Positions 1-64,000 of a stretch of DNA of 64,000 nt are shown piece after piece. The stretch is from Chitinivibrionales bacterium. GTDB taxonomy: Bacteria > Fibrobacterota > Chitinivibrionia > Chitinivibrionales > WJKA01. Position 1 is the stretch's first letter. Each line of letters starts with the position of its first letter. The translations under genes were made by a program, and so were the position numbers. The notes under the pieces were generated by a model. It saw nothing but the letters and a program-made list of their open reading frames with translations, was not told where the DNA came from and did not search any database. Location: the NCBI GenBank assembly GCA_014728295.1, contig WJLW01000025.1:1-64000 (forward strand). Reading direction: 5' to 3'.

Positions 1-780
1 CAGGGCGCACGCTCGTTGAGCTTTTCGAATGGCGAAACAACGCAGGCCAAAATTGTCGTCGACGCATCAGGTCCCTTGTCGACATTCGGCAAAGGCGAAA
101 AAATTTCATGGAAAAGTCTGGATCTTGAACCGGCCTACTTTGCCGTTGTTGCAGGAGTCAGGATGGCTACAGATAGCGTGCACATCTATGTTGGCAGCAG
201 CATTGCTCCCGGCGGATATGCGTGGGTATTCCCGCGTGAAAAAAATGTCGCAAATGTCGGAGTGCTGGTGGGAAAACCATTTCGTGGTAAAGTGAACATT
301 AAAAAGCTCCTGGATTCATTCATCTCGACACACTTCCCTGAGGGTAGGATAACGCATCGGTTTGCCGGCTCTATTCCCTGCGGATATGTGCGACGCAACA
401 TCGCCACGCATGGGCTCATTAAAAGCGGGGATGCGGCCAGCACTATAAATCCGATATCCCGTGCAGGAATAGTCGAGGCCTTGTTGTCGGGCAAATCTGC
501 TGGACTGGCTGCAATGGAGCTGTTGCGCGCCGCCTCAGACAAAAGGGTCGAAAAAATATGCAGGCAGTACGAAAAATCCTGGTTTGACATGCGCGGGAAG
601 CGCCACAACAAGCTTTCACGCGTCAAAAATTCCTTGCTGAAGGTACCGGATGAAGATTACAATACGGCTGCTCGAGCACTTGCCGCCTGTCCGCAGGAAT
701 CACTGACAATGGCGAAGATATTTCAATTGAGTCTGGGGCGCTTTCCCCGGCTGGTATGGGCTATGCGGCATTTGATGTAG
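1..780 (+). CDS. Geranylgeranyl reductase family flavoprotein (5'-truncated)
   Basis: The reading frame is open from base 1, so the N-terminal FAD-binding GxGxxG region lies outside the window. What remains matches the middle and end of geranylgeranyl/digeranylgeranylglycerophospholipid reductase-like FAD oxidoreductases. It has a VVDASG strand early, a GYAWVFP segment, and the conserved GDAASTINPISRAGI motif that closes the FAD site. Family members reduce isoprenoid chains or act as halogenase-like monooxygenases. The substrate here is unknown. The next gene starts 45 bases downstream and is a methyltransferase, so both may act on one lipid or quinone, but that is inference. Family assignment is firm; exact reaction is not. 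Confidence 0.8.
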   Translation, partial: QGARSLSFSNGETTQAKIVVDASGPLSTFGKGEKISWKSLDLEPAYFAVVAGVRMATDSVHIYVGSSIAPGGYAWVFPREKNVANVGVLVGKPFRGKVNIKKLLDSFISTHFPEGRITHRFAGSIPCGYVRRNIATHGLIKSGDAASTINPISRAGIVEALLSGKSAGLAAMELLRAASDKRVEKICRQYEKSWFDMRGKRHNKLSRVKNSLLKVPDEDYNTAARALAACPQESLTMAKIFQLSLGRFPRLVWAMRHLM

Positions 781-825
781 CTTTGCCTCGATGGGCAGGC
801 CGGCACCGCATCGCACGAATTCAAT

Positions 826-1560
826 ATGCCTTTTTTGTACGGAGCTGTTGTAGATAATTATCTCAGATTCGCCAATGAAAAAGATGCAGGCACTCAATCA
901 CCGCGCTGGATGATGCGCAGGTGCTGTCCACTTTGCCGGCGCATGAATGTTTCCCTGATTGCCGAAGATCGGTTGCGGGCGTATATGCGTTGTGCCGATT
1001 GTCAATTAATCTTCGTTCCTCCCGAATATCATGTTAGCCTTCAGGCCGAGAAAAACCGCTATCTGCAGCATGACAACTCGCCGGCAAATAAGCAGTATGT
1101 TACTTATCTCAGTGGCGTTGCTGAGAAATTGAAGCACATCCCATTGACTGATCCCGCCGTGCTCGACTATGGTTGCGGGAGGGAACAGGTACTCACCATG
1201 CTTCTTAAGCGTCGCGGCTACGCTGCGCTGGGCTATGATCCGGTATTTGGATTGAACCCGGATCTAAATCACTCCCGATTTGATATCATTGTCATGTGTG
1301 AAGTTATCGAGCATTTCCGCAATATCGGTGATGAATTAATACGATTGCGAACACTGCTCAAACCGGGGGGGTATCTGCTGATCAGAACGGAATTTTCTGA
1401 TGCCGTCGACAATTTTGGTGCGTGGTGGTACAAGGAGGACATCACGCATGTCAATTTTTTTTCCCTGGAGACAATGGGTGTTCTTGCAACTTTTCTTAAA
1501 GGCGCCATCTGCTTTGCCAACGGCTTGAATCTGGCGATAATCCGGTCCGGTTCAACGTAG
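826..1560 (+). CDS. Class I SAM-dependent methyltransferase
   Basis: This 244-residue protein starts with a zinc-ribbon-like pair of Cys clusters (CCPLC, then CADC about 25 residues later), as in methyltransferases that carry an N-terminal metal-binding module. A Rossmann methyltransferase domain follows: the SAM-binding loop reads LDYGCG, followed by a VMCEVIEHF motif IV and the LLKPGGYLLIRTE strand typical of the Methyltransf_23/UbiG-like group. The substrate is unknown. No good ribosome site precedes 826; in-frame ATG codons at 910 and 913, just before the Cys cluster, are equally possible starts. Confidence 0.75.
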   Translation: MPFLYGAVVDNYLRFANEKDAGTQSPRWMMRRCCPLCRRMNVSLIAEDRLRAYMRCADCQLIFVPPEYHVSLQAEKNRYLQHDNSPANKQYVTYLSGVAEKLKHIPLTDPAVLDYGCGREQVLTMLLKRRGYAALGYDPVFGLNPDLNHSRFDIIVMCEVIEHFRNIGDELIRLRTLLKPGGYLLIRTEFSDAVDNFGAWWYKEDITHVNFFSLETMGVLATFLKGAICFANGLNLAIIRSGST

Positions 1561-1619
1561 ACTGGCATTACGGTCGGGTTATGTCAATACTGATCAATGA
1601 CTTATTGCGTACAATGCTT

Positions 1620-1646
1620 TTACGTAATCATACGTAATGGTATACT
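1620..1646 (+). promoter_or_regulatory. Direct repeat and possible promoter before prkA operon
   Basis: TACGTAAT occurs twice, at 1621-1628 and 1631-1638, exactly one helical turn apart, and the first copy sits in the palindrome TTACGTAA (1620-1627). TATACT at 1641-1646 resembles a -10 box, but no convincing -35 is present. The repeats would overlap the promoter, as an activator or repressor site might. It is 140 bases upstream of the first kinase gene. Seen directly; function is inference. Confidence 0.3.
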
Positions 1647-1784
1647 TAATGGAGTAGGAAAATACCAGGTGGGGACTCAACGGAAACCTGCGTAACCTCT
1701 TACGATTTAAGAATTAACTACTGATGTTCCCAAAATAACGCGGGAAGGTCGTTCGTAGTACCAAATAAAAGGCCCGGAGGTTTT

Positions 1785-3845
1785 ATGGCGGCAATAAAAA
1801 AGTGTGTGCTGGAACAGCATATCGAAAAAGTTAAAACAGGCGATCGCGTCTTTGAAAACGCTTTTCAGGGCGTGGCGCGCATGATTCTTGAGAGCCCCAT
1901 CGAAAAAGTCGTGGTCAATGGAAAGACGACGTATGATTTCGGCATATTTCGCCAGGGCTCGAAACATGTCATAGGCATGTATGACGAGATAAATTCTTTT
2001 GTGTCGTATGTCAAGGATGCAGCCGAAAGCGGCTCCTCGGCCGAAATGGCATATGTGCTCGTTGGTGAACCGGGCAATGGAAAGACGTTTTTTGTTGAAT
2101 TTCTGTGCAATTGCTATCGGGAATTTCTTGTCAAAGAAAACAACAGGAAATTTACCTTTCGCTTTACCGGCATGGACAAACTGGGAACCTACGGCAAGAT
2201 TAAGACCATCGAATCGCAAACCTATGAAGATCCGATGATTCTGGCGCTCAACCTCATGGAGACCACCGATGAAACCAAAGAACAACTTGGAAGGATATTC
2301 GGGTTCAAGGATGACGAAATTGAGAAGATGTATAAAAATTACCGTCCGCTGGGCGCATGCAGCGGATACATCTGGAACGAAATCAGAGAATTTTATGATG
2401 GTAAGCTCGAAGAGATGCTCAAGTGCGTTGAGGTTATTCCTGTACCCATAACCGATAGTATGGGGACACTCACCGGCAAATACCCGGCAAAGGACAAGAT
2501 GACCTCTTCAGCCGTTGACTTACTTGGTGAGGAGTCGATCCAGCGTCTTCTGCACATCAGCGATACCAACAATCCATACCGTTTCGATCTCAGGCGCGGC
2601 GCGCTTGCCCGTGTTGGCGGCGGCGGTATTCATTTCAGCGATGAGATTTACAAGAACAAAAAGGACCTGGTTCAGGTTTATCTGGGAGTTATTCAGAACA
2701 GAACAATTGAGATTGACGGATTCAAATGGCCGATAGATACCCTGATCATCGCAACCAGCAACAATTCCGAGTTCAATCGATTTCTATCCGAAAAGGAAGA
2801 GGCGCCTATTGTCGATCGCTGTCGCATTTGCTACGTCTCGCATAATACCAACTATCGGTTGCAGAACCAGTTGACGAAATATGTTATTGGCAGTGAAGCC
2901 AGAACGACCCTGTCGCGTGAGGTGCTGCACATCGATCCCAATCTTAACTACGCCGCATCAGTGGCCGTGGTGCTCAGCCGCCTGCCGCGCTCGGAGAAGC
3001 TGACCCCAATCGAAACACTCAAGCTTGCGGCCGGGGAGGTTGCCGGTGAAAAGAGCATCAAAACCCTGGCGGAGGTGATTGACAGTTTCAATCAGGACCC
3101 GGTTATCATCAATCGCTTCGGTCAGAAGGGCCTGGGACAGCGCAATCTCGGTCGTGCGGTGCAGCTATTGATCGAAAGTTCCGAGACCAATGAGGGCAAA
3201 TGCATGTTCGCTTATGATATATTCAAATCACTCGAACGCGTTGTGCTTGATTATGTAACCGACCCCAACGACCGCAAAAAATATCTGGAGGACATTAAAA
3301 TTGCCAAGGGGCTCTACCGCGAAAGTGTTATGACGGAAATGTTCAATGCCTACATGGATGAGCCGTATGCCATACGCAAAGACGTCATGAATTATGTCAA
3401 CATGATCATCGGTGTCGACGCGGAAAATCTGGGCGCCGATAAAATGTGGAAGTATAAAGATCCACAATCGGGGGAACTGAAGGCACTAAAAATAGACGAA
3501 CGATTTGTCAACAGCGTCGAGGAGCGTATGGGCCTCAAAACAAAAGAGCAGCGCGATACTTTTCGGACCTCAATTCGCAAAATTTACGGCCAGAAAATTT
3601 CGCTCGATCCCAACTACGATTTTATGGACAACCTTGAGCTTGTCAAGGCTGTTACCGATGTGCGCCTGAAATCTGATATTGCCGGCGCGGGATCACTGGT
3701 CGGTGCGCTTGCCAACAGAACAAACGAGGAAAATCAGAAGCTATACGATCGCATGATTCATACTATGCTCAACAAGCTCAACTATTGCACAACATGTGCG
3801 CAGAAAACAATTGAATATTTCTGCACGCAGGATGACGAGAGCTGA
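1785..3845 (+). CDS. prkA: PrkA-type serine protein kinase, first paralog
   Basis: This 686-residue protein belongs to the PrkA family (YeaG in E. coli): an AAA+ ATPase module joined to a C-terminal kinase-like region. The P-loop GEPGNGKT is at residues 94-101. A long insertion follows, then a sensor region with GGGGIHFSDEI and an IATSNN strand, typical of this family. YeaG-type proteins act in stress and stationary-phase adaptation, and PrkA in Bacillus affects sporulation. GGAGG four bases before the ATG supports the start. It opens a four-gene operon with a DUF444 gene 17 bases downstream, then spoVR and a second PrkA. Family assignment is strong. Confidence 0.92.
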   Translation: MAAIKKCVLEQHIEKVKTGDRVFENAFQGVARMILESPIEKVVVNGKTTYDFGIFRQGSKHVIGMYDEINSFVSYVKDAAESGSSAEMAYVLVGEPGNGKTFFVEFLCNCYREFLVKENNRKFTFRFTGMDKLGTYGKIKTIESQTYEDPMILALNLMETTDETKEQLGRIFGFKDDEIEKMYKNYRPLGACSGYIWNEIREFYDGKLEEMLKCVEVIPVPITDSMGTLTGKYPAKDKMTSSAVDLLGEESIQRLLHISDTNNPYRFDLRRGALARVGGGGIHFSDEIYKNKKDLVQVYLGVIQNRTIEIDGFKWPIDTLIIATSNNSEFNRFLSEKEEAPIVDRCRICYVSHNTNYRLQNQLTKYVIGSEARTTLSREVLHIDPNLNYAASVAVVLSRLPRSEKLTPIETLKLAAGEVAGEKSIKTLAEVIDSFNQDPVIINRFGQKGLGQRNLGRAVQLLIESSETNEGKCMFAYDIFKSLERVVLDYVTDPNDRKKYLEDIKIAKGLYRESVMTEMFNAYMDEPYAIRKDVMNYVNMIIGVDAENLGADKMWKYKDPQSGELKALKIDERFVNSVEERMGLKTKEQRDTFRTSIRKIYGQKISLDPNYDFMDNLELVKAVTDVRLKSDIAGAGSLVGALANRTNEENQKLYDRMIHTMLNKLNYCTTCAQKTIEYFCTQDDES

Positions 3846-3862
3846 TACAAACCGATTCGGAA

Positions 3863-5254
3863 ATGTGCCCGGATAACCAACCGAAACTTATGAAACCAAA
3901 GCGGCATCAATCATCCCATCGGGCTAAGGTTCTCTCAGAGAAGCAGGGCCCGCAAAGCCACGAGGCAGGTCGCCCCCGGTTGTCGAAGGGAATTGCTCGC
4001 ATTCAGCCCCCGCCGCAGTATCTTGATTATGCCGATGCGCATACCTTGCAAGCGCAACCGGCGGCCCGGGGGACCTCGCAATTCGGTCTGACGACTATCG
4101 AGGAGCTTTTAGATCGTGATCGTCAGCGTGAACAAGATGGTTTTCCGCGCAAAATTCGTGTCGGTCGCCTGGTAAAACCAGGCAAAGGGGACAAAAATGC
4201 AATTGTTGTTATACCAGCGACGGTAGAAGAAAAATTCATTCACGACAACCAGTTCAACCCCGGCGAAGAGCAGGAAGCCGGTGGAACCGGTGACAGCGAG
4301 GAAGGTGAAGTAATCGGCGAACAGCCGGTTCGTCCCCGGCAGGGAGAGGGGGGAGAAGGCGCCGGTGAAGGTCAGGACGGCTCGCATGAGATAGAGTCCA
4401 ATGCCTACGATCTCGGCAAAATCCTCACCGAGAAGTTTGAGCTGCCCAATCTGCAAGACAAAGGAGCCAAGCGTTCGCTGACCAAATATACGTATGATAT
4501 CACCGATACAAACAGGGGCTTCGGCCAGGCTCTTGACAAAAAGGCAACCCTGCGACGGATACTCGATACCAATTTCGCGTTGGGCAGAATCAGTGATATC
4601 ACTTCGATTGATCCGGCGGATTTGCTGGTATCTCCCGGAGACCGGATGTACCGCATACTCTCGCGTGAGAAAGACTACGAATCGCAGGCAATGGTATTTT
4701 TCGTCCGTGATTATTCCGGCTCCATGGCGGGCAAGGTAACCGAGCTGGTAGTGGCGCAGCACGTTTTGATATATAGTTGGCTGCTCTACCAATACGCCAA
4801 AAGGGTCGAAACAAGGTTTATTCTGCATGATACGCAGGCAAAGGAGGTGCCTGATTTTTATTCTTACTATAATTCGAAAGTTGCCGGAGGCACGCATGTT
4901 TCTGCAGCGTATAAGCTGGTAAATGATATCGTGGAAAATGAAAATCTGCGCCGGGAATACAACATTTACGTATTTCACGGTACTGATGGAGATGACTGGG
5001 ATACGACCGGCGAAAAGGCAATTCCTGAATTGCGCACCATTCTCGAATATGCCAGCCGTGTCGGCGTAACCGTAGCCATGCATTCCTATAACCGCAATAG
5101 TAAAACCGAGGTTCAGAAATACCTCGAAAAATCGGGCTTGCTTAAGGAAATGCCGAATCTGTTGCGCATGGATGTCATAAATGAAGACGCCGAGGAGCAA
5201 AGACTGATTGATGGAATTCGCAATTTAATATCCGAAAAAGCGCCCACCACATGA
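3863..5254 (+). CDS. yeaH: DUF444/YeaH family VWA-like protein
   Basis: The 463-residue protein matches DUF444 (YeaH/YhbH). It has a basic N-terminal region, a Gly/Glu-rich low-complexity stretch at about residues 133-175, and a von Willebrand A-like domain in the second half. A complete MIDAS motif D283-Y-S285-G-S287 and a later GGTHVS segment are visible, so it should bind a divalent metal. In E. coli the orthologue is co-transcribed with the yeaG kinase and related to spoVR (ycgB) function, and the same partners flank it here. The start is uncertain: no strong ribosome site, and an in-frame ATG exists at 3890. Confidence 0.88.
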   Translation: MCPDNQPKLMKPKRHQSSHRAKVLSEKQGPQSHEAGRPRLSKGIARIQPPPQYLDYADAHTLQAQPAARGTSQFGLTTIEELLDRDRQREQDGFPRKIRVGRLVKPGKGDKNAIVVIPATVEEKFIHDNQFNPGEEQEAGGTGDSEEGEVIGEQPVRPRQGEGGEGAGEGQDGSHEIESNAYDLGKILTEKFELPNLQDKGAKRSLTKYTYDITDTNRGFGQALDKKATLRRILDTNFALGRISDITSIDPADLLVSPGDRMYRILSREKDYESQAMVFFVRDYSGSMAGKVTELVVAQHVLIYSWLLYQYAKRVETRFILHDTQAKEVPDFYSYYNSKVAGGTHVSAAYKLVNDIVENENLRREYNIYVFHGTDGDDWDTTGEKAIPELRTILEYASRVGVTVAMHSYNRNSKTEVQKYLEKSGLLKEMPNLLRMDVINEDAEEQRLIDGIRNLISEKAPTT

Positions 5255-5276
5255 CGCTGGGTAACTGACGTGACTT

Positions 5277-6923
5277 ATGGAATTAATTAGCCAGAGCGTA
5301 AAACGCATTATGGAAGGGTGCAAAGAGCGTGCACGCGATGCCGGTCTTTGTTTTGAGGATGAAACGCTTGAATATATCGTCACGAATCGAGATTTGCTGG
5401 AACTTTCGCCTAAATTGATGATTCCAACGTTGTACGATTACTGGGTGCATGATGTCGAAGTGCTGCGCGGCAAAGGCCAATACGAGCTGTACCCCAACAA
5501 CCCCTTCGAAACGGTTATCAATACTCGGCCCGCCATCTCTTTTTACAACGACAATAATCCCGATTGGCTCAATGTCATGATTTTCTATCATGTGCTTGGA
5601 CATATCGATTTTTTTCAGAACAATGCGTACTTTCGCAATACCTGGGATTATGACTTTGCCGGGCAGGCGCTTGCCGATAAGCGGTTGATTGCCAAGCTGC
5701 GGTCGGAGAAAGGACGCTGGGTTGACTATATCATTGAATTTTCACGTGGGCTTGACAATATCGTAGGATATCATAGCGAACTGGCAAAATTTGATGAGCC
5801 CGAACAACAGCAGCACTCCAGAGCGCTGAATTATTACTTTGACATATTTCTGCAGGAATATAAAAAGGTCAGCACGAGCGAATATATCAAGGAACTGGAT
5901 AGGTACAACGAAACAGTGCAGGATAATGATTCCGGCGGCGAGGAAGGATTTTTCTCGGAAATCTATGCACAGTATCCGGAATTCGAATCGCTCATGGAGA
6001 AGCATTACCGCGATCATAAAAGCAAGCATTACGATCTGCTGCAATTTATTCTGGCAAACTCTGAAATGCTGAAAAAAGAAGAAAATGCCTGGATGCGCTC
6101 GATTATCGAAATTGTGCGTAATACCTCGCTTTTTTTTCAACCTCAGATTCGTACCAAGATAATGAACGAGGGCTGGGCCAGCTACTGGCACGAAAAGCTG
6201 TTTCTGGCGGACGATCGCATCGGTGGCCACGAAGTTGACTTTGCGCGGGTACATTCGGCCGTGGCATCTTTGCCGCGCGTGGGTCTCAATCCATACGCTC
6301 TGGGCATGCGGCTTTTTCAGTATATAGAGGACTTGGGCAATAAAGGCAAATATTCGATTCCCTTTCAGCAGGTACTGGATACACAAGCCCGCCAAAAATA
6401 CGATACCGGTGCCAATGCCGGCCGCAAGCTGATTTTCGACATACGCAAGCAATGCTCCGACTTTCTGTTTGTCGATTTCTTTGTCGAGCAGGAGTTTATC
6501 GACATGCATAAGCTCTTTGTAACCGGTCGCAGGTTAAATGCAGAGCGCATGGTCTGGGAGTATTATGTCAAGAGTAAAGACGCCGGCCAATACAAACAAA
6601 TGATATTCAACAGCATGTACCACCCACCGCATATCGAGATTGACGCGGGGAAGACGAAAAATGATACGCTTTTTCTGAATCACCACTTCGAAGGAAAACC
6701 GCTGGTTACGGAATATATCGAAAATACAATGCTGGGCATTGAATATTTGTGGGGCGCACCGGTGAAGCTGGAAACAAGTGAAGTCGTTTCGGTTTCGCCC
6801 GGAGGAAAATCCGTTGGCGGACAAATTCCACCGGTTGAAAGGCCGGATGATGAACCGAAGATTACCTGGAGGCGAGTGGAATATACCATGAAAAACCGCA
6901 AATTATCCAAAAAAGAATTGTAG
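5277..6923 (+). CDS. spoVR: SpoVR family protein
   Basis: At 548 residues this is a full-length SpoVR-family protein (YcgB in E. coli). Family features include the N-terminal helix region, the PTLYDYWVHDVE segment, the HVLGHIDFF motif near residue 105, and the NEGWASYWHE segment in the middle. In Bacillus SpoVR affects spore cortex formation. In non-sporulating bacteria it is a stress protein of unknown biochemistry, linked genetically to PrkA and DUF444. It starts 22 bases after the DUF444 gene and ends 12 bases before the second PrkA. No clear ribosome site is visible, suggesting coupling. Nothing here indicates spore formation in this organism. Confidence 0.93.
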   Translation: MELISQSVKRIMEGCKERARDAGLCFEDETLEYIVTNRDLLELSPKLMIPTLYDYWVHDVEVLRGKGQYELYPNNPFETVINTRPAISFYNDNNPDWLNVMIFYHVLGHIDFFQNNAYFRNTWDYDFAGQALADKRLIAKLRSEKGRWVDYIIEFSRGLDNIVGYHSELAKFDEPEQQQHSRALNYYFDIFLQEYKKVSTSEYIKELDRYNETVQDNDSGGEEGFFSEIYAQYPEFESLMEKHYRDHKSKHYDLLQFILANSEMLKKEENAWMRSIIEIVRNTSLFFQPQIRTKIMNEGWASYWHEKLFLADDRIGGHEVDFARVHSAVASLPRVGLNPYALGMRLFQYIEDLGNKGKYSIPFQQVLDTQARQKYDTGANAGRKLIFDIRKQCSDFLFVDFFVEQEFIDMHKLFVTGRRLNAERMVWEYYVKSKDAGQYKQMIFNSMYHPPHIEIDAGKTKNDTLFLNHHFEGKPLVTEYIENTMLGIEYLWGAPVKLETSEVVSVSPGGKSVGGQIPPVERPDDEPKITWRRVEYTMKNRKLSKKEL

Positions 6924-6935
6924 AATTTATTACCC

Positions 6936-9227
6936 ATGCAGACCTCACATAAGGCATTAGCCAATCTGAACAAACGCATGACAGACCGCAGTCAGCATCC
7001 GCCGATTTCGTTCGATCAATTTTTGCAGGAGTTAAGCGAACGTCCGACGGTGGTGCTGCGCAACGTATTTCAGATCTTGAATGACCTGGTCCAGCAGTAT
7101 ATGGGTGCCGGCATAGACGAATATCCAAACGATCCCGAATCCATTCACTATGTCAAGTATGACTGCTCGAAGCTGTTTGAGGAAGGCACAGAGCGTCCGT
7201 TTTTTGCCGACAGGCTTTTTGCAAACCGTTTTGTCAACGCAATCGAGGCGATGCGACGCGGCGCACAGCAGAACAAAATTTACATATTCAATGGGCCGCC
7301 CGGATGCGGGAAAAGTACTTTTCTCAACAATCTTATGCGCAGAATAGAGCTGTACGCCAACTCACGCGAGGGAAGCCGGTACGAGATTGTCTGGCGACTG
7401 GACCCCGGACTCTTTGATGTGACTCTTGAACCCGACTCACTCCCCCTGCTAGAGAAATTAAGCCTGATGTTTGATTCTCATAAAGTCAAGGGTGAAATTC
7501 CGTCGGGAGACAAGTTGCTGGCCACGACCCCCGATGGATATGTGGAGATTGCCTGTCCCTGCCATGATCATCCGATTCTGATTATCCCCCGGGACTACCG
7601 GCGCAAATTCTTTGATGATTTATTCGGTATGACGAAATTCAAGCGCAAGCTGTTCGATGATAAGGAGTATCAATGGGTATTTCGCGAAAAGGTATGTACT
7701 TTCTGCAGCAGCCTGTACCAAACACTGCTCAATACGCTCAAAGATGCCGAAAAGGTGCATGAGTTCGTCTACGCCCGTCCATTTCACTTCAATCGACGTC
7801 TGAGCGAAGGTATCAGCGTGTACAATCCGGGAGACCGCTCACCGGAAAACAACATCGTGCGTGACCAGTCGGTTCAATGGCGCCTTAATGCAATGTTTAA
7901 AAATCAAAACGAAGTCAAGTATCTCTATTCGCATTATGCCAAAACGAATAACGGCATCTACGCGCTCATGGACATTAAGTCGCACAACGTCGGCCGGCTG
8001 ATTGAATTGCACAATATTATCAGCGAAGGCGTGCATAAAGTCGATACTGTTGAGGAAAATGTCAATTCCTTGCTCTTGGCCGTAATGAATCCAGAAGACA
8101 AGGAGAACATCAAAGATTTCAAGTCGTTTTCCGATCGTATCGAATATATCAATATCCCCTACGTGCTTGATCTGACAACAGAAGTCAAAATCTACTCGAG
8201 CATATTCGGCAGTCGCATTGAGGAGCACTTCCTTCCCCGTGTGCTTGAGAATTTTGCCCGGGTTATTTTATCAACTCGATTGAATAGAAAATCCGAAGCT
8301 TCGCTTGAGTGGATAGGTGACCCGCAGAAGTACGGTCTGTATTGTGATGAAAACCTGCTATTGCTCAAAATGGAGATTTACTCAGGCCTGATCCCCGATT
8401 GGCTGAGCGAGGAAGATAAAAAAGCGTTGACTGCTCGGGTCAGGCGAAAAATAATCTCAGAATCGGATCGCGAGGGTACGCATGGCATCTCCGGACGGGA
8501 TTCGATCAAAGTCTTCAACGAGTTCATCACGACCTATATGAAGCAAGAGAAACTGGTGAACATGTCGATGCTGTGCGACTTCTTCAACAAAACCAAAAAA
8601 GATCTTGCCAAGTATATACCTACCGGATTTATCGATTCTCTGCTGAGGATGTATGATTATACGGTATTGCAGGAAGTAAAGGAGTCACTTTATTATTACA
8701 ATGAACGCCAGATTACCAGAGATATCCTCAATTACCTCTTTGCGATAAACTTTGAGCCGCCGTCTGTAGAGGTTTGTACCTTTACCAAAGAAAAACTTGA
8801 AATTACCGAAGAATTTTTCAGTATACTCGAGCATCGATTACTGGGCTCAAAAGTGGATGAGCGGCAGCGACGCAAGTTTCGTGAAGATACCCAGCACGAA
8901 TATACTTCCAACACGCTCACGCAGGAAATCATGGTTGGCCAGAAGTCGATAAGCCAGACCGCCCTCTTCAAAGTTTTGCGTTCCAAATATGTTCAGCATA
9001 TCAAAGAGAAGTCACTGGATCCATTTCTGGAGAACGAAAATTTCCGTCGCGCTATTAAAGATTATAATACCAAAGATTTCAAAACGTACGACAAGCGCAT
9101 ACGGGATGACGTTCGCTATCTGATTCGCAACTTGCGCAAGAAATTCAACTATACCGAACAGGGCGCCAAGGAAGTCTGCATCTACGTTATCGATAACGAT
9201 CTGACAAACCGTTTTGATATAGCTTGA
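6936..9227 (+). CDS. PrkA-type serine protein kinase, second divergent paralog
   Basis: This 763-residue protein is also PrkA-like but clearly different from the first kinase of the operon. Its P-loop is GPPGCGKST at residues 120-128, and it has a longer N-terminal region starting with a SFDQFLQEL segment typical of PrkA N-termini. The middle keeps the DIKSHNVGRLIELHNIISEG block and the VMNPEDKE strand that replaces the sensor Asn region. The C-terminal part is rich in charged helices. Only 12 bases separate it from spoVR. Two PrkA paralogs in one operon suggest a heteromeric or hierarchical kinase pair; that is inference. The start could also be the ATG at 6978. Confidence 0.88.
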   Translation: MQTSHKALANLNKRMTDRSQHPPISFDQFLQELSERPTVVLRNVFQILNDLVQQYMGAGIDEYPNDPESIHYVKYDCSKLFEEGTERPFFADRLFANRFVNAIEAMRRGAQQNKIYIFNGPPGCGKSTFLNNLMRRIELYANSREGSRYEIVWRLDPGLFDVTLEPDSLPLLEKLSLMFDSHKVKGEIPSGDKLLATTPDGYVEIACPCHDHPILIIPRDYRRKFFDDLFGMTKFKRKLFDDKEYQWVFREKVCTFCSSLYQTLLNTLKDAEKVHEFVYARPFHFNRRLSEGISVYNPGDRSPENNIVRDQSVQWRLNAMFKNQNEVKYLYSHYAKTNNGIYALMDIKSHNVGRLIELHNIISEGVHKVDTVEENVNSLLLAVMNPEDKENIKDFKSFSDRIEYINIPYVLDLTTEVKIYSSIFGSRIEEHFLPRVLENFARVILSTRLNRKSEASLEWIGDPQKYGLYCDENLLLLKMEIYSGLIPDWLSEEDKKALTARVRRKIISESDREGTHGISGRDSIKVFNEFITTYMKQEKLVNMSMLCDFFNKTKKDLAKYIPTGFIDSLLRMYDYTVLQEVKESLYYYNERQITRDILNYLFAINFEPPSVEVCTFTKEKLEITEEFFSILEHRLLGSKVDERQRRKFREDTQHEYTSNTLTQEIMVGQKSISQTALFKVLRSKYVQHIKEKSLDPFLENENFRRAIKDYNTKDFKTYDKRIRDDVRYLIRNLRKKFNYTEQGAKEVCIYVIDNDLTNRFDIA

Positions 9228-9326
9228 CAATCGGGCATCCTGAAAACGCCGATGTCTTGACAAAGGACATAGTATTCAGCCTTGAGAGAATGCCTGCGGA
9301 AACAAAAAAACCCTCGCTGGTTCTTG

Positions 9327-9355
9327 TTGACAAATATCCCCTTATCGAGTACAAT
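9327..9355 (+). promoter_or_regulatory. Sigma-70-type promoter
   Basis: TTGACA (9327-9332), a 17-base spacer and TACAAT (9350-9355) form a near-consensus housekeeping promoter in the gap after the second PrkA. Transcription would start near 9362 and give a leader of about 155 bases before the small acidic protein gene. Confidence 0.6.
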
Positions 9356-9517
9356 ATGGCTAGTCTGGCTGGTCGACAAGCCTTTTTTTCATGTAACGCA
9401 TCGCCTTCGGGAGTGCGGAGCAATTAATCCGGGAACTTCTTGATTCCGTCGGGGAATAAACGTAGTTTTGCAGATGTAACGAAGTCTACACTGCTCAAAA
9501 CCTGTTTCAGGAAAGGA

Positions 9518-9706
9518 ATGCAGGTCGCCATGAATCTGAACGAAGAATACGATGCGGATGAGATCCTGCGTGGAAATGAGGAAAATTATTTCGAAGGGGA
9601 GATTGATGAAGAGTCGGTCGAGGAACTCGATTTTGAAAGCGGCACGACCGATACCTACAACGATTTGGTTAGCGATATTGACGACGATACCGATTTGTGG
9701 GAATAA
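9518..9706 (+). CDS. Small acidic protein of unknown function
   Basis: A 62-residue protein, very rich in Asp and Glu and without Cys. The open frame extends upstream to 9440, but the purine-rich ribosome-binding stretch GGAAAGGA (9510-9517) favours the ATG at 9518 or, with better spacing, the one at 9530. A sigma-70-like promoter lies about 155 bases upstream, so it can be expressed separately from the PrkA operon. The charge resembles small anti-sigma or delta-subunit-like acidic proteins, but no family is recognised. Codon choice resembles neighbouring genes. I call it real with moderate confidence. Confidence 0.5.
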   Translation: MQVAMNLNEEYDADEILRGNEENYFEGEIDEESVEELDFESGTTDTYNDLVSDIDDDTDLWE

Positions 9707-9884
9707 TCTCACCCGGATGCACATCTCCAGGCCTGGCGGGCGGGCCAGGTGGATGGGCGCAAATTAAGAGATTGTAAATCTGATATTGTTGCCACTACAC
9801 TCAGTAGAAAACAGCCGCAGTACTCTCTACCTTCCTTGACTGGCAGTAATTCGGTTCAAAAGTATCTACCGTACGCAAGTGAAA

Positions 9885-11297
9885 TCAGATCCTGGCAAAC
9901 TGGCCTCTGAGCAAGGTCTCTTCTGCAGCAATTTCTCGCGGCGCCGGGCACTTTCCCGTACCTATATTTTCATGGCCAATGATGCGCAACAGAGCGTGCA
10001 TGCGCGGGCGTTCACCAAACGGCGCGCGGATGTTGTTCAGCGTCGATTCGAGTGCCTGCTTATGCCCGGCAAGATGGTATACGTAGCAAAGTCCGATATA
10101 GGCATCCAGGTTATCGCGCATGACCAGTTGCAAGCTGTGCTCGAATGCATGTAGAGCCTCGAGGAGCTTGCCGCATTTGATTAGTATCCTGCCGTGCATA
10201 GAGTGAATCTCGGGACGCTGCGGCATCTCATTCAGAGCCGTCCGTGCAATGTCGAGCAGTTTTTCCCGATCCTGTGCTTGCCCAAGCAGGCGCTCCAGAC
10301 GCAGAAACGCTTTAAGTCTGGCTTCCCGAAAGTCGATACTCACCTGCGTTGGCGCCGCGTCAATGGAGAGGATTTTCTGCAAACACCTGATTGCATGGTC
10401 AAGCGCATTTTTGTGTTCATAAGCTACGGCCAGGCTGTAAAGTACATCGGGACGATCGGGCAGCAAAGCCAGCGCCTGCTGCAGGTGGGCAAGAGCCTCA
10501 TCTGCCTGATCGTGGTCAATAAGTATTTTGCCCAGTCCGAAATGTGCATGACTGGCAATCGCTGGTTGTGCTGCTTCGATTCCCGGTTGCCGAAGTGCAT
10601 TGGCGAACCACAAATGTGCCTGTTGGGGATTGTCGGTAATCAGATAGGCGTCTGCAAGCTCAACTGCCATCACGCTGTCCGGATGCTGGTGGTCGTACTC
10701 TTCCAGCAGCATATCGATATTGCGGAGGGCTTTCCTTTTCAACTCCTCGGGTCGGGCATAGCCGTGATGCTCGATCCTGACACTGGATTCCACCTGTTTG
10801 AGACCGGCTCTCAACGCACTTAACATTATTTGCTCATGAATCCGCCGCTCGAAATACACGTCAGCCCTTTTGGGGAACATGCGTGCCTGACGGAATTCGG
10901 AACCAACGCCGCCTGCTTTTTGATTAACGACGATCATGCTGTAAACCTTATCGGGAGCAGTGTTTTTCAGGCGCTGAAGCTCTGCATGTGAACTCTGCGG
11001 AACGATGTCATCGGCATCCAGCCACAGTATCCAGTCACAACATGCCTGCTTAATCGAGATGTTACGCGCATAGGAAAAATCATTGCGCCATTGCGTCGTG
11101 GTCACCCGGGCTCCGTGGCGACGGGCGATTTCGGGTGTTTCATCCTGCGAGCCGGTATCCACCACCACTAATTCATCGGCAACTGCACCTACCGAGGCAA
11201 GGCAGCGATCGAGGACTGCAGCCTCATTTTTTACGATCATGCAGATTGAAAGCGCATTGCGCAGGGGCGGGGTGGAGGCCGTGTCAGTTTTCAACAC
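9885..11297 (-). CDS. Family 2 glycosyltransferase with TPR repeats
   Basis: The 470-residue protein has an N-terminal GT-A domain of glycosyltransferase family 2: CMIVKNE at 19-25, DTGSQDET at 47-54, and the metal/nucleotide motif DADD at 94-97. From about residue 200 onward it is a row of tetratricopeptide repeats (for example AHFGLGKILIDHDQADEAL). This GT2-TPR layout is common in proteins that glycosylate proteins or surface polymers. It starts with GTG inside the end of the response regulator gene (14-base overlap), so the two are translationally coupled. A paralog lies on the other side of the flagellar block. A role in flagellin modification is plausible inference. Confidence 0.85.
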   Translation of the reverse strand: MLKTDTASTPPLRNALSICMIVKNEAAVLDRCLASVGAVADELVVVDTGSQDETPEIARRHGARVTTTQWRNDFSYARNISIKQACCDWILWLDADDIVPQSSHAELQRLKNTAPDKVYSMIVVNQKAGGVGSEFRQARMFPKRADVYFERRIHEQIMLSALRAGLKQVESSVRIEHHGYARPEELKRKALRNIDMLLEEYDHQHPDSVMAVELADAYLITDNPQQAHLWFANALRQPGIEAAQPAIASHAHFGLGKILIDHDQADEALAHLQQALALLPDRPDVLYSLAVAYEHKNALDHAIRCLQKILSIDAAPTQVSIDFREARLKAFLRLERLLGQAQDREKLLDIARTALNEMPQRPEIHSMHGRILIKCGKLLEALHAFEHSLQLVMRDNLDAYIGLCYVYHLAGHKQALESTLNNIRAPFGERPRMHALLRIIGHENIGTGKCPAPREIAAEETLLRGQFARI

Positions 11298-11655
11298 AGA
11301 CCTGTTTGATGATGTTGCTGAAATCGTCCAGAGAGAATGGCTTTTTGATCTGCGCGATATTTTTGATGCGCTCGTCCCCGTTCTCGGTGGGATTCATGAG
11401 AACGGTCCGCTCGAGTACGTCCTGATATTTGTTTTTTTGAATCAGGCTGATAATATCCTCGCCATTGTCTCCTTCAAGATAATAGTCAAGCAAAATAAGA
11501 TTGTACGGATCTTCCGCAGTTGAAATCTTCTCTATGAAAATCTTGTGGCTAAGGGCTCGTTCAATCTTGACATCTTTGAAATTGATTTCAATAATGTCAT
11601 GCAGGAACTGATGCGTGTCAAGATCGTCATCGGCAATAAGCACCCTTACTGCCAT
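11284..11655 (-). CDS. CheY-like single-domain response regulator
   Basis: This 123-residue receiver domain has the acidic pair at residues 9-11 (ADDD), the phospho-acceptor Asp57 in LILLDYY, and Lys105 in IKKPF. The usual switch Thr/Ser after strand 4 is not obvious; the segment reads VLMNPTE. No output domain is attached. The start chosen is the ATG at 11655, preceded by GGAAGGA. The frame runs further upstream, but that part lacks any domain and has no ribosome site. The gene overlaps the downstream glycosyltransferase by 14 bases, an unusual pairing that suggests signalling control of glycosylation. It is divergent from the flagellar operon. Confidence 0.82.
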   Translation of the reverse strand: MAVRVLIADDDLDTHQFLHDIIEINFKDVKIERALSHKIFIEKISTAEDPYNLILLDYYLEGDNGEDIISLIQKNKYQDVLERTVLMNPTENGDERIKNIAQIKKPFSLDDFSNIIKQVCVEN

Positions 11656-11901
11656 ATACCCATCCTTCCGGTTAAGGTGAGTGTCGGTAACCCGATCCCC
11701 CTCTGGATATAAACGCTGTTGCCTCTCTGCTCTGCTTTCTACAAAGATAGTTGAGGAAGTCGTAATTGCGCAAGCCACAAATTTATATGGATGGGGATTT
11801 ACTTGACGCGGGAGGGACTTTTTTTCCGCAGGCGAACCAATTTTCCGCATACGGATCACGGCATATCCAGGTAACTTATTGAAAATAAAGAGGTTGATTG
11901 T

Positions 11902-11917
11902 TGGCATTGGCATTGCT
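11902..11917 (+). promoter_or_regulatory. Sigma-54 promoter of the flgJ-flgN-flgK-flgL operon
   Basis: TGGCAT, five bases, TTGCT: matches the sigma-54 -24/-12 consensus (TGGCAC-N5-TTGCW) except the sixth base. Predicted transcription start near 11928, 32 bases before the chosen flgJ start. This excludes upstream in-frame starts such as 11879. Two further sites of the same pattern lie before fliC and the MerR-like gene. Confidence 0.8.
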
Positions 11918-11959
11918 TTACCTATTCGGCAAATGGATTTCCGAAAGGATTCGGGTTAT

Positions 11960-12775
11960 ATGCACTTAACACCCATATCATCACTGCTCCCGCGGTATAC
12001 GCATGCCCCCACCACCGATCCTCGCGCCGTTGCTCAGGAGTTTGAATCCCTTTTTATATCTATGGTGATGCGTTCTATGCGCAAGACTGTTCCCAACAGC
12101 TCGCTGGTCCCACGCAGTCTCGGCGAAAAAATTTACACCGATATGCTTGACACGGAATATTCGGGTATGATTTCACGGCACGAGTCATTGGGATTGGCAG
12201 ATCTGATTCAAAATGAACTCGAGCAGCACCGTTCAACACCGGAAAATCTGAATTCATTGCAGCAATTGAAAAATCCGGCCTGGATGATCGATAATCGAAT
12301 GGTATCGCGTCATGCAGGAGTGCGATTCAGCCGGAGCCTGCGCAGCAGAATTGCAGCATGGAACAACCATATTAAATCAGCCGCACAAAAGTTTGATATT
12401 GATCCTCACCTGATCAGGGCGGTGATCGCTCAGGAATCTGCAGGCAATCCCCATGCCGTCTCCCACGCAGGAGCAAAGGGCCTGATGCAGCTTATCGACA
12501 GCACGGCAGCCGAGATGAGGGTCAATAACGTTTTCGATCCGCATCAGAATATCCAGGGAGGATCCCGCTATCTGCAACGAATGTTGCGCAAATATAAAGG
12601 AGATGTCCGTCTGGCGCTGGCCGCATACAACGCCGGTCCGGCGGCCGTAGACCGGTACAAGGGAATTCCGCCCTACCGTGAAACTCAAAATTACGTCGAA
12701 AGCGTTTTGCGCTTGCGGCAGGACTTTGCATCGGTGACGGAAAGCCGGGTGCAACAGGAGGTAGCCCATGAATAA
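11960..12775 (+). CDS. flgJ: FlgJ-like rod-binding protein fused to SLT lytic transglycosylase
   Basis: This 271-residue protein joins two modules. Residues 20-90 match the FlgJ N-terminal rod-binding domain (AQEFESLFISMVMRSMRK). Residues about 135-255 form an SLT-family lytic transglycosylase with catalytic Glu159 in IAQES, then GLMQL and AAYNAGP. Proteobacterial FlgJ carries a different glucosaminidase-type (GH73) domain, so this is a functional substitution. It should open the peptidoglycan for the flagellar rod. The start at 11960 is supported by AAAGGA ten bases upstream and by the sigma-54 promoter position. No signal peptide is visible, as expected for export by the flagellar apparatus. 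It overlaps flgN by eight bases. Confidence 0.85.
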   Translation: MHLTPISSLLPRYTHAPTTDPRAVAQEFESLFISMVMRSMRKTVPNSSLVPRSLGEKIYTDMLDTEYSGMISRHESLGLADLIQNELEQHRSTPENLNSLQQLKNPAWMIDNRMVSRHAGVRFSRSLRSRIAAWNNHIKSAAQKFDIDPHLIRAVIAQESAGNPHAVSHAGAKGLMQLIDSTAAEMRVNNVFDPHQNIQGGSRYLQRMLRKYKGDVRLALAAYNAGPAAVDRYKGIPPYRETQNYVESVLRLRQDFASVTESRVQQEVAHE

Positions 12776-13256
12776 TGACCTGGAAACGTTAAAAGACATT
12801 CTGCTCCATGAAGATGAGCTGCATGCACAACTTGTACAACTTGCCGGGCAAATGCAGCAGGCGCTTAAAGAGCGCCGGGCCGAACGTATTCAAAGCATTA
12901 CTCAGTCCTACGATGAAGTGACCCTGCACATTGAACGCCTTGAAGAGGCGCGTCTTGCTCTGTGCGATAAGCTCAACGTCCGGTCGGGGCACACAAACCT
13001 GACGGCGATAATCAAAGTGCTGCCGGAAAAGCAGCAGCAGGAATTTCAGGCGATTCGGAGCCGTCTCAAAGAAAAAATCAGCAGGTTGGTAAAGTTGAAT
13101 ACGGCGAATAACATCATGCTCCAGGAATCCCTTGCCGCAATGAATCAAACGATGGCCGACCTTGCGGCTTCAAATGTGCACAGTCCCGGCTATCAGCACA
13201 GTGGCCGAAAAAGCGCGGAGCCGCAGAGCGTTTCGATGTTTAATCATGTAGCTTGA
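12768..13256 (+). CDS. flgN: FlgN-type flagellar export chaperone
   Basis: The 162-residue protein is almost wholly helical, with a long coiled coil in the first 120 residues and a disordered tail, matching FlgN. FlgN binds the hook-filament junction proteins FlgK and FlgL in the cytoplasm and delivers them to the export gate; both genes follow directly. GGAGG six bases before the ATG is a strong ribosome site, and the start overlaps the end of flgJ. Sequence conservation in FlgN is low, so the call rests on length, helical pattern and position. No flgM anti-sigma gene accompanies it, in keeping with sigma-54 rather than sigma-28 promoters here. Confidence 0.75.
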   Translation: MNNDLETLKDILLHEDELHAQLVQLAGQMQQALKERRAERIQSITQSYDEVTLHIERLEEARLALCDKLNVRSGHTNLTAIIKVLPEKQQQEFQAIRSRLKEKISRLVKLNTANNIMLQESLAAMNQTMADLAASNVHSPGYQHSGRKSAEPQSVSMFNHVA

Positions 13257-13269
13257 CAGCGAGGAACCT

Positions 13270-14967
13270 ATGGGACTCTTCTCCACTCTCAGCATCGGTA
13301 CACGTGGCATCTTTGCTTCTCAGCTCGGTATGGATGTTGCCGGGCAGAATATATCCAACGCGGATGTTGAAGGATATTCACGCAAAAGAATCAGCACAAC
13401 CGCCGATTATCGCTACGACGGCAGCTACGGGCAAATGGGATTTGGTGTTGATGTTGTCAACGTGGTTCGCAAGCGGGATGCACTTATCGACCAGCAGATT
13501 CAGCGGCAGAACCATTTTGTCGGCTACTTCGAGGAAGTTGATTTTTCGCTGGAGCAAATTGAAAATATCTTCACCGAACCCAGCGATACCGGCGTTTTGC
13601 ACTTCATCGATAAATTCTTTGACGGTTGGCAGAACCTGGCAAATAATCCGGCCGACCTTTCGGCTCGCACGATGGTTAAGACCAATGCCGAAATTCTCAA
13701 CGGTGTATTTCATAATCTCAGCTCTGAGCTGCGCAATTTGCGGCAGGCCGCAAATGACAAAATCACCGCGAATATGAATCGGGTCAATGAACTTGCCAAA
13801 GAAATTTACAATATCAATATCGAAGTCGGGGCAGTGGAAATCGGCAATCAGAATGCAAATGACAGTCGGGACAAACGCGACCGGCTACTCAAAGAGCTGG
13901 CGTCACACATCGATTATGACACAATTGAAAACGAACAGGGGCAGATAACCTTGACCACCAATGGGCAGGTTCTGCTTTCACCCGTCGGCTACCGTTCTCT
14001 CGAGACGGCGACAACCACCTTCAGCAGAGCCGACGGAACTTCGTATACTAATATCGGCCTTCAATTCGCCGATTCCAATGTTGCCTATCAGCCCGGCAAT
14101 GGAACCCTCAGGGCACTCTTTACCGTGCGCGATCTGGTAATTCCCGAACAGGAAAACAATCTTGACACGCTGGCAAACAGTCTGGTTCAGGAAGTAAACA
14201 GCCTGCATACCAACGGCTATAATTTATATGGATATACCGGGCTAGAATTTTTCAATTCGAATACGACCGGTGCATCGGATATTGCTCTGAGTTCTTCAAT
14301 ACTCGAGTCGGTGCAGAATATCGCCGCGGCAACGGGCGGGCAGATGCTGAATGCGGCCGCCGTTAATGTCCCGGCCGGGGTTATGAACTTTGGCAATTTG
14401 CCGACTCAGATGTCCAAAACGCTGGGCAGGCAATGGATTGCCGGGGATCCGCAAGCGGAACGGGCACGCAATATTGTGCATGGCACCGTTATTGTGCAGG
14501 CGGGAGGCGCAACCCTGGCAGAGGGCAGCGACTACTTTGTCAATTACGTCACCGGCGAAATACAGATGCTGCACGGCGGCTATGACGGCCAGCCGGTCAC
14601 GGTTGATTTTCAGTATCGCACCGGCGCGTTCAAGGGACCCGGTGATAATGAAAACGCAGTGGATATAGCCAAACTCCGGGAACAATTAACCATGCAGCCC
14701 GGGCCAACCGGCAATTCCACCAATACCTTTGCGCAATATTACAGCTCGTTTATCGGCCGTCTCGGACTTGCCCGCAATGAAGCGGAATCGAATCTGGAAA
14801 CACGTGAATTTCTCATCAAGCAATTTGAGGAGCATCAGGACTCGATTGCCGGCGTTTCTCTGGATGAAGAGATGGCGGAGATAATCAAATATCAACATAC
14901 CTTTACCGCTGCAGCGCGCCTGATAACCACGACCAGCCAGATGCTTGAAGTACTGATGAATATGTAA
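13270..14967 (+). CDS. flgK: Flagellar hook-associated protein 1 FlgK
   Basis: This is a full-length 565-residue FlgK, the first hook-filament junction protein. The N-terminus has the rod/hook signature (GQNISNADVEGYSRKR). The C-terminal helix (SLDEEMAEIIKYQHTFTAAARL) is the family's D0 partner. The variable middle carries the surface domains. It is secreted through the flagellar export system with FlgN as chaperone. GAGGAA upstream of the ATG is a good ribosome site. It lies 13 bases after flgN and 22 bases before flgL, in the sigma-54 operon that begins with flgJ. Confidence 0.96.
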   Translation: MGLFSTLSIGTRGIFASQLGMDVAGQNISNADVEGYSRKRISTTADYRYDGSYGQMGFGVDVVNVVRKRDALIDQQIQRQNHFVGYFEEVDFSLEQIENIFTEPSDTGVLHFIDKFFDGWQNLANNPADLSARTMVKTNAEILNGVFHNLSSELRNLRQAANDKITANMNRVNELAKEIYNINIEVGAVEIGNQNANDSRDKRDRLLKELASHIDYDTIENEQGQITLTTNGQVLLSPVGYRSLETATTTFSRADGTSYTNIGLQFADSNVAYQPGNGTLRALFTVRDLVIPEQENNLDTLANSLVQEVNSLHTNGYNLYGYTGLEFFNSNTTGASDIALSSSILESVQNIAAATGGQMLNAAAVNVPAGVMNFGNLPTQMSKTLGRQWIAGDPQAERARNIVHGTVIVQAGGATLAEGSDYFVNYVTGEIQMLHGGYDGQPVTVDFQYRTGAFKGPGDNENAVDIAKLREQLTMQPGPTGNSTNTFAQYYSSFIGRLGLARNEAESNLETREFLIKQFEEHQDSIAGVSLDEEMAEIIKYQHTFTAAARLITTTSQMLEVLMNM

Positions 14968-14989
14968 TTGATCTTGTCAAGGACACGCT

Positions 14990-16204
14990 ATGCGAATTAC
15001 CTCTCGTCAACTCAGCCGGAATCTGATGGATGTCATCAACGACCGGTATGCCGATTTGGCACGGGTGCAGGAGCAACTGTCAACCGGCCGGAGATTGATG
15101 CGTCCCTCGGACGATCCGGTGGATGTTGCCAATGATCTTAACCTGCGCTCCAAAATCGATCAGCTCACACAGTTTAAAAAGAATATCGAAGATGGTCTCG
15201 GATTCATGAGCATAGCCGATACAACCATGCTGAGCATGAATGACCTGATGCAGAGATTCCGGGAGTTGGGTATTCAGGCTTCAAATGACGTCTTGAGCGC
15301 TAACGAAAAGCAATTTATCCAGCGGGAAGTCGAGCAGTTGACCCGCCAGATGATTGCATTGACTAATACGAGATATAAAAATGATTACATATTCGGTGGG
15401 GCCCAGACAAAAACAGCTCCCAATCCAATGGAAAATTCTGTTGGCGGCAGCGCACGGAATTACAGCAATTACGATATGGCCGTATACGACGCGACGGCAA
15501 CCGGCATAGGCGTACCGGTACAATTGCGGGATGCCTTTACCAGCCGTCCGATAACCAACATCATTCCCGGTACATTTGAATTATTTATCGGCGGCGCTTC
15601 GGGAACCCAGTATTTCGAGGGTACCGATTTTGCTATCGATTATGTCAACGGGACTATTACTCCGCTTAATGTTGCGCTGTTGCAGGATGTTTCGGCGGGG
15701 GCCAACTATTCCGATACCGGATTTGTCATTAACTTCGATCATATCGGGCAGGGAACAAATATTTACGGCGAACCGGTCGGCAGTACGGGCGATGTACTGC
15801 GTGAAATTGAAGAGGGGCAGACCATGGCAATCAATATCCCGGTTGAGGAACTGACCACCGATTACGAAAACGGCGTAACCCTCTTACCGACATTGATTCA
15901 GTTCAACCAGGATTTACTCAACAACAATCGTCCCGGTATCCAGTCAAACATCGCCAGGATAGATCGTGCCTTTCAGACGCTGCTGTCGGCACAGAGCAAA
16001 AATGGCGCACGCATTAATCGATTTGAAACGACCCTGGAGCGCAACGAAAATCAGAATACCGAAGCACAGCGACTACAGGCGAAGTTGGAGGATGCAGAAT
16101 TTGCCGAGACTGTGGCCAGGTTCGCATTGCTCGAAAATGTATATAATGCCGCCGTCAAGTCGGGGGCAAGCATCATCCAGCCGTCACTGGTAAATTTTCT
16201 CTAG
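14990..16204 (+). CDS. flgL: Flagellar hook-associated protein 3 FlgL
   Basis: The 404-residue protein begins with a flagellin-like D0/D1 domain (MRITSRQL, then QLSTGRRLMRPSDDPV) and ends with the matching C-terminal helix (FAETVARFALLENVYNAAVKSG). The length and the RPSDDPV variant of the flagellin motif identify FlgL rather than flagellin. It forms the second junction layer between hook and filament. It follows flgK by 22 bases with AAGGA as ribosome site and is the last gene of the flgJ operon. A 210-base gap with a new sigma-54 promoter separates it from fliC. Confidence 0.95.
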   Translation: MRITSRQLSRNLMDVINDRYADLARVQEQLSTGRRLMRPSDDPVDVANDLNLRSKIDQLTQFKKNIEDGLGFMSIADTTMLSMNDLMQRFRELGIQASNDVLSANEKQFIQREVEQLTRQMIALTNTRYKNDYIFGGAQTKTAPNPMENSVGGSARNYSNYDMAVYDATATGIGVPVQLRDAFTSRPITNIIPGTFELFIGGASGTQYFEGTDFAIDYVNGTITPLNVALLQDVSAGANYSDTGFVINFDHIGQGTNIYGEPVGSTGDVLREIEEGQTMAINIPVEELTTDYENGVTLLPTLIQFNQDLLNNNRPGIQSNIARIDRAFQTLLSAQSKNGARINRFETTLERNENQNTEAQRLQAKLEDAEFAETVARFALLENVYNAAVKSGASIIQPSLVNFL

Positions 16205-16283
16205 GTTACGGGTAAATATTGCCTTATGAAATATGTCAAGTACACAAATAAACATAAAAATGCGAATAAGCAGCTGTTTGATT

Positions 16284-16299
16284 TGGCATGCTCTTTGCA
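16284..16299 (+). promoter_or_regulatory. Sigma-54 promoter of fliC
   Basis: TGGCAT, GCTCT, TTGCA fits the sigma-54 consensus with the invariant GG and GC correctly spaced. Predicted start near 16310 gives a leader of about 105 bases that contains the candidate CsrA sites. Confidence 0.82.
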
Positions 16300-16340
16300 T
16301 TTTGCATAGAGCAAATGTAAAGCAAGGACGCTGGCAAGGT

Positions 16341-16410
16341 CAGGATGACATGTTGACGGCAGTCTGGTTGATACCAACTGCAGGGATGCAAATGTAATTG
16401 TAAAGGAGGG
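16341..16410 (+). promoter_or_regulatory. Candidate CsrA-binding leader of fliC
   Basis: The leader holds three GGA motifs: CAGGATGAC (16341-16349), GCAGGGATGC (16380-16389, 8 of 10 matches to the CsrA SELEX consensus ACARGGAUGU), and AAAGGAGG, which is the Shine-Dalgarno itself (16403-16409). A hairpin lies between the first two: GCAGT, bulged C, TGGT, loop TGAT, ACCA, ACTGC (16359-16381). The layout resembles the hag leader of Bacillus, where CsrA blocks translation and FliW relieves it. The fliW and csrA genes lie just downstream. Binding is inference. Confidence 0.55.
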
Positions 16411-16414
16411 CACT

Positions 16415-17266
16415 ATGCCTCGCATCAATCACAATATTCCCGCGATGATTACGGGAAACTCGCTACGCGCTGTAGACCGGCGCATTTCCAAGTCACTTGA
16501 AAAGCTGTCTACCGGTTTGAGAATCAACCGGGCGGCCGACGATGCCGCAGGGCTCAGCGTCTCGGAGCAGCTACGTACTCAGGTACGCGGTCTGGCAATG
16601 GGCTCGCGAAATGCTCAGGACGGTGTCTCACTGCTCAATATCGCAGAAGGCGCACTTATCGAAGTCGAATCCATGCTGCAGCGCATGCGCGAGCTTTCCA
16701 TTCAGGCGGCTTCGGATACACTGACGTCAACCGAGCGCGGCTACATCGCGGTTGAATACGATCAACTGCGTACCGAAATCGACCGCATTGTCAACGGCAC
16801 GCAATATAATAGCCAGAAACTGATTAATGGCGACGCCCCCTGGGGAACCGCTACCGGCGGTGTTTTGCATATTGGTCCGAATGACAACAGCGATGGAGCC
16901 GACGTTATTACGATCAGCATTTCCGGCGTCGATACTACCTCTATGGGTATCAGTGTGACCGACAGCGTCTTTGTTACCAGCCAGGTCGAAGCAACCCAAT
17001 CAATCTCCGCTCTTGATGTTGCCTTGACAAGTGTAAATACCTTACGTGCCGATCTTGGTGCAAAGACCAACCGTCTGGAACATGCCCTGCTCAACCAGGA
17101 AAACCAGGAGCAGAACATGGCCGCCGCCGAATCGGTGATACGCGATGCCGACTTTGCGTACGAAACAACCGAGTTCACACGCAACCAGATTATCCAGCAG
17201 TCTTCAACGGCTATGCTGGCCCAGGCTAATATGGTGCCGCAGAGCGTATTGAGTCTGCTACAATAA
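16415..17266 (+). CDS. fliC: Flagellin
   Basis: This 283-residue flagellin contains only the conserved cores. The N-terminal D0/D1 region has SLEKLSTGLRINRAADDAAGL and the C-terminal region has AESVIRDADFAYETTEFTRNQI. The central variable part is about 70 residues, so there are no large outer domains. It polymerises into the filament. A strong AAAGGAGG ribosome site precedes the ATG. Expression is probably driven by the sigma-54 promoter at 16284 and limited after transcription by CsrA/FliW. A clear terminator follows. Ser/Thr-rich central segments could be glycosylation targets of the nearby GT2-TPR enzymes, which is inference. Confidence 0.97.
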   Translation: MPRINHNIPAMITGNSLRAVDRRISKSLEKLSTGLRINRAADDAAGLSVSEQLRTQVRGLAMGSRNAQDGVSLLNIAEGALIEVESMLQRMRELSIQAASDTLTSTERGYIAVEYDQLRTEIDRIVNGTQYNSQKLINGDAPWGTATGGVLHIGPNDNSDGADVITISISGVDTTSMGISVTDSVFVTSQVEATQSISALDVALTSVNTLRADLGAKTNRLEHALLNQENQEQNMAAAESVIRDADFAYETTEFTRNQIIQQSSTAMLAQANMVPQSVLSLLQ

Positions 17267-17301
17267 GAACCGCCCCAAAAGCCGACGGGATTGCTCAAAG
17301 T

Positions 17302-17329
17302 AAAGGGCGAAGCATTTCGCCCTTTTTTA
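17302..17329 (+). terminator. Rho-independent terminator after fliC
   Basis: AAAGGGCGAA, a short loop, TTTCGCCC and six T residues form a strong hairpin with U-tract 36 bases after the fliC stop. It isolates flagellin transcription from fliW. Confidence 0.88.
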
Positions 17330-17348
17330 TCTTGCCGGCGCTGCTTTC

Positions 17349-17379
17349 TTGACTTAATCTGATGATTTAAATCATTTTT
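17349..17379 (+). promoter_or_regulatory. Shared promoter-like element before fliW
   Basis: TTGACT, a 17-base spacer, then TCATTT. The spacer end and following bases form ATTTAAATCATTTTT (17365-17379). Exactly the same 15 bases at the same distance from a TTGA hexamer occur at 23194-23224 before the GGDEF gene. A perfect 14-base palindrome ATGATTTAAATCAT is included here. Possible common promoter or operator. Confidence 0.4.
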
Positions 17380-17422
17380 GGAGCAAATAATCTTTAGATA
17401 ATCCTGACGGAGCCGCTACTCT

Positions 17423-17842
17423 ATGGCAGATTTTTTTGACGATCTGGTCTATTCCAAAGAGGACATTATTACCTTTCCGGCCGGCATTCCGGGATTTGAA
17501 AACAATAAGCAATTTATACTCCTACAGGTGCCCGATCTGAATCCGTTTGAATGGCTTGCCTGCATTGACGGTTCCCAGTTGAGATTTGTCGTTGTCAATC
17601 CAATGCTGTTTATGCCCGAATACGCACCGGATGTCAAAAAGGAGCAGCTTGCCGAACTCGAAATTGACAATCCGGAAGATGTCCTGCTGTACTCGGTCGT
17701 CACCATCAAAGAAAATCCGGCCGAATCCACCGCAAATCTTGTCGGACCAATTGTCATTAACAAAACAAAGAATATCGCCAAGCAGGTGATTATTGAAGAC
17801 GACCGCTATAGCACCCAGGAACCAATATTGAGAAAGAAATAG
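17423..17842 (+). CDS. fliW: Flagellar assembly factor FliW
   Basis: The 139-residue protein matches FliW throughout: the early ITFPAGIPGFE motif, the FEWLACIDG segment and the LVGPIVINKTKNIAKQVI strand. FliW binds free flagellin in the cytoplasm. When flagellin is exported, FliW instead binds CsrA and stops it from repressing flagellin translation. The csrA gene follows four bases later and fliC precedes, the classic partner-switch cluster. GGAG 11 bases before the ATG is the ribosome site. Confidence 0.95.
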   Translation: MADFFDDLVYSKEDIITFPAGIPGFENNKQFILLQVPDLNPFEWLACIDGSQLRFVVVNPMLFMPEYAPDVKKEQLAELEIDNPEDVLLYSVVTIKENPAESTANLVGPIVINKTKNIAKQVIIEDDRYSTQEPILRKK

Positions 17843-17846
17843 ATCG

Positions 17847-18089
17847 ATGCTCGTTCTTACCCGTAAACTTGGTGAATCAATACGCATTGCAGATAATATC
17901 GTTATCAAAGTCGTTGATCTTGACAGTCGTCATGTCAAGCTTGGTATTGAAGCGCCCCGCGCCATTGCGGTAAACCGGGAAGAAATCTACGAAAAAATCC
18001 AGCAGGAAAATAAAGCTGCCTCCGCATCAAGTGACTCCGGACTCAAGAGCATTGCCGATGCTCTGCGCAATGACGCAAAGAAAAAGTAA
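17847..18089 (+). CDS. csrA: Carbon storage regulator CsrA
   Basis: The 80-residue protein starts with MLVLTRKLGESIRI and contains the core VKLGIEAP, diagnostic of CsrA. It is a dimeric RNA-binding translational regulator of GGA-containing leaders. The C-terminal tail after residue 55 is longer than in E. coli, as in other species where FliW acts as allosteric antagonist through a C-terminal extension. It lies four bases after fliW and is probably translated by coupling. The likely target is the fliC leader upstream. Confidence 0.96.
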   Translation: MLVLTRKLGESIRIADNIVIKVVDLDSRHVKLGIEAPRAIAVNREEIYEKIQQENKAASASSDSGLKSIADALRNDAKKK

Positions 18090-18211
18090 CCCTATTGCTG
18101 CCTGCATCTCTATTCGGTAAATTATTCCCGCCACCGGAAAAATAGTTCCCGTCTGCTGTCCTCGCGGTATCGTCCGCACCCCCGTTTGGGCTTCTATCAG
18201 CGGCCGCAATG

Positions 18212-18227
18212 TGGCCCGGCGTTTGCT
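18212..18227 (+). promoter_or_regulatory. Sigma-54 promoter before the MerR-like gene
   Basis: TGGCCC, GGCGT, TTGCT fits the sigma-54 consensus. Predicted start near 18238, 47 bases before the MerR-like start. It would place this regulator and the following glycosyltransferase in the same regulon as flgJ and fliC. Confidence 0.72.
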
Positions 18228-18284
18228 TTCGTAAGCTCTATTAAACTTAAAGTAACCTGTTAATTAACTTTCAAAGGGGGAGCT

Positions 18285-18602
18285 ATGAATGAGCGCTTTA
18301 TGGCAGCAACAGCCGACTTTTCGATTGGCGATGTCTCCAGGATGTGTGACATTCCCGCTCATACGATCAGGTACTGGGAGCGGGAATTTAAATCCTATCT
18401 TGCTCCGCCCCGCACCAGGGGCTACCAGCGGCGCTACGCCGATCATGACATCAAAAAGCTAATTCGCATTAAAAAGCTGCTCTGGGATGACGGCTTTACT
18501 ATTGCGGGAGCACGCAGACTCCTGGGCGGCAAATCAATTTTCACGCTGGTCAATAATGCAACGACGGGCGATGAACCGGTAACGTTGCAGGCAGCCGGCT
18601 GA
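18285..18602 (+). CDS. MerR-family DNA-binding regulator
   Basis: A 105-residue protein with a MerR winged helix: FSIGDVSRMCDIPAHTIRYW, then a wing (RTRGYQRRY) and a helix (IKKLIRIKKLLWDDGFT). No effector domain or metal-binding Cys pair follows, so it is a minimal MerR/HTH_17-like DNA binder. A strong AAAGGGGGAG ribosome site precedes the ATG. The glycosyltransferase starts 31 bases downstream and a sigma-54 promoter lies upstream, so it is likely made with the flagellar regulon. Its target is unknown. Confidence 0.85.
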   Translation: MNERFMAATADFSIGDVSRMCDIPAHTIRYWEREFKSYLAPPRTRGYQRRYADHDIKKLIRIKKLLWDDGFTIAGARRLLGGKSIFTLVNNATTGDEPVTLQAAG

Positions 18603-18633
18603 ACGCTACATTTCTACACGGAAGGCGGATGAT

Positions 18634-20418
18634 ATGATGGATTTTATGAATCAACGCAAGATTTCCCGGCACCGCGAAGGCGGTCTCGATGATTTACGCA
18701 CGGCATGTGCAGCCGGTTATCTCGGGTTCAGAGAGTTTTTGCTTGCTGCGGCACGGCATTATCTGGCAAATGACAAACCCTGGCGTGCCAAAGCTATGCT
18801 GACAGCACTCATGGCGGGAACAAACAGCTCGCGCAATTTAGAAACCAGCGGGCTGTTGCAGCAAGCGCACCGGGAGATAGCGCAGATCGAACGCCCAACC
18901 TGCTCGCTGAACATGATTGTCAAAAACGAATCGCACAACATTGACGCGGCGCTTGGCTGCGTTGACGAATGCGTAGATGAAATTGTCATCGGCGATACCG
19001 GCTCACAGGATGATACCGCAGCGCGCGCACGTATGTACGGCGCAACGGTTGTTCCCATTACCTGGCAGAACGATTTTGCGCACGCGCGCAATCTCGTGAT
19101 TGATGCAAGTGCCTGCAACTGGATACTCTGGATGGATGCCGACGATCGCTTGAGTGCCGACTCCGCACGTAAGATCAGGCAAGCCTGGATGCTGCTGCCG
19201 CCCTCGGTGGTAGCGTTTCGCATAGTCAATGAAGCATGTGCCGGATTCGGCTCCGCATTTATGCAGTACCGGCTCGTAGCGCGCCGGGAAGATGTGCGTT
19301 TCGAGCGACCGATTCATGAGCACATTGCGCCATCCGCTCATCGCGCCGGCCTGCCGGCACGTCAGCATGCAGATATCTCAATTGTCCATACGGGCTATCG
19401 CAATCTCGATGAACACATGCGCAAAGCGCGGCGAAACCTGCCGATCATTCGCAAGGCGGTTGTATCCCATTCCGATGACTGGTCGCTCAAGTTAAGCCTT
19501 GGCGAATGTTACACCATTCTCGGCCGCAACGAAGAAGCGCTGGGTGAATTTACCCAAATTGCCGACAATCGGGAAGTATGGAATTCGTATCGGGATACCT
19601 ACCTTCAGGCTCACTATTATGCCGGACTGCTCTGCAAAGAATCCGGCAAAAAGAAGCAGGCAATTGCCTATCTTACTCGATGCTGCTCTCTTGCAAAAAG
19701 TCGCTGCGATGCAAGCTATCTGCTTGGCAAACTCTATTACGACGGCGGCGACGAGCACAAAGCCTTCAATGCCTTCCTGGCTGCCGCCTCCACCCCTCAG
19801 CAATGCCTGCACATTGCAGCGGTTGACGGAAAGCGAATTCAGGCGGAATCCCTCTATCATCTGGGTCGGATACTCATCGAATGGGAAAAATGGAACGAGG
19901 CTCATGAGCTGTTGACGCGTGCGATTGCCGCTTATCCCGATGTCGTTGAATTCTACGCGCAAATGGGAAAGGTCTGTTTCTGCGGGGGACGCTTTGTCGA
20001 TGCGCTGGAGTATTACCGTACATCCCGCAAGCTCTCGCCGCGGCATAATCCGGAAGCGTATGCCAATATCGCCAGAATTCAGTTGGTTCAGGGAAATCTC
20101 GCCGACGCGATCGAAACGCTGGTGGAAGCTTTGGAGCACGAATCTGCGGCACCCGATATCTATATGCTGCTGGGCGACATAACTTTTGCGCAACGCAGGC
20201 CGCATCTGGCCCTGGCCTCGTTCGAAAAAGCGCTGGGTAGCGGGCCGGTTGACAAGACGCACGCACCCCAGTTGTGGAAGGCTATTTCTTCGGCGCTTGA
20301 CGCACAAGAGCCACAATCAGCCAGAAGGTTTTTGCAGAAAATTTTGCAGGTCGAGCCGCAGAATGCCGATGCACAGGAGGTTAGCAGAAAGCTGGAAATT
20401 GAAGCAATGGCGGCCTGA
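18634..20418 (+). CDS. Family 2 glycosyltransferase with TPR repeats, second paralog
   Basis: The 594-residue protein has a 90-residue helical lead, a GT2 catalytic domain from about residue 90 (MIVKNES, DTGSQDDT at 121-128, MDADD at 167-171), and many TPRs from about residue 280 to the end. Its catalytic core closely parallels the 470-residue paralog on the other side of the flagellar genes. ATG codons at 18634 and 18637 are both possible; GGAAGGCGG precedes. Its sigma-54-controlled position next to fliC-fliW-csrA suggests flagellin or other motility-linked glycosylation, which is inference. Confidence 0.85.
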   Translation: MMDFMNQRKISRHREGGLDDLRTACAAGYLGFREFLLAAARHYLANDKPWRAKAMLTALMAGTNSSRNLETSGLLQQAHREIAQIERPTCSLNMIVKNESHNIDAALGCVDECVDEIVIGDTGSQDDTAARARMYGATVVPITWQNDFAHARNLVIDASACNWILWMDADDRLSADSARKIRQAWMLLPPSVVAFRIVNEACAGFGSAFMQYRLVARREDVRFERPIHEHIAPSAHRAGLPARQHADISIVHTGYRNLDEHMRKARRNLPIIRKAVVSHSDDWSLKLSLGECYTILGRNEEALGEFTQIADNREVWNSYRDTYLQAHYYAGLLCKESGKKKQAIAYLTRCCSLAKSRCDASYLLGKLYYDGGDEHKAFNAFLAAASTPQQCLHIAAVDGKRIQAESLYHLGRILIEWEKWNEAHELLTRAIAAYPDVVEFYAQMGKVCFCGGRFVDALEYYRTSRKLSPRHNPEAYANIARIQLVQGNLADAIETLVEALEHESAAPDIYMLLGDITFAQRRPHLALASFEKALGSGPVDKTHAPQLWKAISSALDAQEPQSARRFLQKILQVEPQNADAQEVSRKLEIEAMAA

Positions 20419-20427
20419 TGCCGGAAA

Positions 20428-20604
20428 TTATCGGAGTTCGGCCACGAGCATGTGGGTCGTTTCGTCTGCAGTATTAAACCAGAAACATACCATTCCGGCT
20501 TCCTGGGTAAAGCATTCCTGAAGAGTTGCTTTTGCCGTGCACGGGGATATCGATCGGTACTCGCGATGCGCCTGATTGATGAGTTGTTGCTTGATCTCGT
20601 TCAT
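20428..20604 (-). CDS. Small protein of unknown function (58 residues)
   Basis: An ATG-to-TAA frame of 58 codons on the minus strand, convergent with the glycosyltransferase and divergent from pdxA. The product starts MNEIKQQLINQAHREYRSI and contains two Cys, an FWFN segment and a TTH motif near the end, a composition typical of a folded small protein rather than a chance frame. It fills the larger part of an otherwise empty 330-base gap. No strong ribosome site is seen. I do not recognise a family. Moderate confidence that it is a gene. Confidence 0.5.
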   Translation of the reverse strand: MNEIKQQLINQAHREYRSISPCTAKATLQECFTQEAGMVCFWFNTADETTHMLVAELR

Positions 20605-20750
20605 ACATAAGGTTTATCGGACTATTTGCTTAAGCGGTTTAGTGCAAAATGCATATTGTGGAAGATGGTTGTGCTGTTGCAGCGTGTCAGGGCAAAGCGT
20701 AATTTAAGATAATCGGTTGTAAATCATTGATGTGAAATGAGGTTTGGCGT

Positions 20751-21740
20751 ATGTCGGTTCTGGCCGTTACCATGGGAGATCCTGCCGGAATCGGACCGGA
20801 AATAGCGCTCAAAGCCCTGCGAAACCGGCTGCTTTTCCCGGCGCACCGTTTATATGTGGTCGGGGATGCGGGCGTACTTCATGCTCGCGCAAAGCTGCTG
20901 CATATCGAGTGCAACATCAATTCGATTTCCCACCCCTCAGAAATCACAGATGATGCGGTGAATGTCGTAAGTGTGGGAAGCATTACGCCGGAGAATTATC
21001 AGACCGGCAGTGTATCCGCATTGTGCGGTGCGGTATCCTACAACTACATTCTCGAAGCAATTCGCCATGCGCGCGAGCATATGTGCGATGGTATCGTAAC
21101 CTGTCCGATCAACAAAGCCGCGCTCAAAGCTGCCGGCGTTTCCTATCCCGGACATACCGAAATGCTTGCTCATGAAACCGGTACGCGTCGTTTCGCTATG
21201 ATGTTTCAGCTCGAAAACGTGTCTGTAGTCCACGTTACGACACATTGCTCGGTCCGGGAGGCGCTTGAACTCATCAACAGAGAACGTGTTGGCGCTTCAA
21301 TCGAGTTGCTGCACGACGCTCTGCTCAGCGTAGGAATCGCACAACCCCGACTCGCCGTTGCCGGATTGAATCCACACGCCGGGGAGGGGGGAATCTTCGG
21401 CAGGGAAGAGATTGATCACGTTATCCCGGCCATTGAGAATGCACGGTGCAAAGGATTCAACATTACCGGCCCGCTGCCGCCTGATGCGGTCTTCATGAGT
21501 GCATTCGCCGGCAAGTATGACGGCGTAGTAGCCATGTTGCATGATCACGGATTTGTCGCCCTCAAATCAAGGGATTTCAGCAGCGCTGTCAACATTACCC
21601 TCGGCCTGCCGATTGTACGCACCTCACCCGGTCACGGCACCGCTTTTGACATCGCCGGCAAAGGCATTGCTTCGGAAAAGGGATTGATTCATGCGATACA
21701 GGCGGCCGTCAAGCTTGTTCACACTATGCGGCGGAAATAA
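20751..21740 (+). CDS. pdxA: 4-hydroxythreonine-4-phosphate dehydrogenase
   Basis: This 329-residue protein is a full-length PdxA. It opens with VTMGDPAGIGPE, and the metal-site His residues appear in the PGHTEML, LNPHAGEGGIFG and LHDHGF segments. The closing TSPGHGTAFDIAGKG motif is intact. The enzyme oxidises 4-phosphohydroxy-L-threonine in the DXP-dependent pyridoxal-5'-phosphate pathway, using NAD and a divalent metal. It acts in the cytoplasm as a dimer. GAGG precedes the ATG. It stands alone; no other vitamin B6 gene is nearby. Confidence 0.96.
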   Translation: MSVLAVTMGDPAGIGPEIALKALRNRLLFPAHRLYVVGDAGVLHARAKLLHIECNINSISHPSEITDDAVNVVSVGSITPENYQTGSVSALCGAVSYNYILEAIRHAREHMCDGIVTCPINKAALKAAGVSYPGHTEMLAHETGTRRFAMMFQLENVSVVHVTTHCSVREALELINRERVGASIELLHDALLSVGIAQPRLAVAGLNPHAGEGGIFGREEIDHVIPAIENARCKGFNITGPLPPDAVFMSAFAGKYDGVVAMLHDHGFVALKSRDFSSAVNITLGLPIVRTSPGHGTAFDIAGKGIASEKGLIHAIQAAVKLVHTMRRK

Positions 21741-21794
21741 AAAAAGAAAAATTTGGTGCACTGGTCCGTACTCTGTTTGGAAATAGTTACTTCA

Positions 21795-22112
21795 TTAAAA
21801 GCCGATTAATTCCACATCGAAAATCCGTGTCGCGTTCGGTGGAATGACCGGAGGAAAGCCGCACCGGCCATATGCCAGATCTGGTGGGTTGATCAGCGTG
21901 CGCTTCTCGCCTGTCGTCATGTCAAGAAACGCCTCGTCCCTGCTTCCTTATAGCCAGGCCGATGCCAACCGCAAGTAAATTTTCCCCGCGCCGGAAATGA
22001 TACGTGCGTAGAGTCCCGCTTCCAGCCTGGGGCCCGAATCACATGAAGATGTCATGAATAATGTTCCGATTAAGGTGAGAGTGATACCAAGAAGCGTAAT
22101 CGCGTTGCGCAT
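21795..22112 (-). pseudogene. FKBP-type peptidyl-prolyl isomerase remnant
   Basis: Read on the minus strand from 22112, the frame encodes a lipoprotein-type signal (MRNAITLLGITLTL, then SSC) and the start of an FKBP domain (EAGLYARIISGAGK). A TAA stop follows at 21948-21950. The same frame then continues with the unmistakable FKBP end: [22 protein letters not shown] and [16 protein letters not shown]. The central 40 or so residues with the VHYTG, FDSS and VIPGW active-site segments are missing. The gene is therefore broken by an internal deletion plus an in-frame stop. A run of ten G residues lies just upstream of its start. An intact cyclophilin gene precedes it. Confidence 0.82.
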
Positions 22113-22117
22113 GGAGT

Positions 22118-22127
22118 CCCCCCCCCC
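22118..22127. repeat. Ten-base homopolymeric C tract
   Basis: Ten C residues (G on the minus strand) lie between the cyclophilin stop and the FKBP remnant start, covering the position where the FKBP ribosome site would be. Such tracts slip readily during replication and could once have varied translation. Confidence 0.75.
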
Positions 22128-22128
22128 A

Positions 22129-22713
22129 TTATTCCGATTTTTTACCTGGCAATTCGATAATGCTCTCGATTATGACCGTGTTGACGGGCACGTCTTTAAA
22201 TCCCTGCTTGATACCGGTAACCGCATTTTCGACGGCGCGCACTGTTTTGGTTCCCTGTCGCACCTTGCCGAAAACGCAGTACCCCCAGCCTTGCGCAGAT
22301 TTGCTGCGGTGATTCAACGGCCGGTTATCATTTGTGTTGATAAAGAACTGAGACGTGGCTGAATGCGGATCGCCGGTGCGGGCCATGGCAATGGTATAGA
22401 CTGAATTTTGCAGACCATTATCAGCTTCGTTGCGTATCGGGGCTTTCGTCTTTTTTTTAGCCATGTCCGGGGTCAGGCCCCCGCCCTGGATCATGAATCC
22501 TTTAATAACGCGGTGAAAAATTGTGCCGTTATAGTAGCCATCGTTTACATAGGATAAAAAATTTGCAACCGTTTGCGGCGCCTTGTCTTTGAACAGTTCG
22601 ACGACCATTTCTCCCTTATTTGTGACAATTTTCACCTGTGGATTGTCCTGAGACCACAGCGTGTTTGCGAACAGGAGCGTAAACAGGAGTGATACGGCGT
22701 TAGCTGCTTTCAT
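22129..22713 (-). CDS. Secreted cyclophilin-type peptidyl-prolyl isomerase
   Basis: The mature region is a complete cyclophilin: FHRVIKGFMIQGGG, then MARTGDPHSATSQFFIN, then GYCVFGKV. The catalytic Arg of FHR and the Gln-Phe-Phe-Ile block are intact. A typical signal peptide (MKAANAVSLLFTLLFANTLWS) implies export to the periplasm, where it would speed proline isomerisation in folding envelope proteins. The chosen start at 22713 has GAAAGGA upstream; the frame extends to a TTG at 22740. It precedes the FKBP remnant, so the cell seems to have kept one of two adjacent isomerases. Confidence 0.9.
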   Translation of the reverse strand: MKAANAVSLLFTLLFANTLWSQDNPQVKIVTNKGEMVVELFKDKAPQTVANFLSYVNDGYYNGTIFHRVIKGFMIQGGGLTPDMAKKKTKAPIRNEADNGLQNSVYTIAMARTGDPHSATSQFFINTNDNRPLNHRSKSAQGWGYCVFGKVRQGTKTVRAVENAVTGIKQGFKDVPVNTVIIESIIELPGKKSE

Positions 22714-22747
22714 TGATAACATCCTTTCATTGTGTTTCAATTAATGT

Positions 22748-23032
22748 TCAATCCCACTTGAAGGGATTTTCATACTTGTCTTCAAGCTCATCAGGATTCG
22801 CTTTTGCCTTTTTGAATTTTTCCTCAATTGTCGCTTTGCGCTTTTCCGCTTCCTCGCGTGCCCGTTTTGCCTTCTCTTCCAGTTCTGTGGAACGGTTTTG
22901 TTGATTTTTGATGAAATCTTCAAGACCGACTTTTTTCTGCTCCGCGGTCTTGTGATCCATAATTTTGCCCGTGGACAGGTCGATAAAAATACGACCGCTG
23001 CACATGGGGCACTTGTACTCAGTCAAATTCAT
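22748..23032 (-). CDS. Small zinc-ribbon, coiled-coil protein
   Basis: A 94-residue protein with an N-terminal CPMCSG knuckle followed by IFIDLSTGKIMDH, then a highly charged helix from about residue 40 to the end. One CxxC pair only is visible, so zinc could be bound between two chains. GAGGTG before the ATG at 23032 supports this start over the upstream frame extension. It lies 34 bases upstream of the cyclophilin gene in the same direction. Function unknown. Confidence 0.72.
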   Translation of the reverse strand: MNLTEYKCPMCSGRIFIDLSTGKIMDHKTAEQKKVGLEDFIKNQQNRSTELEEKAKRAREEAEKRKATIEEKFKKAKANPDELEDKYENPFKWD

Positions 23033-23193
23033 GATGAACACCTCGGCCAAAGAATGCATATGCTGCTTTGTATCAAATCGTACTTAAATTACACCACGAA
23101 TAGTGAGATATCAAGCAAATCGGGTGTCATATCATGTTTGTCCGGGATAATCACCGTTTGATTCGCAATGCAGGGAAAGTGGTCGATTTTGAG

Positions 23194-23224
23194 TTGAAAG
23201 TGATTAATCATTTAAATCATTTTT
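23194..23224 (+). promoter_or_regulatory. Shared promoter-like element before the GGDEF gene
   Basis: TTGAAA, 17 bases, TCATTT, with ATTTAAATCATTTTT at 23210-23224. The identical 15-mer lies at the same offset from TTGA before fliW at 17349-17379. It ends 70 bases before the GGDEF start. Confidence 0.4.
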
Positions 23225-23294
23225 ATATCGCTTGTGCTTGCATATGAATCAAATTACAACCGTGCTTAGGTACATAATAGAGCCGAGGTAAAAG

Positions 23295-24155
23295 GTGGAT
23301 ATTGTCGATATAGAAAAAGAAATTCCCTTTCCGGGATTTAAAGCGATGATACAGGAGCCGCTGAAAAATAACGACCCGATATCGTTCAAGCGCATAAAGC
23401 GGATTTTTATTGATGTCCCAGCCTATAATGCCGGACCGTTTCGATATCTGGTTGCCAGGCTGACGGGAAAGAACCTCAAAGAGCCCGAAGCCCGGGAGCG
23501 TTGGAATCAGATCCTCAAGCACAAAAGTGCCATGGAGGAGAAGCTGGGCCGGATTGTCGGCATCCAGACGGCGGCTGCTGATTTCTTCGATTTGATGTCA
23601 AATGCAAAAGAGTATGTCAAATTCAGCAATCAATCGTACAAAGATCTCGATCCGGTGCGCAATGCCCGCAGCAGAGAGGGATGGATCGACCGGATTTATA
23701 CTCCTAATTATCACATCGAAAAGCTTAAAGAAGAACTCTTGCGGTCGAAGCGATACAAGCATGCACTCTCTGCTTTGCTGTTTGACATCGACGCCTTCCA
23801 CCGTATCAACAAAAAATATTCCTATGCAACCGGGGATGAAGTACTCAAGCGCATCGTTACCATCGTCAAGAGGACGGTTCGCACTGTGGATATCATTGCC
23901 CGTTACTCGGGAGACCGTTTTCTGGTAATATTGCCCAATACCAACAAGCGGGAAGCGCACGAGCTGGCGGAACGACTGGGCGAGAATATTAAAAACCGCT
24001 CATCGCACATGTCCGAGATTGCGGAGTCAATCAGCATAACCTCTTCCATCGGTCAGTGCTCTGAAAATGAAACATCACCTGGATTTGTGAAAAATCTGGA
24101 AAATGCACTCGAGCGCGGTAAGAAGGTCAAACGCGGTGCGGTTTATGCAATTTGA
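23295..24155 (+). CDS. GGDEF-domain protein with degenerate active site
   Basis: The 286-residue protein has an N-terminal region of about 140 residues with no recognised domain and a C-terminal GGDEF domain (SALLFDIDAFHRINKKYSYATGD). The signature loop reads SGDRF at residues 205-209 instead of GG(D/E)EF: the first Gly and the Glu are changed. Known diguanylate cyclases need these residues, so it is probably inactive and may act as a c-di-GMP or GTP sensor. The GTG start has GAGG upstream. A PilZ protein is encoded about 6 kb away. It shares an upstream element with fliW. Confidence 0.85.
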   Translation: MDIVDIEKEIPFPGFKAMIQEPLKNNDPISFKRIKRIFIDVPAYNAGPFRYLVARLTGKNLKEPEARERWNQILKHKSAMEEKLGRIVGIQTAAADFFDLMSNAKEYVKFSNQSYKDLDPVRNARSREGWIDRIYTPNYHIEKLKEELLRSKRYKHALSALLFDIDAFHRINKKYSYATGDEVLKRIVTIVKRTVRTVDIIARYSGDRFLVILPNTNKREAHELAERLGENIKNRSSHMSEIAESISITSSIGQCSENETSPGFVKNLENALERGKKVKRGAVYAI

Positions 24156-24303
24156 GATGAATATTGCGGAACATAAAATACCGTCGGCGTCAAGCTTATT
24201 CTGTGATTCTTCACAATTTAGGCGCTGTGACTTTTTTTTGACCGCAATAGTTATGTATATTTGTAGTTAAGTCGATAACCTTTCAGGCTCAAAGGATTCA
24301 GCT

Positions 24304-24648
24304 ATGGATATTGGCGGCCAGGAGAAGAACGGATATCATGTCATTGATATCGTCGGTAAGATAAACCGCTTAAAAGACAGCATCGTGTTGAAATCTTACA
24401 TCAATACTCTCCTCGAAAAAGAGGCTAAAAGCATCGCGCTCAACCTCGAAGAAGTGACCTATCTCGACAGTGGAGCACTTAACGTGCTCATCTATTGTCA
24501 TAATTCACTGCGAAAAATAGGCGGAAGCCTCGTCTTGATAGCCCCGAATGAATATGTAAAAGACGTGTTGGAGGTGGTCGGGCTGAACAAACTGGTCAAA
24601 ATTTACGCAAAAAACGAGGAGTTCGAAAATGCTACAAAAGCTTCTTAG
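24304..24648 (+). CDS. STAS-domain anti-sigma factor antagonist
   Basis: A 114-residue single STAS domain with the phosphorylatable Ser56 in YLDSGALNVL. Such proteins bind anti-sigma kinases in their unphosphorylated state and free the sigma factor. AAAGGA eight bases before the ATG is a good ribosome site. No RsbW-type kinase is encoded in the window, so the partner is elsewhere. The end overlaps the next lipoprotein gene by 20 bases, suggesting coupled translation of a cytoplasmic switch and an envelope protein, an odd combination. Confidence 0.88.
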   Translation: MDIGGQEKNGYHVIDIVGKINRLKDSIVLKSYINTLLEKEAKSIALNLEEVTYLDSGALNVLIYCHNSLRKIGGSLVLIAPNEYVKDVLEVVGLNKLVKIYAKNEEFENATKAS

Positions 24649-24961
24649 TCTCAGCATCATGACGCTCGTGTTGATTGCTGCGTGCGCCAAAAAAGATTAC
24701 GTCAAGCCCGAATTGGACCAGATCGACGCTTACGTCAAAGCTCATCCCGACCTGCCCGAACTCGATAAGTCCTGTATCTACGACGGCCGGTTCGAAGTCG
24801 GCCTCAAGCAGGAGACCGTTCGCTTTCTGCTCGGTGAACCCAAGAAAATCGAGTATGTTAACCAACCCTGGGCTGTGCAGGAAAACTGGGTTTACACCAA
24901 AGGCGGACGCAAAGTGTTTATCGTTGAGGATAAACACGTCGTCGGAATATTGCAGGATTAA
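24629..24961 (+). CDS. Small lipoprotein, BamE/SmpA-like
   Basis: The 110-residue protein has a signal sequence ending in a lipobox (LIAAC, Cys19). Its body contains a helix-rich lead, then GLKQETVRFLLGEPKKIEYV and a VQENWVYTKGG strand, resembling the SmpA/OmlA (BamE) fold, in which a 'G-x-T-x-x-x-V-x-x-x-L-G-x-P' segment is typical. BamE helps outer-membrane protein insertion; whether this one does is uncertain. GAGGAG precedes the ATG, within the end of the STAS gene. A GC-rich terminator follows. Confidence 0.7.
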   Translation: MLQKLLSLSIMTLVLIAACAKKDYVKPELDQIDAYVKAHPDLPELDKSCIYDGRFEVGLKQETVRFLLGEPKKIEYVNQPWAVQENWVYTKGGRKVFIVEDKHVVGILQD

Positions 24962-24990
24962 TTAAACAAATATACTTACGGATGGTGACG

Positions 24991-25025
24991 ATGGCGGCGG
25001 TTCGGTTAAGCCGCCGTTGTTATTT
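24991..25025 (+). terminator. Probable terminator after the lipoprotein gene
   Basis: GGCGGC, 11-base loop, GCCGCC (24993-25015), followed by GTTGTTATTTT. The stem is strong but the T-run is interrupted. Confidence 0.6.
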
Positions 25026-25126
25026 TGAGCGGGATTAGGAGGTGTAGGTGATCGCGTATCAGGGAGTACCCCATACAAAACCCCAATCCGCACCCGTGGC
25101 CTGCCAATTATCACTCACTCGGGAAT

Positions 25127-25157
25127 AAAAAAAAGGGCGATTGATTATCAACCGCCC
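25127..25157 (-). terminator. Terminator of the minus-strand secreted protein gene
   Basis: On the minus strand GGGCG and TTGA pair with TCAA and CGCCC with one mismatch, followed by eight T residues. It lies 47 bases after the stop at 25204. Confidence 0.8.
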
Positions 25158-25203
25158 CATCGGTGAATCTCCCCCCTCTAAGAGGAGAAGCACGAGCTAT
25201 TGC

Positions 25204-26571
25204 TTATTTCAGCAATACATTTTTTCTGGTGTCTGCATGCGGGTTGATATAGAGCTGGTGCGGTGTTGAAGCAGAAACCTCTTGCCGGGTGCTAAACTGT
25301 GGCACCTTGCGACCGAGCAGGTTGTAGACGCCGGATTGATTGGTACTGAATGTACGGAGCGCAGAGGTCGGTTGCATCGTGTGCCCGGCGAAGGTTAGGT
25401 CGCAAGCAAGATCGCTTCCTTTCGCCACGATGAAGTCGGAGACGCTTATAGTTATCGGGCCACCCATAAAGATACCTGCAGCAACGATGTCCAGGTTTGT
25501 AACAACATCCTGCGTATCAGCCGGGCTGCCGTTAACCTTGTAAATGTACCGGTTGTTTTCGAAAATGACTTCAAGCTCGTCGGTCTGGCCGGTAACCGGT
25601 GAGAAAGAGCGATACGCGATTGTCGAGGCTCCGGGAGGTACAACCGCAACGCCGCGCTGCTGCGTAATCACAAACGCAAGAAAAGAAAAGCGATAGCTGT
25701 TATTCGCCGTGACTTCAATCCCCACAAACGCAAGGCCGTAAAACTTATCCGTCCGTCCCCCTTGATGAGAGATGGTGGCTTTCATGGACGATTCCCCGAA
25801 ATCGCCGTTGACGAATCCGGCGGTGTTAAAGGAATCGGGATTTTCTATAGAAAACGAGCCGGACGAATTTGCAGCGACCATGCCTGGCGCACTATAATAC
25901 CATTGAACCAGATTGCCGTCGGCAAAATCATCGCTAAAGCAGGTTCGTCTGGTTTGCGCCGGGCTACCGGTGCTGATGATGGCATCTTTGCATGTTACCG
26001 AATCCTGCTTTGGTACCAGCAATCCGATGTTGCCTGTAGCATATTCGCTGTCGGTAAACGATTTTAAAAACTGGCCATTACAGAATAAGGAGATTGTGCT
26101 GCCGTGCTTGTGAACCTTAAGTGTGTTTGCCCCGCTCTTATTAATATTGGATGTTGGTAAAAACGCAAGTACCTGAGAAACAAGCTGAGTTGGGTTGGAA
26201 GCTGAGGGGGTGAATTTGAACAGGCTGTATTCCTGATTGCTGTTGATTTCAAAATAATAGCCACCCCATGAATCACTCAGGCAAAACGCGATTCCCGCAT
26301 TGCTGAATGTACTTGAAAGCGGTGTTATCGTTGCGGTATATATGAAATCCGTTAAACTCGAATCATGCTTGGCTACGCTTAGTGACTTACCACTATTGAT
26401 TACTTTGATCCCCTGGGTGCCTGCATCGCTGATTTGCAAGGAGCCCGGAAAACTCAAATCAATCCAGTTCCCCGCGTCATCCGTCAAGTCATTATTCAAC
26501 GCAGCCGTTCTGGTAAACAGCCCTGTGACAACCAGCATGTAACAAAACGAAGTGAAGAATCTCTTCTGCAT
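25204..26571 (-). CDS. Secreted protein with two lectin-like (LamG/DUF1080-type) domains
   Basis: The 455-residue protein has a signal peptide (about residues 1-24) and two similar beta-rich halves. The first has GIAFCLSDSWGGYYFEIN and the second GLAFVGIEVTANNSYRFSF. Each ends with a VNG- or CNG-type edge strand, as in concanavalin-like lectin/glucanase folds. The C-terminus (GVYNLLGRKV) resembles a worn type IX sorting tail. It probably binds polysaccharide outside the cell. The gene lies 92 bases downstream of the FecR-PEGA-TPR gene and may belong to the ECF sigma regulon. No catalytic residues are recognised. Confidence 0.65.
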   Translation of the reverse strand: MQKRFFTSFCYMLVVTGLFTRTAALNNDLTDDAGNWIDLSFPGSLQISDAGTQGIKVINSGKSLSVAKHDSSLTDFIYTATITPLSSTFSNAGIAFCLSDSWGGYYFEINSNQEYSLFKFTPSASNPTQLVSQVLAFLPTSNINKSGANTLKVHKHGSTISLFCNGQFLKSFTDSEYATGNIGLLVPKQDSVTCKDAIISTGSPAQTRRTCFSDDFADGNLVQWYYSAPGMVAANSSGSFSIENPDSFNTAGFVNGDFGESSMKATISHQGGRTDKFYGLAFVGIEVTANNSYRFSFLAFVITQQRGVAVVPPGASTIAYRSFSPVTGQTDELEVIFENNRYIYKVNGSPADTQDVVTNLDIVAAGIFMGGPITISVSDFIVAKGSDLACDLTFAGHTMQPTSALRTFSTNQSGVYNLLGRKVPQFSTRQEVSASTPHQLYINPHADTRKNVLLK

Positions 26572-26663
26572 ACGCGGTTCCTTTCTAAAATGGAGGGGTC
26601 AGATTTTCAACGCCAATCACCTTCCAACCGGCCGGACGGTTCTGCTGCGCTTGCCATTTACTC

Positions 26664-28619
26664 TTACCGGGGTGATGTAGGGTCTGGTATTCGATTTTGC
26701 GCCGACAAGTTCCATCTGCCTTGCGGAAACAACGCAAGATAGCGTTCGTATTCTTTTTGTGCTTTACGTGCACGACCAAGCTTGGAATAGCACTCGGCCC
26801 GCCAGAACAGAGCATCTTCGGCCTGGGAGCTTTGCGGGTAGTCTTTGAGCAGTCGGGTGTAAAAGGATATGGCCCCGGAATACTCATCGAGATCGTTACG
26901 CAGGATGGTAGCCAGCGCATAAAGCGGTCCGTCCAGTGTTTTGGCACGCGGAAAGCGTTTAATCATGCTGCGATAGGCTTTAGCCGCGGCTTCGTATTTT
27001 TCCATTTTGTGCTGCACTTCCGCCAGTTTCGCATAGGCTTCGTAAAGCCAGGTACCTTTGGGGTTGGTGATCAGATAGCGCACCAGATCGGCTTCGAGAC
27101 TGAGTTGGTCGTGCAGGTGAAGTTCTTTGATGGTGATAATTTTCCACAGTATATTGTCGCGCTTGACCGGATTGGTGCTGAGCTCGAACATCTTTTCGAG
27201 TGTGTTTAATGCAAGTGTAAAGGTGCCCAGCTTTTCGTGACAGATAACAATAAATTCAAAAATTTTCATGCGCCCGGCGTTGGTGATGTCTTTTCTGTTT
27301 TTTATTGTATTCAGCAGGTCGAGCGCTTCTTTATAATGAGCATTTTTCAAATGGGTTGCCGCTGCATTAAAGGCGGGAATAGACGTGACGGCAACATACT
27401 TGATATCCTGCGTTTCTTCGGGAGGCAGGAGTTGCTTTTTCGCAACAGGTTTCCTGATTCGCTTAGCCTTTTTTTCCAACGACACAACCGGCTGATTCAG
27501 CGTAACGGAAACCGGCAGGGTGCGCTTGAGTGACGGATCCAGATTGCATATAGCGCTTTTTCGAATGATAACGGATGTGTCCCAGGGCTGGTGGTTGAGG
27601 TAGTGAAGCGAAATGGCATAGTCGCCGGCCGGTTTTTCGACCATAAGCGGCGTTTTGCCGCAGGATTCGCCATTGATGAATACTTCTGCATTGTATGGCC
27701 TGGAGTTGATTTCAATCAGTCCGGTTGCTTTGTTGATATCCTCCGAAGCCTGCAGGGCAAAGGCAAGGCGTTGCGCATCTCGCACAAAGGCGCCTTTTTT
27801 GATGGTGTTGGTCGGCGAAAAGAATTCATTTCCCCGCAGGGCCAGAATCGCTCCGCTCTCTACTGCGCCGGTATTCGTTACGTCTTTGCGGTCTATGACT
27901 TCAATTTTTCCTTCGAGAACGCTGACTTCGGTGACCGGAGTACTACCCTGGATTTCATTATAGGCGTGTACCTTGAAAATAGTACCCCTGATTTTGCATT
28001 CGGCATTGTCGGTAAGTATGGTAAATGTTTGTCCCTTGCTGCGCTTATTGACTTGCGCAAGCATGGTTCCGGACTTGAGAAATGCGCTGAAATGCTTCTT
28101 GTTGGCGGTCAGAATATTAAATTCGGCGTTGTCGGAGAGCTCGAAGCCGGTACCCGGATCAAGCTGTGCGGTGAGCGTGGATTTAGGTCCCGTTTCGATT
28201 CGCTGGCCTTTGCGAATTTTGGTTGCCAAAGATGAATTTGGATCAATGCGGCTTTCATCCAGTATGCTCTGGTTGCCGGCGGTGATACGGGCAATGCCCT
28301 GAATGCGTGTGACTTTTGCATAGGGCAGAGATGAGGGCGTCAGGCTGATTATCCCGATAGTAAAGAGGCACAGGCAGACAACTGCCGTAGCAACAATTGC
28401 CGGTGATGGCCATTGCAATGCTGCGGCATATTCGCGTAACGTCTGTACGTAGCCGGGGACTGCCTCAAGCAGAGACTTTCTGGGCGGTACAGCTTTAAAA
28501 ATCGATACCGAAAGCCGCTGCCACTCCTCATCGCTTTTGGCCGGCGGCTCTATGCTTTGCAACATGGCCCGAAGCTGTTGAGTAGTTTTTTCCTGTTCCT
28601 GTTCAAATAGCTCTTTCAT
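26664..28619 (-). CDS. FecR-PEGA-TPR membrane protein (probable anti-sigma regulator)
   Basis: This 651-residue protein has a short cytoplasmic N-terminus with the DEEWQRL segment, one membrane helix at about residues 72-93, and a periplasmic FecR domain (about 120-230, with GTIFKVHAY). A PEGA domain follows (about 303-370, ending AGDYAISLHYLNHQPW), then TPR repeats to the end. FecR proteins relay envelope signals to ECF sigma factors. The cognate sigma gene ends two bases upstream of its start, a typical sigma/anti-sigma pair. Fusion to PEGA and TPR modules suggests sensing of cell-wall or envelope assemblies. Confidence 0.82.
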   Translation of the reverse strand: MKELFEQEQEKTTQQLRAMLQSIEPPAKSDEEWQRLSVSIFKAVPPRKSLLEAVPGYVQTLREYAAALQWPSPAIVATAVVCLCLFTIGIISLTPSSLPYAKVTRIQGIARITAGNQSILDESRIDPNSSLATKIRKGQRIETGPKSTLTAQLDPGTGFELSDNAEFNILTANKKHFSAFLKSGTMLAQVNKRSKGQTFTILTDNAECKIRGTIFKVHAYNEIQGSTPVTEVSVLEGKIEVIDRKDVTNTGAVESGAILALRGNEFFSPTNTIKKGAFVRDAQRLAFALQASEDINKATGLIEINSRPYNAEVFINGESCGKTPLMVEKPAGDYAISLHYLNHQPWDTSVIIRKSAICNLDPSLKRTLPVSVTLNQPVVSLEKKAKRIRKPVAKKQLLPPEETQDIKYVAVTSIPAFNAAATHLKNAHYKEALDLLNTIKNRKDITNAGRMKIFEFIVICHEKLGTFTLALNTLEKMFELSTNPVKRDNILWKIITIKELHLHDQLSLEADLVRYLITNPKGTWLYEAYAKLAEVQHKMEKYEAAAKAYRSMIKRFPRAKTLDGPLYALATILRNDLDEYSGAISFYTRLLKDYPQSSQAEDALFWRAECYSKLGRARKAQKEYERYLALFPQGRWNLSAQNRIPDPTSPR

Positions 28620-28621
28620 GA

Positions 28622-29188
28622 CTATTTCAGTATCTTTCTTAATTTTTGTTTAAGCTCATTTCTGCCGTGGAAAAGTCGGGATTTCACCGTACCTGCCGGT
28701 ATTTTTAAGATTATGGCTATTTCTTCGATTGTTTTTCCATCCATTTCGTAGAGCGTAACAACCATACGCTTTTGCGGTGAAAGCTGACCAAGCGCTTGAA
28801 AAATCTGATGATTCAGCTCCTGATTTTCGAGCATCTCGTGAGGATTGTCGCCACTGTCGACAGCATTGTGCTCAGCCATTTCGGAATCGTGCAATATCTG
28901 GATTTGTCGTTTGCGATACTTTTTGCGTAACTGATCGATACAGATTTTTGCGCTTATCCGGTATATCCAGGTGTCAAAGGACGACAAGCCCTTGAAGCTT
29001 GGTAGGCTCTTGAAAATATTGACGAATATCTGCTGGACGATATCGTCGATTTCAAAGAACGGACCCAACGATTTGTATGCCAGGCTGTACACTTTGTCTT
29101 TATACTTACTGAATAGTGTTTGTTGAGCTCTGGCATCACCTTTAATACATTTTTGTACAAGATCGTCCAGTGCTATCCTCCACAGCAA
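28622..29188 (-). CDS. ECF-type RNA polymerase sigma factor
   Basis: The 188-residue protein has region 2 (EIDDIVQQIFVNIFKSL and WIYRISAKICIDQLRKK) and region 4 (LSPQKRMVVTLYEMDGKTIEEIA, then IPAGTVKSRLFHGR). It directs polymerase to a special promoter set. The stop lies two bases before the FecR-type gene. The start is odd: the only accepted start codon upstream is a TTG at 29188 without ribosome site, while a strong GGAGG sits six bases before an in-frame CTG at 29170. CTG initiation would give 182 residues. Confidence 0.9.
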   Translation of the reverse strand: MLWRIALDDLVQKCIKGDARAQQTLFSKYKDKVYSLAYKSLGPFFEIDDIVQQIFVNIFKSLPSFKGLSSFDTWIYRISAKICIDQLRKKYRKRQIQILHDSEMAEHNAVDSGDNPHEMLENQELNHQIFQALGQLSPQKRMVVTLYEMDGKTIEEIAIILKIPAGTVKSRLFHGRNELKQKLRKILK

Positions 29189-29234
29189 TAATTACACAGT
29201 TAAATTGTCGCAAAACAGCCACCGTGGTTTCAAT

Positions 29235-30128
29235 TTATTTACGCTTGAAAATCTTTTGCTCAATTGAGCGATTCATGTAAAAGCAAAATGCTGTGCCGGT
29301 CCAGCCAATTACCGCCAGATGTTGAAAGGAAAGGCGTATTGCTTCGGCCGTATCGGCTTTGTCACTGTCGGCCAGACTGTTGTTTTTGTACTCGTTTTCT
29401 ATGACGTTGCTCACAATTGCCATGCTGGTAAAGGCAAACGCACCAATCATCCAGTATACCGTCGGATAGCCTTTGAAGCTCATTTGCACGTCAAGATCTA
29501 TCGTGCGTCCGGGGACAATTTCCACGGCCCGCTCAAACGGTTTAAGAAACTCGCCGGTAATCTGCACCTTGTAGGTACCCGATTCGAGCGAAAATTCCTT
29601 GGGAGTCAACCCGGTGTTTACTCCATTGAGGAATATTTCACAATCGGTTGGAAACGAGGTTACATTCAATTTGCCTAAAATGGTCCTGGATAAATAATTA
29701 TCCGTTTTCAGTACGACAATTTCAACAAGATCATCGACTGTCTTTCCGGCCAGGGGGACTTTTTTGATGCTTTCGGTTTCGTTGGGATTATCGACGATGG
29801 TAAACTTCAAAACATATTCATTGGATTGGCGGTCGAGCGAAAAGGCTCCGTGCAGCTCGTACTTGTTTAAATACGGCCTGAATCCCTTCTGTGTCAGAAA
29901 TTCCTGGTAGGTGGTATTCCAGGCTTCGGCCCGAATGTTGAGTATGAGAACTTTATATTCGAAACGCTTTTTCAGCAGCAGGTGAAAGTTGTTGAAGCGC
30001 ACGTCGTCTGTAGCATTAGTAAACTGGAAGATGACCAGATTGTCCAGAAAGTTGCCGTTAGCGACCGGCGCGGCACGGCAGATCGTTGTTCCAAGCAACA
30101 GTACTATGGCAATCAAGCGGTGGAGCAT
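29235..30128 (-). CDS. PEGA-domain envelope protein
   Basis: A 297-residue protein with a signal peptide (cleavage near residue 19), a mixed alpha/beta region of about 130 residues, and a PEGA domain at about 152-215 (LNVTSFPTDCEIFLNGVNTG, then SGTYKVQITG). Two hydrophobic segments (about 225-243 and 272-286) follow, and a short basic tail ends the protein. PEGA domains are envelope modules, often linked to peptidoglycan or S-layer. It precedes the ECF sigma gene by 46 bases in the same direction, so it is probably a structural or sensory partner of that system. Confidence 0.75.
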   Translation of the reverse strand: MLHRLIAIVLLLGTTICRAAPVANGNFLDNLVIFQFTNATDDVRFNNFHLLLKKRFEYKVLILNIRAEAWNTTYQEFLTQKGFRPYLNKYELHGAFSLDRQSNEYVLKFTIVDNPNETESIKKVPLAGKTVDDLVEIVVLKTDNYLSRTILGKLNVTSFPTDCEIFLNGVNTGLTPKEFSLESGTYKVQITGEFLKPFERAVEIVPGRTIDLDVQMSFKGYPTVYWMIGAFAFTSMAIVSNVIENEYKNNSLADSDKADTAEAIRLSFQHLAVIGWTGTAFCFYMNRSIEQKIFKRK

Positions 30129-30145
30129 ACCAGAGCAGCTTTGTG

Positions 30146-30511
30146 TCAGGATTCTTTGAGGTATCGTTCAATGAATTCCCGAATCATATGCTTGTCGGAG
30201 GCACAGATGTCTTTGAACTGGATTCCGTAGAATTTCGAGGTGGCCAGTTCCTGACGGTGAATCACAACTGCGTCGGTGCGAATGACGGCATCGTCGTCGG
30301 GAATAGTAAAGGTCACCAGGATTCTCTGCGCCTTATCATACATTCGCTGTCCCCGAAACATCATACCGTCTTCGCTGACGTTGATAACAAAGCTCAGTTC
30401 AGGCGCTTCGGGCTCTCCACTTTCGGAATAGACTTCGACCGTTACAAAGTTTACCGACACGCGGGGAAAGCGGCGCTTTTCTGCCTGGTTAACCATTGCT
30501 TGAAAATACAT
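30146..30511 (-). CDS. PilZ-domain c-di-GMP effector
   Basis: The 121-residue protein is a single PilZ domain with both c-di-GMP-binding motifs: R13-R14-F-P-R17 and N44-V-S-E-D-G49. It should respond to c-di-GMP. It heads a minus-strand operon: the PEGA gene starts 17 bases downstream, then the ECF sigma factor and its regulator. That links second-messenger sensing with envelope stress control. An alternative start at 30496 (MVNQAEKRR) would remove five residues. The divergent ispE gene shares the upstream region. Confidence 0.85.
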   Translation of the reverse strand: MYFQAMVNQAEKRRFPRVSVNFVTVEVYSESGEPEAPELSFVINVSEDGMMFRGQRMYDKAQRILVTFTIPDDDAVIRTDAVVIHRQELATSKFYGIQFKDICASDKHMIREFIERYLKES

Positions 30512-30649
30512 CCCGTCAGAGGATTATTGAATGCGACGACTGCTCTGAAGCTTTACATTATACGATATTATGATTGAGAATGCTACTGTCGTATTTTACC
30601 GATGCCGGAATGTCCGGCAAAGCAGTAACCCGGTCCAAGAAAAAGCAGT

Positions 30650-31507
30650 ATGCTAACCCAGCAATCGTTTTCCCGTCTGACATTGTCCCTTGATATTGTG
30701 AAACGAATTTCCGGGGGACTATTGGACGGCTATCACGAGCTTGCAATCGTAAAGCATGAGATCGATCTGTGCGATACGTTGACTATCGAGAATGCCCCTG
30801 CAATTGAGGTCGAGTGCAACATCGCCGCCGTGCCGCGTGATCGGAGAAATCTCTGCTGGCAGGCGATCGAGCTTGTACGCAGCGAATGCGCAATCAAGCA
30901 ATGCGCCCGGGTTACTCTCCAAAAAAAAATACCCGTCATGGGCGGACTCGCCGGCGGAAGCTCGAATGCAGCCGCTACCCTGGAATTATGCAACAGGCTT
31001 TGGCGGCTCGGATTAACGCGAGATAAGCTGTGCGAACTGGGGCGCAAGCTGGGCATGGACGTACCGTATTATTTCTTCGGCAATACAGTGCTGGATACGG
31101 AAGCAGGGGGCACGATCCGACCGGTCGAAACAAACATCGCTTTGGACTTCATCCTGGTTTTGCCTTCGTTCGGTGTGGAGACCCGTGAAGCCTATGCGCG
31201 GCTTGACTACAGCAAGCTCAATTCGCATGCCGCCCGAACCGGATCAATGCTGGATGCCTTTGTGCGCAATGATGCCCGGGGAGTAATTAAGGAAATCCAC
31301 AATGATTTCGAGGCTTCCGTATTTGCTGAGCATCCCCGGCTGCGGACAATAAAGCAGACGTTGCTGGAGCTTGGCTGTCTGAATGCGGGAATGAGCGGAT
31401 CCGGTTCGACCATATTCGGCATAGCGAAAAGTCGTAGACATGCACAGGAGATTCAACGCAGGCTGGAATTTATTTCACTGGTTGCTGCAAGTAAGCTGGC
31501 CTCATGA
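30650..31507 (+). CDS. ispE: 4-diphosphocytidyl-2-C-methyl-D-erythritol kinase
   Basis: The 285-residue protein is a GHMP kinase of the IspE type. It has DGYHEL near residue 27, the ATP loop PVMGGLAGGSSNAAATL, the MDVPYY segment with the catalytic Asp, and the late GMSGSGSTIFG motif. IspE phosphorylates CDP-methylerythritol in the non-mevalonate isoprenoid pathway. The N-terminal segment, normally PAKxNL with a catalytic Lys, reads SFSRLTL here, so Lys is replaced by Arg. The enzyme may be altered, though the other motifs are intact. No strong ribosome site is seen. Confidence 0.82.
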   Translation: MLTQQSFSRLTLSLDIVKRISGGLLDGYHELAIVKHEIDLCDTLTIENAPAIEVECNIAAVPRDRRNLCWQAIELVRSECAIKQCARVTLQKKIPVMGGLAGGSSNAAATLELCNRLWRLGLTRDKLCELGRKLGMDVPYYFFGNTVLDTEAGGTIRPVETNIALDFILVLPSFGVETREAYARLDYSKLNSHAARTGSMLDAFVRNDARGVIKEIHNDFEASVFAEHPRLRTIKQTLLELGCLNAGMSGSGSTIFGIAKSRRHAQEIQRRLEFISLVAASKLAS

Positions 31508-31635
31508 CTGTGCAATTTCTATTTTATATTTAAAGCATGGATGAGTGGATGATTCGTTAGTGCATCATGACGGTCTTGGACAAAGCAATTTAATCGCATT
31601 AATAACCTACATGCACAGGACTTTGGGAGGTTATC

Positions 31636-32319
31636 ATGAAAAACGACGAAACACGTTCCACATCTTTTGACTGGAATACGAAGCAAGACCTGTATAACCA
31701 CTTTAAGATGTACTGCGAGCTGGAACCTGAGGTAATTGACGCTGAAATAGATGCGGTTATGGAGAGCTTCAAACCGCGCAAGGGAGAATCGATCAAGCCT
31801 CAGGAATTGTGGCAAAAAGTAGGCAATAATCTTGCAGAAAAATACAACGCCCCTCGTCCCCACAAAGATGAAGAGGCCGAATTCATCGTCAACAGCACCG
31901 AAGACGGCGATACGAAGGTGATTGGCATCGAAGACGGCATCGCTACTTTCGAGGTAGACTGCCCGAAGGAGCAGGACGATGCTAAAGCAGGGAAAGCTGC
32001 CAAGGCAACTCGGAATCCCGCAACTTCCGATGAGGAAGATGCCTTTGATGTTTCTATTGACCCAGACGGCGAATCAAAGCCGCCGGCGGAAGCTGCCGGG
32101 CGCTCATCAGGTGGAGATGAAGTGAGCTTTGAGGTGGAAGACCGAAAGGACTCATCGTCCGAAGAGCCTGCTGGCTCTGAATCACCAAGCTTAGACGAGG
32201 CTGTTTTCGAAGCTTCCCCGGTTGCCGAAAGAGAAGAGAGGAAATCAGACGCACCTGCTCAGCAATCCCCCGAAAATGATGACGAAGGGGATGACGCTAC
32301 CTTTGAAGTGAACGTCTGA
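31636..32319 (+). CDS. Acidic protein with repeated F-E/D-V motifs
   Basis: The 227-residue protein has an N-terminal helical domain of about 75 residues (FDWNTKQDLYNHFKMYCEL and an IKPQELWQKVGNNLAEKY segment) and a disordered, acidic rest. In this tail a short hydrophobic motif recurs: EFIV, TFEV, AFDV, SFEV, VFEA and TFEV, with Phe at 83, 105, 137, 165, 191 and 223, the last right at the C-terminus. Spacing is 22-32 residues. Such arrays often dock partner proteins. GGGAGG precedes the ATG. No family is recognised and no signal peptide is present. Confidence 0.7.
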   Translation: MKNDETRSTSFDWNTKQDLYNHFKMYCELEPEVIDAEIDAVMESFKPRKGESIKPQELWQKVGNNLAEKYNAPRPHKDEEAEFIVNSTEDGDTKVIGIEDGIATFEVDCPKEQDDAKAGKAAKATRNPATSDEEDAFDVSIDPDGESKPPAEAAGRSSGGDEVSFEVEDRKDSSSEEPAGSESPSLDEAVFEASPVAEREERKSDAPAQQSPENDDEGDDATFEVNV

Positions 32320-32583
32320 CCAGATTAACGATTCTTGCCTCCCTGTGCGTTCTCCAGCCTGTTTCCCTGCATCCTTCGCTGAATGAGGGGCAAATGCTTG
32401 ATCTATGAGCGGATTGACGATTTTGCGTTTCCATTCAGAAAACGAATTGCGATAATTTAGATTGATAACCTATTCATTTAAGGGTATATTTAGACTAAAT
32501 TAAAATCGAGCTGCGGCGGTGCTGCACTAGTGGGTGCTGTTTGGATCGTAGTGCGGCGCAACGTGCACCAATGGATTTGCCTG

Positions 32584-33408
32584 ATGATTGATGTCTTTGA
32601 ATTTCTCGATTATCGCAAGCTTTTGAAAAACCTCTACGAGGAGCGCAAGGCGCAATTTCCGCATTTTTCCTACCGCTATATTGCTCAAAAGGTGGGTTTC
32701 AGCTCTGCAGGATTCCTTACCAACATAATCTCCGGGAAGCGCAATATATCAGCCGAATATATTTTTAGATTCGCTGAGCTATTCAAATTCAACAAAGCTG
32801 AAACTGAGTATTTCGAGCTGCTTGTCCATTTCAATCAGGCTAATTCGCATGAACAAAAGCGCTACTATTTTGAGAAGATACTGGCGAACAAAAAATCAAA
32901 AATTGCGATAACCGATGCTCGGCATTATGAATTCTACAGCAAATGGTACTATACAGCCATAAGAGAAATTGTGGATGCATATCCGATCAGCGATAATTTC
33001 GACAAACTGGCAAAGCTTGTTTTTCCGCCGATCAAGCCGGCTGAGGCCAAAAAGGCCGTTGAACTCATGGAGTTAACGGGGTTTATCAAAAAAGATAAGA
33101 ATGGTATCTACGAGCAAACGGAAACATTCATCACGACCGGATATGAGGCTAAATCCGTTGCAATCACCAATTTTCTCATGCAAATGGCGGATCTGGCTAA
33201 AGCGGCGATCGACCGCATCCCGCGTAACAAAAGGACAATATCAAGTTTGACCTACACTATCTCCGAGGAGGGCTATCAGCAAATTCACGAAAGGCTTAAG
33301 TCGTTTCATCGCGAAATACTTGAGATTGTGCGTGCCGATAAAAAAGAAAACAAGCAGGACCGGGTTTATCATATAAATTTCCATGTCTTTCCTATTTCAA
33401 AATTTTAG
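32584..33408 (+). CDS. TIGR02147 family protein
   Basis: The 274-residue protein fits the TIGR02147 family, first noted as an expanded family in Fibrobacter succinogenes. It starts with FEFLDYRKLLKNLYEERK, has the HTH-like FSYRYIAQKVGFSSAGF and IISGKRNIS segments, and ends with the family's VYHINFHVFPIS. The N-terminal half resembles a lambda-repressor-type helix-turn-helix, so it may regulate transcription. The start at 32584 is where family similarity begins. Its end overlaps the following Kelch lipoprotein gene by 26 bases, implying coupled expression and perhaps control of that gene. Confidence 0.85.
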   Translation: MIDVFEFLDYRKLLKNLYEERKAQFPHFSYRYIAQKVGFSSAGFLTNIISGKRNISAEYIFRFAELFKFNKAETEYFELLVHFNQANSHEQKRYYFEKILANKKSKIAITDARHYEFYSKWYYTAIREIVDAYPISDNFDKLAKLVFPPIKPAEAKKAVELMELTGFIKKDKNGIYEQTETFITTGYEAKSVAITNFLMQMADLAKAAIDRIPRNKRTISSLTYTISEEGYQQIHERLKSFHREILEIVRADKKENKQDRVYHINFHVFPISKF

Positions 33409-35578
33409 CCGACTCTTTTTAAGGCGATGGCGGGTGGTTTTTGCCCTCGCCGCACTGGTGCTTATCGCAGGAGTGCACTGCGGTCCGGATCCGGTTGCCG
33501 CCACCGGCGGATCCGAGGTCTGGGGCATGCTGGTGGATAGTGACTCGGCGGCGGTGTCGGGAGCAACCGTTATTATTGACACCGGCGATTCTGCGGGGTG
33601 GGTGGATTCCACCTATGTGATCATTTCCGATTCAACCGGTTTTTTTGGAATTGACGGTCTTGCGCCGGGTACCTACGACCTGTACGCTGATTTTGGCGAC
33701 GGCCAACTGGTGGCTTTCCGCCAGGGGGTGCAGAAACTCAGCAACGATACGCTACGCTTCGGAACGATTGTTATGCGGGAACCCGGTGCGATTGCGGGGA
33801 AGGTTAACGTCAGGCGCGGCAAGCTGAGCGCGATTGACGTATTTATTCCCCAAACGGCATACAGTACCTTGACCGATGATAGCGGTGAGTTCACGCTTAC
33901 CACGTTGCCGCCGAATGCGTTTTCGTTTATTATTTCCGCACCCGATCACTTTGATTTTACATTCGATACAACGATTATCTCCGGAGATACGATCGATCTG
34001 GGCCTGATCGAATTGACTTATGACACAGCATTGGCCCCCCTTGCAACCGGTGCAGTTACGGCTGTCTATGATACCGCAAATGCCGTGGTGTTTTTGCAGT
34101 GGAATCGGGTGGATGTGGCCGATGTTGCGGGATATGTAATCTATCGAAACGTCGATTCCGCAGGCTTGCACGCTGTTGATACGGTTGTCGATACCTTGTT
34201 TGCGGATACGCTGTTTCGCCGGAATGGTGATTCTGTCTCCAATTCGCTTTCCTACCAGCTTAAGAGCATAGATAATCAGAACAACCTGAGTCTGATTTAT
34301 TCTCCGCCTGTATCGGTACCCGCTCCGCCCCCCTCAATTTTGGCTACCCGCATAACCTGGCTTCCGGCCGATACCGTGACGTCCACACTGAATCCCGTCG
34401 ATAGCGTAATTGTTGTGATCGCCTATGAAAATCAAGTACGCACGAATAGAGAAATAACCTGGTCGGTGGGTCATGTCGATTCCGTCAAAAAGCAGGATTC
34501 CCTTTCGAATCGGACGGGGCATGACACGCTGACGGTTGCCTGGAATCAGGACAGCGTGTTTGATGTGTATGTTCGTATTGTGGACCAGGCCGGCGGTGTT
34601 TGGCAAAGCAGCCATGTCGTTTCAGTCGTCCGCTCGGCGCCGAAAGAAACGGTAGTTGCTTTGCCGGATATGCCAACACCGCGCAGATTTCTGGCCTCGG
34701 CTGTGCTTGATAAAAAGCTGTATGCGATTGGTGGCGAAAAGGATAAATCGTATGGGAGTGGATGGCCGCCGTTAGTGTTGAATACCGTTGAACGCTTTGA
34801 TATCGTTACTGGAAAATGGGATAGCGTTGCCGCAATGAATTATGCGCGTGCAGATTTCGCTGCAGATACACTGAACGGCACTATATACGTCATCGGAGGC
34901 CAGGATTATCGCAGGGAGATCACCTCGATTGAAAGGTATGATCCCATATCCGATTCTTGGGAAATAGACAGCGTTGAATTGCCGGGTGCAAGAATCGGTC
35001 ATACGGTAACGGCACTCGATAATAAACTGTATATAATCGGAGGCATTGTACCGGACACCGTGTATGGACTGGTCAAAGTTACAGCAGTTGTTGGCGCATT
35101 TGATCCTGTAGCAGGCACGTTGGAGCATGTCGCGAAACTGAGTACTCAACGCGCCTATCATCAGGCTGTTGCCGCACAGGGAAAGATATATGCTATGGGT
35201 GGAATAGGTAACAGTGATCAAATTGAGCTTTCGACCGTCGTGGCGGATATCAGTTTGTTTAATCCCCTGACCGGTGAGGTACGCACGGTGTCGACAATAT
35301 CCGCAAAGCGAACGAATTTTGCTTCGTGTGCCGTCAATGATAACATTTACCTGATTGATGGTTTCGGGTATGATAGCACTCTGGACGTGCTCAATTCGAT
35401 TCAGTCATTCAACAGCCTATCATACACCTGGAACCCGGTGAGCACTCGCTTGACGCACAACAGACAATGCTCTGCAGCCGAGGCGATACTCGGCGGTATT
35501 TATGTCGTCGGCGGAACCGAAAACGATTACTCCGGTTCACTGGGACAATCCGGCAAACTGGAGGTATACTATCCTTAG
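33383..35578 (+). CDS. Kelch-repeat lipoprotein with carboxypeptidase-like and Fn3-like domains
   Basis: The 731-residue protein has a lipoprotein signal (LIAGVHC, Cys33). Two beta-sandwich regulatory-like domains follow at about 45-205 (SGATVIID, IDGLAPGTYDLYADF). A fibronectin-III-like domain at about 215-310 contains AGYVIYRNVD. Five or six Kelch repeats lie from about 440 to the end, each with a double Gly (YAIGGEK, YVIGGQD, YIIGGI, YAMGGI, YVVGGT). It would form a beta-propeller on the cell surface, suited to binding. The start overlaps the TIGR02147 gene. A secreted protein gene follows 18 bases later, probably in the same operon. Confidence 0.8.
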   Translation: MSFLFQNFSRLFLRRWRVVFALAALVLIAGVHCGPDPVAATGGSEVWGMLVDSDSAAVSGATVIIDTGDSAGWVDSTYVIISDSTGFFGIDGLAPGTYDLYADFGDGQLVAFRQGVQKLSNDTLRFGTIVMREPGAIAGKVNVRRGKLSAIDVFIPQTAYSTLTDDSGEFTLTTLPPNAFSFIISAPDHFDFTFDTTIISGDTIDLGLIELTYDTALAPLATGAVTAVYDTANAVVFLQWNRVDVADVAGYVIYRNVDSAGLHAVDTVVDTLFADTLFRRNGDSVSNSLSYQLKSIDNQNNLSLIYSPPVSVPAPPPSILATRITWLPADTVTSTLNPVDSVIVVIAYENQVRTNREITWSVGHVDSVKKQDSLSNRTGHDTLTVAWNQDSVFDVYVRIVDQAGGVWQSSHVVSVVRSAPKETVVALPDMPTPRRFLASAVLDKKLYAIGGEKDKSYGSGWPPLVLNTVERFDIVTGKWDSVAAMNYARADFAADTLNGTIYVIGGQDYRREITSIERYDPISDSWEIDSVELPGARIGHTVTALDNKLYIIGGIVPDTVYGLVKVTAVVGAFDPVAGTLEHVAKLSTQRAYHQAVAAQGKIYAMGGIGNSDQIELSTVVADISLFNPLTGEVRTVSTISAKRTNFASCAVNDNIYLIDGFGYDSTLDVLNSIQSFNSLSYTWNPVSTRLTHNRQCSAAEAILGGIYVVGGTENDYSGSLGQSGKLEVYYP

Positions 35579-35596
35579 CATTGTAGATATGAAATC

Positions 35597-37339
35597 ATGA
35601 TACGCTTGCCGCTCATATCAATGCAATCATGCCTGAAGCAGTCAGGTTGTCTGCTGTGGGTGCTGTTGCTGTTTGCCGGAAAAGCGTCGGCGCAATGCGA
35701 CTACGCGCAAAACGGGTACATTTTTAAGCATCCCTACTTCGAGGCAAAGTACTGGGCGCGCACGAATCAGAGCATTGCAAATGATATCAATGAACGTATT
35801 TGCAGCCACAAACCGACATCGTTTGCCATCACGCATGACAGTTCCGAAAATGTTGCCGCATTCTTTGCTGGAAATGGCGATTTCTACCTGGTTTCGATAT
35901 CATCCTACCAGCCGCCGCTGAATTATCCGTATGTGATCGAAGCAATGTCGCCGGTCAAGGTCGACCTTTCCGGCGTGCCGCACCGAACCGGAACGCCTAT
36001 CCACCTTGTCAAGCAGCCCGGGTATCATCAGGAACGTGTCAAGCTCGTTATGGCCGGTGCTGCAGATACAGTGTTGAAAGTGCTGACCATCAAGGCCGAC
36101 GGCTCTGCTGTCGAACAGGAGCAAACCCTGATCCTCTCCACTTTGGATGCAGGGCAGCAGGTGCTTTTTATCGCCGGTGACTTGAATATGTCTACTAATC
36201 AAGACAGCGGTATCTGGGTTGGTGGAACGGGCGGGTTGTTGCGATATTTCTCTTATGACGGCACAACCTTCGGCAGCAATCAGGTATTTGATATTTCTGC
36301 AAGTGAAACGGTGACCTGTTTTGGGGATGATTATATCGGTACGGCGTCCGGCCGCATATTCAAGAAAAGCGGTGCTTCATTTGTGCAGGACAGCAAGCCG
36401 ACCGCAAAGGCGATTCGCGCGATATCCGCCAGGGGCGGGGCGGGGGACAGCGGCCTGATTCTGGTGAATACAGGAAGCTGGCAAGCCTATACAGGCGGGG
36501 CGGCGAGCTATCATATGGTCAATTTCGTCAAAATGCCGGACGGCTCGGCCGCCGAAGTGGTTGCGGACGACTGGGTGTATCAGTTGCATGTTTACAAAGA
36601 CGATCCCACCCGGATTGTGGAGGTCTTTCCGGTTGAATTGGTGAATTACCTGAACAGGGATACCTTTGATCTGAGCGGGCTTTCTTCTTATCAGATTGAA
36701 CTCACGCTTGAGGATCCGGACAGCAATTTTGCAGCCCCGAGATTGTTTATTTACAACGGGGGAAAGCGCGATACGCTGGATTCTGATGGCGCATATATTT
36801 TGCAGAATGCTGCGCCGGGGAGTGAGTGTGTGCAGGATGAGGTGAATATGCAAGGGAATGCGGCGGTGGTTTACTTTGGCGATTCTTTTATAGAATTGAA
36901 AACAAATGCGGTGCGAGGCAAAATTGTTGTTGGGAAAGGGTGTTCATTTCTCGACTATACATTTAATGCGCGCAAAGAATTAGATAGTGACACCAGCTAT
37001 TTTATGCTGACAGCAGGCAGGGATACTATCATTTTGTTTGATGATAAGCATACAGGCCATACAGCAAATGCTGCTCGCGTACTGCACAAAATGAATCCCG
37101 GTACTGCCTGCGACTATGCAATTTCAGGCAATGGAATAGCCATAATTAATATCGATAAAAATATCTCGCCCGCTCGATTGAATCTTTTTACTCCTAACGG
37201 GAATCTGGCCACCTCAATCAGCAGCAAAAAATTTGGTTCTGCAATTCGCCTCAATCTTCCCGCAGGTATCTATTATCTCCAAATGATCGACACTGACGGG
37301 GAGCCAATAGACAAGCCTGCAACGCTCGTTGTCAGATAA
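35597..37339 (+). CDS. Secreted protein with type IX-like C-terminal sorting tail
   Basis: The 580-residue protein has a signal peptide (about residues 1-33, ending in ASA). A long beta-rich body includes a WVGGTGGLLRYFSY segment suggesting a propeller-like fold, and no recognised catalytic domain is present. The last 65 residues look like a Por secretion/T9SS type A tail (LNLFTPNGNL and NLPAGIYYLQMID). It is therefore probably carried across the outer membrane and anchored outside. It follows the Kelch lipoprotein by 18 bases. Function unknown. Confidence 0.68.
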   Translation: MIRLPLISMQSCLKQSGCLLWVLLLFAGKASAQCDYAQNGYIFKHPYFEAKYWARTNQSIANDINERICSHKPTSFAITHDSSENVAAFFAGNGDFYLVSISSYQPPLNYPYVIEAMSPVKVDLSGVPHRTGTPIHLVKQPGYHQERVKLVMAGAADTVLKVLTIKADGSAVEQEQTLILSTLDAGQQVLFIAGDLNMSTNQDSGIWVGGTGGLLRYFSYDGTTFGSNQVFDISASETVTCFGDDYIGTASGRIFKKSGASFVQDSKPTAKAIRAISARGGAGDSGLILVNTGSWQAYTGGAASYHMVNFVKMPDGSAAEVVADDWVYQLHVYKDDPTRIVEVFPVELVNYLNRDTFDLSGLSSYQIELTLEDPDSNFAAPRLFIYNGGKRDTLDSDGAYILQNAAPGSECVQDEVNMQGNAAVVYFGDSFIELKTNAVRGKIVVGKGCSFLDYTFNARKELDSDTSYFMLTAGRDTIILFDDKHTGHTANAARVLHKMNPGTACDYAISGNGIAIINIDKNISPARLNLFTPNGNLATSISSKKFGSAIRLNLPAGIYYLQMIDTDGEPIDKPATLVVR

Positions 37340-37529
37340 TTCCCACCAACTTTTCAGGCAACCTCCATCGACGCGGTGACATATTGCTTCCACACCCCAA
37401 CGATACGTATATTACTACTTTCTTCCAGCCAGGCGTTGTCTTCACACCCTTAAGCGTTTCACCGGCCTGTCACAGTTTAGGATATATACAAATGAACCAT
37501 ACACCCCATCCCTGACGTGGAGGTAGCTT

Positions 37530-38387
37530 ATGATGTTTTTTAAACAAGTCCCTTGCTTTGTGATACTTATGTGCGCACTCTCTTTTATGCTGATACAATG
37601 CGGTGTGAGTGAAAAGCAGCTTAATGAAGCTGAGACGCGAATTCAGGCACTCAAACAGAAGGGGGCCGATCCCGACCTTGTTGCAAAAGCTGAAGTACAT
37701 CTCTATCAGGCAAAGTCCGGTATGAAAATGGGGAATATTTCAATTGCCGGCAAGAACGCTGATTCGCTTTTTATTGTGCTTGACCAAGCAGAGCAGCAAT
37801 ACGCGGCAACCATGGAGAAAATTGCTCCGGAAATTGAGGCCTTGCAAAAAAGCTTCGATGAGAAAAAAGCGCAGGTTTCAGGTATGCAGCTCAAGGTTGT
37901 CGATTCAATGATGGTTATTATCGATTCCCTGAAAGCTAAAAACTGGCTGGTGCAGGCCAAGCGGCAGATGGACCGGCTCGATTCGATGTTCGTGCAATTG
38001 CTGAAGGATGAAGAAAACGTCAATAAATTGAAGCCCAAACTGCCCGGCTCCTGGCGGCGCGTGGAGCAGGAGGGGAAATCGATCAGAAATACGTATTTAA
38101 CGCTGAAAAAGGACAATACACTAAAAATGATTGAAGAGCAAAAAGGGCAGATTGACGAACGAACCAGAGTCGATTGGAAGTTTGTTTCGGATGGGACCTA
38201 CGACATGCGCGGCGATACACTGTGGCTATTCGTCAAGCAGGAAAAATGCCCGCGCCAGACCTATTGGAATTATAAAAAAGGCAAATGGGTTAAATTCGAA
38301 GCCCCGACGTATGATTCGACGTATACCGGCCAGAAAGATCAATTTATGTCGTGGGAATATTTCAGCGAAAGCTTTCGTCGAATGTAG
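37530..38387 (+). CDS. Coiled-coil lipoprotein
   Basis: The 285-residue protein has a lipobox (MLIQC, Cys24), then about 140 residues of heptad-like coiled coil rich in Lys, Glu and Ala. A small beta domain of about 110 residues ends the protein (PGSWRRVEQEGKSIRNTYL to WEYFSESF). The beta part recalls lipocalin-like 'goodness-of-fit' domains of envelope proteins, but I cannot name a family. GGAGG before the ATG gives a good start. Probably anchored in the outer membrane, reaching into the periplasm. Confidence 0.72.
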   Translation: MMFFKQVPCFVILMCALSFMLIQCGVSEKQLNEAETRIQALKQKGADPDLVAKAEVHLYQAKSGMKMGNISIAGKNADSLFIVLDQAEQQYAATMEKIAPEIEALQKSFDEKKAQVSGMQLKVVDSMMVIIDSLKAKNWLVQAKRQMDRLDSMFVQLLKDEENVNKLKPKLPGSWRRVEQEGKSIRNTYLTLKKDNTLKMIEEQKGQIDERTRVDWKFVSDGTYDMRGDTLWLFVKQEKCPRQTYWNYKKGKWVKFEAPTYDSTYTGQKDQFMSWEYFSESFRRM

Positions 38388-38705
38388 GCAGAGAGGTGAA
38401 TTTGATAGAGGCGCCGATTTCTTCCGGTGCCTTTATGTCGAACTGTTCGTTCGTTTAGGAGGAGTGGTGCACATTCCGCTTAATTCTGCCAGCATACGCA
38501 CAAGCTGATGGAGGGGGCGCATATAAAAGAGTCTGGCCATGTGGGTGCACCTCCATTCCGGAATTCGGTTTGCTGATGACTATTTGAGCGAAGAACGTTC
38601 TGCAATTCCATCATTCTATAATAGCTAAAGAACCCTTGAGAGTCAATTAGCCATGAGGGTTGCAGCACTGTTGCCGGAAAGCTGCGTTAAACGATATTCT
38701 CTTTG
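38388..38705. other. Intergenic region between convergent genes
   Basis: No convincing gene is seen. A seven-pair hairpin GGCGCCG/CGGTGCC (38410-38431) followed by TTTATGT could be a weak terminator for the coiled-coil lipoprotein gene. The rest shows no repeat or RNA motif I recognise. Confidence 0.4.
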
Positions 38706-40637
38706 CTACGCTTGAATAGTTGCCTCATCATTTTTTTGCGCCCACTGCATTAAAATTCCGACAGTTGGATAAACAAAATCTGCCTTAGGAGCTTTCTTGC
38801 CGTTAATAAAGTGAAATTGCCCCTGTACCAGATTGAGAATCTCATATACGGCCGCTTTGCCATTGCAATATTTGGTTTTTGCCGAGACAATATTGCCGTC
38901 TTGGAAATATATTGTTCCCAACAGTTCATCCCGTTCGATAAGCAGACATCCTGTTTTACTGCCGATTTCGATGAGCTGCAGTATATCGCAAAGCGTGCCG
39001 CTTGAAATATCACCTGCAAGCGCATGCGATTCGTCACTGTAGGAAATTGTTTGAATTACCTTGCCTTTGGCAAATCGAGGCGCAACAACAGTATAAATGT
39101 CTTTATCGCAAATGTCCTTGTCGAAGTACCAGGTGTTCGGCAGAATTTTGAGTGTCTTTGCAGCCGAGATATCTTTGAGGTTATAGAAAATCACCGAGCT
39201 TTTTGCCCGTATTTTTCGATCCGAAAGAATATTGCTGATAAATTCATGTATACCGCTGGAGTGGTTCCAGTCGACGATAATGATTGAAGGAAGCGATTGA
39301 AGCAGAATATTTCGGGCGCCTATCAGGTTGCCGACCTTGAGTGGCAAAAATCCCAGGTCTGCTATGCATTTTTCCAGACTGATTTTTTTGCCCAGCAGCA
39401 TCGACTTGATTCGTTTCGTCTGCTTGGCGATAATCAGGCATTTTCGAGTTCCGGCAAAGGGCGCCGGTTGACTGGGAAGTCCGGGCTTTTTTCTCAGTGA
39501 AAGCAAAACCACGATAATCAGCGCAGTCAGGAGGAGGCCGAATGCAGCCGACAACCCGACTTCTTTGCGTGCATAGGCCATCATTTGCGCAAGCGTGCTG
39601 TCGTCTTGCGCTGGCTGGGATGCGCTCGGTTGCCACGTATTTGCATAACGTCGTTCTATCCAGCCGGTTGTGTCGTTGAATTCAACCTGGTACCAGCCGG
39701 CGGTAATTTCTCGAAGCCGATACTTGCGGCTGGAATCGGCGCGCCCAAGAATTTTTGCCCCGCGGCCCAGATACTGAATGATCGGCATATCATTGCCAAT
39801 TGTTACAAATCCCAAATCCCTCTTCTCTGGCTTTTGTGGAGACTTGAACGGATTCGAAAATACTTTGCTTATGCGCGAGGTGAACTTGCGGTCTGTGGTT
39901 GAGGGTTTTTGCTTTAATCCCTTGTCAGATTGGCTGCGAGTGACAGCCGCAGTTTGCGAAACTGGAGGGGCATTTCGATCGTTCTCTGCCGAGCTCATAC
40001 TGTCAATGCGCGTAGGTTCTTCCACCGCAGCCTTGGCCGTTTGCTGCATACCAGGTTGTCTGGATATATCTGTTTTGGCCTTAGTAGATTGGCGAAAGTC
40101 GTTTTTTTTGATCCAGCCGAGCGTGTTTTTGTACTTAATCTGCACCCAGTTGCCGGACTCTGCCAGAGCCGGGTAGTGTTCATCCCGCAAGGCAAAGGCT
40201 ATAGGCTTACGCGTTTTTTCGGGAGCTGGAGCTATGAAGGCGTGTTTGCTGGTGATGCGGACCCGGTAATTAACCGGTGTTGATGCTACGGCTTTTTGTG
40301 ACGGCTCAAGAGCCTCTTTGTCTGCACCGGTAATGGAACACTCGGATTTATGTATCCAGGCTTGTTGTGATTTGAAATCTACTTTGATCCATTCGCCACG
40401 ATCTTCGATTATAATGAATTGCTCGCCACGAAAAGCAAATGCAAGAGGTTTTGCCTCATCTTTGGGTTCGGATCTGATTTTTGACATTTTTGCTGAAATG
40501 GTAGCTTTGGGTTTGCTTGTCAATCCGGAATGAGAATCCACACCCCTCTGTGCAAATGCATGCGCGCTCAGCCATACGACAAAGAAAGCCGTAGCCAGGA
40601 GTGATAATAGTGTTTTGTTTTGGTTGGAGGCACTCAT
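38706..40637 (-). CDS. Triple SH3-like, receiver-like and DUF4388 membrane protein
   Basis: This 643-residue protein has a signal-type N-terminus and three bacterial SH3-like domains. They lie at about residues 45-105 (GEWIKVDFKSQQAWIHKSEC), 125-183 (GNWVQIKYKNTLGWIKKNDF) and 275-335 (GWYQVEFNDTTGWIERRY). A membrane helix follows at about 358-380, then a receiver-like domain at about 395-510 (SIIIVDWNHSSG) and a DUF4388 domain (KTGCLLIERDELLGTIYFQDGNIVSA). The SH3 part should face the periplasm and bind peptidoglycan or peptides; the DUF4388 part is cytoplasmic, as in gliding-motility proteins. The protein could pass an envelope signal inward. This order of domains is unfamiliar to me. Confidence 0.75.
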   Translation of the reverse strand: MSASNQNKTLLSLLATAFFVVWLSAHAFAQRGVDSHSGLTSKPKATISAKMSKIRSEPKDEAKPLAFAFRGEQFIIIEDRGEWIKVDFKSQQAWIHKSECSITGADKEALEPSQKAVASTPVNYRVRITSKHAFIAPAPEKTRKPIAFALRDEHYPALAESGNWVQIKYKNTLGWIKKNDFRQSTKAKTDISRQPGMQQTAKAAVEEPTRIDSMSSAENDRNAPPVSQTAAVTRSQSDKGLKQKPSTTDRKFTSRISKVFSNPFKSPQKPEKRDLGFVTIGNDMPIIQYLGRGAKILGRADSSRKYRLREITAGWYQVEFNDTTGWIERRYANTWQPSASQPAQDDSTLAQMMAYARKEVGLSAAFGLLLTALIIVVLLSLRKKPGLPSQPAPFAGTRKCLIIAKQTKRIKSMLLGKKISLEKCIADLGFLPLKVGNLIGARNILLQSLPSIIIVDWNHSSGIHEFISNILSDRKIRAKSSVIFYNLKDISAAKTLKILPNTWYFDKDICDKDIYTVVAPRFAKGKVIQTISYSDESHALAGDISSGTLCDILQLIEIGSKTGCLLIERDELLGTIYFQDGNIVSAKTKYCNGKAAVYEILNLVQGQFHFINGKKAPKADFVYPTVGILMQWAQKNDEATIQA

Positions 40638-41113
40638 GCAGGGTAAAATATAAACAATTAGCGTTGAGCGTACTCAAACTTTTTGCAAAAAAATTCAATA
40701 GCGTGGAAAGTGTAAGCATTTAGGTTGGAAGTGTGATTTTTGTGTCGGCAAAATGGTTTAGCGGTGGCGGGAATGCTAAAAATTTGAGCTGCAAGGTGAG
40801 TAGAAATTAATTGTTTATGTACTTGTGCTGGGTTATAATGCTATCGGGGGGCAGTGATTTAGCGACATTGTGAGACGGATCACAAGAATCCGGCACAAAT
40901 TGAGCAATGTTGAAGCTATTAACCCTGAACTCTCGAATATGCAATCTGCTATGTGACTTTCACTTCTTTCTCGCCGTTTCAATATCGATAGAACTGCTAC
41001 GCTTTCGGATGTTGCAAAAGGCGGGCAAAGAATTCATTCCGAATATTTTGATTTGAGAAGAAGCAGGGACGCGCAATTCACCCTGACAATGCTCATGCCA
41101 CAAGGAGGCCTGG
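40638..41113. other. Intergenic region between divergent genes
   Basis: This 476-base gap is AT-rich and lies between divergent genes, so promoters for both should be here. A TATATT near 40650 on the minus strand could be a -10 box, but no well-spaced -35 is seen. I see no small gene or RNA that I can support. Confidence 0.4.
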
Positions 41114-42922
41114 ATGCTTTTGCGTCTGTATTTTCGTTACCTGACCGTGCTGACAATTGCCATTGTGCCGGCGCGGATTTTCGCTCAGGCAGAATATTTC
41201 ACCACCACCAATGGAACCGACTTCTACCTGGGAGCCAAGCTGGTCGCCGATCAACCGCCGCCGGAGCATCAAATTCCATTTACCAATCAGGGATTGCCGG
41301 ATACGATTGATTATTACCTGGGTGACGCGTTTATGGTGGCAAGCGATACCACACCGGTTATCGTTTCATTTATCTCCAGTGAGTCGCTGTTTCGCGGTCT
41401 TTTAAGTTTTATGGTACCGGGGCATACAGATTCTTCGATCGAGCTTTTCTCCAACCATCCCAATGAAACCGGACACGCCGATACGGCAATCAATCTGGGA
41501 ACGTTTCCGCGTGGTACGGAAATCGTGCTGAAATACCAGAACATATACAAAGGCAGCGGACAGAATCCGTTGCCGGAATCAACGGTTGTTGCCAATGTCG
41601 GTACGTTTCTCAACGTGCCGGGCGCGCGCTATACCGGAAGAAACGATTCGACCGAGAGTACTTATATCAGTGAAGCCTGGGGTCCGCAGTACGAAAATAT
41701 CTGGCACGTAGCAGGACGAATGAATGATACTATCGTTGATTTCAGGTTCGAAGATTTCAAAGACATGGATTTCAATGATATTGTATTTCAGATTCAGGGG
41801 GTCCAACTGCTTTCAGAATTATCCCCGCCGATCGTTGTTGAGTGCCTTCCCTTCAGCTCAATTTATATCGGGGGGCTGTATTTCATGGTTCCCGGTTATC
41901 CGGATTCTGCGCGATTTCTGTTTACCAATCAGCAGGTCGGGGCCAAGGCTGACCTCGGGCAGTATGCGGAGGGCACCGAGTTGGTGTTTATGTACGAAAA
42001 TATTGTTTCGACGAATCCTGATCATCCGGTTTTGCCGGATGAAATGGGGGCGCGTTATACCGGCACGAATCTTCCTCAGGACCAGTATATCAGTGATATC
42101 AGCAGCGGGCAGTATGGTCATCGCTGGGCCATGGCGGGCAAAGTCAGCGATACTACGGTTATCTTCAGCTTTGAAGACAAGGACGATTATGACTTCAACG
42201 ATGTGCGGTTTCTCATTACCGGCATTGCAACGTTTCAGGGTGATATTCCAACTGACCCGGTCGCTTATGCGCATGATTCACTCATCGTCTACGGTATTTT
42301 GAGAAATTATGGCCTTCAGGATTCGCTGGCGATTACCGATATAGCCTCAACTTCCGGTGGGCGCATCACCGGCCTTGATTTAAGCAACATGGATCTTCCG
42401 TACTTTTCGCCCTATATCGGAAACCTTACCGGATTGACATCGTTGAATCTTTCCGGCAATTATTTCAGGGATATTCACACCAATGTTGTTTTTGATCTCA
42501 CGCCAACCACCGTGGATCTGTCAAATAATTGCTACACTACAGCCGGATTATCGCAGCTAAAGCTCGAATGGGCTCAGCAGCATGATCCTGATTTCGCAGC
42601 ACAGAATCGCTGTGCGACAGGAGCCGAACTCGCAGTTCCCAAAGCGGCCAAGCAGGTAAGCCGGGCGGCACTGAGCGTATCCGGTACGAAAATCAAGCTT
42701 GTTTTGCACCTGCATAACCGCGCTCCAGCACCGGTAGTACAGTTGTTTAACGCCACCGGCAAACTGGTTGCGCAACATAGGCTTGCGCAGCTCCCCGCCG
42801 GTCGGCATGCGCTGGATATCAGTGTAGCGGCAAGCTTGACGGCAGGCAGCTACTTTGCCCGTGTGCGCATTGGCGAACGTACGTTTGTCCTGCCATTTGC
42901 GCTGACGGGTATAAACCGCTGA
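41114..42922 (+). CDS. Secreted protein with two DUF4114-like domains, leucine-rich stretch and sorting tail
   Basis: The 602-residue protein has a signal peptide (about residues 1-25). Two homologous domains each end in an acidic, probably calcium-binding motif: FEDFKDMDFNDIVF and FEDKDDYDFNDVRF, the hallmark of DUF4114-like domains. A short leucine-rich segment (ITGLDLSNMDLPY, LTSLNLSGNYF) follows, then a type IX-like sorting tail (VVQLFNATGKLVAQH, LTAGSYFARVR). It is probably an extracellular adhesin or matrix protein. AAGGAGG before the ATG is a strong ribosome site. The VWA protein gene follows closely. Confidence 0.75.
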   Translation: MLLRLYFRYLTVLTIAIVPARIFAQAEYFTTTNGTDFYLGAKLVADQPPPEHQIPFTNQGLPDTIDYYLGDAFMVASDTTPVIVSFISSESLFRGLLSFMVPGHTDSSIELFSNHPNETGHADTAINLGTFPRGTEIVLKYQNIYKGSGQNPLPESTVVANVGTFLNVPGARYTGRNDSTESTYISEAWGPQYENIWHVAGRMNDTIVDFRFEDFKDMDFNDIVFQIQGVQLLSELSPPIVVECLPFSSIYIGGLYFMVPGYPDSARFLFTNQQVGAKADLGQYAEGTELVFMYENIVSTNPDHPVLPDEMGARYTGTNLPQDQYISDISSGQYGHRWAMAGKVSDTTVIFSFEDKDDYDFNDVRFLITGIATFQGDIPTDPVAYAHDSLIVYGILRNYGLQDSLAITDIASTSGGRITGLDLSNMDLPYFSPYIGNLTGLTSLNLSGNYFRDIHTNVVFDLTPTTVDLSNNCYTTAGLSQLKLEWAQQHDPDFAAQNRCATGAELAVPKAAKQVSRAALSVSGTKIKLVLHLHNRAPAPVVQLFNATGKLVAQHRLAQLPAGRHALDISVAASLTAGSYFARVRIGERTFVLPFALTGINR

Positions 42923-42953
42923 TCATAGAGACGTGCGAAAGGATTATCTGATT

Positions 42954-44840
42954 ATGACTACACAACAGCCGGGAAAAAATCTCATGCGACATTTGCTTAT
43001 CATCATGACACCGATCTTCCTGAGTTTAGCCGGGGAGCCGCAGCACTGCGTACTGACCGGATACATTCCCCAGGGTAAATATATACAGGAAGCCTATACC
43101 CTCGATGATTTCGATGCAACGACGATTGACGTACCTGCCTCAGTTACCCGCATGAGTCAACATGCCATATTTCTTGCCATACCCCGCAAGCCTGACTCAT
43201 TCGACGGTATATACCTGTCGTATCTGATAGATCATTCGTCAAGTATGAATTGTCAAGGCGTCCAGGTACGCAAAGATACGACCTATTGTGCCAATGGTAT
43301 TGAAGGCCCGATTCATGATGTTACCATTCCCTATGATGATTCTAACAAGGTGATAAAACGTTGCGCGCAATGCAGCGACAAGATGAGTTCGGGCGATCCC
43401 CATGCCGCGCGTGCGAAAGTGGTGCGCCGCGCACTGCAGAAGCAAAAAGAGCTGATTGGCGGCTTTGCCAGTGTCGGCAAGTACTCCGAAGAACTCGATA
43501 CCACTACCGATTTTCTGGATGTGTCAAATGCAGCCGATTTTGACGCATTGACCCGCGCCGCAAGCATTTCCCTCACCGATAAGGATGCCGTATGGCGTTC
43601 AACACTCACATCGGTAAAGCAGATGTTTAGTGATAGTTCGGTGCCCAGGGATGCAAAAAAAGCGATCGTTATCGTTACTGACGGTCGTGATGTTAACAGT
43701 GGATGGGAGCAGGTTCTGGCCAAGGCATATGGAACTGCACCCGGTTTTTTGCCACCGGTCTATGGTATATTTCTCGGTACGGCAACCGATGAGCCGGTGG
43801 CGTTGGACAATTTGCGCAGGCTGTGCGATCAAACGGCAGGAACCTTCTATCGTGCGCCGCATGGCGATGAAACAATTATCGATTCGATTATCACCGTTAT
43901 CACCACCGGCCCCGAGGTCTATAAGCTGAGGGGCATAGCCGCGACCATGCGCAATACTGCAACCGGCCAACTGGTCAACGGCAGTGCTCCTCCCTTTCGA
44001 GATACGAATTTTCTTGTCACCTGGCAGGAAAAGTTGCTTTTTAATGAGGGCGAGAATGCTGTCGAGTTGACTATTGACTTCCGGGACGGTGCAACGCATC
44101 AGGTTGCTTTTACGATAAACGTTGCCGGCGATGCCAAGCCGGACAGGCTTTTTACCGCTTCATGTTCGGGAATACCTGAGCTGGCGGCCAAGGACGAGAC
44201 GTGGCAAACAACCTACGATACGCTGACCGGTGATCTCGGTGCTTTCAATTTGTTCTTCAGATTAAAAATGCATGGGCGCAAAAAATTCAATGTGCGGGTT
44301 TTTTCGCGTCTTGGCGGTGATACCGAAACGGTTATAATTGACTCGGCTCAGGACAGAATTGGACGAACCGCCGAGCCGGACGGGCGCTTTGTCATGAGCA
44401 AATTGACTGCTTTGAGCTTTCTTGACAGTGCGCAATCGCCCTCAAGGGAAAATGAGATCGTGGAGGTAGCGTTTCAGGATTCTCTGGTTATGCGCTGGGA
44501 AAATCCCGATGATCTTCGCGACACTGCGGTTGCTTTTATTCCCGTACTCAAGGAACACCAGCCTCTGGCGGCCGGTTTCAGGCCCAACTCACCGGCCAGT
44601 CTCAAACAGGATGCGCTCATAAGCCCTAACGGCGCACTGCGACAATTGCTGGCGACATCTCCGGTTCCCATCGTATCGGTACAACTGTTTGATGCGCTTG
44701 GAAATGCCCGATTGATACTTGATGGAAGCAAAAAAAATGTTGTCAAGGCCCGGCTGGGACCACTTGGAGGCGGGATCTATTTCATCCGGGTAAAAACAAT
44801 AGGCCATGCGTTTGTTAAACGTGTTGAGGTGCTCAGATAA
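42954..44840 (+). CDS. Secreted von Willebrand A-domain protein with sorting tail
   Basis: A roughly 628-residue protein with a signal peptide (MRHLLIIMTPIFLSLAG region). Its VWA domain begins YLIDHSSSM (complete DxSxS MIDAS) and continues to IVIVTDGRDVNSGW, with a six-Cys insertion between them. A beta-rich part follows, and the end is a type IX-like tail (VQLFDALGNARLIL, GGGIYFIRVKT). VWA domains bind proteins through a metal. The frame begins with GTG at 42933, but AAAGGA favours the ATG at 42954; an ATG at 42984 is also possible. It probably forms an operon with the DUF4114-like gene 31 bases upstream. Confidence 0.77.
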   Translation: MTTQQPGKNLMRHLLIIMTPIFLSLAGEPQHCVLTGYIPQGKYIQEAYTLDDFDATTIDVPASVTRMSQHAIFLAIPRKPDSFDGIYLSYLIDHSSSMNCQGVQVRKDTTYCANGIEGPIHDVTIPYDDSNKVIKRCAQCSDKMSSGDPHAARAKVVRRALQKQKELIGGFASVGKYSEELDTTTDFLDVSNAADFDALTRAASISLTDKDAVWRSTLTSVKQMFSDSSVPRDAKKAIVIVTDGRDVNSGWEQVLAKAYGTAPGFLPPVYGIFLGTATDEPVALDNLRRLCDQTAGTFYRAPHGDETIIDSIITVITTGPEVYKLRGIAATMRNTATGQLVNGSAPPFRDTNFLVTWQEKLLFNEGENAVELTIDFRDGATHQVAFTINVAGDAKPDRLFTASCSGIPELAAKDETWQTTYDTLTGDLGAFNLFFRLKMHGRKKFNVRVFSRLGGDTETVIIDSAQDRIGRTAEPDGRFVMSKLTALSFLDSAQSPSRENEIVEVAFQDSLVMRWENPDDLRDTAVAFIPVLKEHQPLAAGFRPNSPASLKQDALISPNGALRQLLATSPVPIVSVQLFDALGNARLILDGSKKNVVKARLGPLGGGIYFIRVKTIGHAFVKRVEVLR

Positions 44841-44866
44841 AACGTATCCGTGAAGACGGTCCTCCA

Positions 44867-46072
44867 CTACCTGCGCCGACTTTTATCCTGGATGCATTTC
44901 CAGATTGCACTGGCCACCGGGGGACATCCCCTGACGAAAAGGCGGTTTTCGCTGTGCGGCGCCGTGCAGTTGCCAATGCACAGCGTTTGCGGCGGCAGTT
45001 CACTGTGCCCTTTGCCGATGGCAATCTGCAAGGCGCCGGCATCCGGAAAGTAGTCGAAAATATCCTTCCCATACCGCTTCAGAAACAGCAATACCGTAGA
45101 TTGACATGCGCTACACGACTTGTTGTCCAGCACTTCGATATTGGGGAATTTGATCGAAATCGTATCCGGCGCCGCAGCAAAAGGCTGATGCCACTTTTTC
45201 CAGTCCGGTGGATGAATAGTCAGGTATGCAAGGTCAATAATGCCATAGCCGCGCTCGGCGCCGATTCGTAGATGGGCAATCTCAGCGGCATTCGTACCGA
45301 TCAGTGTGCAGGCAACTGCATCCGCAGCAAACGGATCCGCACTGCACACGATCGTGTCAAGCCTTTTGGGCTCCCCGGCGCTGGGCCCCAGTCCTTCCAT
45401 GCCGATCGTGCCGTCAATAATCGCAAAGTGCGGTCGCAACACCGACGACATGTCGGCAATGGCAACGTTCAGTGGTTTTTCGTAACTGTTGTCGGGGCGG
45501 GGAAGCATGTGCAATTCGACTTTGCTGCGGTGGTAGAGACAGCCTTTCATGTTCTTGACAGAAAGGGTCACGCCGGTATGCATATGCATCTTGATCACGG
45601 GAAGAGAAACCAGTAGGTTATAATCGAATACGTCGGCACAAACGCGCAGTTTGTTGATTGCACTGCCGTCCGGAATGTACACCTCTTTTGGTGTGCGTGC
45701 GTCGAAGTCAAGCACCCGGCAGCCACGCTCGTTCGCCACCGCGGCGATTCCGGATTGTTGCAGGGAGTCCTGCGCTTTGATGCCGACAATCGGGCTCTCG
45801 CCGACGGCAACGGTTGCTCCGGCTTTCCGGAATACGTCGATGGCGGCCGCAACTACTTCGGGATTTGTCACGACTCCCGATTCACTCGATGCCGCCCTCC
45901 CCGCGTTTGGTTTGAGCAGGACCTTTGCGCCCTTGAGCGAGGCAAAGCTAAAATGTGAGAGCGCCTCGGTCGTATTTGCATACGGTCCCCGGCCACCACT
46001 GACAGCAACAAAGGGGCCAGGTGTATCGGGAGTAACGTCGAATGGGTTCATGCGCTGATTTGATGCTGCCAT
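44867..46072 (-). CDS. DUF362 family protein
   Basis: The 401-residue protein is a DUF362 member: VLLKPNAGRAASSESGVVTNPEVV, then VSLPVIKMHMHTGVTLSVKNMKG, and SADPFAADAVACTLIG. In many DUF362 proteins a ferredoxin-like 4Fe-4S domain follows. Here the last part has only scattered Cys (CSACQS, LCIGNCTAPH), perhaps one cluster or a metal site. The biochemical role of the family is not established. The gene is convergent with the VWA gene and divergent from the kinase-lyase fusion, with which it shares a promoter region. Confidence 0.85.
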   Translation of the reverse strand: MAASNQRMNPFDVTPDTPGPFVAVSGGRGPYANTTEALSHFSFASLKGAKVLLKPNAGRAASSESGVVTNPEVVAAAIDVFRKAGATVAVGESPIVGIKAQDSLQQSGIAAVANERGCRVLDFDARTPKEVYIPDGSAINKLRVCADVFDYNLLVSLPVIKMHMHTGVTLSVKNMKGCLYHRSKVELHMLPRPDNSYEKPLNVAIADMSSVLRPHFAIIDGTIGMEGLGPSAGEPKRLDTIVCSADPFAADAVACTLIGTNAAEIAHLRIGAERGYGIIDLAYLTIHPPDWKKWHQPFAAAPDTISIKFPNIEVLDNKSCSACQSTVLLFLKRYGKDIFDYFPDAGALQIAIGKGHSELPPQTLCIGNCTAPHSENRLFVRGCPPVASAIWKCIQDKSRRR

Positions 46073-46183
46073 GAGGATCAGTTGTGCAAGAAATGGTAAA
46101 ATACGTTGCTCGGCGCTATGAGGACAATATGCGGTGCTGAGTGTATTTTAGAAATTCGTTAACCTATTCCATTGCAGTGACCT

Positions 46184-47746
46184 ATGCCGGATACGTCTCC
46201 TACACAAACCCATCAGCAATACAAACATCACAAATCCCGGAGTCCGGAGAAAATCGTCAGTGGAATAATCACTGCAAGGTGGGCGCATGCCGCTGCGCCG
46301 GTTATCATTGCCGTAGGGGGCCCGGGCGGCACCGGAAAAACAACCTTTTGCGCTCGATTGTCACAGTTGTTGCCGCAATCGGTGGTCGTGCGCCTTGACG
46401 ATTACAAGACATCACGCAGCACGCGGCAGGACAAAAATGTGTTTGGTGCACATCCTTGCGCCAACAAGATCACGCTCATCAAAAAGCACATTGGCCTGCT
46501 CAAACGAGGGCAATCCATTTCCAAGCCGGTTTATAATGCAGTGAGTGGAGAGGCCGATGCTACCGAAGCGGTTCAGCCGGGCCGCTTCGTTATACTGGAC
46601 GGCGAGATTTCGACGTATAAGGAGTTTCGCGCCGGTGTCGATATCTCGATTTTTATCGACTCGGACTGGAAAACACAGCTTAGTACCCGCATCAATCGTG
46701 ATATAGATTTGCGGGGATACTCCCGTGAAAAGGCAATCGCCACCTTTCTGCAAAGCAATTTGCGCGAATTCGCCAGATTCGGCGCCGAAAGTAAGGCCTG
46801 GGCGGATATTCATCTCTATTGTCACGATGATTACCGGCTGGAAGTCGAAGCTCTGGCGACGGAATACTATTCCCTGGAACAGCAATTAGTTTCCGGCATC
46901 GAGCGCATAGACCTGAGCGGACTTGTCGTTCCACTGGCAACACCCTTTGCATACAATAATCGCGTTGACACACGCAGTCTGGTCAGGCACATCGAATTTC
47001 TGGCCCGGCACGGCGTGAAACGCTTGCTGGTCAACGGAACCACGGGTGAATTCTTTTCACTCACGCTGCAGGAGCGACGTGATACCTTCCTGCTGGCGCG
47101 CCGTTTTTTTCCGGGAATGATTCTATTTCATCCCGGCTGCGATTCATTGGCGCAGGCGCTTGCAGAAGCCGCATGGGCCGAATACCATGGTGCCGATGCA
47201 ATCGTTATGCTCCCTCCCTGGTATATTCCGCGGCTGCCGCACGACGGCATTGTCGCCTACTTCAACCGGATAAGCGAGGCCCTGAGCCTGCCGCTGATCC
47301 TGTATAACTCGCCGCTACAGACCCAAAATGGTTTGACGAAATCGATGCTGAAGCGCATCAGACATCACGGTCTGAAAGATAATGCGAAGGATCTTGCAAT
47401 TATCAAGGCGACACCCCGCTATTTCATCGGCGGCGATCGCATGATTGTGAACGCGTATGAAAAGGGAGCCTGCGGATTTGTGAGCGCAAAGTCGAATATG
47501 CATCCGGCACCGTATGTTGCTCTTGAAAAATATCTTGCAGCAGGGGACTGTGACTCGGCGCAGGCGCAACAGCAGAAGATACATCGTTTGTGTGATGTTC
47601 TCAGCGGTAACCGTGAAATCCCGAAAATTAAATATGCACTTGCGCATCGCATCGACGGGTATAGGAGCGGAGTTCGGCTGCCGCTGCAGGACATATCAGA
47701 TGCCGAACGTAAAGATGTTGATGCGCTGGTTTTGGAATGCAGGTAA
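46184..47746 (+). CDS. P-loop kinase fused to DapA/NanA-type aldolase
   Basis: This 520-residue protein joins two enzymes. Residues about 35-235 form a uridine kinase/phosphoribulokinase-like P-loop domain: Walker A GGPGGTGKTT at 45-54, RLDDY at 70-74 and FVILDGE at 135-141. Residues about 245-515 form a dihydrodipicolinate synthase/N-acetylneuraminate lyase barrel: GTTGE at 285-289, Tyr374 in LILYNSP and a candidate Schiff-base Lys398 in GLKDNAKD. Both active sites look complete. The substrate is unknown; a kinase and an aldolase acting in sequence on a small sugar acid or hydroxy acid would fit. I do not know this fusion from a named pathway. The methyltransferase gene starts three bases later. 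Confidence 0.8.
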   Translation: MPDTSPTQTHQQYKHHKSRSPEKIVSGIITARWAHAAAPVIIAVGGPGGTGKTTFCARLSQLLPQSVVVRLDDYKTSRSTRQDKNVFGAHPCANKITLIKKHIGLLKRGQSISKPVYNAVSGEADATEAVQPGRFVILDGEISTYKEFRAGVDISIFIDSDWKTQLSTRINRDIDLRGYSREKAIATFLQSNLREFARFGAESKAWADIHLYCHDDYRLEVEALATEYYSLEQQLVSGIERIDLSGLVVPLATPFAYNNRVDTRSLVRHIEFLARHGVKRLLVNGTTGEFFSLTLQERRDTFLLARRFFPGMILFHPGCDSLAQALAEAAWAEYHGADAIVMLPPWYIPRLPHDGIVAYFNRISEALSLPLILYNSPLQTQNGLTKSMLKRIRHHGLKDNAKDLAIIKATPRYFIGGDRMIVNAYEKGACGFVSAKSNMHPAPYVALEKYLAAGDCDSAQAQQQKIHRLCDVLSGNREIPKIKYALAHRIDGYRSGVRLPLQDISDAERKDVDALVLECR

Positions 47747-47749
47747 TAC

Positions 47750-48889
47750 ATGTACCAGTATCAAAAATCTCATCGCTATTTCGCCCAGGTTGCTGATGAT
47801 ATAAAAGATCTTGCCGAATATGAGCTCAAATCACTCGGGGCTGACGAAACCCGGCAGGCCTACCGCGGTATCTACTTGCGGGCGGATAAAAAGTCGATGT
47901 ACAAAATCAACTATTGTTCCCGGCTGATCAATCGTGTTCTGGCGCCACTGATGACGTTTGATTGCCACTCCGACAAATATCTCTACAGTCAGGCATACAA
48001 AATTGCCTGGTCGGATTTTCTGAGCCCGGACGATACGTTTGCCGTGTTTGCTACCGTAACGAACAGTGCAATTAAGCATTCCAAATATGCGGCTTTACGT
48101 TTGAAAGATGCGGTCGTGGACTACTTCAAGGATTGCACGGGACGGCGCCCGTCGATTGATACGCGCAATCCGTCCGTCTGGTTTAATCTGTATGTCGAAA
48201 ATAACAAGGCCGTGATCAGTGTGGATACGTCCGGCGGGTCGCTGCATCGTCGCGGTTATCGCAGAGAGTCGCTCGAAGCGCCAATGGCGGAAACTGTTGC
48301 GGCATCGATAATACGTTACAGCCAGTGGGATGGCAACACACCGCTGGTCGATCCGTTTTGCGGGGCGGGGACGTTGTTGTGCGAAGCTTATATGCATGCC
48401 GCAAGCATTCCCGCAAGCATCAAGCGTGTCCAATTTGGATTCGAACGATTGCCGGATTATGATACCGCGTGCTGGCAAGCAATCCGCAATGAAGCTCGCA
48501 GCGCGATCAATGATGTAGCGCAAGGTTTGATTTCGGGCAGTGATGTCGACAGTAAGGCGGTAGGTGCAGCAATCTGCAACTGCAAGGTGCTTGACGAACA
48601 ACAGCGCATTCGCATCACGCGCAAGGATGCTTTCCAGATCGATAGACTGCCAAATTGCACGATCATCTGCAACCCACCCTATGGAATCCGCATGAACAGC
48701 GAGCAAAACCTGGCTCCATTTTATAAACGGCTTGGAGATTTTCTCAAGCAAAAGTGCACCGGGTCAACCGCCTACATTTATTTTGGAAATCGCACCTACC
48801 TGAAGCATATCGGACTCAAACCGGCCTGGAAACAAATTCTCTTCAATGGCGGGCTGGACGGGAGGTTGGCGAAATTCGTCATGTATTAG
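47750..48889 (+). CDS. THUMP-domain 23S rRNA guanine-N2 methyltransferase (RlmL-type)
   Basis: The 379-residue protein has the N-terminal ferredoxin-like and THUMP region (YFAQVADDIKDLAEYELKSLGA) and a Rossmann methyltransferase domain. The SAM loop is LVDPFCGAGTLLCEA and the catalytic motif NPPYG. The length corresponds to the RlmL half of E. coli RlmKL, or YpsC of Bacillus. It should methylate N2 of a guanine in 23S rRNA using SAM. It follows the kinase-lyase fusion by three bases, so the two are co-transcribed, although no functional link is apparent. Confidence 0.88.
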   Translation: MYQYQKSHRYFAQVADDIKDLAEYELKSLGADETRQAYRGIYLRADKKSMYKINYCSRLINRVLAPLMTFDCHSDKYLYSQAYKIAWSDFLSPDDTFAVFATVTNSAIKHSKYAALRLKDAVVDYFKDCTGRRPSIDTRNPSVWFNLYVENNKAVISVDTSGGSLHRRGYRRESLEAPMAETVAASIIRYSQWDGNTPLVDPFCGAGTLLCEAYMHAASIPASIKRVQFGFERLPDYDTACWQAIRNEARSAINDVAQGLISGSDVDSKAVGAAICNCKVLDEQQRIRITRKDAFQIDRLPNCTIICNPPYGIRMNSEQNLAPFYKRLGDFLKQKCTGSTAYIYFGNRTYLKHIGLKPAWKQILFNGGLDGRLAKFVMY

Positions 48890-48909
48890 CCGAAACCGAG
48901 TATCGCATC

Positions 48910-49956
48910 ATGCTCAACGGAGATAAGGCTGGAATGGGAATATGCGCCGGCTGCCTGACCTGCCTGACTGTGCTGACCGCAACAATGACGGCCCGATCTT
49001 GCCCGTGCGATTCTGCAAGCCTGTTTACTTCAGCGACGGGCGGACGAATCAGAGAACATGCTCCGTTGTTTGGCAGCAACGATATTTTAAAGAGATCCGG
49101 AGAATTATGCGCCTATTATTGTAAGTATCGGCTAGTCTATCCTGAATGCAGGCACTCATCGGGCTACGTTGCTTCGGGAAAGCATCGAATCTTCGCAAAT
49201 GTCTGGATTCCGGACTCTGCGCAGGCAACGGTTGTGCTGGTGCACGGCTACCTCGATCACACGGCATTTTACAAACCGGTGATAGATGTGTGCCTCGAAA
49301 ACAACCTGGCCGTTGCCGCCTTTGATCTGCCGGGTCACGGATTGTCAACAGGCCAACCGGCTTCGATCGAGAGTTTTGCCGAATATGCCGATGCGGTTGA
49401 CGACTTCCTGCAGCGTATCGATTCGGTGGCGATCGGGTCTTTGATTGCAGTTGGACACAGCACCGGATGCGCTGCACTGTTTGAGTTTCTCCATGGCCGG
49501 CGGCGGAAACTATTTGATCGGATCATATTCATTGCGCCGCTCGTGCGCAGCAGGTACTGGTCGCTCTCGCATATCGGCAACAAGGTGCTCAGTCCTTTCT
49601 GCAAAACCACTATGCGACTTTTTCGGCGAACCAGCTCCGATGAGAATTTCCTGAAATTCAAGCGCCACGATCCCTTGCAGGCCAAACAATTCCCTGTTCG
49701 CTGGGGACAGGCCTGCTTTGCCTGGAATGAAAAGATACAGTCCTATTCACGGATTTCCGCACGCGTCACCATATTCCAGGGGGCGAAAGATGATGTCGTG
49801 GATTGGAAGTATAATATTCCCTTTCTCAAATCAAAAATAAAAGTAGTTGATGTCACTATGATTGAAGATGCTAAACATCATATCCACAACGAAGCCTCCA
49901 TGTTGCGGGAACCGTTTCTGGATGCGCTGCTGGAGGCAATGCTGGAGGCGAATTAG
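48910..49956 (+). CDS. Alpha/beta hydrolase (monoacylglycerol-lipase-like)
   Basis: The core from about residue 75 is a serine hydrolase of the Hydrolase_4 group: VVLVHGYLDHTAFY (oxyanion region), FDLPGHGLSTG, the nucleophile elbow GHSTG, the acid in FQGAKDDVVD, and the catalytic His in AKHHIHNE. Such enzymes cleave lysophospholipids or monoacylglycerols. The frame is open from 48754, within the previous gene; the ATG at 48910 is the first outside it. The 70 residues before the core are Cys-rich and unlike the family, so the true start may be later or the N-terminus altered. Confidence 0.78.
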   Translation: MLNGDKAGMGICAGCLTCLTVLTATMTARSCPCDSASLFTSATGGRIREHAPLFGSNDILKRSGELCAYYCKYRLVYPECRHSSGYVASGKHRIFANVWIPDSAQATVVLVHGYLDHTAFYKPVIDVCLENNLAVAAFDLPGHGLSTGQPASIESFAEYADAVDDFLQRIDSVAIGSLIAVGHSTGCAALFEFLHGRRRKLFDRIIFIAPLVRSRYWSLSHIGNKVLSPFCKTTMRLFRRTSSDENFLKFKRHDPLQAKQFPVRWGQACFAWNEKIQSYSRISARVTIFQGAKDDVVDWKYNIPFLKSKIKVVDVTMIEDAKHHIHNEASMLREPFLDALLEAMLEAN

Positions 49957-50103
49957 TCGCGCCCGCCAAAAACAGTACAATGCTTACCGTTTTCTTACCG
50001 GCTACTAACAAAATACTCATATCCATATTTTTAATTTCTACATTTCTACGCAGTAAAAAGTTGATGAGCATAGTACCGTCATTTTTTTAGAAAGGGATCG
50101 TAT

Positions 50104-50445
50104 ATGAAACAGCTGGCAATGGTAATCATGATATTTGCAGTCGCGGTGCATGCCGGAAAAGGCTTCGCAAAGCAGTTTCTGCTTTGTGAGGAAGATGCTG
50201 ATACGACCGTAGAGGTTACCAATTTCGGGACCTTTACCTACTATTACAAAATCATCGGTGAGACCGAAGAAGGCTGCAAGGTGATGTCAAAATACCTGAC
50301 GAATGCCGACTCCTCGCTGGTGGGAAAGGAGATTGAATGTATTCTCGACAACAACCTCCCGTTCCGTAAAGCCGTCGGGGACAAAAGCAATTGCACCGGC
50401 GAACTAATTGATCATATTTATCAAAAGGATGCGGAGCAAGAGTAG
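50104..50445 (+). CDS. Small secreted protein, four Cys
   Basis: A 113-residue protein with a signal peptide (cleavage near residue 22, after KGFA) and four Cys in the mature part (LLCEED, EEGCKVM, EIECILD, SNCTGEL), suggesting two disulfide bonds in the periplasm. AAAGGGAT seven bases before the ATG is a good ribosome site. I recognise no family. The next gene is also a small exported Cys-containing protein. Confidence 0.65.
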   Translation: MKQLAMVIMIFAVAVHAGKGFAKQFLLCEEDADTTVEVTNFGTFTYYYKIIGETEEGCKVMSKYLTNADSSLVGKEIECILDNNLPFRKAVGDKSNCTGELIDHIYQKDAEQE

Positions 50446-50555
50446 GACAGGACCTTTTAGGTGCGTTTGCACGGTCATCGTGTACAGCAGCTTCGATATG
50501 CTATTTTCTTATTTCATATGTCGGTGATCATTTTACTTTGGCAATGGAGATACGG

Positions 50556-50963
50556 ATGATGTCTGCACAATTGCAGGTTGCCGGCGTCTGCCTTGTGCTG
50601 GCCCTACTTCCTGCCTGCACCCAGTCTCAGAAAATAGGCGCCGATGAAATTTGCGACGATTACCGGACCTTGCGTCTGCAGCAGGATTCGCTGACGCAGG
50701 AAATTTTTCATATCTATTCCTCAGACCCGCTTTTCTTGCAGAAATTTGCCCAAAGCCGGGAAGCCTGGGAACAATTCTGTGAATCGCATTTGTCGATGAA
50801 GTTTCCGCGACCTGACAAGCAGTATACCTATGGGAGCAATTATCCGATGTGTGTCTGCCTTGAGCGTATTTACCTTGCCGAATTGCGAATCAGTCAACTC
50901 AATGCCTGGGTGCAGGGAACGGCACAGAAGGGAACCTGTCCGGGATCGGTCCTGGTGGAGTGA
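50556..50963 (+). CDS. Lipoprotein resembling LprI/DUF1311 lysozyme inhibitors
   Basis: The 135-residue protein has a lipobox (LLPAC). The mature part has CDDYRTLRLQQDSL, SREAWEQFCES, YGSNYPMCVCLERI and ELRISQLNAW, the spacing of Cys, Trp and Arg seen in LprI/DUF1311-type proteins, some of which inhibit lysozyme. The match is partial. The frame extends to a TTG at 50538, but GGAGAT favours the ATG at 50556. The acetyltransferase gene follows three bases later. Confidence 0.55.
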   Translation: MMSAQLQVAGVCLVLALLPACTQSQKIGADEICDDYRTLRLQQDSLTQEIFHIYSSDPLFLQKFAQSREAWEQFCESHLSMKFPRPDKQYTYGSNYPMCVCLERIYLAELRISQLNAWVQGTAQKGTCPGSVLVE

Positions 50964-50966
50964 TAC

Positions 50967-51446
50967 ATGCCCGACCGTGAAATCCTCGCGGCGCAAATTG
51001 AAGATGCAGCCGAAATTCTGGCTTTGCAAAAGCTGGCATATCGCAGACCGGCAGAGCTGCACAACGACTTGACTATTGTGCCCATGGTGCAAAGCCTTGA
51101 CGAAATGGAAGATGATCTCAGGTCGCAGGCGGTCTTCAAGGTCGTGGAAGAGGGGGCAATTATCGGTTCTGTCCGGGCGTATGTTGTAAACGGTGTATGC
51201 TGTATCGGGCGCCTGATCGTGCATCCGGATTTTCAACGAAGAGGAATCGGTACCGATTTAATGCGCGCGATCGAGGCAAGATTCCGGTCGGCAGATTGTT
51301 TTGAATTATTCACCGGGCCCAAAAGCATCGATGCCGTCCGTCTCTATGAGAAACTGGGATATCAGCGCTGTGATAGGCATCTGACAGAGGGTGATGTCGA
51401 ACTGGTGTTTTTGCGCAAGTTCAGTGCGAAGAGGGATGGCCGCTGA
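50967..51446 (+). CDS. GNAT-family N-acetyltransferase
   Basis: The 159-residue protein has the GNAT fold. The acetyl-CoA motif reads LIVHPDFQRRGIGTDLMRAIEARF, preceded by the AIIGSVRAYV strand and followed by RLYEKLGYQ. It transfers an acetyl group to an unknown amine. GGAG eight bases before the ATG is the ribosome site. It lies three bases after the LprI-like gene and overlaps convergently the end of cbiO by 26 bases. Confidence 0.87.
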   Translation: MPDREILAAQIEDAAEILALQKLAYRRPAELHNDLTIVPMVQSLDEMEDDLRSQAVFKVVEEGAIIGSVRAYVVNGVCCIGRLIVHPDFQRRGIGTDLMRAIEARFRSADCFELFTGPKSIDAVRLYEKLGYQRCDRHLTEGDVELVFLRKFSAKRDGR

Positions 51447-52179
51447 TGTGGTTGTTATGAGTGTGGGGAATCAGGGAATGCGGCTTTTCCAGATGGTGCA
51501 GCTCCATTAATGGCCGGTTTGCAAAGAGCTTGCGGATTTCGTTGCGTGCAACAATGGTGTGCTGATCCAGAATTGCCGCAGCAGTGCAGGTTTCGAGCAG
51601 AAACTCGAGATCGTGTGAAGAGATAATCATGGTCCGATCGAGGCGGTTCAAAGCGTCGATCACCTTTCGCCTGTTTCGCATGTCAAGATTTGAGGTTGGT
51701 TCGTCGAGCAGCAGTACCTCCGGATCCATTGACAATAGCGAGGCTAACGCGACCAGGCGTTTTTCTCCTCCGGAAAGGTGGTGGGGCGCTTTGGCGGCAA
51801 TATCCGGGCAATTGACGTCGCGGAGAGCGGCGCGGGATCGGGCGACCACTTCTTCTTTGGTCAGTTTCATGTTGAGCGGGCCAAAGGCAACATCATCAAA
51901 TACGGTCGCACTGAAGAGCTGATCGTCAGGGGATTGAAAAAGATAAGCCACGCTCGGATTGAAGGCGTGCGGATGAATCGTCACATCGTTCAAGCTTATT
52001 CGCCCCGAATCCGGTTTCAGCATGCCGCAGAGCAGATAGAAGAAGGTCGTTTTCCCGCCGCCGTTGGGACCGACCAGCCCCAGCTTCTCTCCCCGCTGGA
52101 CTACAAGTGACAGGTCGCGCAAAATTGTATCTCGCCCGTAGGCAAATGAAAGCGATTCTACGTGTATACCCGCATTCAT
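51421..52179 (-). CDS. cbiO: Energy-coupling factor ATPase (cobalt/nickel), CbiO
   Basis: The 252-residue ABC ATPase has Walker A GPNGGGKTT, signature LSGGEKRLVALA, Walker B EVLLLDEPTSNLD and the switch His in ISSHD. Its place after cbiM and cbiQ shows it powers an ECF metal transporter. It starts with ATG four bases inside the end of cbiQ (overlap ATGA-type). The product would form the cytoplasmic dimer that drives uptake. It is the last gene of a six-gene minus-strand operon. Confidence 0.92.
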   Translation of the reverse strand: MNAGIHVESLSFAYGRDTILRDLSLVVQRGEKLGLVGPNGGGKTTFFYLLCGMLKPDSGRISLNDVTIHPHAFNPSVAYLFQSPDDQLFSATVFDDVAFGPLNMKLTKEEVVARSRAALRDVNCPDIAAKAPHHLSGGEKRLVALASLLSMDPEVLLLDEPTSNLDMRNRRKVIDALNRLDRTMIISSHDLEFLLETCTAAAILDQHTIVARNEIRKLFANRPLMELHHLEKPHSLIPHTHNNHISGHPSSH

Positions 52180-52931
52180 GAGAGCATGCTTTCCAGCGCT
52201 ATTGCTGCCACCGTTACCAGGAATGCTGCGCCGGTCAGGAAAATGTCGGGCAGTGAAGAGTGCTGCTGCTCCAGTGTTTGCGCAATGCCGCGAAAGCCCC
52301 GTAACGTCATCGCTGCCTGAACACGCTCGCTCTGATCATATCCCTTCACCAGCAATGCAACCAGCAGGTGGGTTGACGTTTTGAAATGCATAATCGTTGA
52401 TTGCAGGCGATAGCCACGCAGGCGTGCGGCACGCATGAGATTTCCCAGATCATCGATCAGTACGAAAATAAAGCGATAGGTGTAGGCGATCAATAGGGTC
52501 AATTTACCGGGAACGTGCAAACGCTGCAACGCAGCAATGACACTTGCAAAACGCGTAGTGGTTAGCAAAACGACTAGCAGCAGCACAATTGTCAACAGTC
52601 GCAGGACAATCTGTGTCGCGGTGAGTATCCCCTCGCGAAAAAGTCGCAGGTACCCGAATTGAAAAAGCGTTTCTCCGCCCGAAGTGAGTGCGATGACGGG
52701 AAGCATAATCAGACACAAAAACAACGGCCCGCTCAACATTGACTGCAGCGACGCGCTGGTAACGTGAGCAAGAGCGCAGAGTATTATCGCCGCAAGCAGC
52801 AGCGCAAGCAACGCTGCAAAGCTCGTGACACTTGCACTGGTACCTATCAGAAGCAGTATGCTGAAGAGCTTCCAGCGAGTATCCCACGCATGCAGAAATG
52901 TCGATTTCGGGCTGTACCACTCAAGTTGCAC
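52176..52931 (-). CDS. cbiQ: Energy-coupling factor transmembrane protein CbiQ
   Basis: The 251-residue membrane protein has about five hydrophobic segments (for example LLALLLAAIILCALA, VVLLLVVLLTTTRF) and the cytoplasmic coupling helix region MRAARLRGYRLQ, typical of CbiQ/EcfT. The conserved coupling A-x-x-x-RG element is seen twice (AARLRGYR, AMTLRGFRG). It links the ATPase CbiO to the substrate-binding CbiM. It starts 23 bases after cbiM and overlaps cbiO. Confidence 0.9.
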   Translation of the reverse strand: MQLEWYSPKSTFLHAWDTRWKLFSILLLIGTSASVTSFAALLALLLAAIILCALAHVTSASLQSMLSGPLFLCLIMLPVIALTSGGETLFQFGYLRLFREGILTATQIVLRLLTIVLLLVVLLTTTRFASVIAALQRLHVPGKLTLLIAYTYRFIFVLIDDLGNLMRAARLRGYRLQSTIMHFKTSTHLLVALLVKGYDQSERVQAAMTLRGFRGIAQTLEQQHSSLPDIFLTGAAFLVTVAAIALESMLS

Positions 52932-52954
52932 GAATAATCTCCTCAGCCGGCGGC

Positions 52955-53560
52955 TTAGGTGTTCAGCAACTCCGGCTTGATTTTAAGAATGAGATTGACA
53001 GCAAAAAATACGCCAACTCCTTCGATCAAGCCTAAAAGTGCATTCGAAAGCGAGAACGTCAGGGCCAGGGCCTGCAACCCGGGATGGGAAAGTGACAGGA
53101 CTGCATACGATAAACCGGCTGCAACAAAAACTGCCGTCAGCGCAACAAATGCACCGGTCACGGAAGAAACAAGTGCGCTCGTTCCGAATGATTTCTGCAC
53201 TATGCCGTATATGAGACCGGCCATGAGCGCCGGCAGGCAGTGTATGCAGATATTCACCCCAAGCGTGGACAGGCCGCCGTGCTGAAATATAAGCGCCTGG
53301 AAAAGCAGTCCGGCCGCAATTGCCGGTGGTGCGGCGCCTCTGAGCATAATGCCGGTGAGTCCGATCAGTGTCAAATGGACAGAGGCGATACCGACGGGGA
53401 AGTGAATCAATGAGGCGATAAAAAAAGCGGCTCCGATAACGGCGAGCCGGGGGATGTCTCTGCTTGCGGTTGCGCGCAAACTCGCACCAACAATGATGCC
53501 GCCGCCTGCAAATCCGCCAATGCACAGCGGCGCGCTGATCAATCCGTCGGCAATGTGCAT
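52955..53560 (-). CDS. cbiM: Cobalt/nickel-binding transporter component CbiM
   Basis: The 201-residue protein starts MHIADGLIS, the diagnostic N-terminus of CbiM/NikM in which the amino group and His2 coordinate the metal. Six or so hydrophobic segments follow, including VHLTLIGLTGIMLRG. It is the S component of an ECF transporter. The open frame extends upstream to 53959, but the MHI start is required by the family. ATG overlaps the TGA of the preceding cbiL-like gene (ATGA), showing translational coupling. Metal choice between cobalt and nickel cannot be fixed from sequence. Confidence 0.94.
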   Translation of the reverse strand: MHIADGLISAPLCIGGFAGGGIIVGASLRATASRDIPRLAVIGAAFFIASLIHFPVGIASVHLTLIGLTGIMLRGAAPPAIAAGLLFQALIFQHGGLSTLGVNICIHCLPALMAGLIYGIVQKSFGTSALVSSVTGAFVALTAVFVAAGLSYAVLSLSHPGLQALALTFSLSNALLGLIEGVGVFFAVNLILKIKPELLNT

Positions 53561-54000
53561 CAGGTTCTCTTTCGCTGAGTAACGTAGAGCGCAGTGACGA
53601 TTGCTGCCCAGACTACGCATGCTGCCATGATTGTCTTTTGCATGAACGTAATTCCGCCTGCCTCTGCTTTGTTGACCTGTGCGAGCATGTTTTCGTCGAT
53701 ATTCACATTTATGCGCATACCGTGGCCGCCTTTTCCACGTACCTGCGCAATCCAGGTCCCCGGCCGGGTGGGCAGAATGAAAAAGCGACCGTGCGCATCG
53801 GTGATCGTCGTGTCGTTTGGCGTTGAGGAGCCGGGTGCGAAAAGCAGTACCTGTGCCTGGGCGATCGGCTGTTTGGTATCGAATTCGGCTTGCAGCACGA
53901 TGCCCGTATGCGAAAGACGGTAAAACTGTGTGCCGTGCGCAAAGCTCAATTGGACACAAAGCGTGCTGCAGATGAGGAATGCAACACCTTTAAAGCGCAT
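53560..54000 (-). CDS. CbiL/NikL-like auxiliary protein of the metal transporter
   Basis: The 146-residue protein has a signal peptide (ending SFA), a mature N-terminus starting with His-Gly, and a beta-sandwich of the carboxypeptidase-regulatory type (DTTITDAHGRFFILPTRPGTWIAQVRG). One C-terminal membrane helix (about 122-140) and a basic tail follow. This layout matches the CbiL/NikL partners of ECF nickel/cobalt transporters. NikL-type partners favour nickel, but the evidence is contextual. It overlaps the lipoprotein gene upstream by 11 bases and cbiM downstream by 3. Confidence 0.77.
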   Translation of the reverse strand: MRFKGVAFLICSTLCVQLSFAHGTQFYRLSHTGIVLQAEFDTKQPIAQAQVLLFAPGSSTPNDTTITDAHGRFFILPTRPGTWIAQVRGKGGHGMRINVNIDENMLAQVNKAEAGGITFMQKTIMAACVVWAAIVTALYVTQRKRT

Positions 54001-54829
54001 TTATTACATCCTTCGACGACTGGTTGGTGGCCTCACAGTGCCCTTCGCCAAGGTGTCCCAGCGTCCAGATCGCCTTGACCAGCTTCGAGTAATCTTCAGT
54101 CTCCCGCAGATCGGCCTGCGACAGTTTGACGGTATCATTTTCAGTATGCGCATAAAAGAAATCGAAGCCAACACTTTCGGTAGTGATATGATCATCCGCA
54201 GGCGCCTCATTGTCGCCGAATATATGATCAAAATGAAAGGTCATCTCCACAGTGGCCGTATCACCTGCGTTGACCATGCCCATTATTTCGTCGCCCACAT
54301 AGCCTTCCTTTCCGTCGAAGTCAATCTCTTCATCCAGCTTGATGGTGAATGGAACCTTCTTTTCGCCCTTGGCTGCCGTACCAATCATGATAATGGAACT
54401 GCCTGCAAACGGCCCCGACGCCACTCGCCTGAGATTGAATTTCAACGACTGATAATTGCCTGCCTCAAGCGAGTTCTTCACTGCGACCGGTGCCGGGGCG
54501 GCATATTCATCACCCCGCGCAAGGTCGACAACATGTGAGCCGGAGAGGGTGCATACATGCACGCTGCAGCCGGGCATGTAGGCAATCGGGTTGACAATAT
54601 TGACCAGCAGCGTATCGAATACAATATGCCATCCGCTTTTGTCCGCAAATCCTTTGCGAACAAAATCTTCGCCATTGGCCGTGAAAAGCATGGCGCCCTG
54701 TCCCTTCGCAAGGGCCTGTGCCTTTTGTTGAGCTTCGGAACAGCCGGTGGTGAAAAGCTGGGTGAGCATCAACAGTACAAAAGCACTGATGTGGAAAACA
54801 TTCATTTGAGCGCGTCTTAAAACGAACAT
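53990..54829 (-). CDS. Lipoprotein with histidine-rich segments, metal-uptake operon
   Basis: The 279-residue product has a lipoprotein signal (LFTTGC). The body is beta-rich, with MTFHFDHIFGD, ADDHITTES and a C-terminal TLGHLGEGHCEA segment offering clustered His, Asp and Cys ligands. A GGAGG six bases before the ATG at 54829 gives a firm start; the frame extends further upstream inside the previous gene. It overlaps the preceding and following genes. I infer a periplasmic cobalt/nickel-binding protein that hands metal to CbiM. No named family is recognised. Confidence 0.72.
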   Translation of the reverse strand: MFVLRRAQMNVFHISAFVLLMLTQLFTTGCSEAQQKAQALAKGQGAMLFTANGEDFVRKGFADKSGWHIVFDTLLVNIVNPIAYMPGCSVHVCTLSGSHVVDLARGDEYAAPAPVAVKNSLEAGNYQSLKFNLRRVASGPFAGSSIIMIGTAAKGEKKVPFTIKLDEEIDFDGKEGYVGDEIMGMVNAGDTATVEMTFHFDHIFGDNEAPADDHITTESVGFDFFYAHTENDTVKLSQADLRETEDYSKLVKAIWTLGHLGEGHCEATNQSSKDVINAL

Positions 54830-55500
54830 ACTAAACCTCCTTCGAATCCATGTGCAGGCTTCATCGCATCCGCCGCTACAAGAACATAATGTACATAAAA
54901 GTCGAAAATCGCTACCGACAAACCGGGACCGGCGAGCAGGCAACTTTCTCTATCTGAGGAAACTGCAATAAATTCATGCTCACACTCAATAAACCATTGC
55001 AGGTTTTTGCGCAACGAGAAAGACTTGCCGCAATAAAAGGTATTTACATACTCGAATTCATTGTTGTTGATGTGGTAGAGAAACTCGTTTTCGTCGCTAA
55101 TACTTACTGCGCTTTCTTCGAATTCCAGCTCGATTCCGATTAGCCCGTCCACGCCGAAACTCGCCTCCTCATCTTCCAGGAAAGTTTTTCCTGCTATTGC
55201 GGTCGAGAGAAAGGGGAGCAATGCCAGGGATACGCCGAGCGTAATCTCATCGCTCACCTTGGCGGGCGTGCCAATATCACCAGTGAGCAAATTCTCGGCT
55301 CCTGCCGCAAGACCGTTGAGTATGTCGAAGTCTTTTTTCAGGATTATTTCATTTTCAAAAAATCCCGACACATCCGGAAATAAATATCCGAGCTTTGCTT
55401 CGCAACCCAGCAAAAACGGAAAGCCGGCCACGTTGAGCATCAGACCAAAACAGAAAAATGCGCACATGAACAGTTTCGAATGCATACGAAAGTTATTCAT
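54817..55500 (-). CDS. Putative outer-membrane protein heading the metal-uptake operon
   Basis: A 227-residue protein with a signal peptide (about 1-34). The rest alternates polar and apolar residues in strands (for example FGVDGLIGIELEFEESAVSI, LLAGPGLSVAIFDFYVHYVLV) and ends with Phe (GLVCSF), as outer-membrane barrels do. Length would suit an eight-stranded barrel. Its gene overlaps the downstream lipoprotein gene by 13 bases, so it is in the cbiM operon. It may be the metal channel across the outer membrane, which is inference. No ribosome site is visible; an 11-base inverted repeat lies just upstream. Confidence 0.65.
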   Translation of the reverse strand: MNNFRMHSKLFMCAFFCFGLMLNVAGFPFLLGCEAKLGYLFPDVSGFFENEIILKKDFDILNGLAAGAENLLTGDIGTPAKVSDEITLGVSLALLPFLSTAIAGKTFLEDEEASFGVDGLIGIELEFEESAVSISDENEFLYHINNNEFEYVNTFYCGKSFSLRKNLQWFIECEHEFIAVSSDRESCLLAGPGLSVAIFDFYVHYVLVAADAMKPAHGFEGGLVCSF

Positions 55501-55502
55501 TG

Positions 55503-55537
55503 TTTAGTAACACAAATATAAAAAAAGTGCTACTAAA
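55503..55537. promoter_or_regulatory. Inverted repeat before the metal-uptake operon
   Basis: TTTAGTAACAC and GTGCTACTAAA (55503-55513 and 55527-55537) are inverted with one mismatch and a 13-base AT-rich spacer containing TATATT on the minus strand. It sits immediately before the first start codon and would block a promoter or ribosomes there. Likely operator of a metal-responsive repressor, by inference. It does not match the NikR consensus. Confidence 0.5.
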
Positions 55538-55580
55538 ATACACTTTCCAAGCTTGATACGCAAGCGCAGGTAGCAAATTG

Positions 55581-56087
55581 CTAAATAACGAGCTGCAATA
55601 CTTCGTAGGTAAACCCCCAGATATATCCCTGCTCAACCTTGATACATGCAAAGGCGACTTCGGGCAATCGGGGCGAAAGTGCCAGGCTACAGTGGTTGAG
55701 CGAATCGCGCAGATACGATTTGGAGCGCCATTCGCAATGAACGACCTCGGCACTGTCCATGACGGTTGGCAGACGTTTGGGAACCTCGAAGACAAAAGGC
55801 TGCACGCAAACCGGGTAGCCCAGATAATTGCCGGCCATTTTTGCAGGAAGCTCAGCGACGAGCATGTCACGGCGCAAGGTGATGCCGACTTCCTCACCGG
55901 TTTCGCGAATGCTGGTTTGCAGCAAGTCGGGGTCGGCGGGTTCTTTGCCGCCGCCGGGAAAGGCGTAGTGACCCGACCACGGATCGGCCGGATCGTTGGA
56001 GCGTTTGATAAACAGGTACTGGCTGTCCGGCGGCACTGTGCGGATAACAGCGACTGCAGCAGTTGGCTGTGCGGGAGAATCAGGCAT
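55581..56087 (-). CDS. Nudix hydrolase (CoA-pyrophosphatase-like)
   Basis: The 168-residue protein has a complete Nudix box: [13 protein letters not shown], then RETGEEVGI, preceded by HYAFPGG. Enzymes of this type cleave nucleoside diphosphates linked to another group; the layout with an upstream FIKRS strand resembles CoA pyrophosphatases. The start at 56087 overlaps the end of queC by eight bases; the frame extends further but inside queC. It lies last in the queD-queE-queC operon, perhaps only by transcriptional association. Confidence 0.85.
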
Positions 56088-56772
56088 TGCAATATCTGAT
56101 TGGATCCGGGATTCCGGCTTCGGTAAATCCTTTACGCCTGAGAGTGCAACTGTCACAACTGCCGCAGGCCAGGCCCTCGGGTGAAGGATCATAGCAACTG
56201 TGCGTCAAACTGAAATCCAGATTGAGCCGGGCCCCCTTGTCGATAATTTCCGCTTTGCGCAAGTGAAGCAGGGGGGTATGAATTTCGATGTGATTTCCTT
56301 CCACTCCAGCCTTGGTCGCCAGGTTGGCCATTTGTGCAAAAGCGTTGATGAATGCAGGGCGACAGTCCGGGTATCCGGAATAGTCGACTGCATTGACACC
56401 GATGAATATATTCCGGCAATTAAGCACCTCAGCCCATCCCAGCGCAAATGAGAGAAAAATGGTATTGCGTGCGGGGACATAGGTATTGGGTATACCGCCG
56501 GCCACTTCGGCATCGGTTCGGTTTTTGGGCACCTGCAATTCGGAAGTCAGGGAGCTCCCGGCAAATGCCCGGAGATCGATTTCGACAATTCTGTGCTCGG
56601 CAGCTTTGAAATATTCACCAACTCGCGTTGCCGCAGCAAGTTCGATGCTGTGACGTTGACCATAGCGAAAGCTCATCGCATAGAGAGTGAATCCCTGTTC
56701 GCGGGCGATTGCTGCGCAGGTTGCCGAGTCCAGCCCGCCGCTCAGCAGAATAATAGCCGGTTGAGGACTCAC
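56080..56772 (-). CDS. queC: 7-cyano-7-deazaguanine synthase
   Basis: The 230-residue protein has the PP-loop [11 protein letters not shown] at its start and the zinc-binding [12 protein letters not shown] segment near its end. QueC converts 7-carboxy-7-deazaguanine to preQ0 using ATP and ammonia in queuosine biosynthesis. Its ATG directly abuts the stop of queE. It overlaps the Nudix gene at its end. Confidence 0.95.
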
Positions 56773-57411
56773 TTACACCCCGCGCGCATCGGTGCCCCAG
56801 AGCAATTTGTGCAGTTGCGGATTGAGCCTGATGTTCAAGCGCGTATCAAGTATCCATTCGCCAAGTCGACGTGCATCGAGTAATGCTGCATTTGGCGAGA
56901 ATAGCAGCGTGCACATTCGTTCAAGATGATATGTTGTAATGAAGTCAACCGACCAGTCAAAATCATTGCGGTCGGTGATGACAAATTTGGCCTCGTCAAT
57001 TTTTTGCAGTTGGGATAGGTTGTTCATGTCAAACGAACCGGCATGATTGCTGGACGGAGTTTTGACATCGACGATGCGTACGCAACCTGTCGGCAGGTTG
57101 CTGATGGGGAAGGTCCCATTTGTTTCGATGAGCACACGAAAACCCATGTCAAGAAAGTGCTTGCAAAGGATCGGCGTTTCGGCCTGCATAAGCGGTTCGC
57201 CGCCGGTTATTTCAACCAGATGGGCGCCGTGCCCGGCTACTTCATCATAGATATCTTGAACGGTATGCTCTGTGCCGGCTGCTTGTGCATAAATCGTATC
57301 ACAGTAAGAGCAATTGAGATTGCACCGGGCCAGTCTGACAAATGAGCATACGGCCCCCGCAAAGGTCGACTCGCCCTGAAGACTTTTATAAATTTCGCAA
57401 ACTTCCAGCAT
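56773..57411 (-). CDS. queE: 7-carboxy-7-deazaguanine synthase
   Basis: The 212-residue radical SAM protein begins CEIYKSLQGES, has the cluster motif CNLNCSYC (C-x3-C-x2-C), and the substrate-binding ITGGEPLMQ. QueE turns 6-carboxytetrahydropterin into 7-carboxy-7-deazaguanine with SAM and a 4Fe-4S cluster. It lies 14 bases after queD and abuts queC. The three enzymes together give the preQ0 precursor of queuosine. Confidence 0.95.
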   Translation of the reverse strand: MLEVCEIYKSLQGESTFAGAVCSFVRLARCNLNCSYCDTIYAQAAGTEHTVQDIYDEVAGHGAHLVEITGGEPLMQAETPILCKHFLDMGFRVLIETNGTFPISNLPTGCVRIVDVKTPSSNHAGSFDMNNLSQLQKIDEAKFVITDRNDFDWSVDFITTYHLERMCTLLFSPNAALLDARRLGEWILDTRLNIRLNPQLHKLLWGTDARGV

Positions 57412-57425
57412 GTAAACGGTATATT

Positions 57426-57794
57426 CTATTCGTAATACGTGGTTGAATTACCGGGCGTCTCAAATACTTCAATTGATCGCAGCATACCCGCCTCTGGCGC
57501 TATTGCGGCCTTGAGATGCGTGTAGATAAAACGGGCAATGTTTTCCGATGACGGGTTTTGATTCAGCTTGTCAAATATGGTATTCAAATCTTTATGATCC
57601 AGTTGAGCAAGTGTTTCTTTGAGGTATGCACGCAACTTTTTGAAATCGATTCCCAGCCCGATAGCGTCGAGTGATTCACATACGACGACCGCGCGTACAA
57701 GCCAGTTGTGGCCATGCACATTTTCGCAGGGACCGTCATAATTTTTCAGGCAATGCGCGGCCGAAAAAGATACTTCTGTCTTGATTTCAAACAC
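57426..57794 (-). CDS. queD: 6-carboxy-5,6,7,8-tetrahydropterin synthase
   Basis: The 122-residue protein has FSAAHCLKNYDG, the ENVHGHNW zinc-ligand motif and the late LRSIEVFETPGN block of QueD. It forms 6-carboxytetrahydropterin from dihydroneopterin triphosphate. The start is GTG with AGGAG nine bases upstream. It is the first gene of the queD-queE-queC-nudix operon. No queF or GTP cyclohydrolase gene is in the window. Confidence 0.95.
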   Translation of the reverse strand: MFEIKTEVSFSAAHCLKNYDGPCENVHGHNWLVRAVVVCESLDAIGLGIDFKKLRAYLKETLAQLDHKDLNTIFDKLNQNPSSENIARFIYTHLKAAIAPEAGMLRSIEVFETPGNSTTYYE

Positions 57795-58018
57795 GGTAGC
57801 TGCTCCTGTTGGTGTTGTTGGTTATACATAAAATAATCCCTCTGTCGATGGTAGACAAAGCAGAGAAGCTAAAAGGGGCACTTGTCGCGTAGTATTTGGT
57901 CACATTTCCAGGCAGGATTCTATGCCCCTTGATGTGCACCGGCAGCAACAAACCGCCTATCCTTTTTCGTAATTGACATTTTCAGAGGATACTTCCCTCA
58001 ATGGTTCGCCGCGTGCCC

Positions 58019-59224
58019 TCAGGCATCATTGATTTGCAGCAAAACCTCATGCAGTATTGCCAGCCCCTCATCCATTTCCTGCTGTGTGATGGTCAATGCA
58101 GGAAAGAGCCTGACAATAGTGCCTTGTTTGACATTAAGGATGAGACCTTTTTCCAGGCAGCGCGTGTTGAGCTCGGCGGTTTTCTTCTCAGACGTCATCA
58201 CTAGTGCAATGAGCAGACCCTTGCCCCGCACGGCCGCGATGAGATCGGGCATTTCGGCACGCCGGCGGTGAAGCGTTTCGAGTGTTATTGATCCCACCGA
58301 TTCAACATTTTTACCGATGTCGGATGACTTCATAACGTCAATCACGGCATATGCTGCCGCACAACCAAGCGGACTGCCGCAAAACGTTCCGCCATGGTCG
58401 CCCTTTTCCATTTTCGCCGATACTTCTTCCGTCATCGCAAACGCACCGAACGGGAAACCACCGGCAATACCTTTGGCCATGGTCAAAAAGTCGATGTGCA
58501 CGCCCGGCTGATCGGATGCAAAGGCCGCGCCGGTGCGGTAAAAGCCGGTCTGGACTTCATCCATGATCAGATACACTCCGTGCTTGCGGCACAGGGAGGA
58601 CACCTGCGGAAGATAGGCTTCATCGGGAATGTTGACGCCCCCTTCACCCTGGATGGGTTCGAGGATTACGGCTGCAACCGAATCATCAATATGGCGTGCT
58701 ATCGCCTCAATATCATTGAACGGCACAAAAATATAGTTGGGCATGAGGGGATTGAACTTATCGCGATGAGTTGCCTGACCGGTGGCCGATGCCGTGCTGA
58801 TCGTACGTCCGTGAAAGCTCATTTCCGTGGAGATGATATTCATTCTGCCGGTTGCTTTGCGGGCAAGTTTGATGGCGGCGTCATTGGCTTCGGCGCCGCT
58901 GTTGGCGAAGAACAGGCGCGTGAGGCGACCGGGCAGGATTGACTGAAGCGCTTGCAGCAATTGAGCTCGAACCGGAGAATAGGTCGCGCCGGAATTCGGA
59001 TTCTGAATAATGCGTTTGCTTTGTCGGCAAATCGCTTCCGACAGGGCGGGATGTGCGTGCCCGATCGAGGTCACACCCCAGCCCGAGGTAAAGTCGAGAT
59101 ACTTTTTATTATCTTCCGTCCAGACATACACGCCTTCGCCCCGCTCGATTGACAAAGGAGCCTTGTCGAAAAACGGCACGGCAAGCCTGCCTTCTACCCG
59201 CATGGTGTTCTCTGATGGTGTCAT
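58019..59224 (-). CDS. argD: Acetylornithine-type class III aminotransferase
   Basis: The 401-residue PLP enzyme has the class III marks: SGWGVTSIGHAHP, NSGAEANDAAIKLARK, EPIQGEGG, IMDEVQTGFYRTG and the PLP Lys in TMAKGIAGGFPFGA. The length and the YPFFD-like lead (VPFFDKAP) fit acetylornithine aminotransferase, which makes N-acetylornithine in arginine synthesis. Related succinylornithine or lysine-pathway enzymes look alike, so the substrate is probable only. It stands alone between the que operon and the coiled-coil gene. Confidence 0.85.
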   Translation of the reverse strand: MTPSENTMRVEGRLAVPFFDKAPLSIERGEGVYVWTEDNKKYLDFTSGWGVTSIGHAHPALSEAICRQSKRIIQNPNSGATYSPVRAQLLQALQSILPGRLTRLFFANSGAEANDAAIKLARKATGRMNIISTEMSFHGRTISTASATGQATHRDKFNPLMPNYIFVPFNDIEAIARHIDDSVAAVILEPIQGEGGVNIPDEAYLPQVSSLCRKHGVYLIMDEVQTGFYRTGAAFASDQPGVHIDFLTMAKGIAGGFPFGAFAMTEEVSAKMEKGDHGGTFCGSPLGCAAAYAVIDVMKSSDIGKNVESVGSITLETLHRRRAEMPDLIAAVRGKGLLIALVMTSEKKTAELNTRCLEKGLILNVKQGTIVRLFPALTITQQEMDEGLAILHEVLLQINDA

Positions 59225-59317
59225 TACAATCTTTTCTCCTGGATGAGCACGTGAAAATACTTGCCGTTTCAGGGGGATGCAACAGCTCGGCGCCGGTGTA
59301 AAACGGGTGAGATCAGC

Positions 59318-62300
59318 TCATTTGCAGGGTAGCTTGATCAGCAGGGAGGGATTCTTCCCAGCATTGAAGGTCATCTCACGCACGCAGCTTTCCGATCCCT
59401 TGACGAAATTCATCTGCCAGGTGCCGGAGGCCACTTTGAGCAGGCCCGTATTTGCCCTGCCGATCATGACGCCGTTCATATAGACCGTGGCTGCCGGTGG
59501 AATGGTTGACAGAAAGATCGTCGCGTCGCGCTCGTTCTTCGATGGGGGCTGCTTGTGTGATAAGCGGGTGGAGGCAGAGCTTGAGGATGAGGAGGATGTT
59601 GCAGGTTGCGCGGCGGAGATCGCCTGCGTTGCAACCGGTTGGCCGTGTCCGGTTTCTTCTCCGGCTGTGCGCTCGGCCTCCTTCGCCGCTTCTTGCGCGG
59701 TGCGCTTTTCCGCAGCCTGTTTTTGTATGAGCTGCGCCTGTAGACGTTCCACTTTTTGCTGCTTTTCGCGGCGTTGCTTTTCCGCGGCTGCCCGTGCTGC
59801 TGCCTCTGCGTCTGCTGTGGCCGGTGACTCGGGAACGTTTTCTTCCGCTGCCGGTTCCGCCTTCGCTTCTGCGGCTGCTATGCTGTCCTGTCGTGCCTGT
59901 TCTGCGGCGAGGCGCGCCTGCTCTTGTGCATATTTTTTGGCCAACTTTTCCTGTTCGGCGGTTTCCTCGGCAGCACGCTTTTGCTCCTGCCGGCGCTGCT
60001 CCTCCTGCTCTACAGCCTCGGTGATATAGTTTTTCAACGTGGTGAATGCTTCCTCGTCGAGGTGCTGGCGCAGGAAAGCAATTTTCTCATTAAAGGTGCT
60101 GCGCGCCTCGGCGGGACTGGTTGCGGCTAAAGCGTAGACGGCAATGAGCTGCTCCTGGGCCTGGTCTTTATTTTCCTGCTGCTTCTTGCGCTCCAGCGCT
60201 TCCCTGGCCTCGCGCATGGCGGCAGCTTCTCTTTCAGTCCGGGCTTTTTTTTCTGCCGCAACAAGCTTATCGAGTTTTTGCCGCTCAGCTTCCAGCTCTT
60301 CCTGTTTGGCTGATTTTTGAGTGCTGATTTCCTGCCGACGCTTTCTTTCTATGTCAAGTAATGACCGGACTTCCGCCATGCTTTGTGAACTCGAATCCGA
60401 GGCTGCCGACCGCTTTGCATTGAGTTGCTCGACCTGGGCCGAGGTGGCATCGATCTGCTCCTGCATATCACCAACTTGTTTCTGCTGCGCCTGAATCGCG
60501 GTGAGCCGTGCGGCAATCGTGCCGGTGACTCTATTGACTTGTGCTACCAATTCTTTCTCGCTCGCACTGCTGTCCTGCACTGTTGAGTCAATCGAAGCCG
60601 AGGCGATTTCCAGTTGCCGTTCATGCGAAGCTATGCTGCTGTCCTGGCGGGCAATGTGTGCATGCTCCTGTTCGAGTGCGGTCTGTCTGGTGGAAAGCGT
60701 CTGCAGGCTGTCGCTGCTGAGCGCTTTGCGCTGCTTGACGGCTGCCTCTAACGCGCCCTTGTGCTGCTGCAGCATCGAGGCGATTTCTGCTATCCCGGAG
60801 GTGGCGGATTTACGTGCTGTGGCAGATTGCGCTTGCGCCGATTCGATTTCCTTGTCCAGTTCGGCCCGGTCTGAGGCAAATTGCTCTGCTTCGCTTTGTT
60901 TGCCGGCGAGACGCTGCTGGAGATCCGCCTGCTTTTGGCGGGATGCTTTTTGTGCTGCACTGCCTTTTTTGTGCAAGCCGGCACTGTCGGCAACGGCCTG
61001 CTTCCTCTGACGGGTGAGATCGTCTAAGGAAGTTTCGGTTCGCTTGATTCGGGAGCGGGTTGCTGCGATGCGTGCCCCAAGCGTGGCAATAGCATCGTTA
61101 TGAGATTTCGCCGTTGACATTGAATCGGAAGTAAAGACTTCACGCTTTTGCTGGGCTTCGGCGACTTCGGCAGTCTTCTTGCCGATAAGCTTTTCTGCTT
61201 CAACCAGCTTGGCCCCCTGATCGGGAGCCGTGAGCTTTTTTGCAAATACGGCAACTGCGGAATCTTGGGCAAGCTCATCGCGCAAGCCCAGGAGCCTGAA
61301 CAATTCGCGTTCTTTTTTTTCTATCTGAGCGGCGCTCATTGTTTCTGCGTTTGAGCCGGCAAGTTCTGATTTTGCATCGGCAATCGCCATTGACGTGGAA
61401 ATTTTTTGCCGCAGACGCTTCAGTGCAGCCTCCTCGGCCTTTTTATTTTCGTGGAAAATGCGCAATTGTTCGGAGGTGAGCGAGGCGGAATCAAAGAAGT
61501 TTTTACGGGCTGCAACTGCCGAGGCGCTGTCCTTGCGCACATCGCGCAAAGAGTCCTGCAAACGAGCCAGCGAGTTTTCGTAACTGACCTTTGTGGAATC
61601 AAGCGAGTCCAGCTTGCTGTCGTGGGACGCTATTTTTTTTTGCCTGTCTAGCGCGGCAAGCGAGTCGCTTTTCTGTACCTCCCGCAGTGCCTCTTCAAGC
61701 CCGTCAACCGCGGCTTCAGCGACGCCCTGCATCGAATCGAGTTCAAGCGCATGGCTTTGCAGCGAGTCTATTGTGGTATTCAGGCGTTCGTGCGTGCCGC
61801 TGCTGTCCCGGTGGGCCGCTGCCAGTTCGCTTTCGATGCGGGCAAGCTTTTGCTGGTGAGCGACAATAAGAGAATCTTGCTGCAACACCTTCTTTTGTAC
61901 TTGCGCCCGGGCGGTCTCATGCCTGGCGGCGGTGGCTGTGCTGTCTTCCCTCAATTGCTTTCTGCGAGATTTTGCCGATTCGAGCCGCTGCTTAATTTGT
62001 TGGGCCTTGTCGATTTTTTTCTGATGAGAAAGCTTGAAACGCTTCCGTTTTTTTTCAAATGGAGCATAGATAGCGGCACTGTCCGATCGCAGTTTTGCGA
62101 GCACTTTGTTACTGAGTTCGAGTTGATCCCGCAGTGCGGCAAGCGTGCTGTCCAGAGATTGGCTCTTTGATTGCGCGTTGTCGATCTTTTTGGCGATTTC
62201 CCCTGTGAGCGCGGCCGAGTCCCGCCGGGCCTGTTCCAATTTCTTTGCCTGCGTATCAGTTTGCGAAACCGACAGGGCATGCAGGCTGTCAAGCCGATTG

Positions 62301-62428
62301 AGGGATGTCTGTATCCGCTCAATGCTGCTTTCGGTCTGTTCGATTTCGTTTGTCGCCGCGCTTATCGGGCACAGGCAGGCCATGCTTCCTGCCAGAAGTG
62401 TAATCAGGTGTTTTCTCATCATGTACAA
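59318..62428 (-). CDS. Giant periodic coiled-coil envelope protein with C-terminal PEGA domain
   Basis: This 1036-residue protein has a signal peptide (about 1-24), roughly 900 residues of helical coiled coil, a Ser-rich linker (about 945-955) and a PEGA domain at the end (ATIFLSTIPPAATVYMNG, ASGTWQMNF). In the coiled coil the pair Asp-Ser recurs with a 23- or 46-residue period: Asp at 70, 93, 116, 162, 185, 208, 231, 255, 277, 300, then after a 3-residue phase shift 389, 435, 481, 573, 596 and 619. The second part (about 690-930) is Glu/Gln/Ala-rich without the pattern. It probably spans the periplasm as a long fibre or ring. I recognise no named family. Confidence 0.8.
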   Translation of the reverse strand: MYMMRKHLITLLAGSMACLCPISAATNEIEQTESSIERIQTSLNRLDSLHALSVSQTDTQAKKLEQARRDSAALTGEIAKKIDNAQSKSQSLDSTLAALRDQLELSNKVLAKLRSDSAAIYAPFEKKRKRFKLSHQKKIDKAQQIKQRLESAKSRRKQLREDSTATAARHETARAQVQKKVLQQDSLIVAHQQKLARIESELAAAHRDSSGTHERLNTTIDSLQSHALELDSMQGVAEAAVDGLEEALREVQKSDSLAALDRQKKIASHDSKLDSLDSTKVSYENSLARLQDSLRDVRKDSASAVAARKNFFDSASLTSEQLRIFHENKKAEEAALKRLRQKISTSMAIADAKSELAGSNAETMSAAQIEKKERELFRLLGLRDELAQDSAVAVFAKKLTAPDQGAKLVEAEKLIGKKTAEVAEAQQKREVFTSDSMSTAKSHNDAIATLGARIAATRSRIKRTETSLDDLTRQRKQAVADSAGLHKKGSAAQKASRQKQADLQQRLAGKQSEAEQFASDRAELDKEIESAQAQSATARKSATSGIAEIASMLQQHKGALEAAVKQRKALSSDSLQTLSTRQTALEQEHAHIARQDSSIASHERQLEIASASIDSTVQDSSASEKELVAQVNRVTGTIAARLTAIQAQQKQVGDMQEQIDATSAQVEQLNAKRSAASDSSSQSMAEVRSLLDIERKRRQEISTQKSAKQEELEAERQKLDKLVAAEKKARTEREAAAMREAREALERKKQQENKDQAQEQLIAVYALAATSPAEARSTFNEKIAFLRQHLDEEAFTTLKNYITEAVEQEEQRRQEQKRAAEETAEQEKLAKKYAQEQARLAAEQARQDSIAAAEAKAEPAAEENVPESPATADAEAAARAAAEKQRREKQQKVERLQAQLIQKQAAEKRTAQEAAKEAERTAGEETGHGQPVATQAISAAQPATSSSSSSSASTRLSHKQPPSKNERDATIFLSTIPPAATVYMNGVMIGRANTGLLKVASGTWQMNFVKGSESCVREMTFNAGKNPSLLIKLPCK

Positions 62429-63061
62429 TCCGCTCCGTAAACAAGAGTAATATTATTCAGCCTCTCTCTCCTGTACGGTGACTCTATCAAAAACGCATGT
62501 CAACACGCTTGAGTGCTTATGCTGGTGTCTTCCCGATTGTTCCATTCAGCAGGCGGATAAGCACGAGTGATAATTGCTTGCACAATAGTCAAAATAGGTT
62601 AGGATTTTGTGAGCAAGCAACTCTTTGCGGAAACTATTGCCACTTTGCTGCCGATGAGTCGACGCCGGGATGAGTTTGCGGGATTTTAATATGCTGTCAA
62701 GTATCGCCCGCATCGAAGCAGGAACGGTGTTTACCTCCTCCGTAAAACCGGCAAATTGCACTGGAACTGTTTTCTAAAAGAAAACGAATATTTATAATTT
62801 TAGTCTATAACCTGCTGAATTTCTGATATATTTAATTATGAAATAGAAAACAAAATTGTCCCTTCGCGCATTTATTGCAATTAGGAAGGGTCACGCAGGT
62901 ATATCGGTTTCATTGCCAAATACCTAACTACCGCTCTTTGCGAAAGGGGCTGTTGAATGTCAATGCACAAATTGATACAAAGTGATCAATTTCCACCTTT
63001 CAGAGCTGTTGTGACGACCGGGATCAGACAATCAGTTATCCGCATGCGCCTTGCCCGATAG
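62429..63061. other. Long intergenic region
   Basis: About 630 bases without a convincing gene. A minus-strand frame at 62546-62761 (71 codons) has no ribosome site and no recognisable domain. The AT-rich stretch around 62780-62880 may hold promoters. An inverted repeat and a two-hairpin leader further downstream are listed separately. Confidence 0.4.
62969..62992. repeat. Perfect inverted repeat AAATTGAT/ATCAATTT
   Basis: Eight-base arms with an eight-base spacer (ACAAAGTG), about 140 bases upstream of the small membrane protein gene. It could be an operator. The symmetric form fits a dimeric helix-turn-helix regulator. Confidence 0.35.
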
Positions 63062-63102
63062 GGAGCGGTGTGGCTCCGGCGGACGGCAATGTGCCGCCCG
63101 CC
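63062..63102 (+). promoter_or_regulatory. Two-hairpin RNA leader
   Basis: Two hairpins abut: GGAGC/GCTCC (63062-63077, loop GGTGTG) and a very stable one in which GGCGG and CGGCA pair with TGCCG and CCGCC around an ATG loop, with a single mismatch (63078-63102). TTACTCTTTT follows, then the ribosome site of the 36-residue gene. It could be a terminator, an attenuator or a structured ncRNA. No known riboswitch consensus was recognised. Confidence 0.45.
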
Positions 63103-63130
63103 TTACTCTTTTACGGAAAGGAGCGACAGC

Positions 63131-63241
63131 ATGAGAAACACGCAGATCAACACGGAGAAATATATGCTGTATGTTGCGATCGCCTGCTTTGTGCTGGGGA
63201 ATGTGGTCCTGCTTGCGATTATCAGCGTCACCGGGTGGTAG
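63131..63241 (+). CDS. Small single-span membrane protein (36 residues)
   Basis: A 36-codon frame with AAAGGAG eight bases before its ATG. The product has a polar lead (MRNTQINTEKYM) and one hydrophobic span of about 20 residues ending in TGW. Small single-span proteins of this kind often regulate membrane enzymes. It lies 97 bases before the radical SAM gene in the same direction and follows a two-hairpin leader. The strong ribosome site makes it likely real. Confidence 0.6.
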   Translation: MRNTQINTEKYMLYVAIACFVLGNVVLLAIISVTGW

Positions 63242-63337
63242 CGACAAAATTCAGGTTCTTCCGGCCGGTTTTATAATAGCACTGTGCGTATCCCCGTTAG
63301 TGATGTATCTCATCCAACACAACTGAAGGTGATGTTT

Positions 63338-64000
63338 ATGTCAACTGAAAAACTCGATGTCCTGCTCGCCTTTCCCGGCGAGCGTTTTTCGGTATTTGAC
63401 GCGATGGTCCCGCTGGGGCCGGCGAGTCTCGCGGCTGTGCTTGAAGAGAATGATTTTACGGTCAAAGTAGTTGATTTCAATCGCTATCATGGCGATTTCA
63501 GGAGTGACCTGGCCACGTGGCAGCCTGCACTGGTCGGGGTCGGCGGTACTACACCGACCCGTAAGGGAAGTTTTCTGACGGCACAATTGACAAAAGAGGT
63601 ACTGCCGGGTGTTCCGGTTGTCTATGGCGGCGTGCATGCTTCTTTTGCCGCCCAAGATACACTCGAGCATGTACCATTCATCGACTACATTGTCAAAGGG
63701 GAAGGCGAGTATACCTTGTTGGAATTGTGTAGACGCTTTGTCAGAGATGAAGATGTTGACATCTACGCACTTGACGGACTTTGCTGGCGCAACGGACACG
63801 GGGTGAAAGAAAACCCCCACGCTCGCCTGGATGATCTCACCAGTTTACCGCCGCCTGCGCGTCACTTGCTGGCTGATAATGCAGTATCAAAGATGGACAT
63901 CTTCGATCTGAATGCGGATTTCCTCATGACCAGCAGGGGGTGTCCGGCCGGTTGTAAGTTCTGCAGCGCCTCGCGTATGTTTCCCGGGGGGGTCAGGTAT
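63338..64000 (+). CDS. B12-binding-domain radical SAM protein (3'-truncated)
   Basis: The visible 221 residues contain a cobalamin-binding-like Rossmann domain (VPLGPASLAAVLEENDF, VGVGGTTPTRKG, VVYGGVHASFA, IVKGEGEYTLLEL) and the start of a radical SAM domain with the cluster motif CPAGCKFC (C-x3-C-x2-C). The layout matches the BchE/P-methylase-type class B radical SAM group, which includes methyltransferases and ring-forming enzymes. The substrate is unknown. AAGGTGA before the ATG is a good ribosome site. The window ends inside the radical SAM domain. Confidence 0.88.
   Translation, partial: MSTEKLDVLLAFPGERFSVFDAMVPLGPASLAAVLEENDFTVKVVDFNRYHGDFRSDLATWQPALVGVGGTTPTRKGSFLTAQLTKEVLPGVPVVYGGVHASFAAQDTLEHVPFIDYIVKGEGEYTLLELCRRFVRDEDVDIYALDGLCWRNGHGVKENPHARLDDLTSLPPPARHLLADNAVSKMDIFDLNADFLMTSRGCPAGCKFCSASRMFPGGVRY

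Follow-up and report, generated by a model that had tools for sequence, protein, structure and literature searches.

A conserved four-gene unit with two unequal PrkA-family AAA+ paralogs, a DUF444 protein and SpoVR: a proposed second type of PrkA module

Within the window analysed here, a 64,000-nucleotide stretch of a Chitinivibrionales genome, two PrkA-family AAA+ genes flank a DUF444 gene and a spoVR gene, and comparison of genome sequences indicates that this four-gene unit is near-obligate and not a local oddity; as a form of the PrkA-DUF444-SpoVR system it is uncommon. We propose, at slightly less than an even chance, that it represents a second ancient type of PrkA-DUF444-SpoVR system in which two specialised AAA+ paralogs replace the single PrkA, forming an AAA+/VWA remodelling machine with a motor and a hydrolysis-impaired partner. 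PrkA, YeaH/DUF444 and SpoVR are widespread, little-understood proteins of stress and sporulation; to our knowledge the PrkA family has so far been studied solely as single PrkA proteins, and the label ‘kinase’ has guided work for decades.

The four-gene unit and its spread

The unit comprises prkA1, encoding the more strongly conserved PrkA-family AAA+ paralog (1785..3845, 686 aa); a gene for a VWA protein of the DUF444/YeaH/YhbH type (3863..5254, 463 aa); a spoVR-family gene (5277..6923, 548 aa); and prkA2, encoding the second, longer PrkA-family AAA+ protein (6936..9227, 763 aa). Re-reading the open reading frames placed all four head to tail on the + strand, as are all features described below, and separated by exactly 17, 22 and 12 bases, in agreement with the run, coordinates and gaps given by an earlier sequence-only reading of this DNA. 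Pfam searches assigned the first product to the PrkA C-terminal domain (7e-36) and AAA_PrkA (1.6e-12), the second to DUF444 (1.2e-34; also NCBIfam NF003712, 705 bits), the third to SpoVR (5.7e-58) and the fourth to the PrkA C-terminal domain (2.3e-50) and AAA_PrkA (1e-13). A genome search identified prkA1 and prkA2 as the sole PrkA genes of this genome.

The same four genes in the same order occupied 51 of the 54 PrkA2 loci that had enough upstream sequence to be counted, spread over several phyla, and because this order is kept in dozens of genomes a chance arrangement is excluded. Geobacter argillaceus, a culturable bacterium, has one of the loci. The sequence-only reading had assigned the second PrkA to the same unit and named a PrkA2 occurring mostly elsewhere as the observation that would speak against it; these loci show the opposite, and two PrkA genes are near-universal in genomes of this type. 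Exactly two PrkA genes were present in all 46 sampled Desulfuromonadia genomes with PrkA, and exactly two PrkA matches in 76 of the 79 Desulfobacteria genomes with PrkA, while SpoVR of the two-PrkA type was found in 77 of 147 Desulfobacteria genomes, all 77 of which have PrkA. Across the three sampled groups PrkA2 accompanies PrkA1 in nearly every genome; in one genome (G168) PrkA2 stands alone, without SpoVR of the two-PrkA type. The two-PrkA and single-PrkA types were never seen together in a sampled genome, and a plasmid search returned PrkA of the single type only and none of the two-PrkA type. Clustering of flanking open reading frames at 80 loci yielded no fifth conserved gene. The clusters that did form held merely antisense or overlapping frames of the core genes, plus scattered neighbours. 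The single-PrkA module, PrkA-YhbH-SpoVR, occurs in the same phylum and in T. roseum, and sequence comparison indicates that all four genes diverged jointly from it.

Two PrkA clades with unequal active sites

Both PrkA proteins carry PF08298 (AAA_PrkA) followed by PF06798 (PrkA C-terminal) above the curated cut-offs, which places them in the PrkA family, and both match single-type PrkA over the full length in profile comparison (E 1e-29 and 2e-24). Neither is a canonical ortholog: with the PrkA equivalog model NCBIfam PRK15455, whose cut-off is 576 bits, they score 30 and 27. In the tree, PrkA1 and PrkA2 each form one clade (support 100/100) on a long stem, and the two clades are merely 17% identical, marking them on sequence grounds as separate ancient clades. 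Identity among the 29 PrkA1 members, drawn from several phyla, is 76-90%; PrkA2 changes faster (mean distance 0.48 vs 0.21 for PrkA1).

PrkA1 has a Walker A motif, GEPGNGKT (2064..2087), whose Lys and Thr are kept in 29/29 members, and a classical DE Walker B, GIHFSDEI (2625..2648), whose Glu falls on the canonical Glu in the profile alignment; D286 and E287 are invariant in a 21-member alignment. The sensor-1 Asn and the Arg are likewise present in 29/29, and the PrkA C-terminal domain (PF06798) spans 3012..3818. With Walker A, the Walker B Glu, sensor-1 Asn and an arginine finger all in place, PrkA1 is predicted to be a hydrolysis-competent AAA+ protein.

PrkA2 was described at the outset as a divergent paralog with an intact P-loop, and this description holds: its family membership is real, and the Walker A motif GPPGCGKST (7293..7319) retains its Lys and Ser in 31/31 members. 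The Walker B strand, IYALMDI (7956..7976), a beta strand in the structure model, is degenerate; the catalytic Glu is absent in 31/31, with P-loop, sensor-1 and Arg kept. The register of this strand is uncertain, so that the change may be E to D or DE to DI, and the Glu is missing either way; an E to D change can leave some activity. Sensor-1 Asn385 (8088..8090) is present in 31/31, as is a Zn-knuckle-like CxxH...CxxC (C207, H210, C254 and C257; 7554..7706), whose ligands also occur in most single-type PrkA and are largely lost in PrkA1. The PrkA C-terminal domain (PF06798, 8367..9185) is helical in the model. Judged by the missing Glu, PrkA2 would not qualify as a hydrolysis-competent AAA+ protein, and this asymmetry, a classical Walker B in PrkA1 and a lost Glu in PrkA2, is fixed in all members examined.

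In the PrkA2 model, built like the others from an alignment from which rows of plasmid and E. coli records were omitted, the strand of sensor-1 directly follows a strand pair, a feature shared with the MoxR/Mg-chelatase/MCM group. Its best PDB matches were AAA+ proteins of the MoxR/Mg-chelatase/MCM groups, NorQ and BchI included, none of them significant. Membership of the motor in the MoxR family itself was rejected: no Pfam or NCBIfam MoxR model matched, and the unit may work like a MoxR AAA+/VWA system but does not belong to that family.

Possible roles of the four products

The DUF444 protein carries the MIDAS motif DxSxS of a VWA domain as DYSGS (4709..4723; D283, S285, S287), with the further MIDAS residues T344 (4892-4894) and D375 (4985-4987); all five are invariant in 35 sequences from both system types, which identifies it as a MIDAS-bearing VWA protein. 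In SpoVR, the HxxxH pair H105 and H109 (5589..5603), together with E298 (6168-6170) and H305 (6189-6191), is invariant in 33 sequences and may form a metal site.

By analogy with NorQ-NorD, CbbQ-CbbO and BchI-BchD, we infer a remodelling mechanism for the unit. PrkA1 would be the ATP-hydrolysing motor and PrkA2 a regulatory or structural AAA+ partner that binds ATP and hydrolyses it poorly; DUF444 would act as a metal-dependent VWA adaptor coupling the motor to SpoVR, which, with its conserved HxxxH...E...H cluster, would serve as client or effector when cells starve or are stressed. Such a mechanism would require no kinase step. In R. etli, prkA, the VWA gene and spoVR form a three-gene operon by RT-PCR (PMC3188799), and in E. 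coli yeaG depends on the lysine of its P-loop and has a functional link to yeaH (PMC4664914).

The sequence-only reading had called both proteins kinases and suggested a two-kinase machine in which one AAA+ protein perhaps remodels or phosphorylates the other. Family annotation speaks for a pair of serine kinases, as do earlier reports, cited in PMC13001217 and PMC4664914, that B. subtilis PrkA and E. coli YeaG phosphorylate in vitro, but kinase activity in this family is in dispute: none could be detected for B. anthracis PrkA (PMC13001217). At the position of YeaG K426, proposed as the catalytic kinase lysine in E. coli (PMC4664914), the profile alignment shows Asn or Asp for 14 of 15 single-type PrkAs, and Gln for all PrkA1 (29/29). 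Since the recent study found no activity and the proposed lysine is not conserved, ‘kinase’ is poorly supported. In the PrkA2 model (pLDDT about 88) the C-terminal half is moreover helical, with two short strands only and no kinase-like N-lobe, and no protein kinase is among its 50 best PDB matches; the conserved Lys and bilobal C-terminal fold of a Hanks-type serine/threonine kinase are thus both lacking. We consider the two-kinase model very unlikely and refer to both proteins as PrkA family (AAA+). ATP-dependent proteolysis, in which PrkA1 and PrkA2 unfold substrates for SpoVR as peptidase, seems improbable as well. The invariance of the four SpoVR residues is compatible with it, and PMC13001217 cites a report of B. 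subtilis PrkA as a weak protease, but the same paper traced B. anthracis PrkA protease activity to a likely contaminant. As a zincin metallopeptidase SpoVR looked promising, having HxxxH and NEGWAxxWH, but its HVLGH lacks the glutamate of HExxH, and the SpoVR model (pLDDT 75) gave no significant fold match to known structures, zincin-like ones included.

Its degenerate Walker B and faster change would fit PrkA2 being a duplicate in drift, redundant in part and kept or lost by chance, but its near-constant company with PrkA1, its constant operon position throughout and its large invariant blocks with four invariant Zn-type ligands across phyla leave this reading scarcely credible. PrkA1, active, and PrkA2, ATP-binding and hydrolysis-dead, may join in one mixed assembly, coupled by the VWA adaptor to SpoVR as an enzyme or metal protein, an arrangement that is possible but on the doubtful side. 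Equally tentative is the view that they form two separate homomeric rings, serving different steps or faces of one DUF444/SpoVR complex. The low identity between the clades and their very unequal rates of change are in keeping with separate rings. So is a mirror-tree comparison controlled for DUF444 and SpoVR, which gave a partial r of -0.06 for PrkA1-PrkA2 vs 0.43 for PrkA1-SpoVR and 0.52 for PrkA2-DUF444, a weak test, drawn from just 27 loci and from pairs that depend on one another; because the two paralogs show no direct correlation, separate assemblies sharing adaptor and client are weakly favoured by it. On the other side, it is common for a heteromeric AAA+ assembly to contain an inactive subunit (BchI/BchD, MCM, ORC), and PrkA2, lacking the catalytic Glu, is unlikely to act as a motor in purely homomeric form. 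If the mixed assembly is true, the ‘PrkA kinase’ would become a remodelling motor and SpoVR would gain its first biochemical role.

Relation to known systems

NorQ-NorD, CbbQ-CbbO and RavA-ViaA resemble the unit in encoding an AAA+ motor with a MIDAS-bearing VWA protein, and the BchI/BchD pair contains an inactive AAA+ partner. PrkA differs from the MoxR/Mg-chelatase proteins in that it is of another AAA+ family and has a C-terminal domain of its own, and in the four-gene unit the VWA protein and the weaker AAA+ protein are separate. The single-PrkA module (E. coli yeaG-yeaH with ycgB; R. etli; T. roseum) has three families in common with the unit, and the order PrkA-DUF444-SpoVR is shared, but it has one PrkA, and its PrkA and SpoVR are about 20-26% identical to those of the two-PrkA type. 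A split version with unequal AAA+ partners would separate motor from regulatory roles in a defined four-protein set.

The two-PrkA kind is already on record: a cluster with two PrkA genes, DUF444 and SpoVR has been published for haloarchaea (Anderson et al. 2011, PMC3102087), and our analysis adds that such clusters are widespread among bacteria and that the two PrkA proteins have unequal active sites. In haloarchaea two PrkA-like genes always accompany DUF444 and SpoVR genes, as they almost always do here; by the published arrangement, the archaeal prkA pair is adjacent, whereas here the prkA genes flank the other two. The haloarchaeal arrangement thus has parallels in several bacterial phyla. 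A literature search on H. volcanii locus tags yielded no papers, and the sequence-only reading had missed the haloarchaeal cluster. PDB entries 9xip/9xiq/9xir (‘Serine protein kinase’) were matched by both PrkA proteins (1.8e-12 and 4.8e-23) but align far better with YeaG (7.5e-51), and so look like a single-type PrkA.

Organization and conservation of the two-PrkA operon

The sequence-only reading had proposed a two-kinase machine, with two different PrkA genes around DUF444 and spoVR, and its four open reading frames and intergenic gaps of 17, 22 and 12 bases match ours exactly. On the forward strand, prkA1 (1785–3845, 686 aa), a DUF444 gene (3863–5254, 463 aa), spoVR (5277–6923, 548 aa) and prkA2 (6936–9227, 763 aa) follow one another; both PrkA products carry the PrkA AAA and PrkA C-terminal domains, and the two middle products carry DUF444 and SpoVR, all above the curated Pfam cut-offs. 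The window's genome holds no further PrkA gene, and close relatives belong to Chitinispirillales and other Fibrobacterota. Directly downstream of prkA2 lies a very acidic ORF of about 58 aa (9529–9705), for which no equivalent was spotted around the operon in other genomes. Flagellar-looking genes (11879–14967; lytic transglycosylase/rod-type, FlgN-like and FlgK-like, by inspection only) start about 2.6 kb downstream of the operon and are absent from its conserved neighbours.

We scanned one genome per bacterial or archaeal species with a 12-member PrkA2 alignment and took the best 80 loci, whose record titles name Fibrobacter/Chitinispirillales, many Desulfobacterota (Geobacter, Desulfosarcina and Desulfonema among them), KSB1, Gemmatimonadetes and Aminicenantes. 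Far from occurring mostly away from the other genes, the outcome named beforehand as telling against the proposal, PrkA2 stood in the full order PrkA1-DUF444-SpoVR-PrkA2 on one strand in 51 of the 54 of these loci that had 6 kb or more of upstream sequence, with median gaps of 34, 40 and 19 bases. The exceptions are locus L023 (CP070652.1), where PrkA2 is alone and the assembly lacks PrkA1 and paired-type SpoVR; the Desulfonema magnum locus L045 (also L151), where the operon is split, with PrkA1 about 25 kb upstream of PrkA2 and DUF444 and SpoVR between; and L068, where PrkA1 was not seen at the locus. At least one operon partner is still visible in 23 of the 26 loci truncated by contig ends, and comparison of the flanking ORFs revealed no additional gene conserved around the four. 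At L039 the operon is tandemly duplicated, as a partial DUF444, SpoVR and PrkA2 followed by a complete four-gene set, and its genome (G180) has four PrkA matches in total, making two PrkA1/PrkA2 pairs. A broken second PrkA2 lies upstream at L079.

A 2011 study described two adjoining PrkA-like genes, invariably accompanied by DUF444 and SpoVR genes, as a signature shared by all 10 haloarchaea it examined (PMC3102087). The link between yeaG, yeaH and ycgB had been pointed out in 2007 (PMC2375023), and in R. etli prkA, the VWA gene and spoVR have been confirmed to form a three-gene operon (PMC3188799). We found no publication on a bacterial two-PrkA operon in the open-access literature searched. 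With a two-PrkA cluster and the three-gene operon already on record, the bacterial operon does not amount to a new class, although it is real, broadly conserved and informative.

Distribution and divergence of the PrkA types

Counting matches to the PrkA C-terminal domain, 46 of 117 Desulfuromonadia genomes have PrkA, and all 46 have exactly two. Among 147 Desulfobacteria genomes, 79 have PrkA above the cut-off (two copies in 76, three in 2, one in 1), and PrkA is present in all 77 with paired-type SpoVR. The pair is patchily spread: it is missing from two genomes in the family to which the window belongs. PrkA occurs in 18 of 168 Fibrobacterota genomes, as two copies in 10, as pieces of the pair scattered over several contigs in 1, as one pair member in 4 (incomplete genomes or short contigs), and as one PrkA of the familiar single type in 3. 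Single and paired types number about 28 and 3 genomes in the phylum that includes the Aminicenantes genome, and 28 and 2 in the KSB1 phylum. No sampled genome from these five groups carries both types. A prkA gene also lies close to recombinase genes on a plasmid-labelled Bacillus licheniformis record (pBL027-1, locus L114).

PrkA1 and PrkA2 are paralogs of ancient origin. A maximum-likelihood tree of 54 PrkA-family proteins separates them into four clades, namely PrkA1, PrkA2, single-type PrkA and a stand-alone type, each supported at 99–100%, and the PrkA1 and PrkA2 stems each exceed 4 changes per column; the branching order among the four (support only 87/70) is not resolved by the tree. 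Identity is 0.82 within PrkA1 and 0.64 within PrkA2 but 0.17 between them, and both match single-type PrkA over their full length in profile comparison (E 1e-29 and 2e-24, respectively), whereas their match to each other is only local (E 4e-7). Paired-type DUF444 and SpoVR are likewise remote from single-type counterparts of the same phylum, so the divergence took in all four genes together. PrkA1 stands out as highly constrained: across one set of 27 loci its mean distance is 0.21, against 0.45–0.48 for its three operon partners, and it is 76–90% identical between phyla, against roughly 60–65% for those three. The fourth-clade proteins from the Aminicenantes phylum sample (L174 and L177, 884–991 aa; L176, L179 and L181, 724–751 aa) have the Walker B form hVEFSD, and neither DUF444 nor SpoVR was detected near their genes.

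Active-site motifs and a proposed mechanism

PrkA1 and PrkA2 share the Walker A Lys, the sensor-1 Asn and the Arg after Asp of the 'DR' motif. Walker B reads hhEF[VIQ]E in single-type PrkA, GIHFSDEI in nearly all PrkA1 (Asp and Glu invariant) and IY[AS]LMD[IV] in PrkA2. In the profile alignment the canonical Glu position is Glu in PrkA1 and Asp346 in PrkA2; in the alternative, classical hhhhDE register PrkA2 would read DI, so that in either register the catalytic Glu is absent from 31 of 31 PrkA2 sequences. These motifs suggest that PrkA2 would bind ATP yet hardly hydrolyse it. Every PrkA2 and most single-type PrkAs have the full set of possible zinc ligands (CxxH...CxxC); each PrkA1 lacks three of these four.

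The 'kinase' part of the sequence-only reading fared less well. The basis of that label is a number of early in vitro reports, and pure B. anthracis PrkA, described as an AAA+ protein, had neither kinase nor protease activity (2026, PMC13001217). In E. coli YeaG, the P-loop lysine K116 and the proposed kinase lysine K426 are both required in vivo (PMC4664914), but in our profile alignment 14 of the 15 single-type PrkAs have Asn or Asp at the K426 position, and every PrkA1 has Gln there. The C-terminal half of the predicted PrkA2 structure (pLDDT 81, pTM 0.73) is helical. The protein is more aptly described as an AAA+ protein with a mostly helical domain.

DUF444 retains the complete set of MIDAS residues. 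Where studied, an AAA+ protein encoded beside a VWA/MIDAS protein is usually part of a remodelling machine. NorQ-NorD is a recent case studied structurally: its VWA protein extends into the AAA+ ring and brings about the insertion of metal (PMC13036017). In the PrkA2 model, the sensor-1 strand is immediately preceded by two short strands (366–369, 372–375), an arrangement shared with the group including MoxR, Mg-chelatase and MCM, and the model's best PDB matches are AAA+ domains of MCM, NorQ, Lon-like and PspF proteins, with BchI also in the list; none reached E 0.001 or better, so this structural likeness is only suggestive.

Alongside the observed gene content, conservation and motifs of the paired-type operon, we infer its ATPase behaviour, protein contacts and the role of SpoVR as follows: PrkA1 would act as the motor and PrkA2, with ATP bound, as a regulator or scaffold; DUF444 would serve as adaptor and SpoVR as effector or client. 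A distance-correlation test, itself weak, gave no support for direct PrkA1-PrkA2 co-evolution, so the data do not favour a mixed PrkA1/PrkA2 ring, though one may exist. Structure comparison found no recognisable fold for the SpoVR model, and SpoVR residues H105, H109, E298 and H305 are invariant across the single and paired system types.
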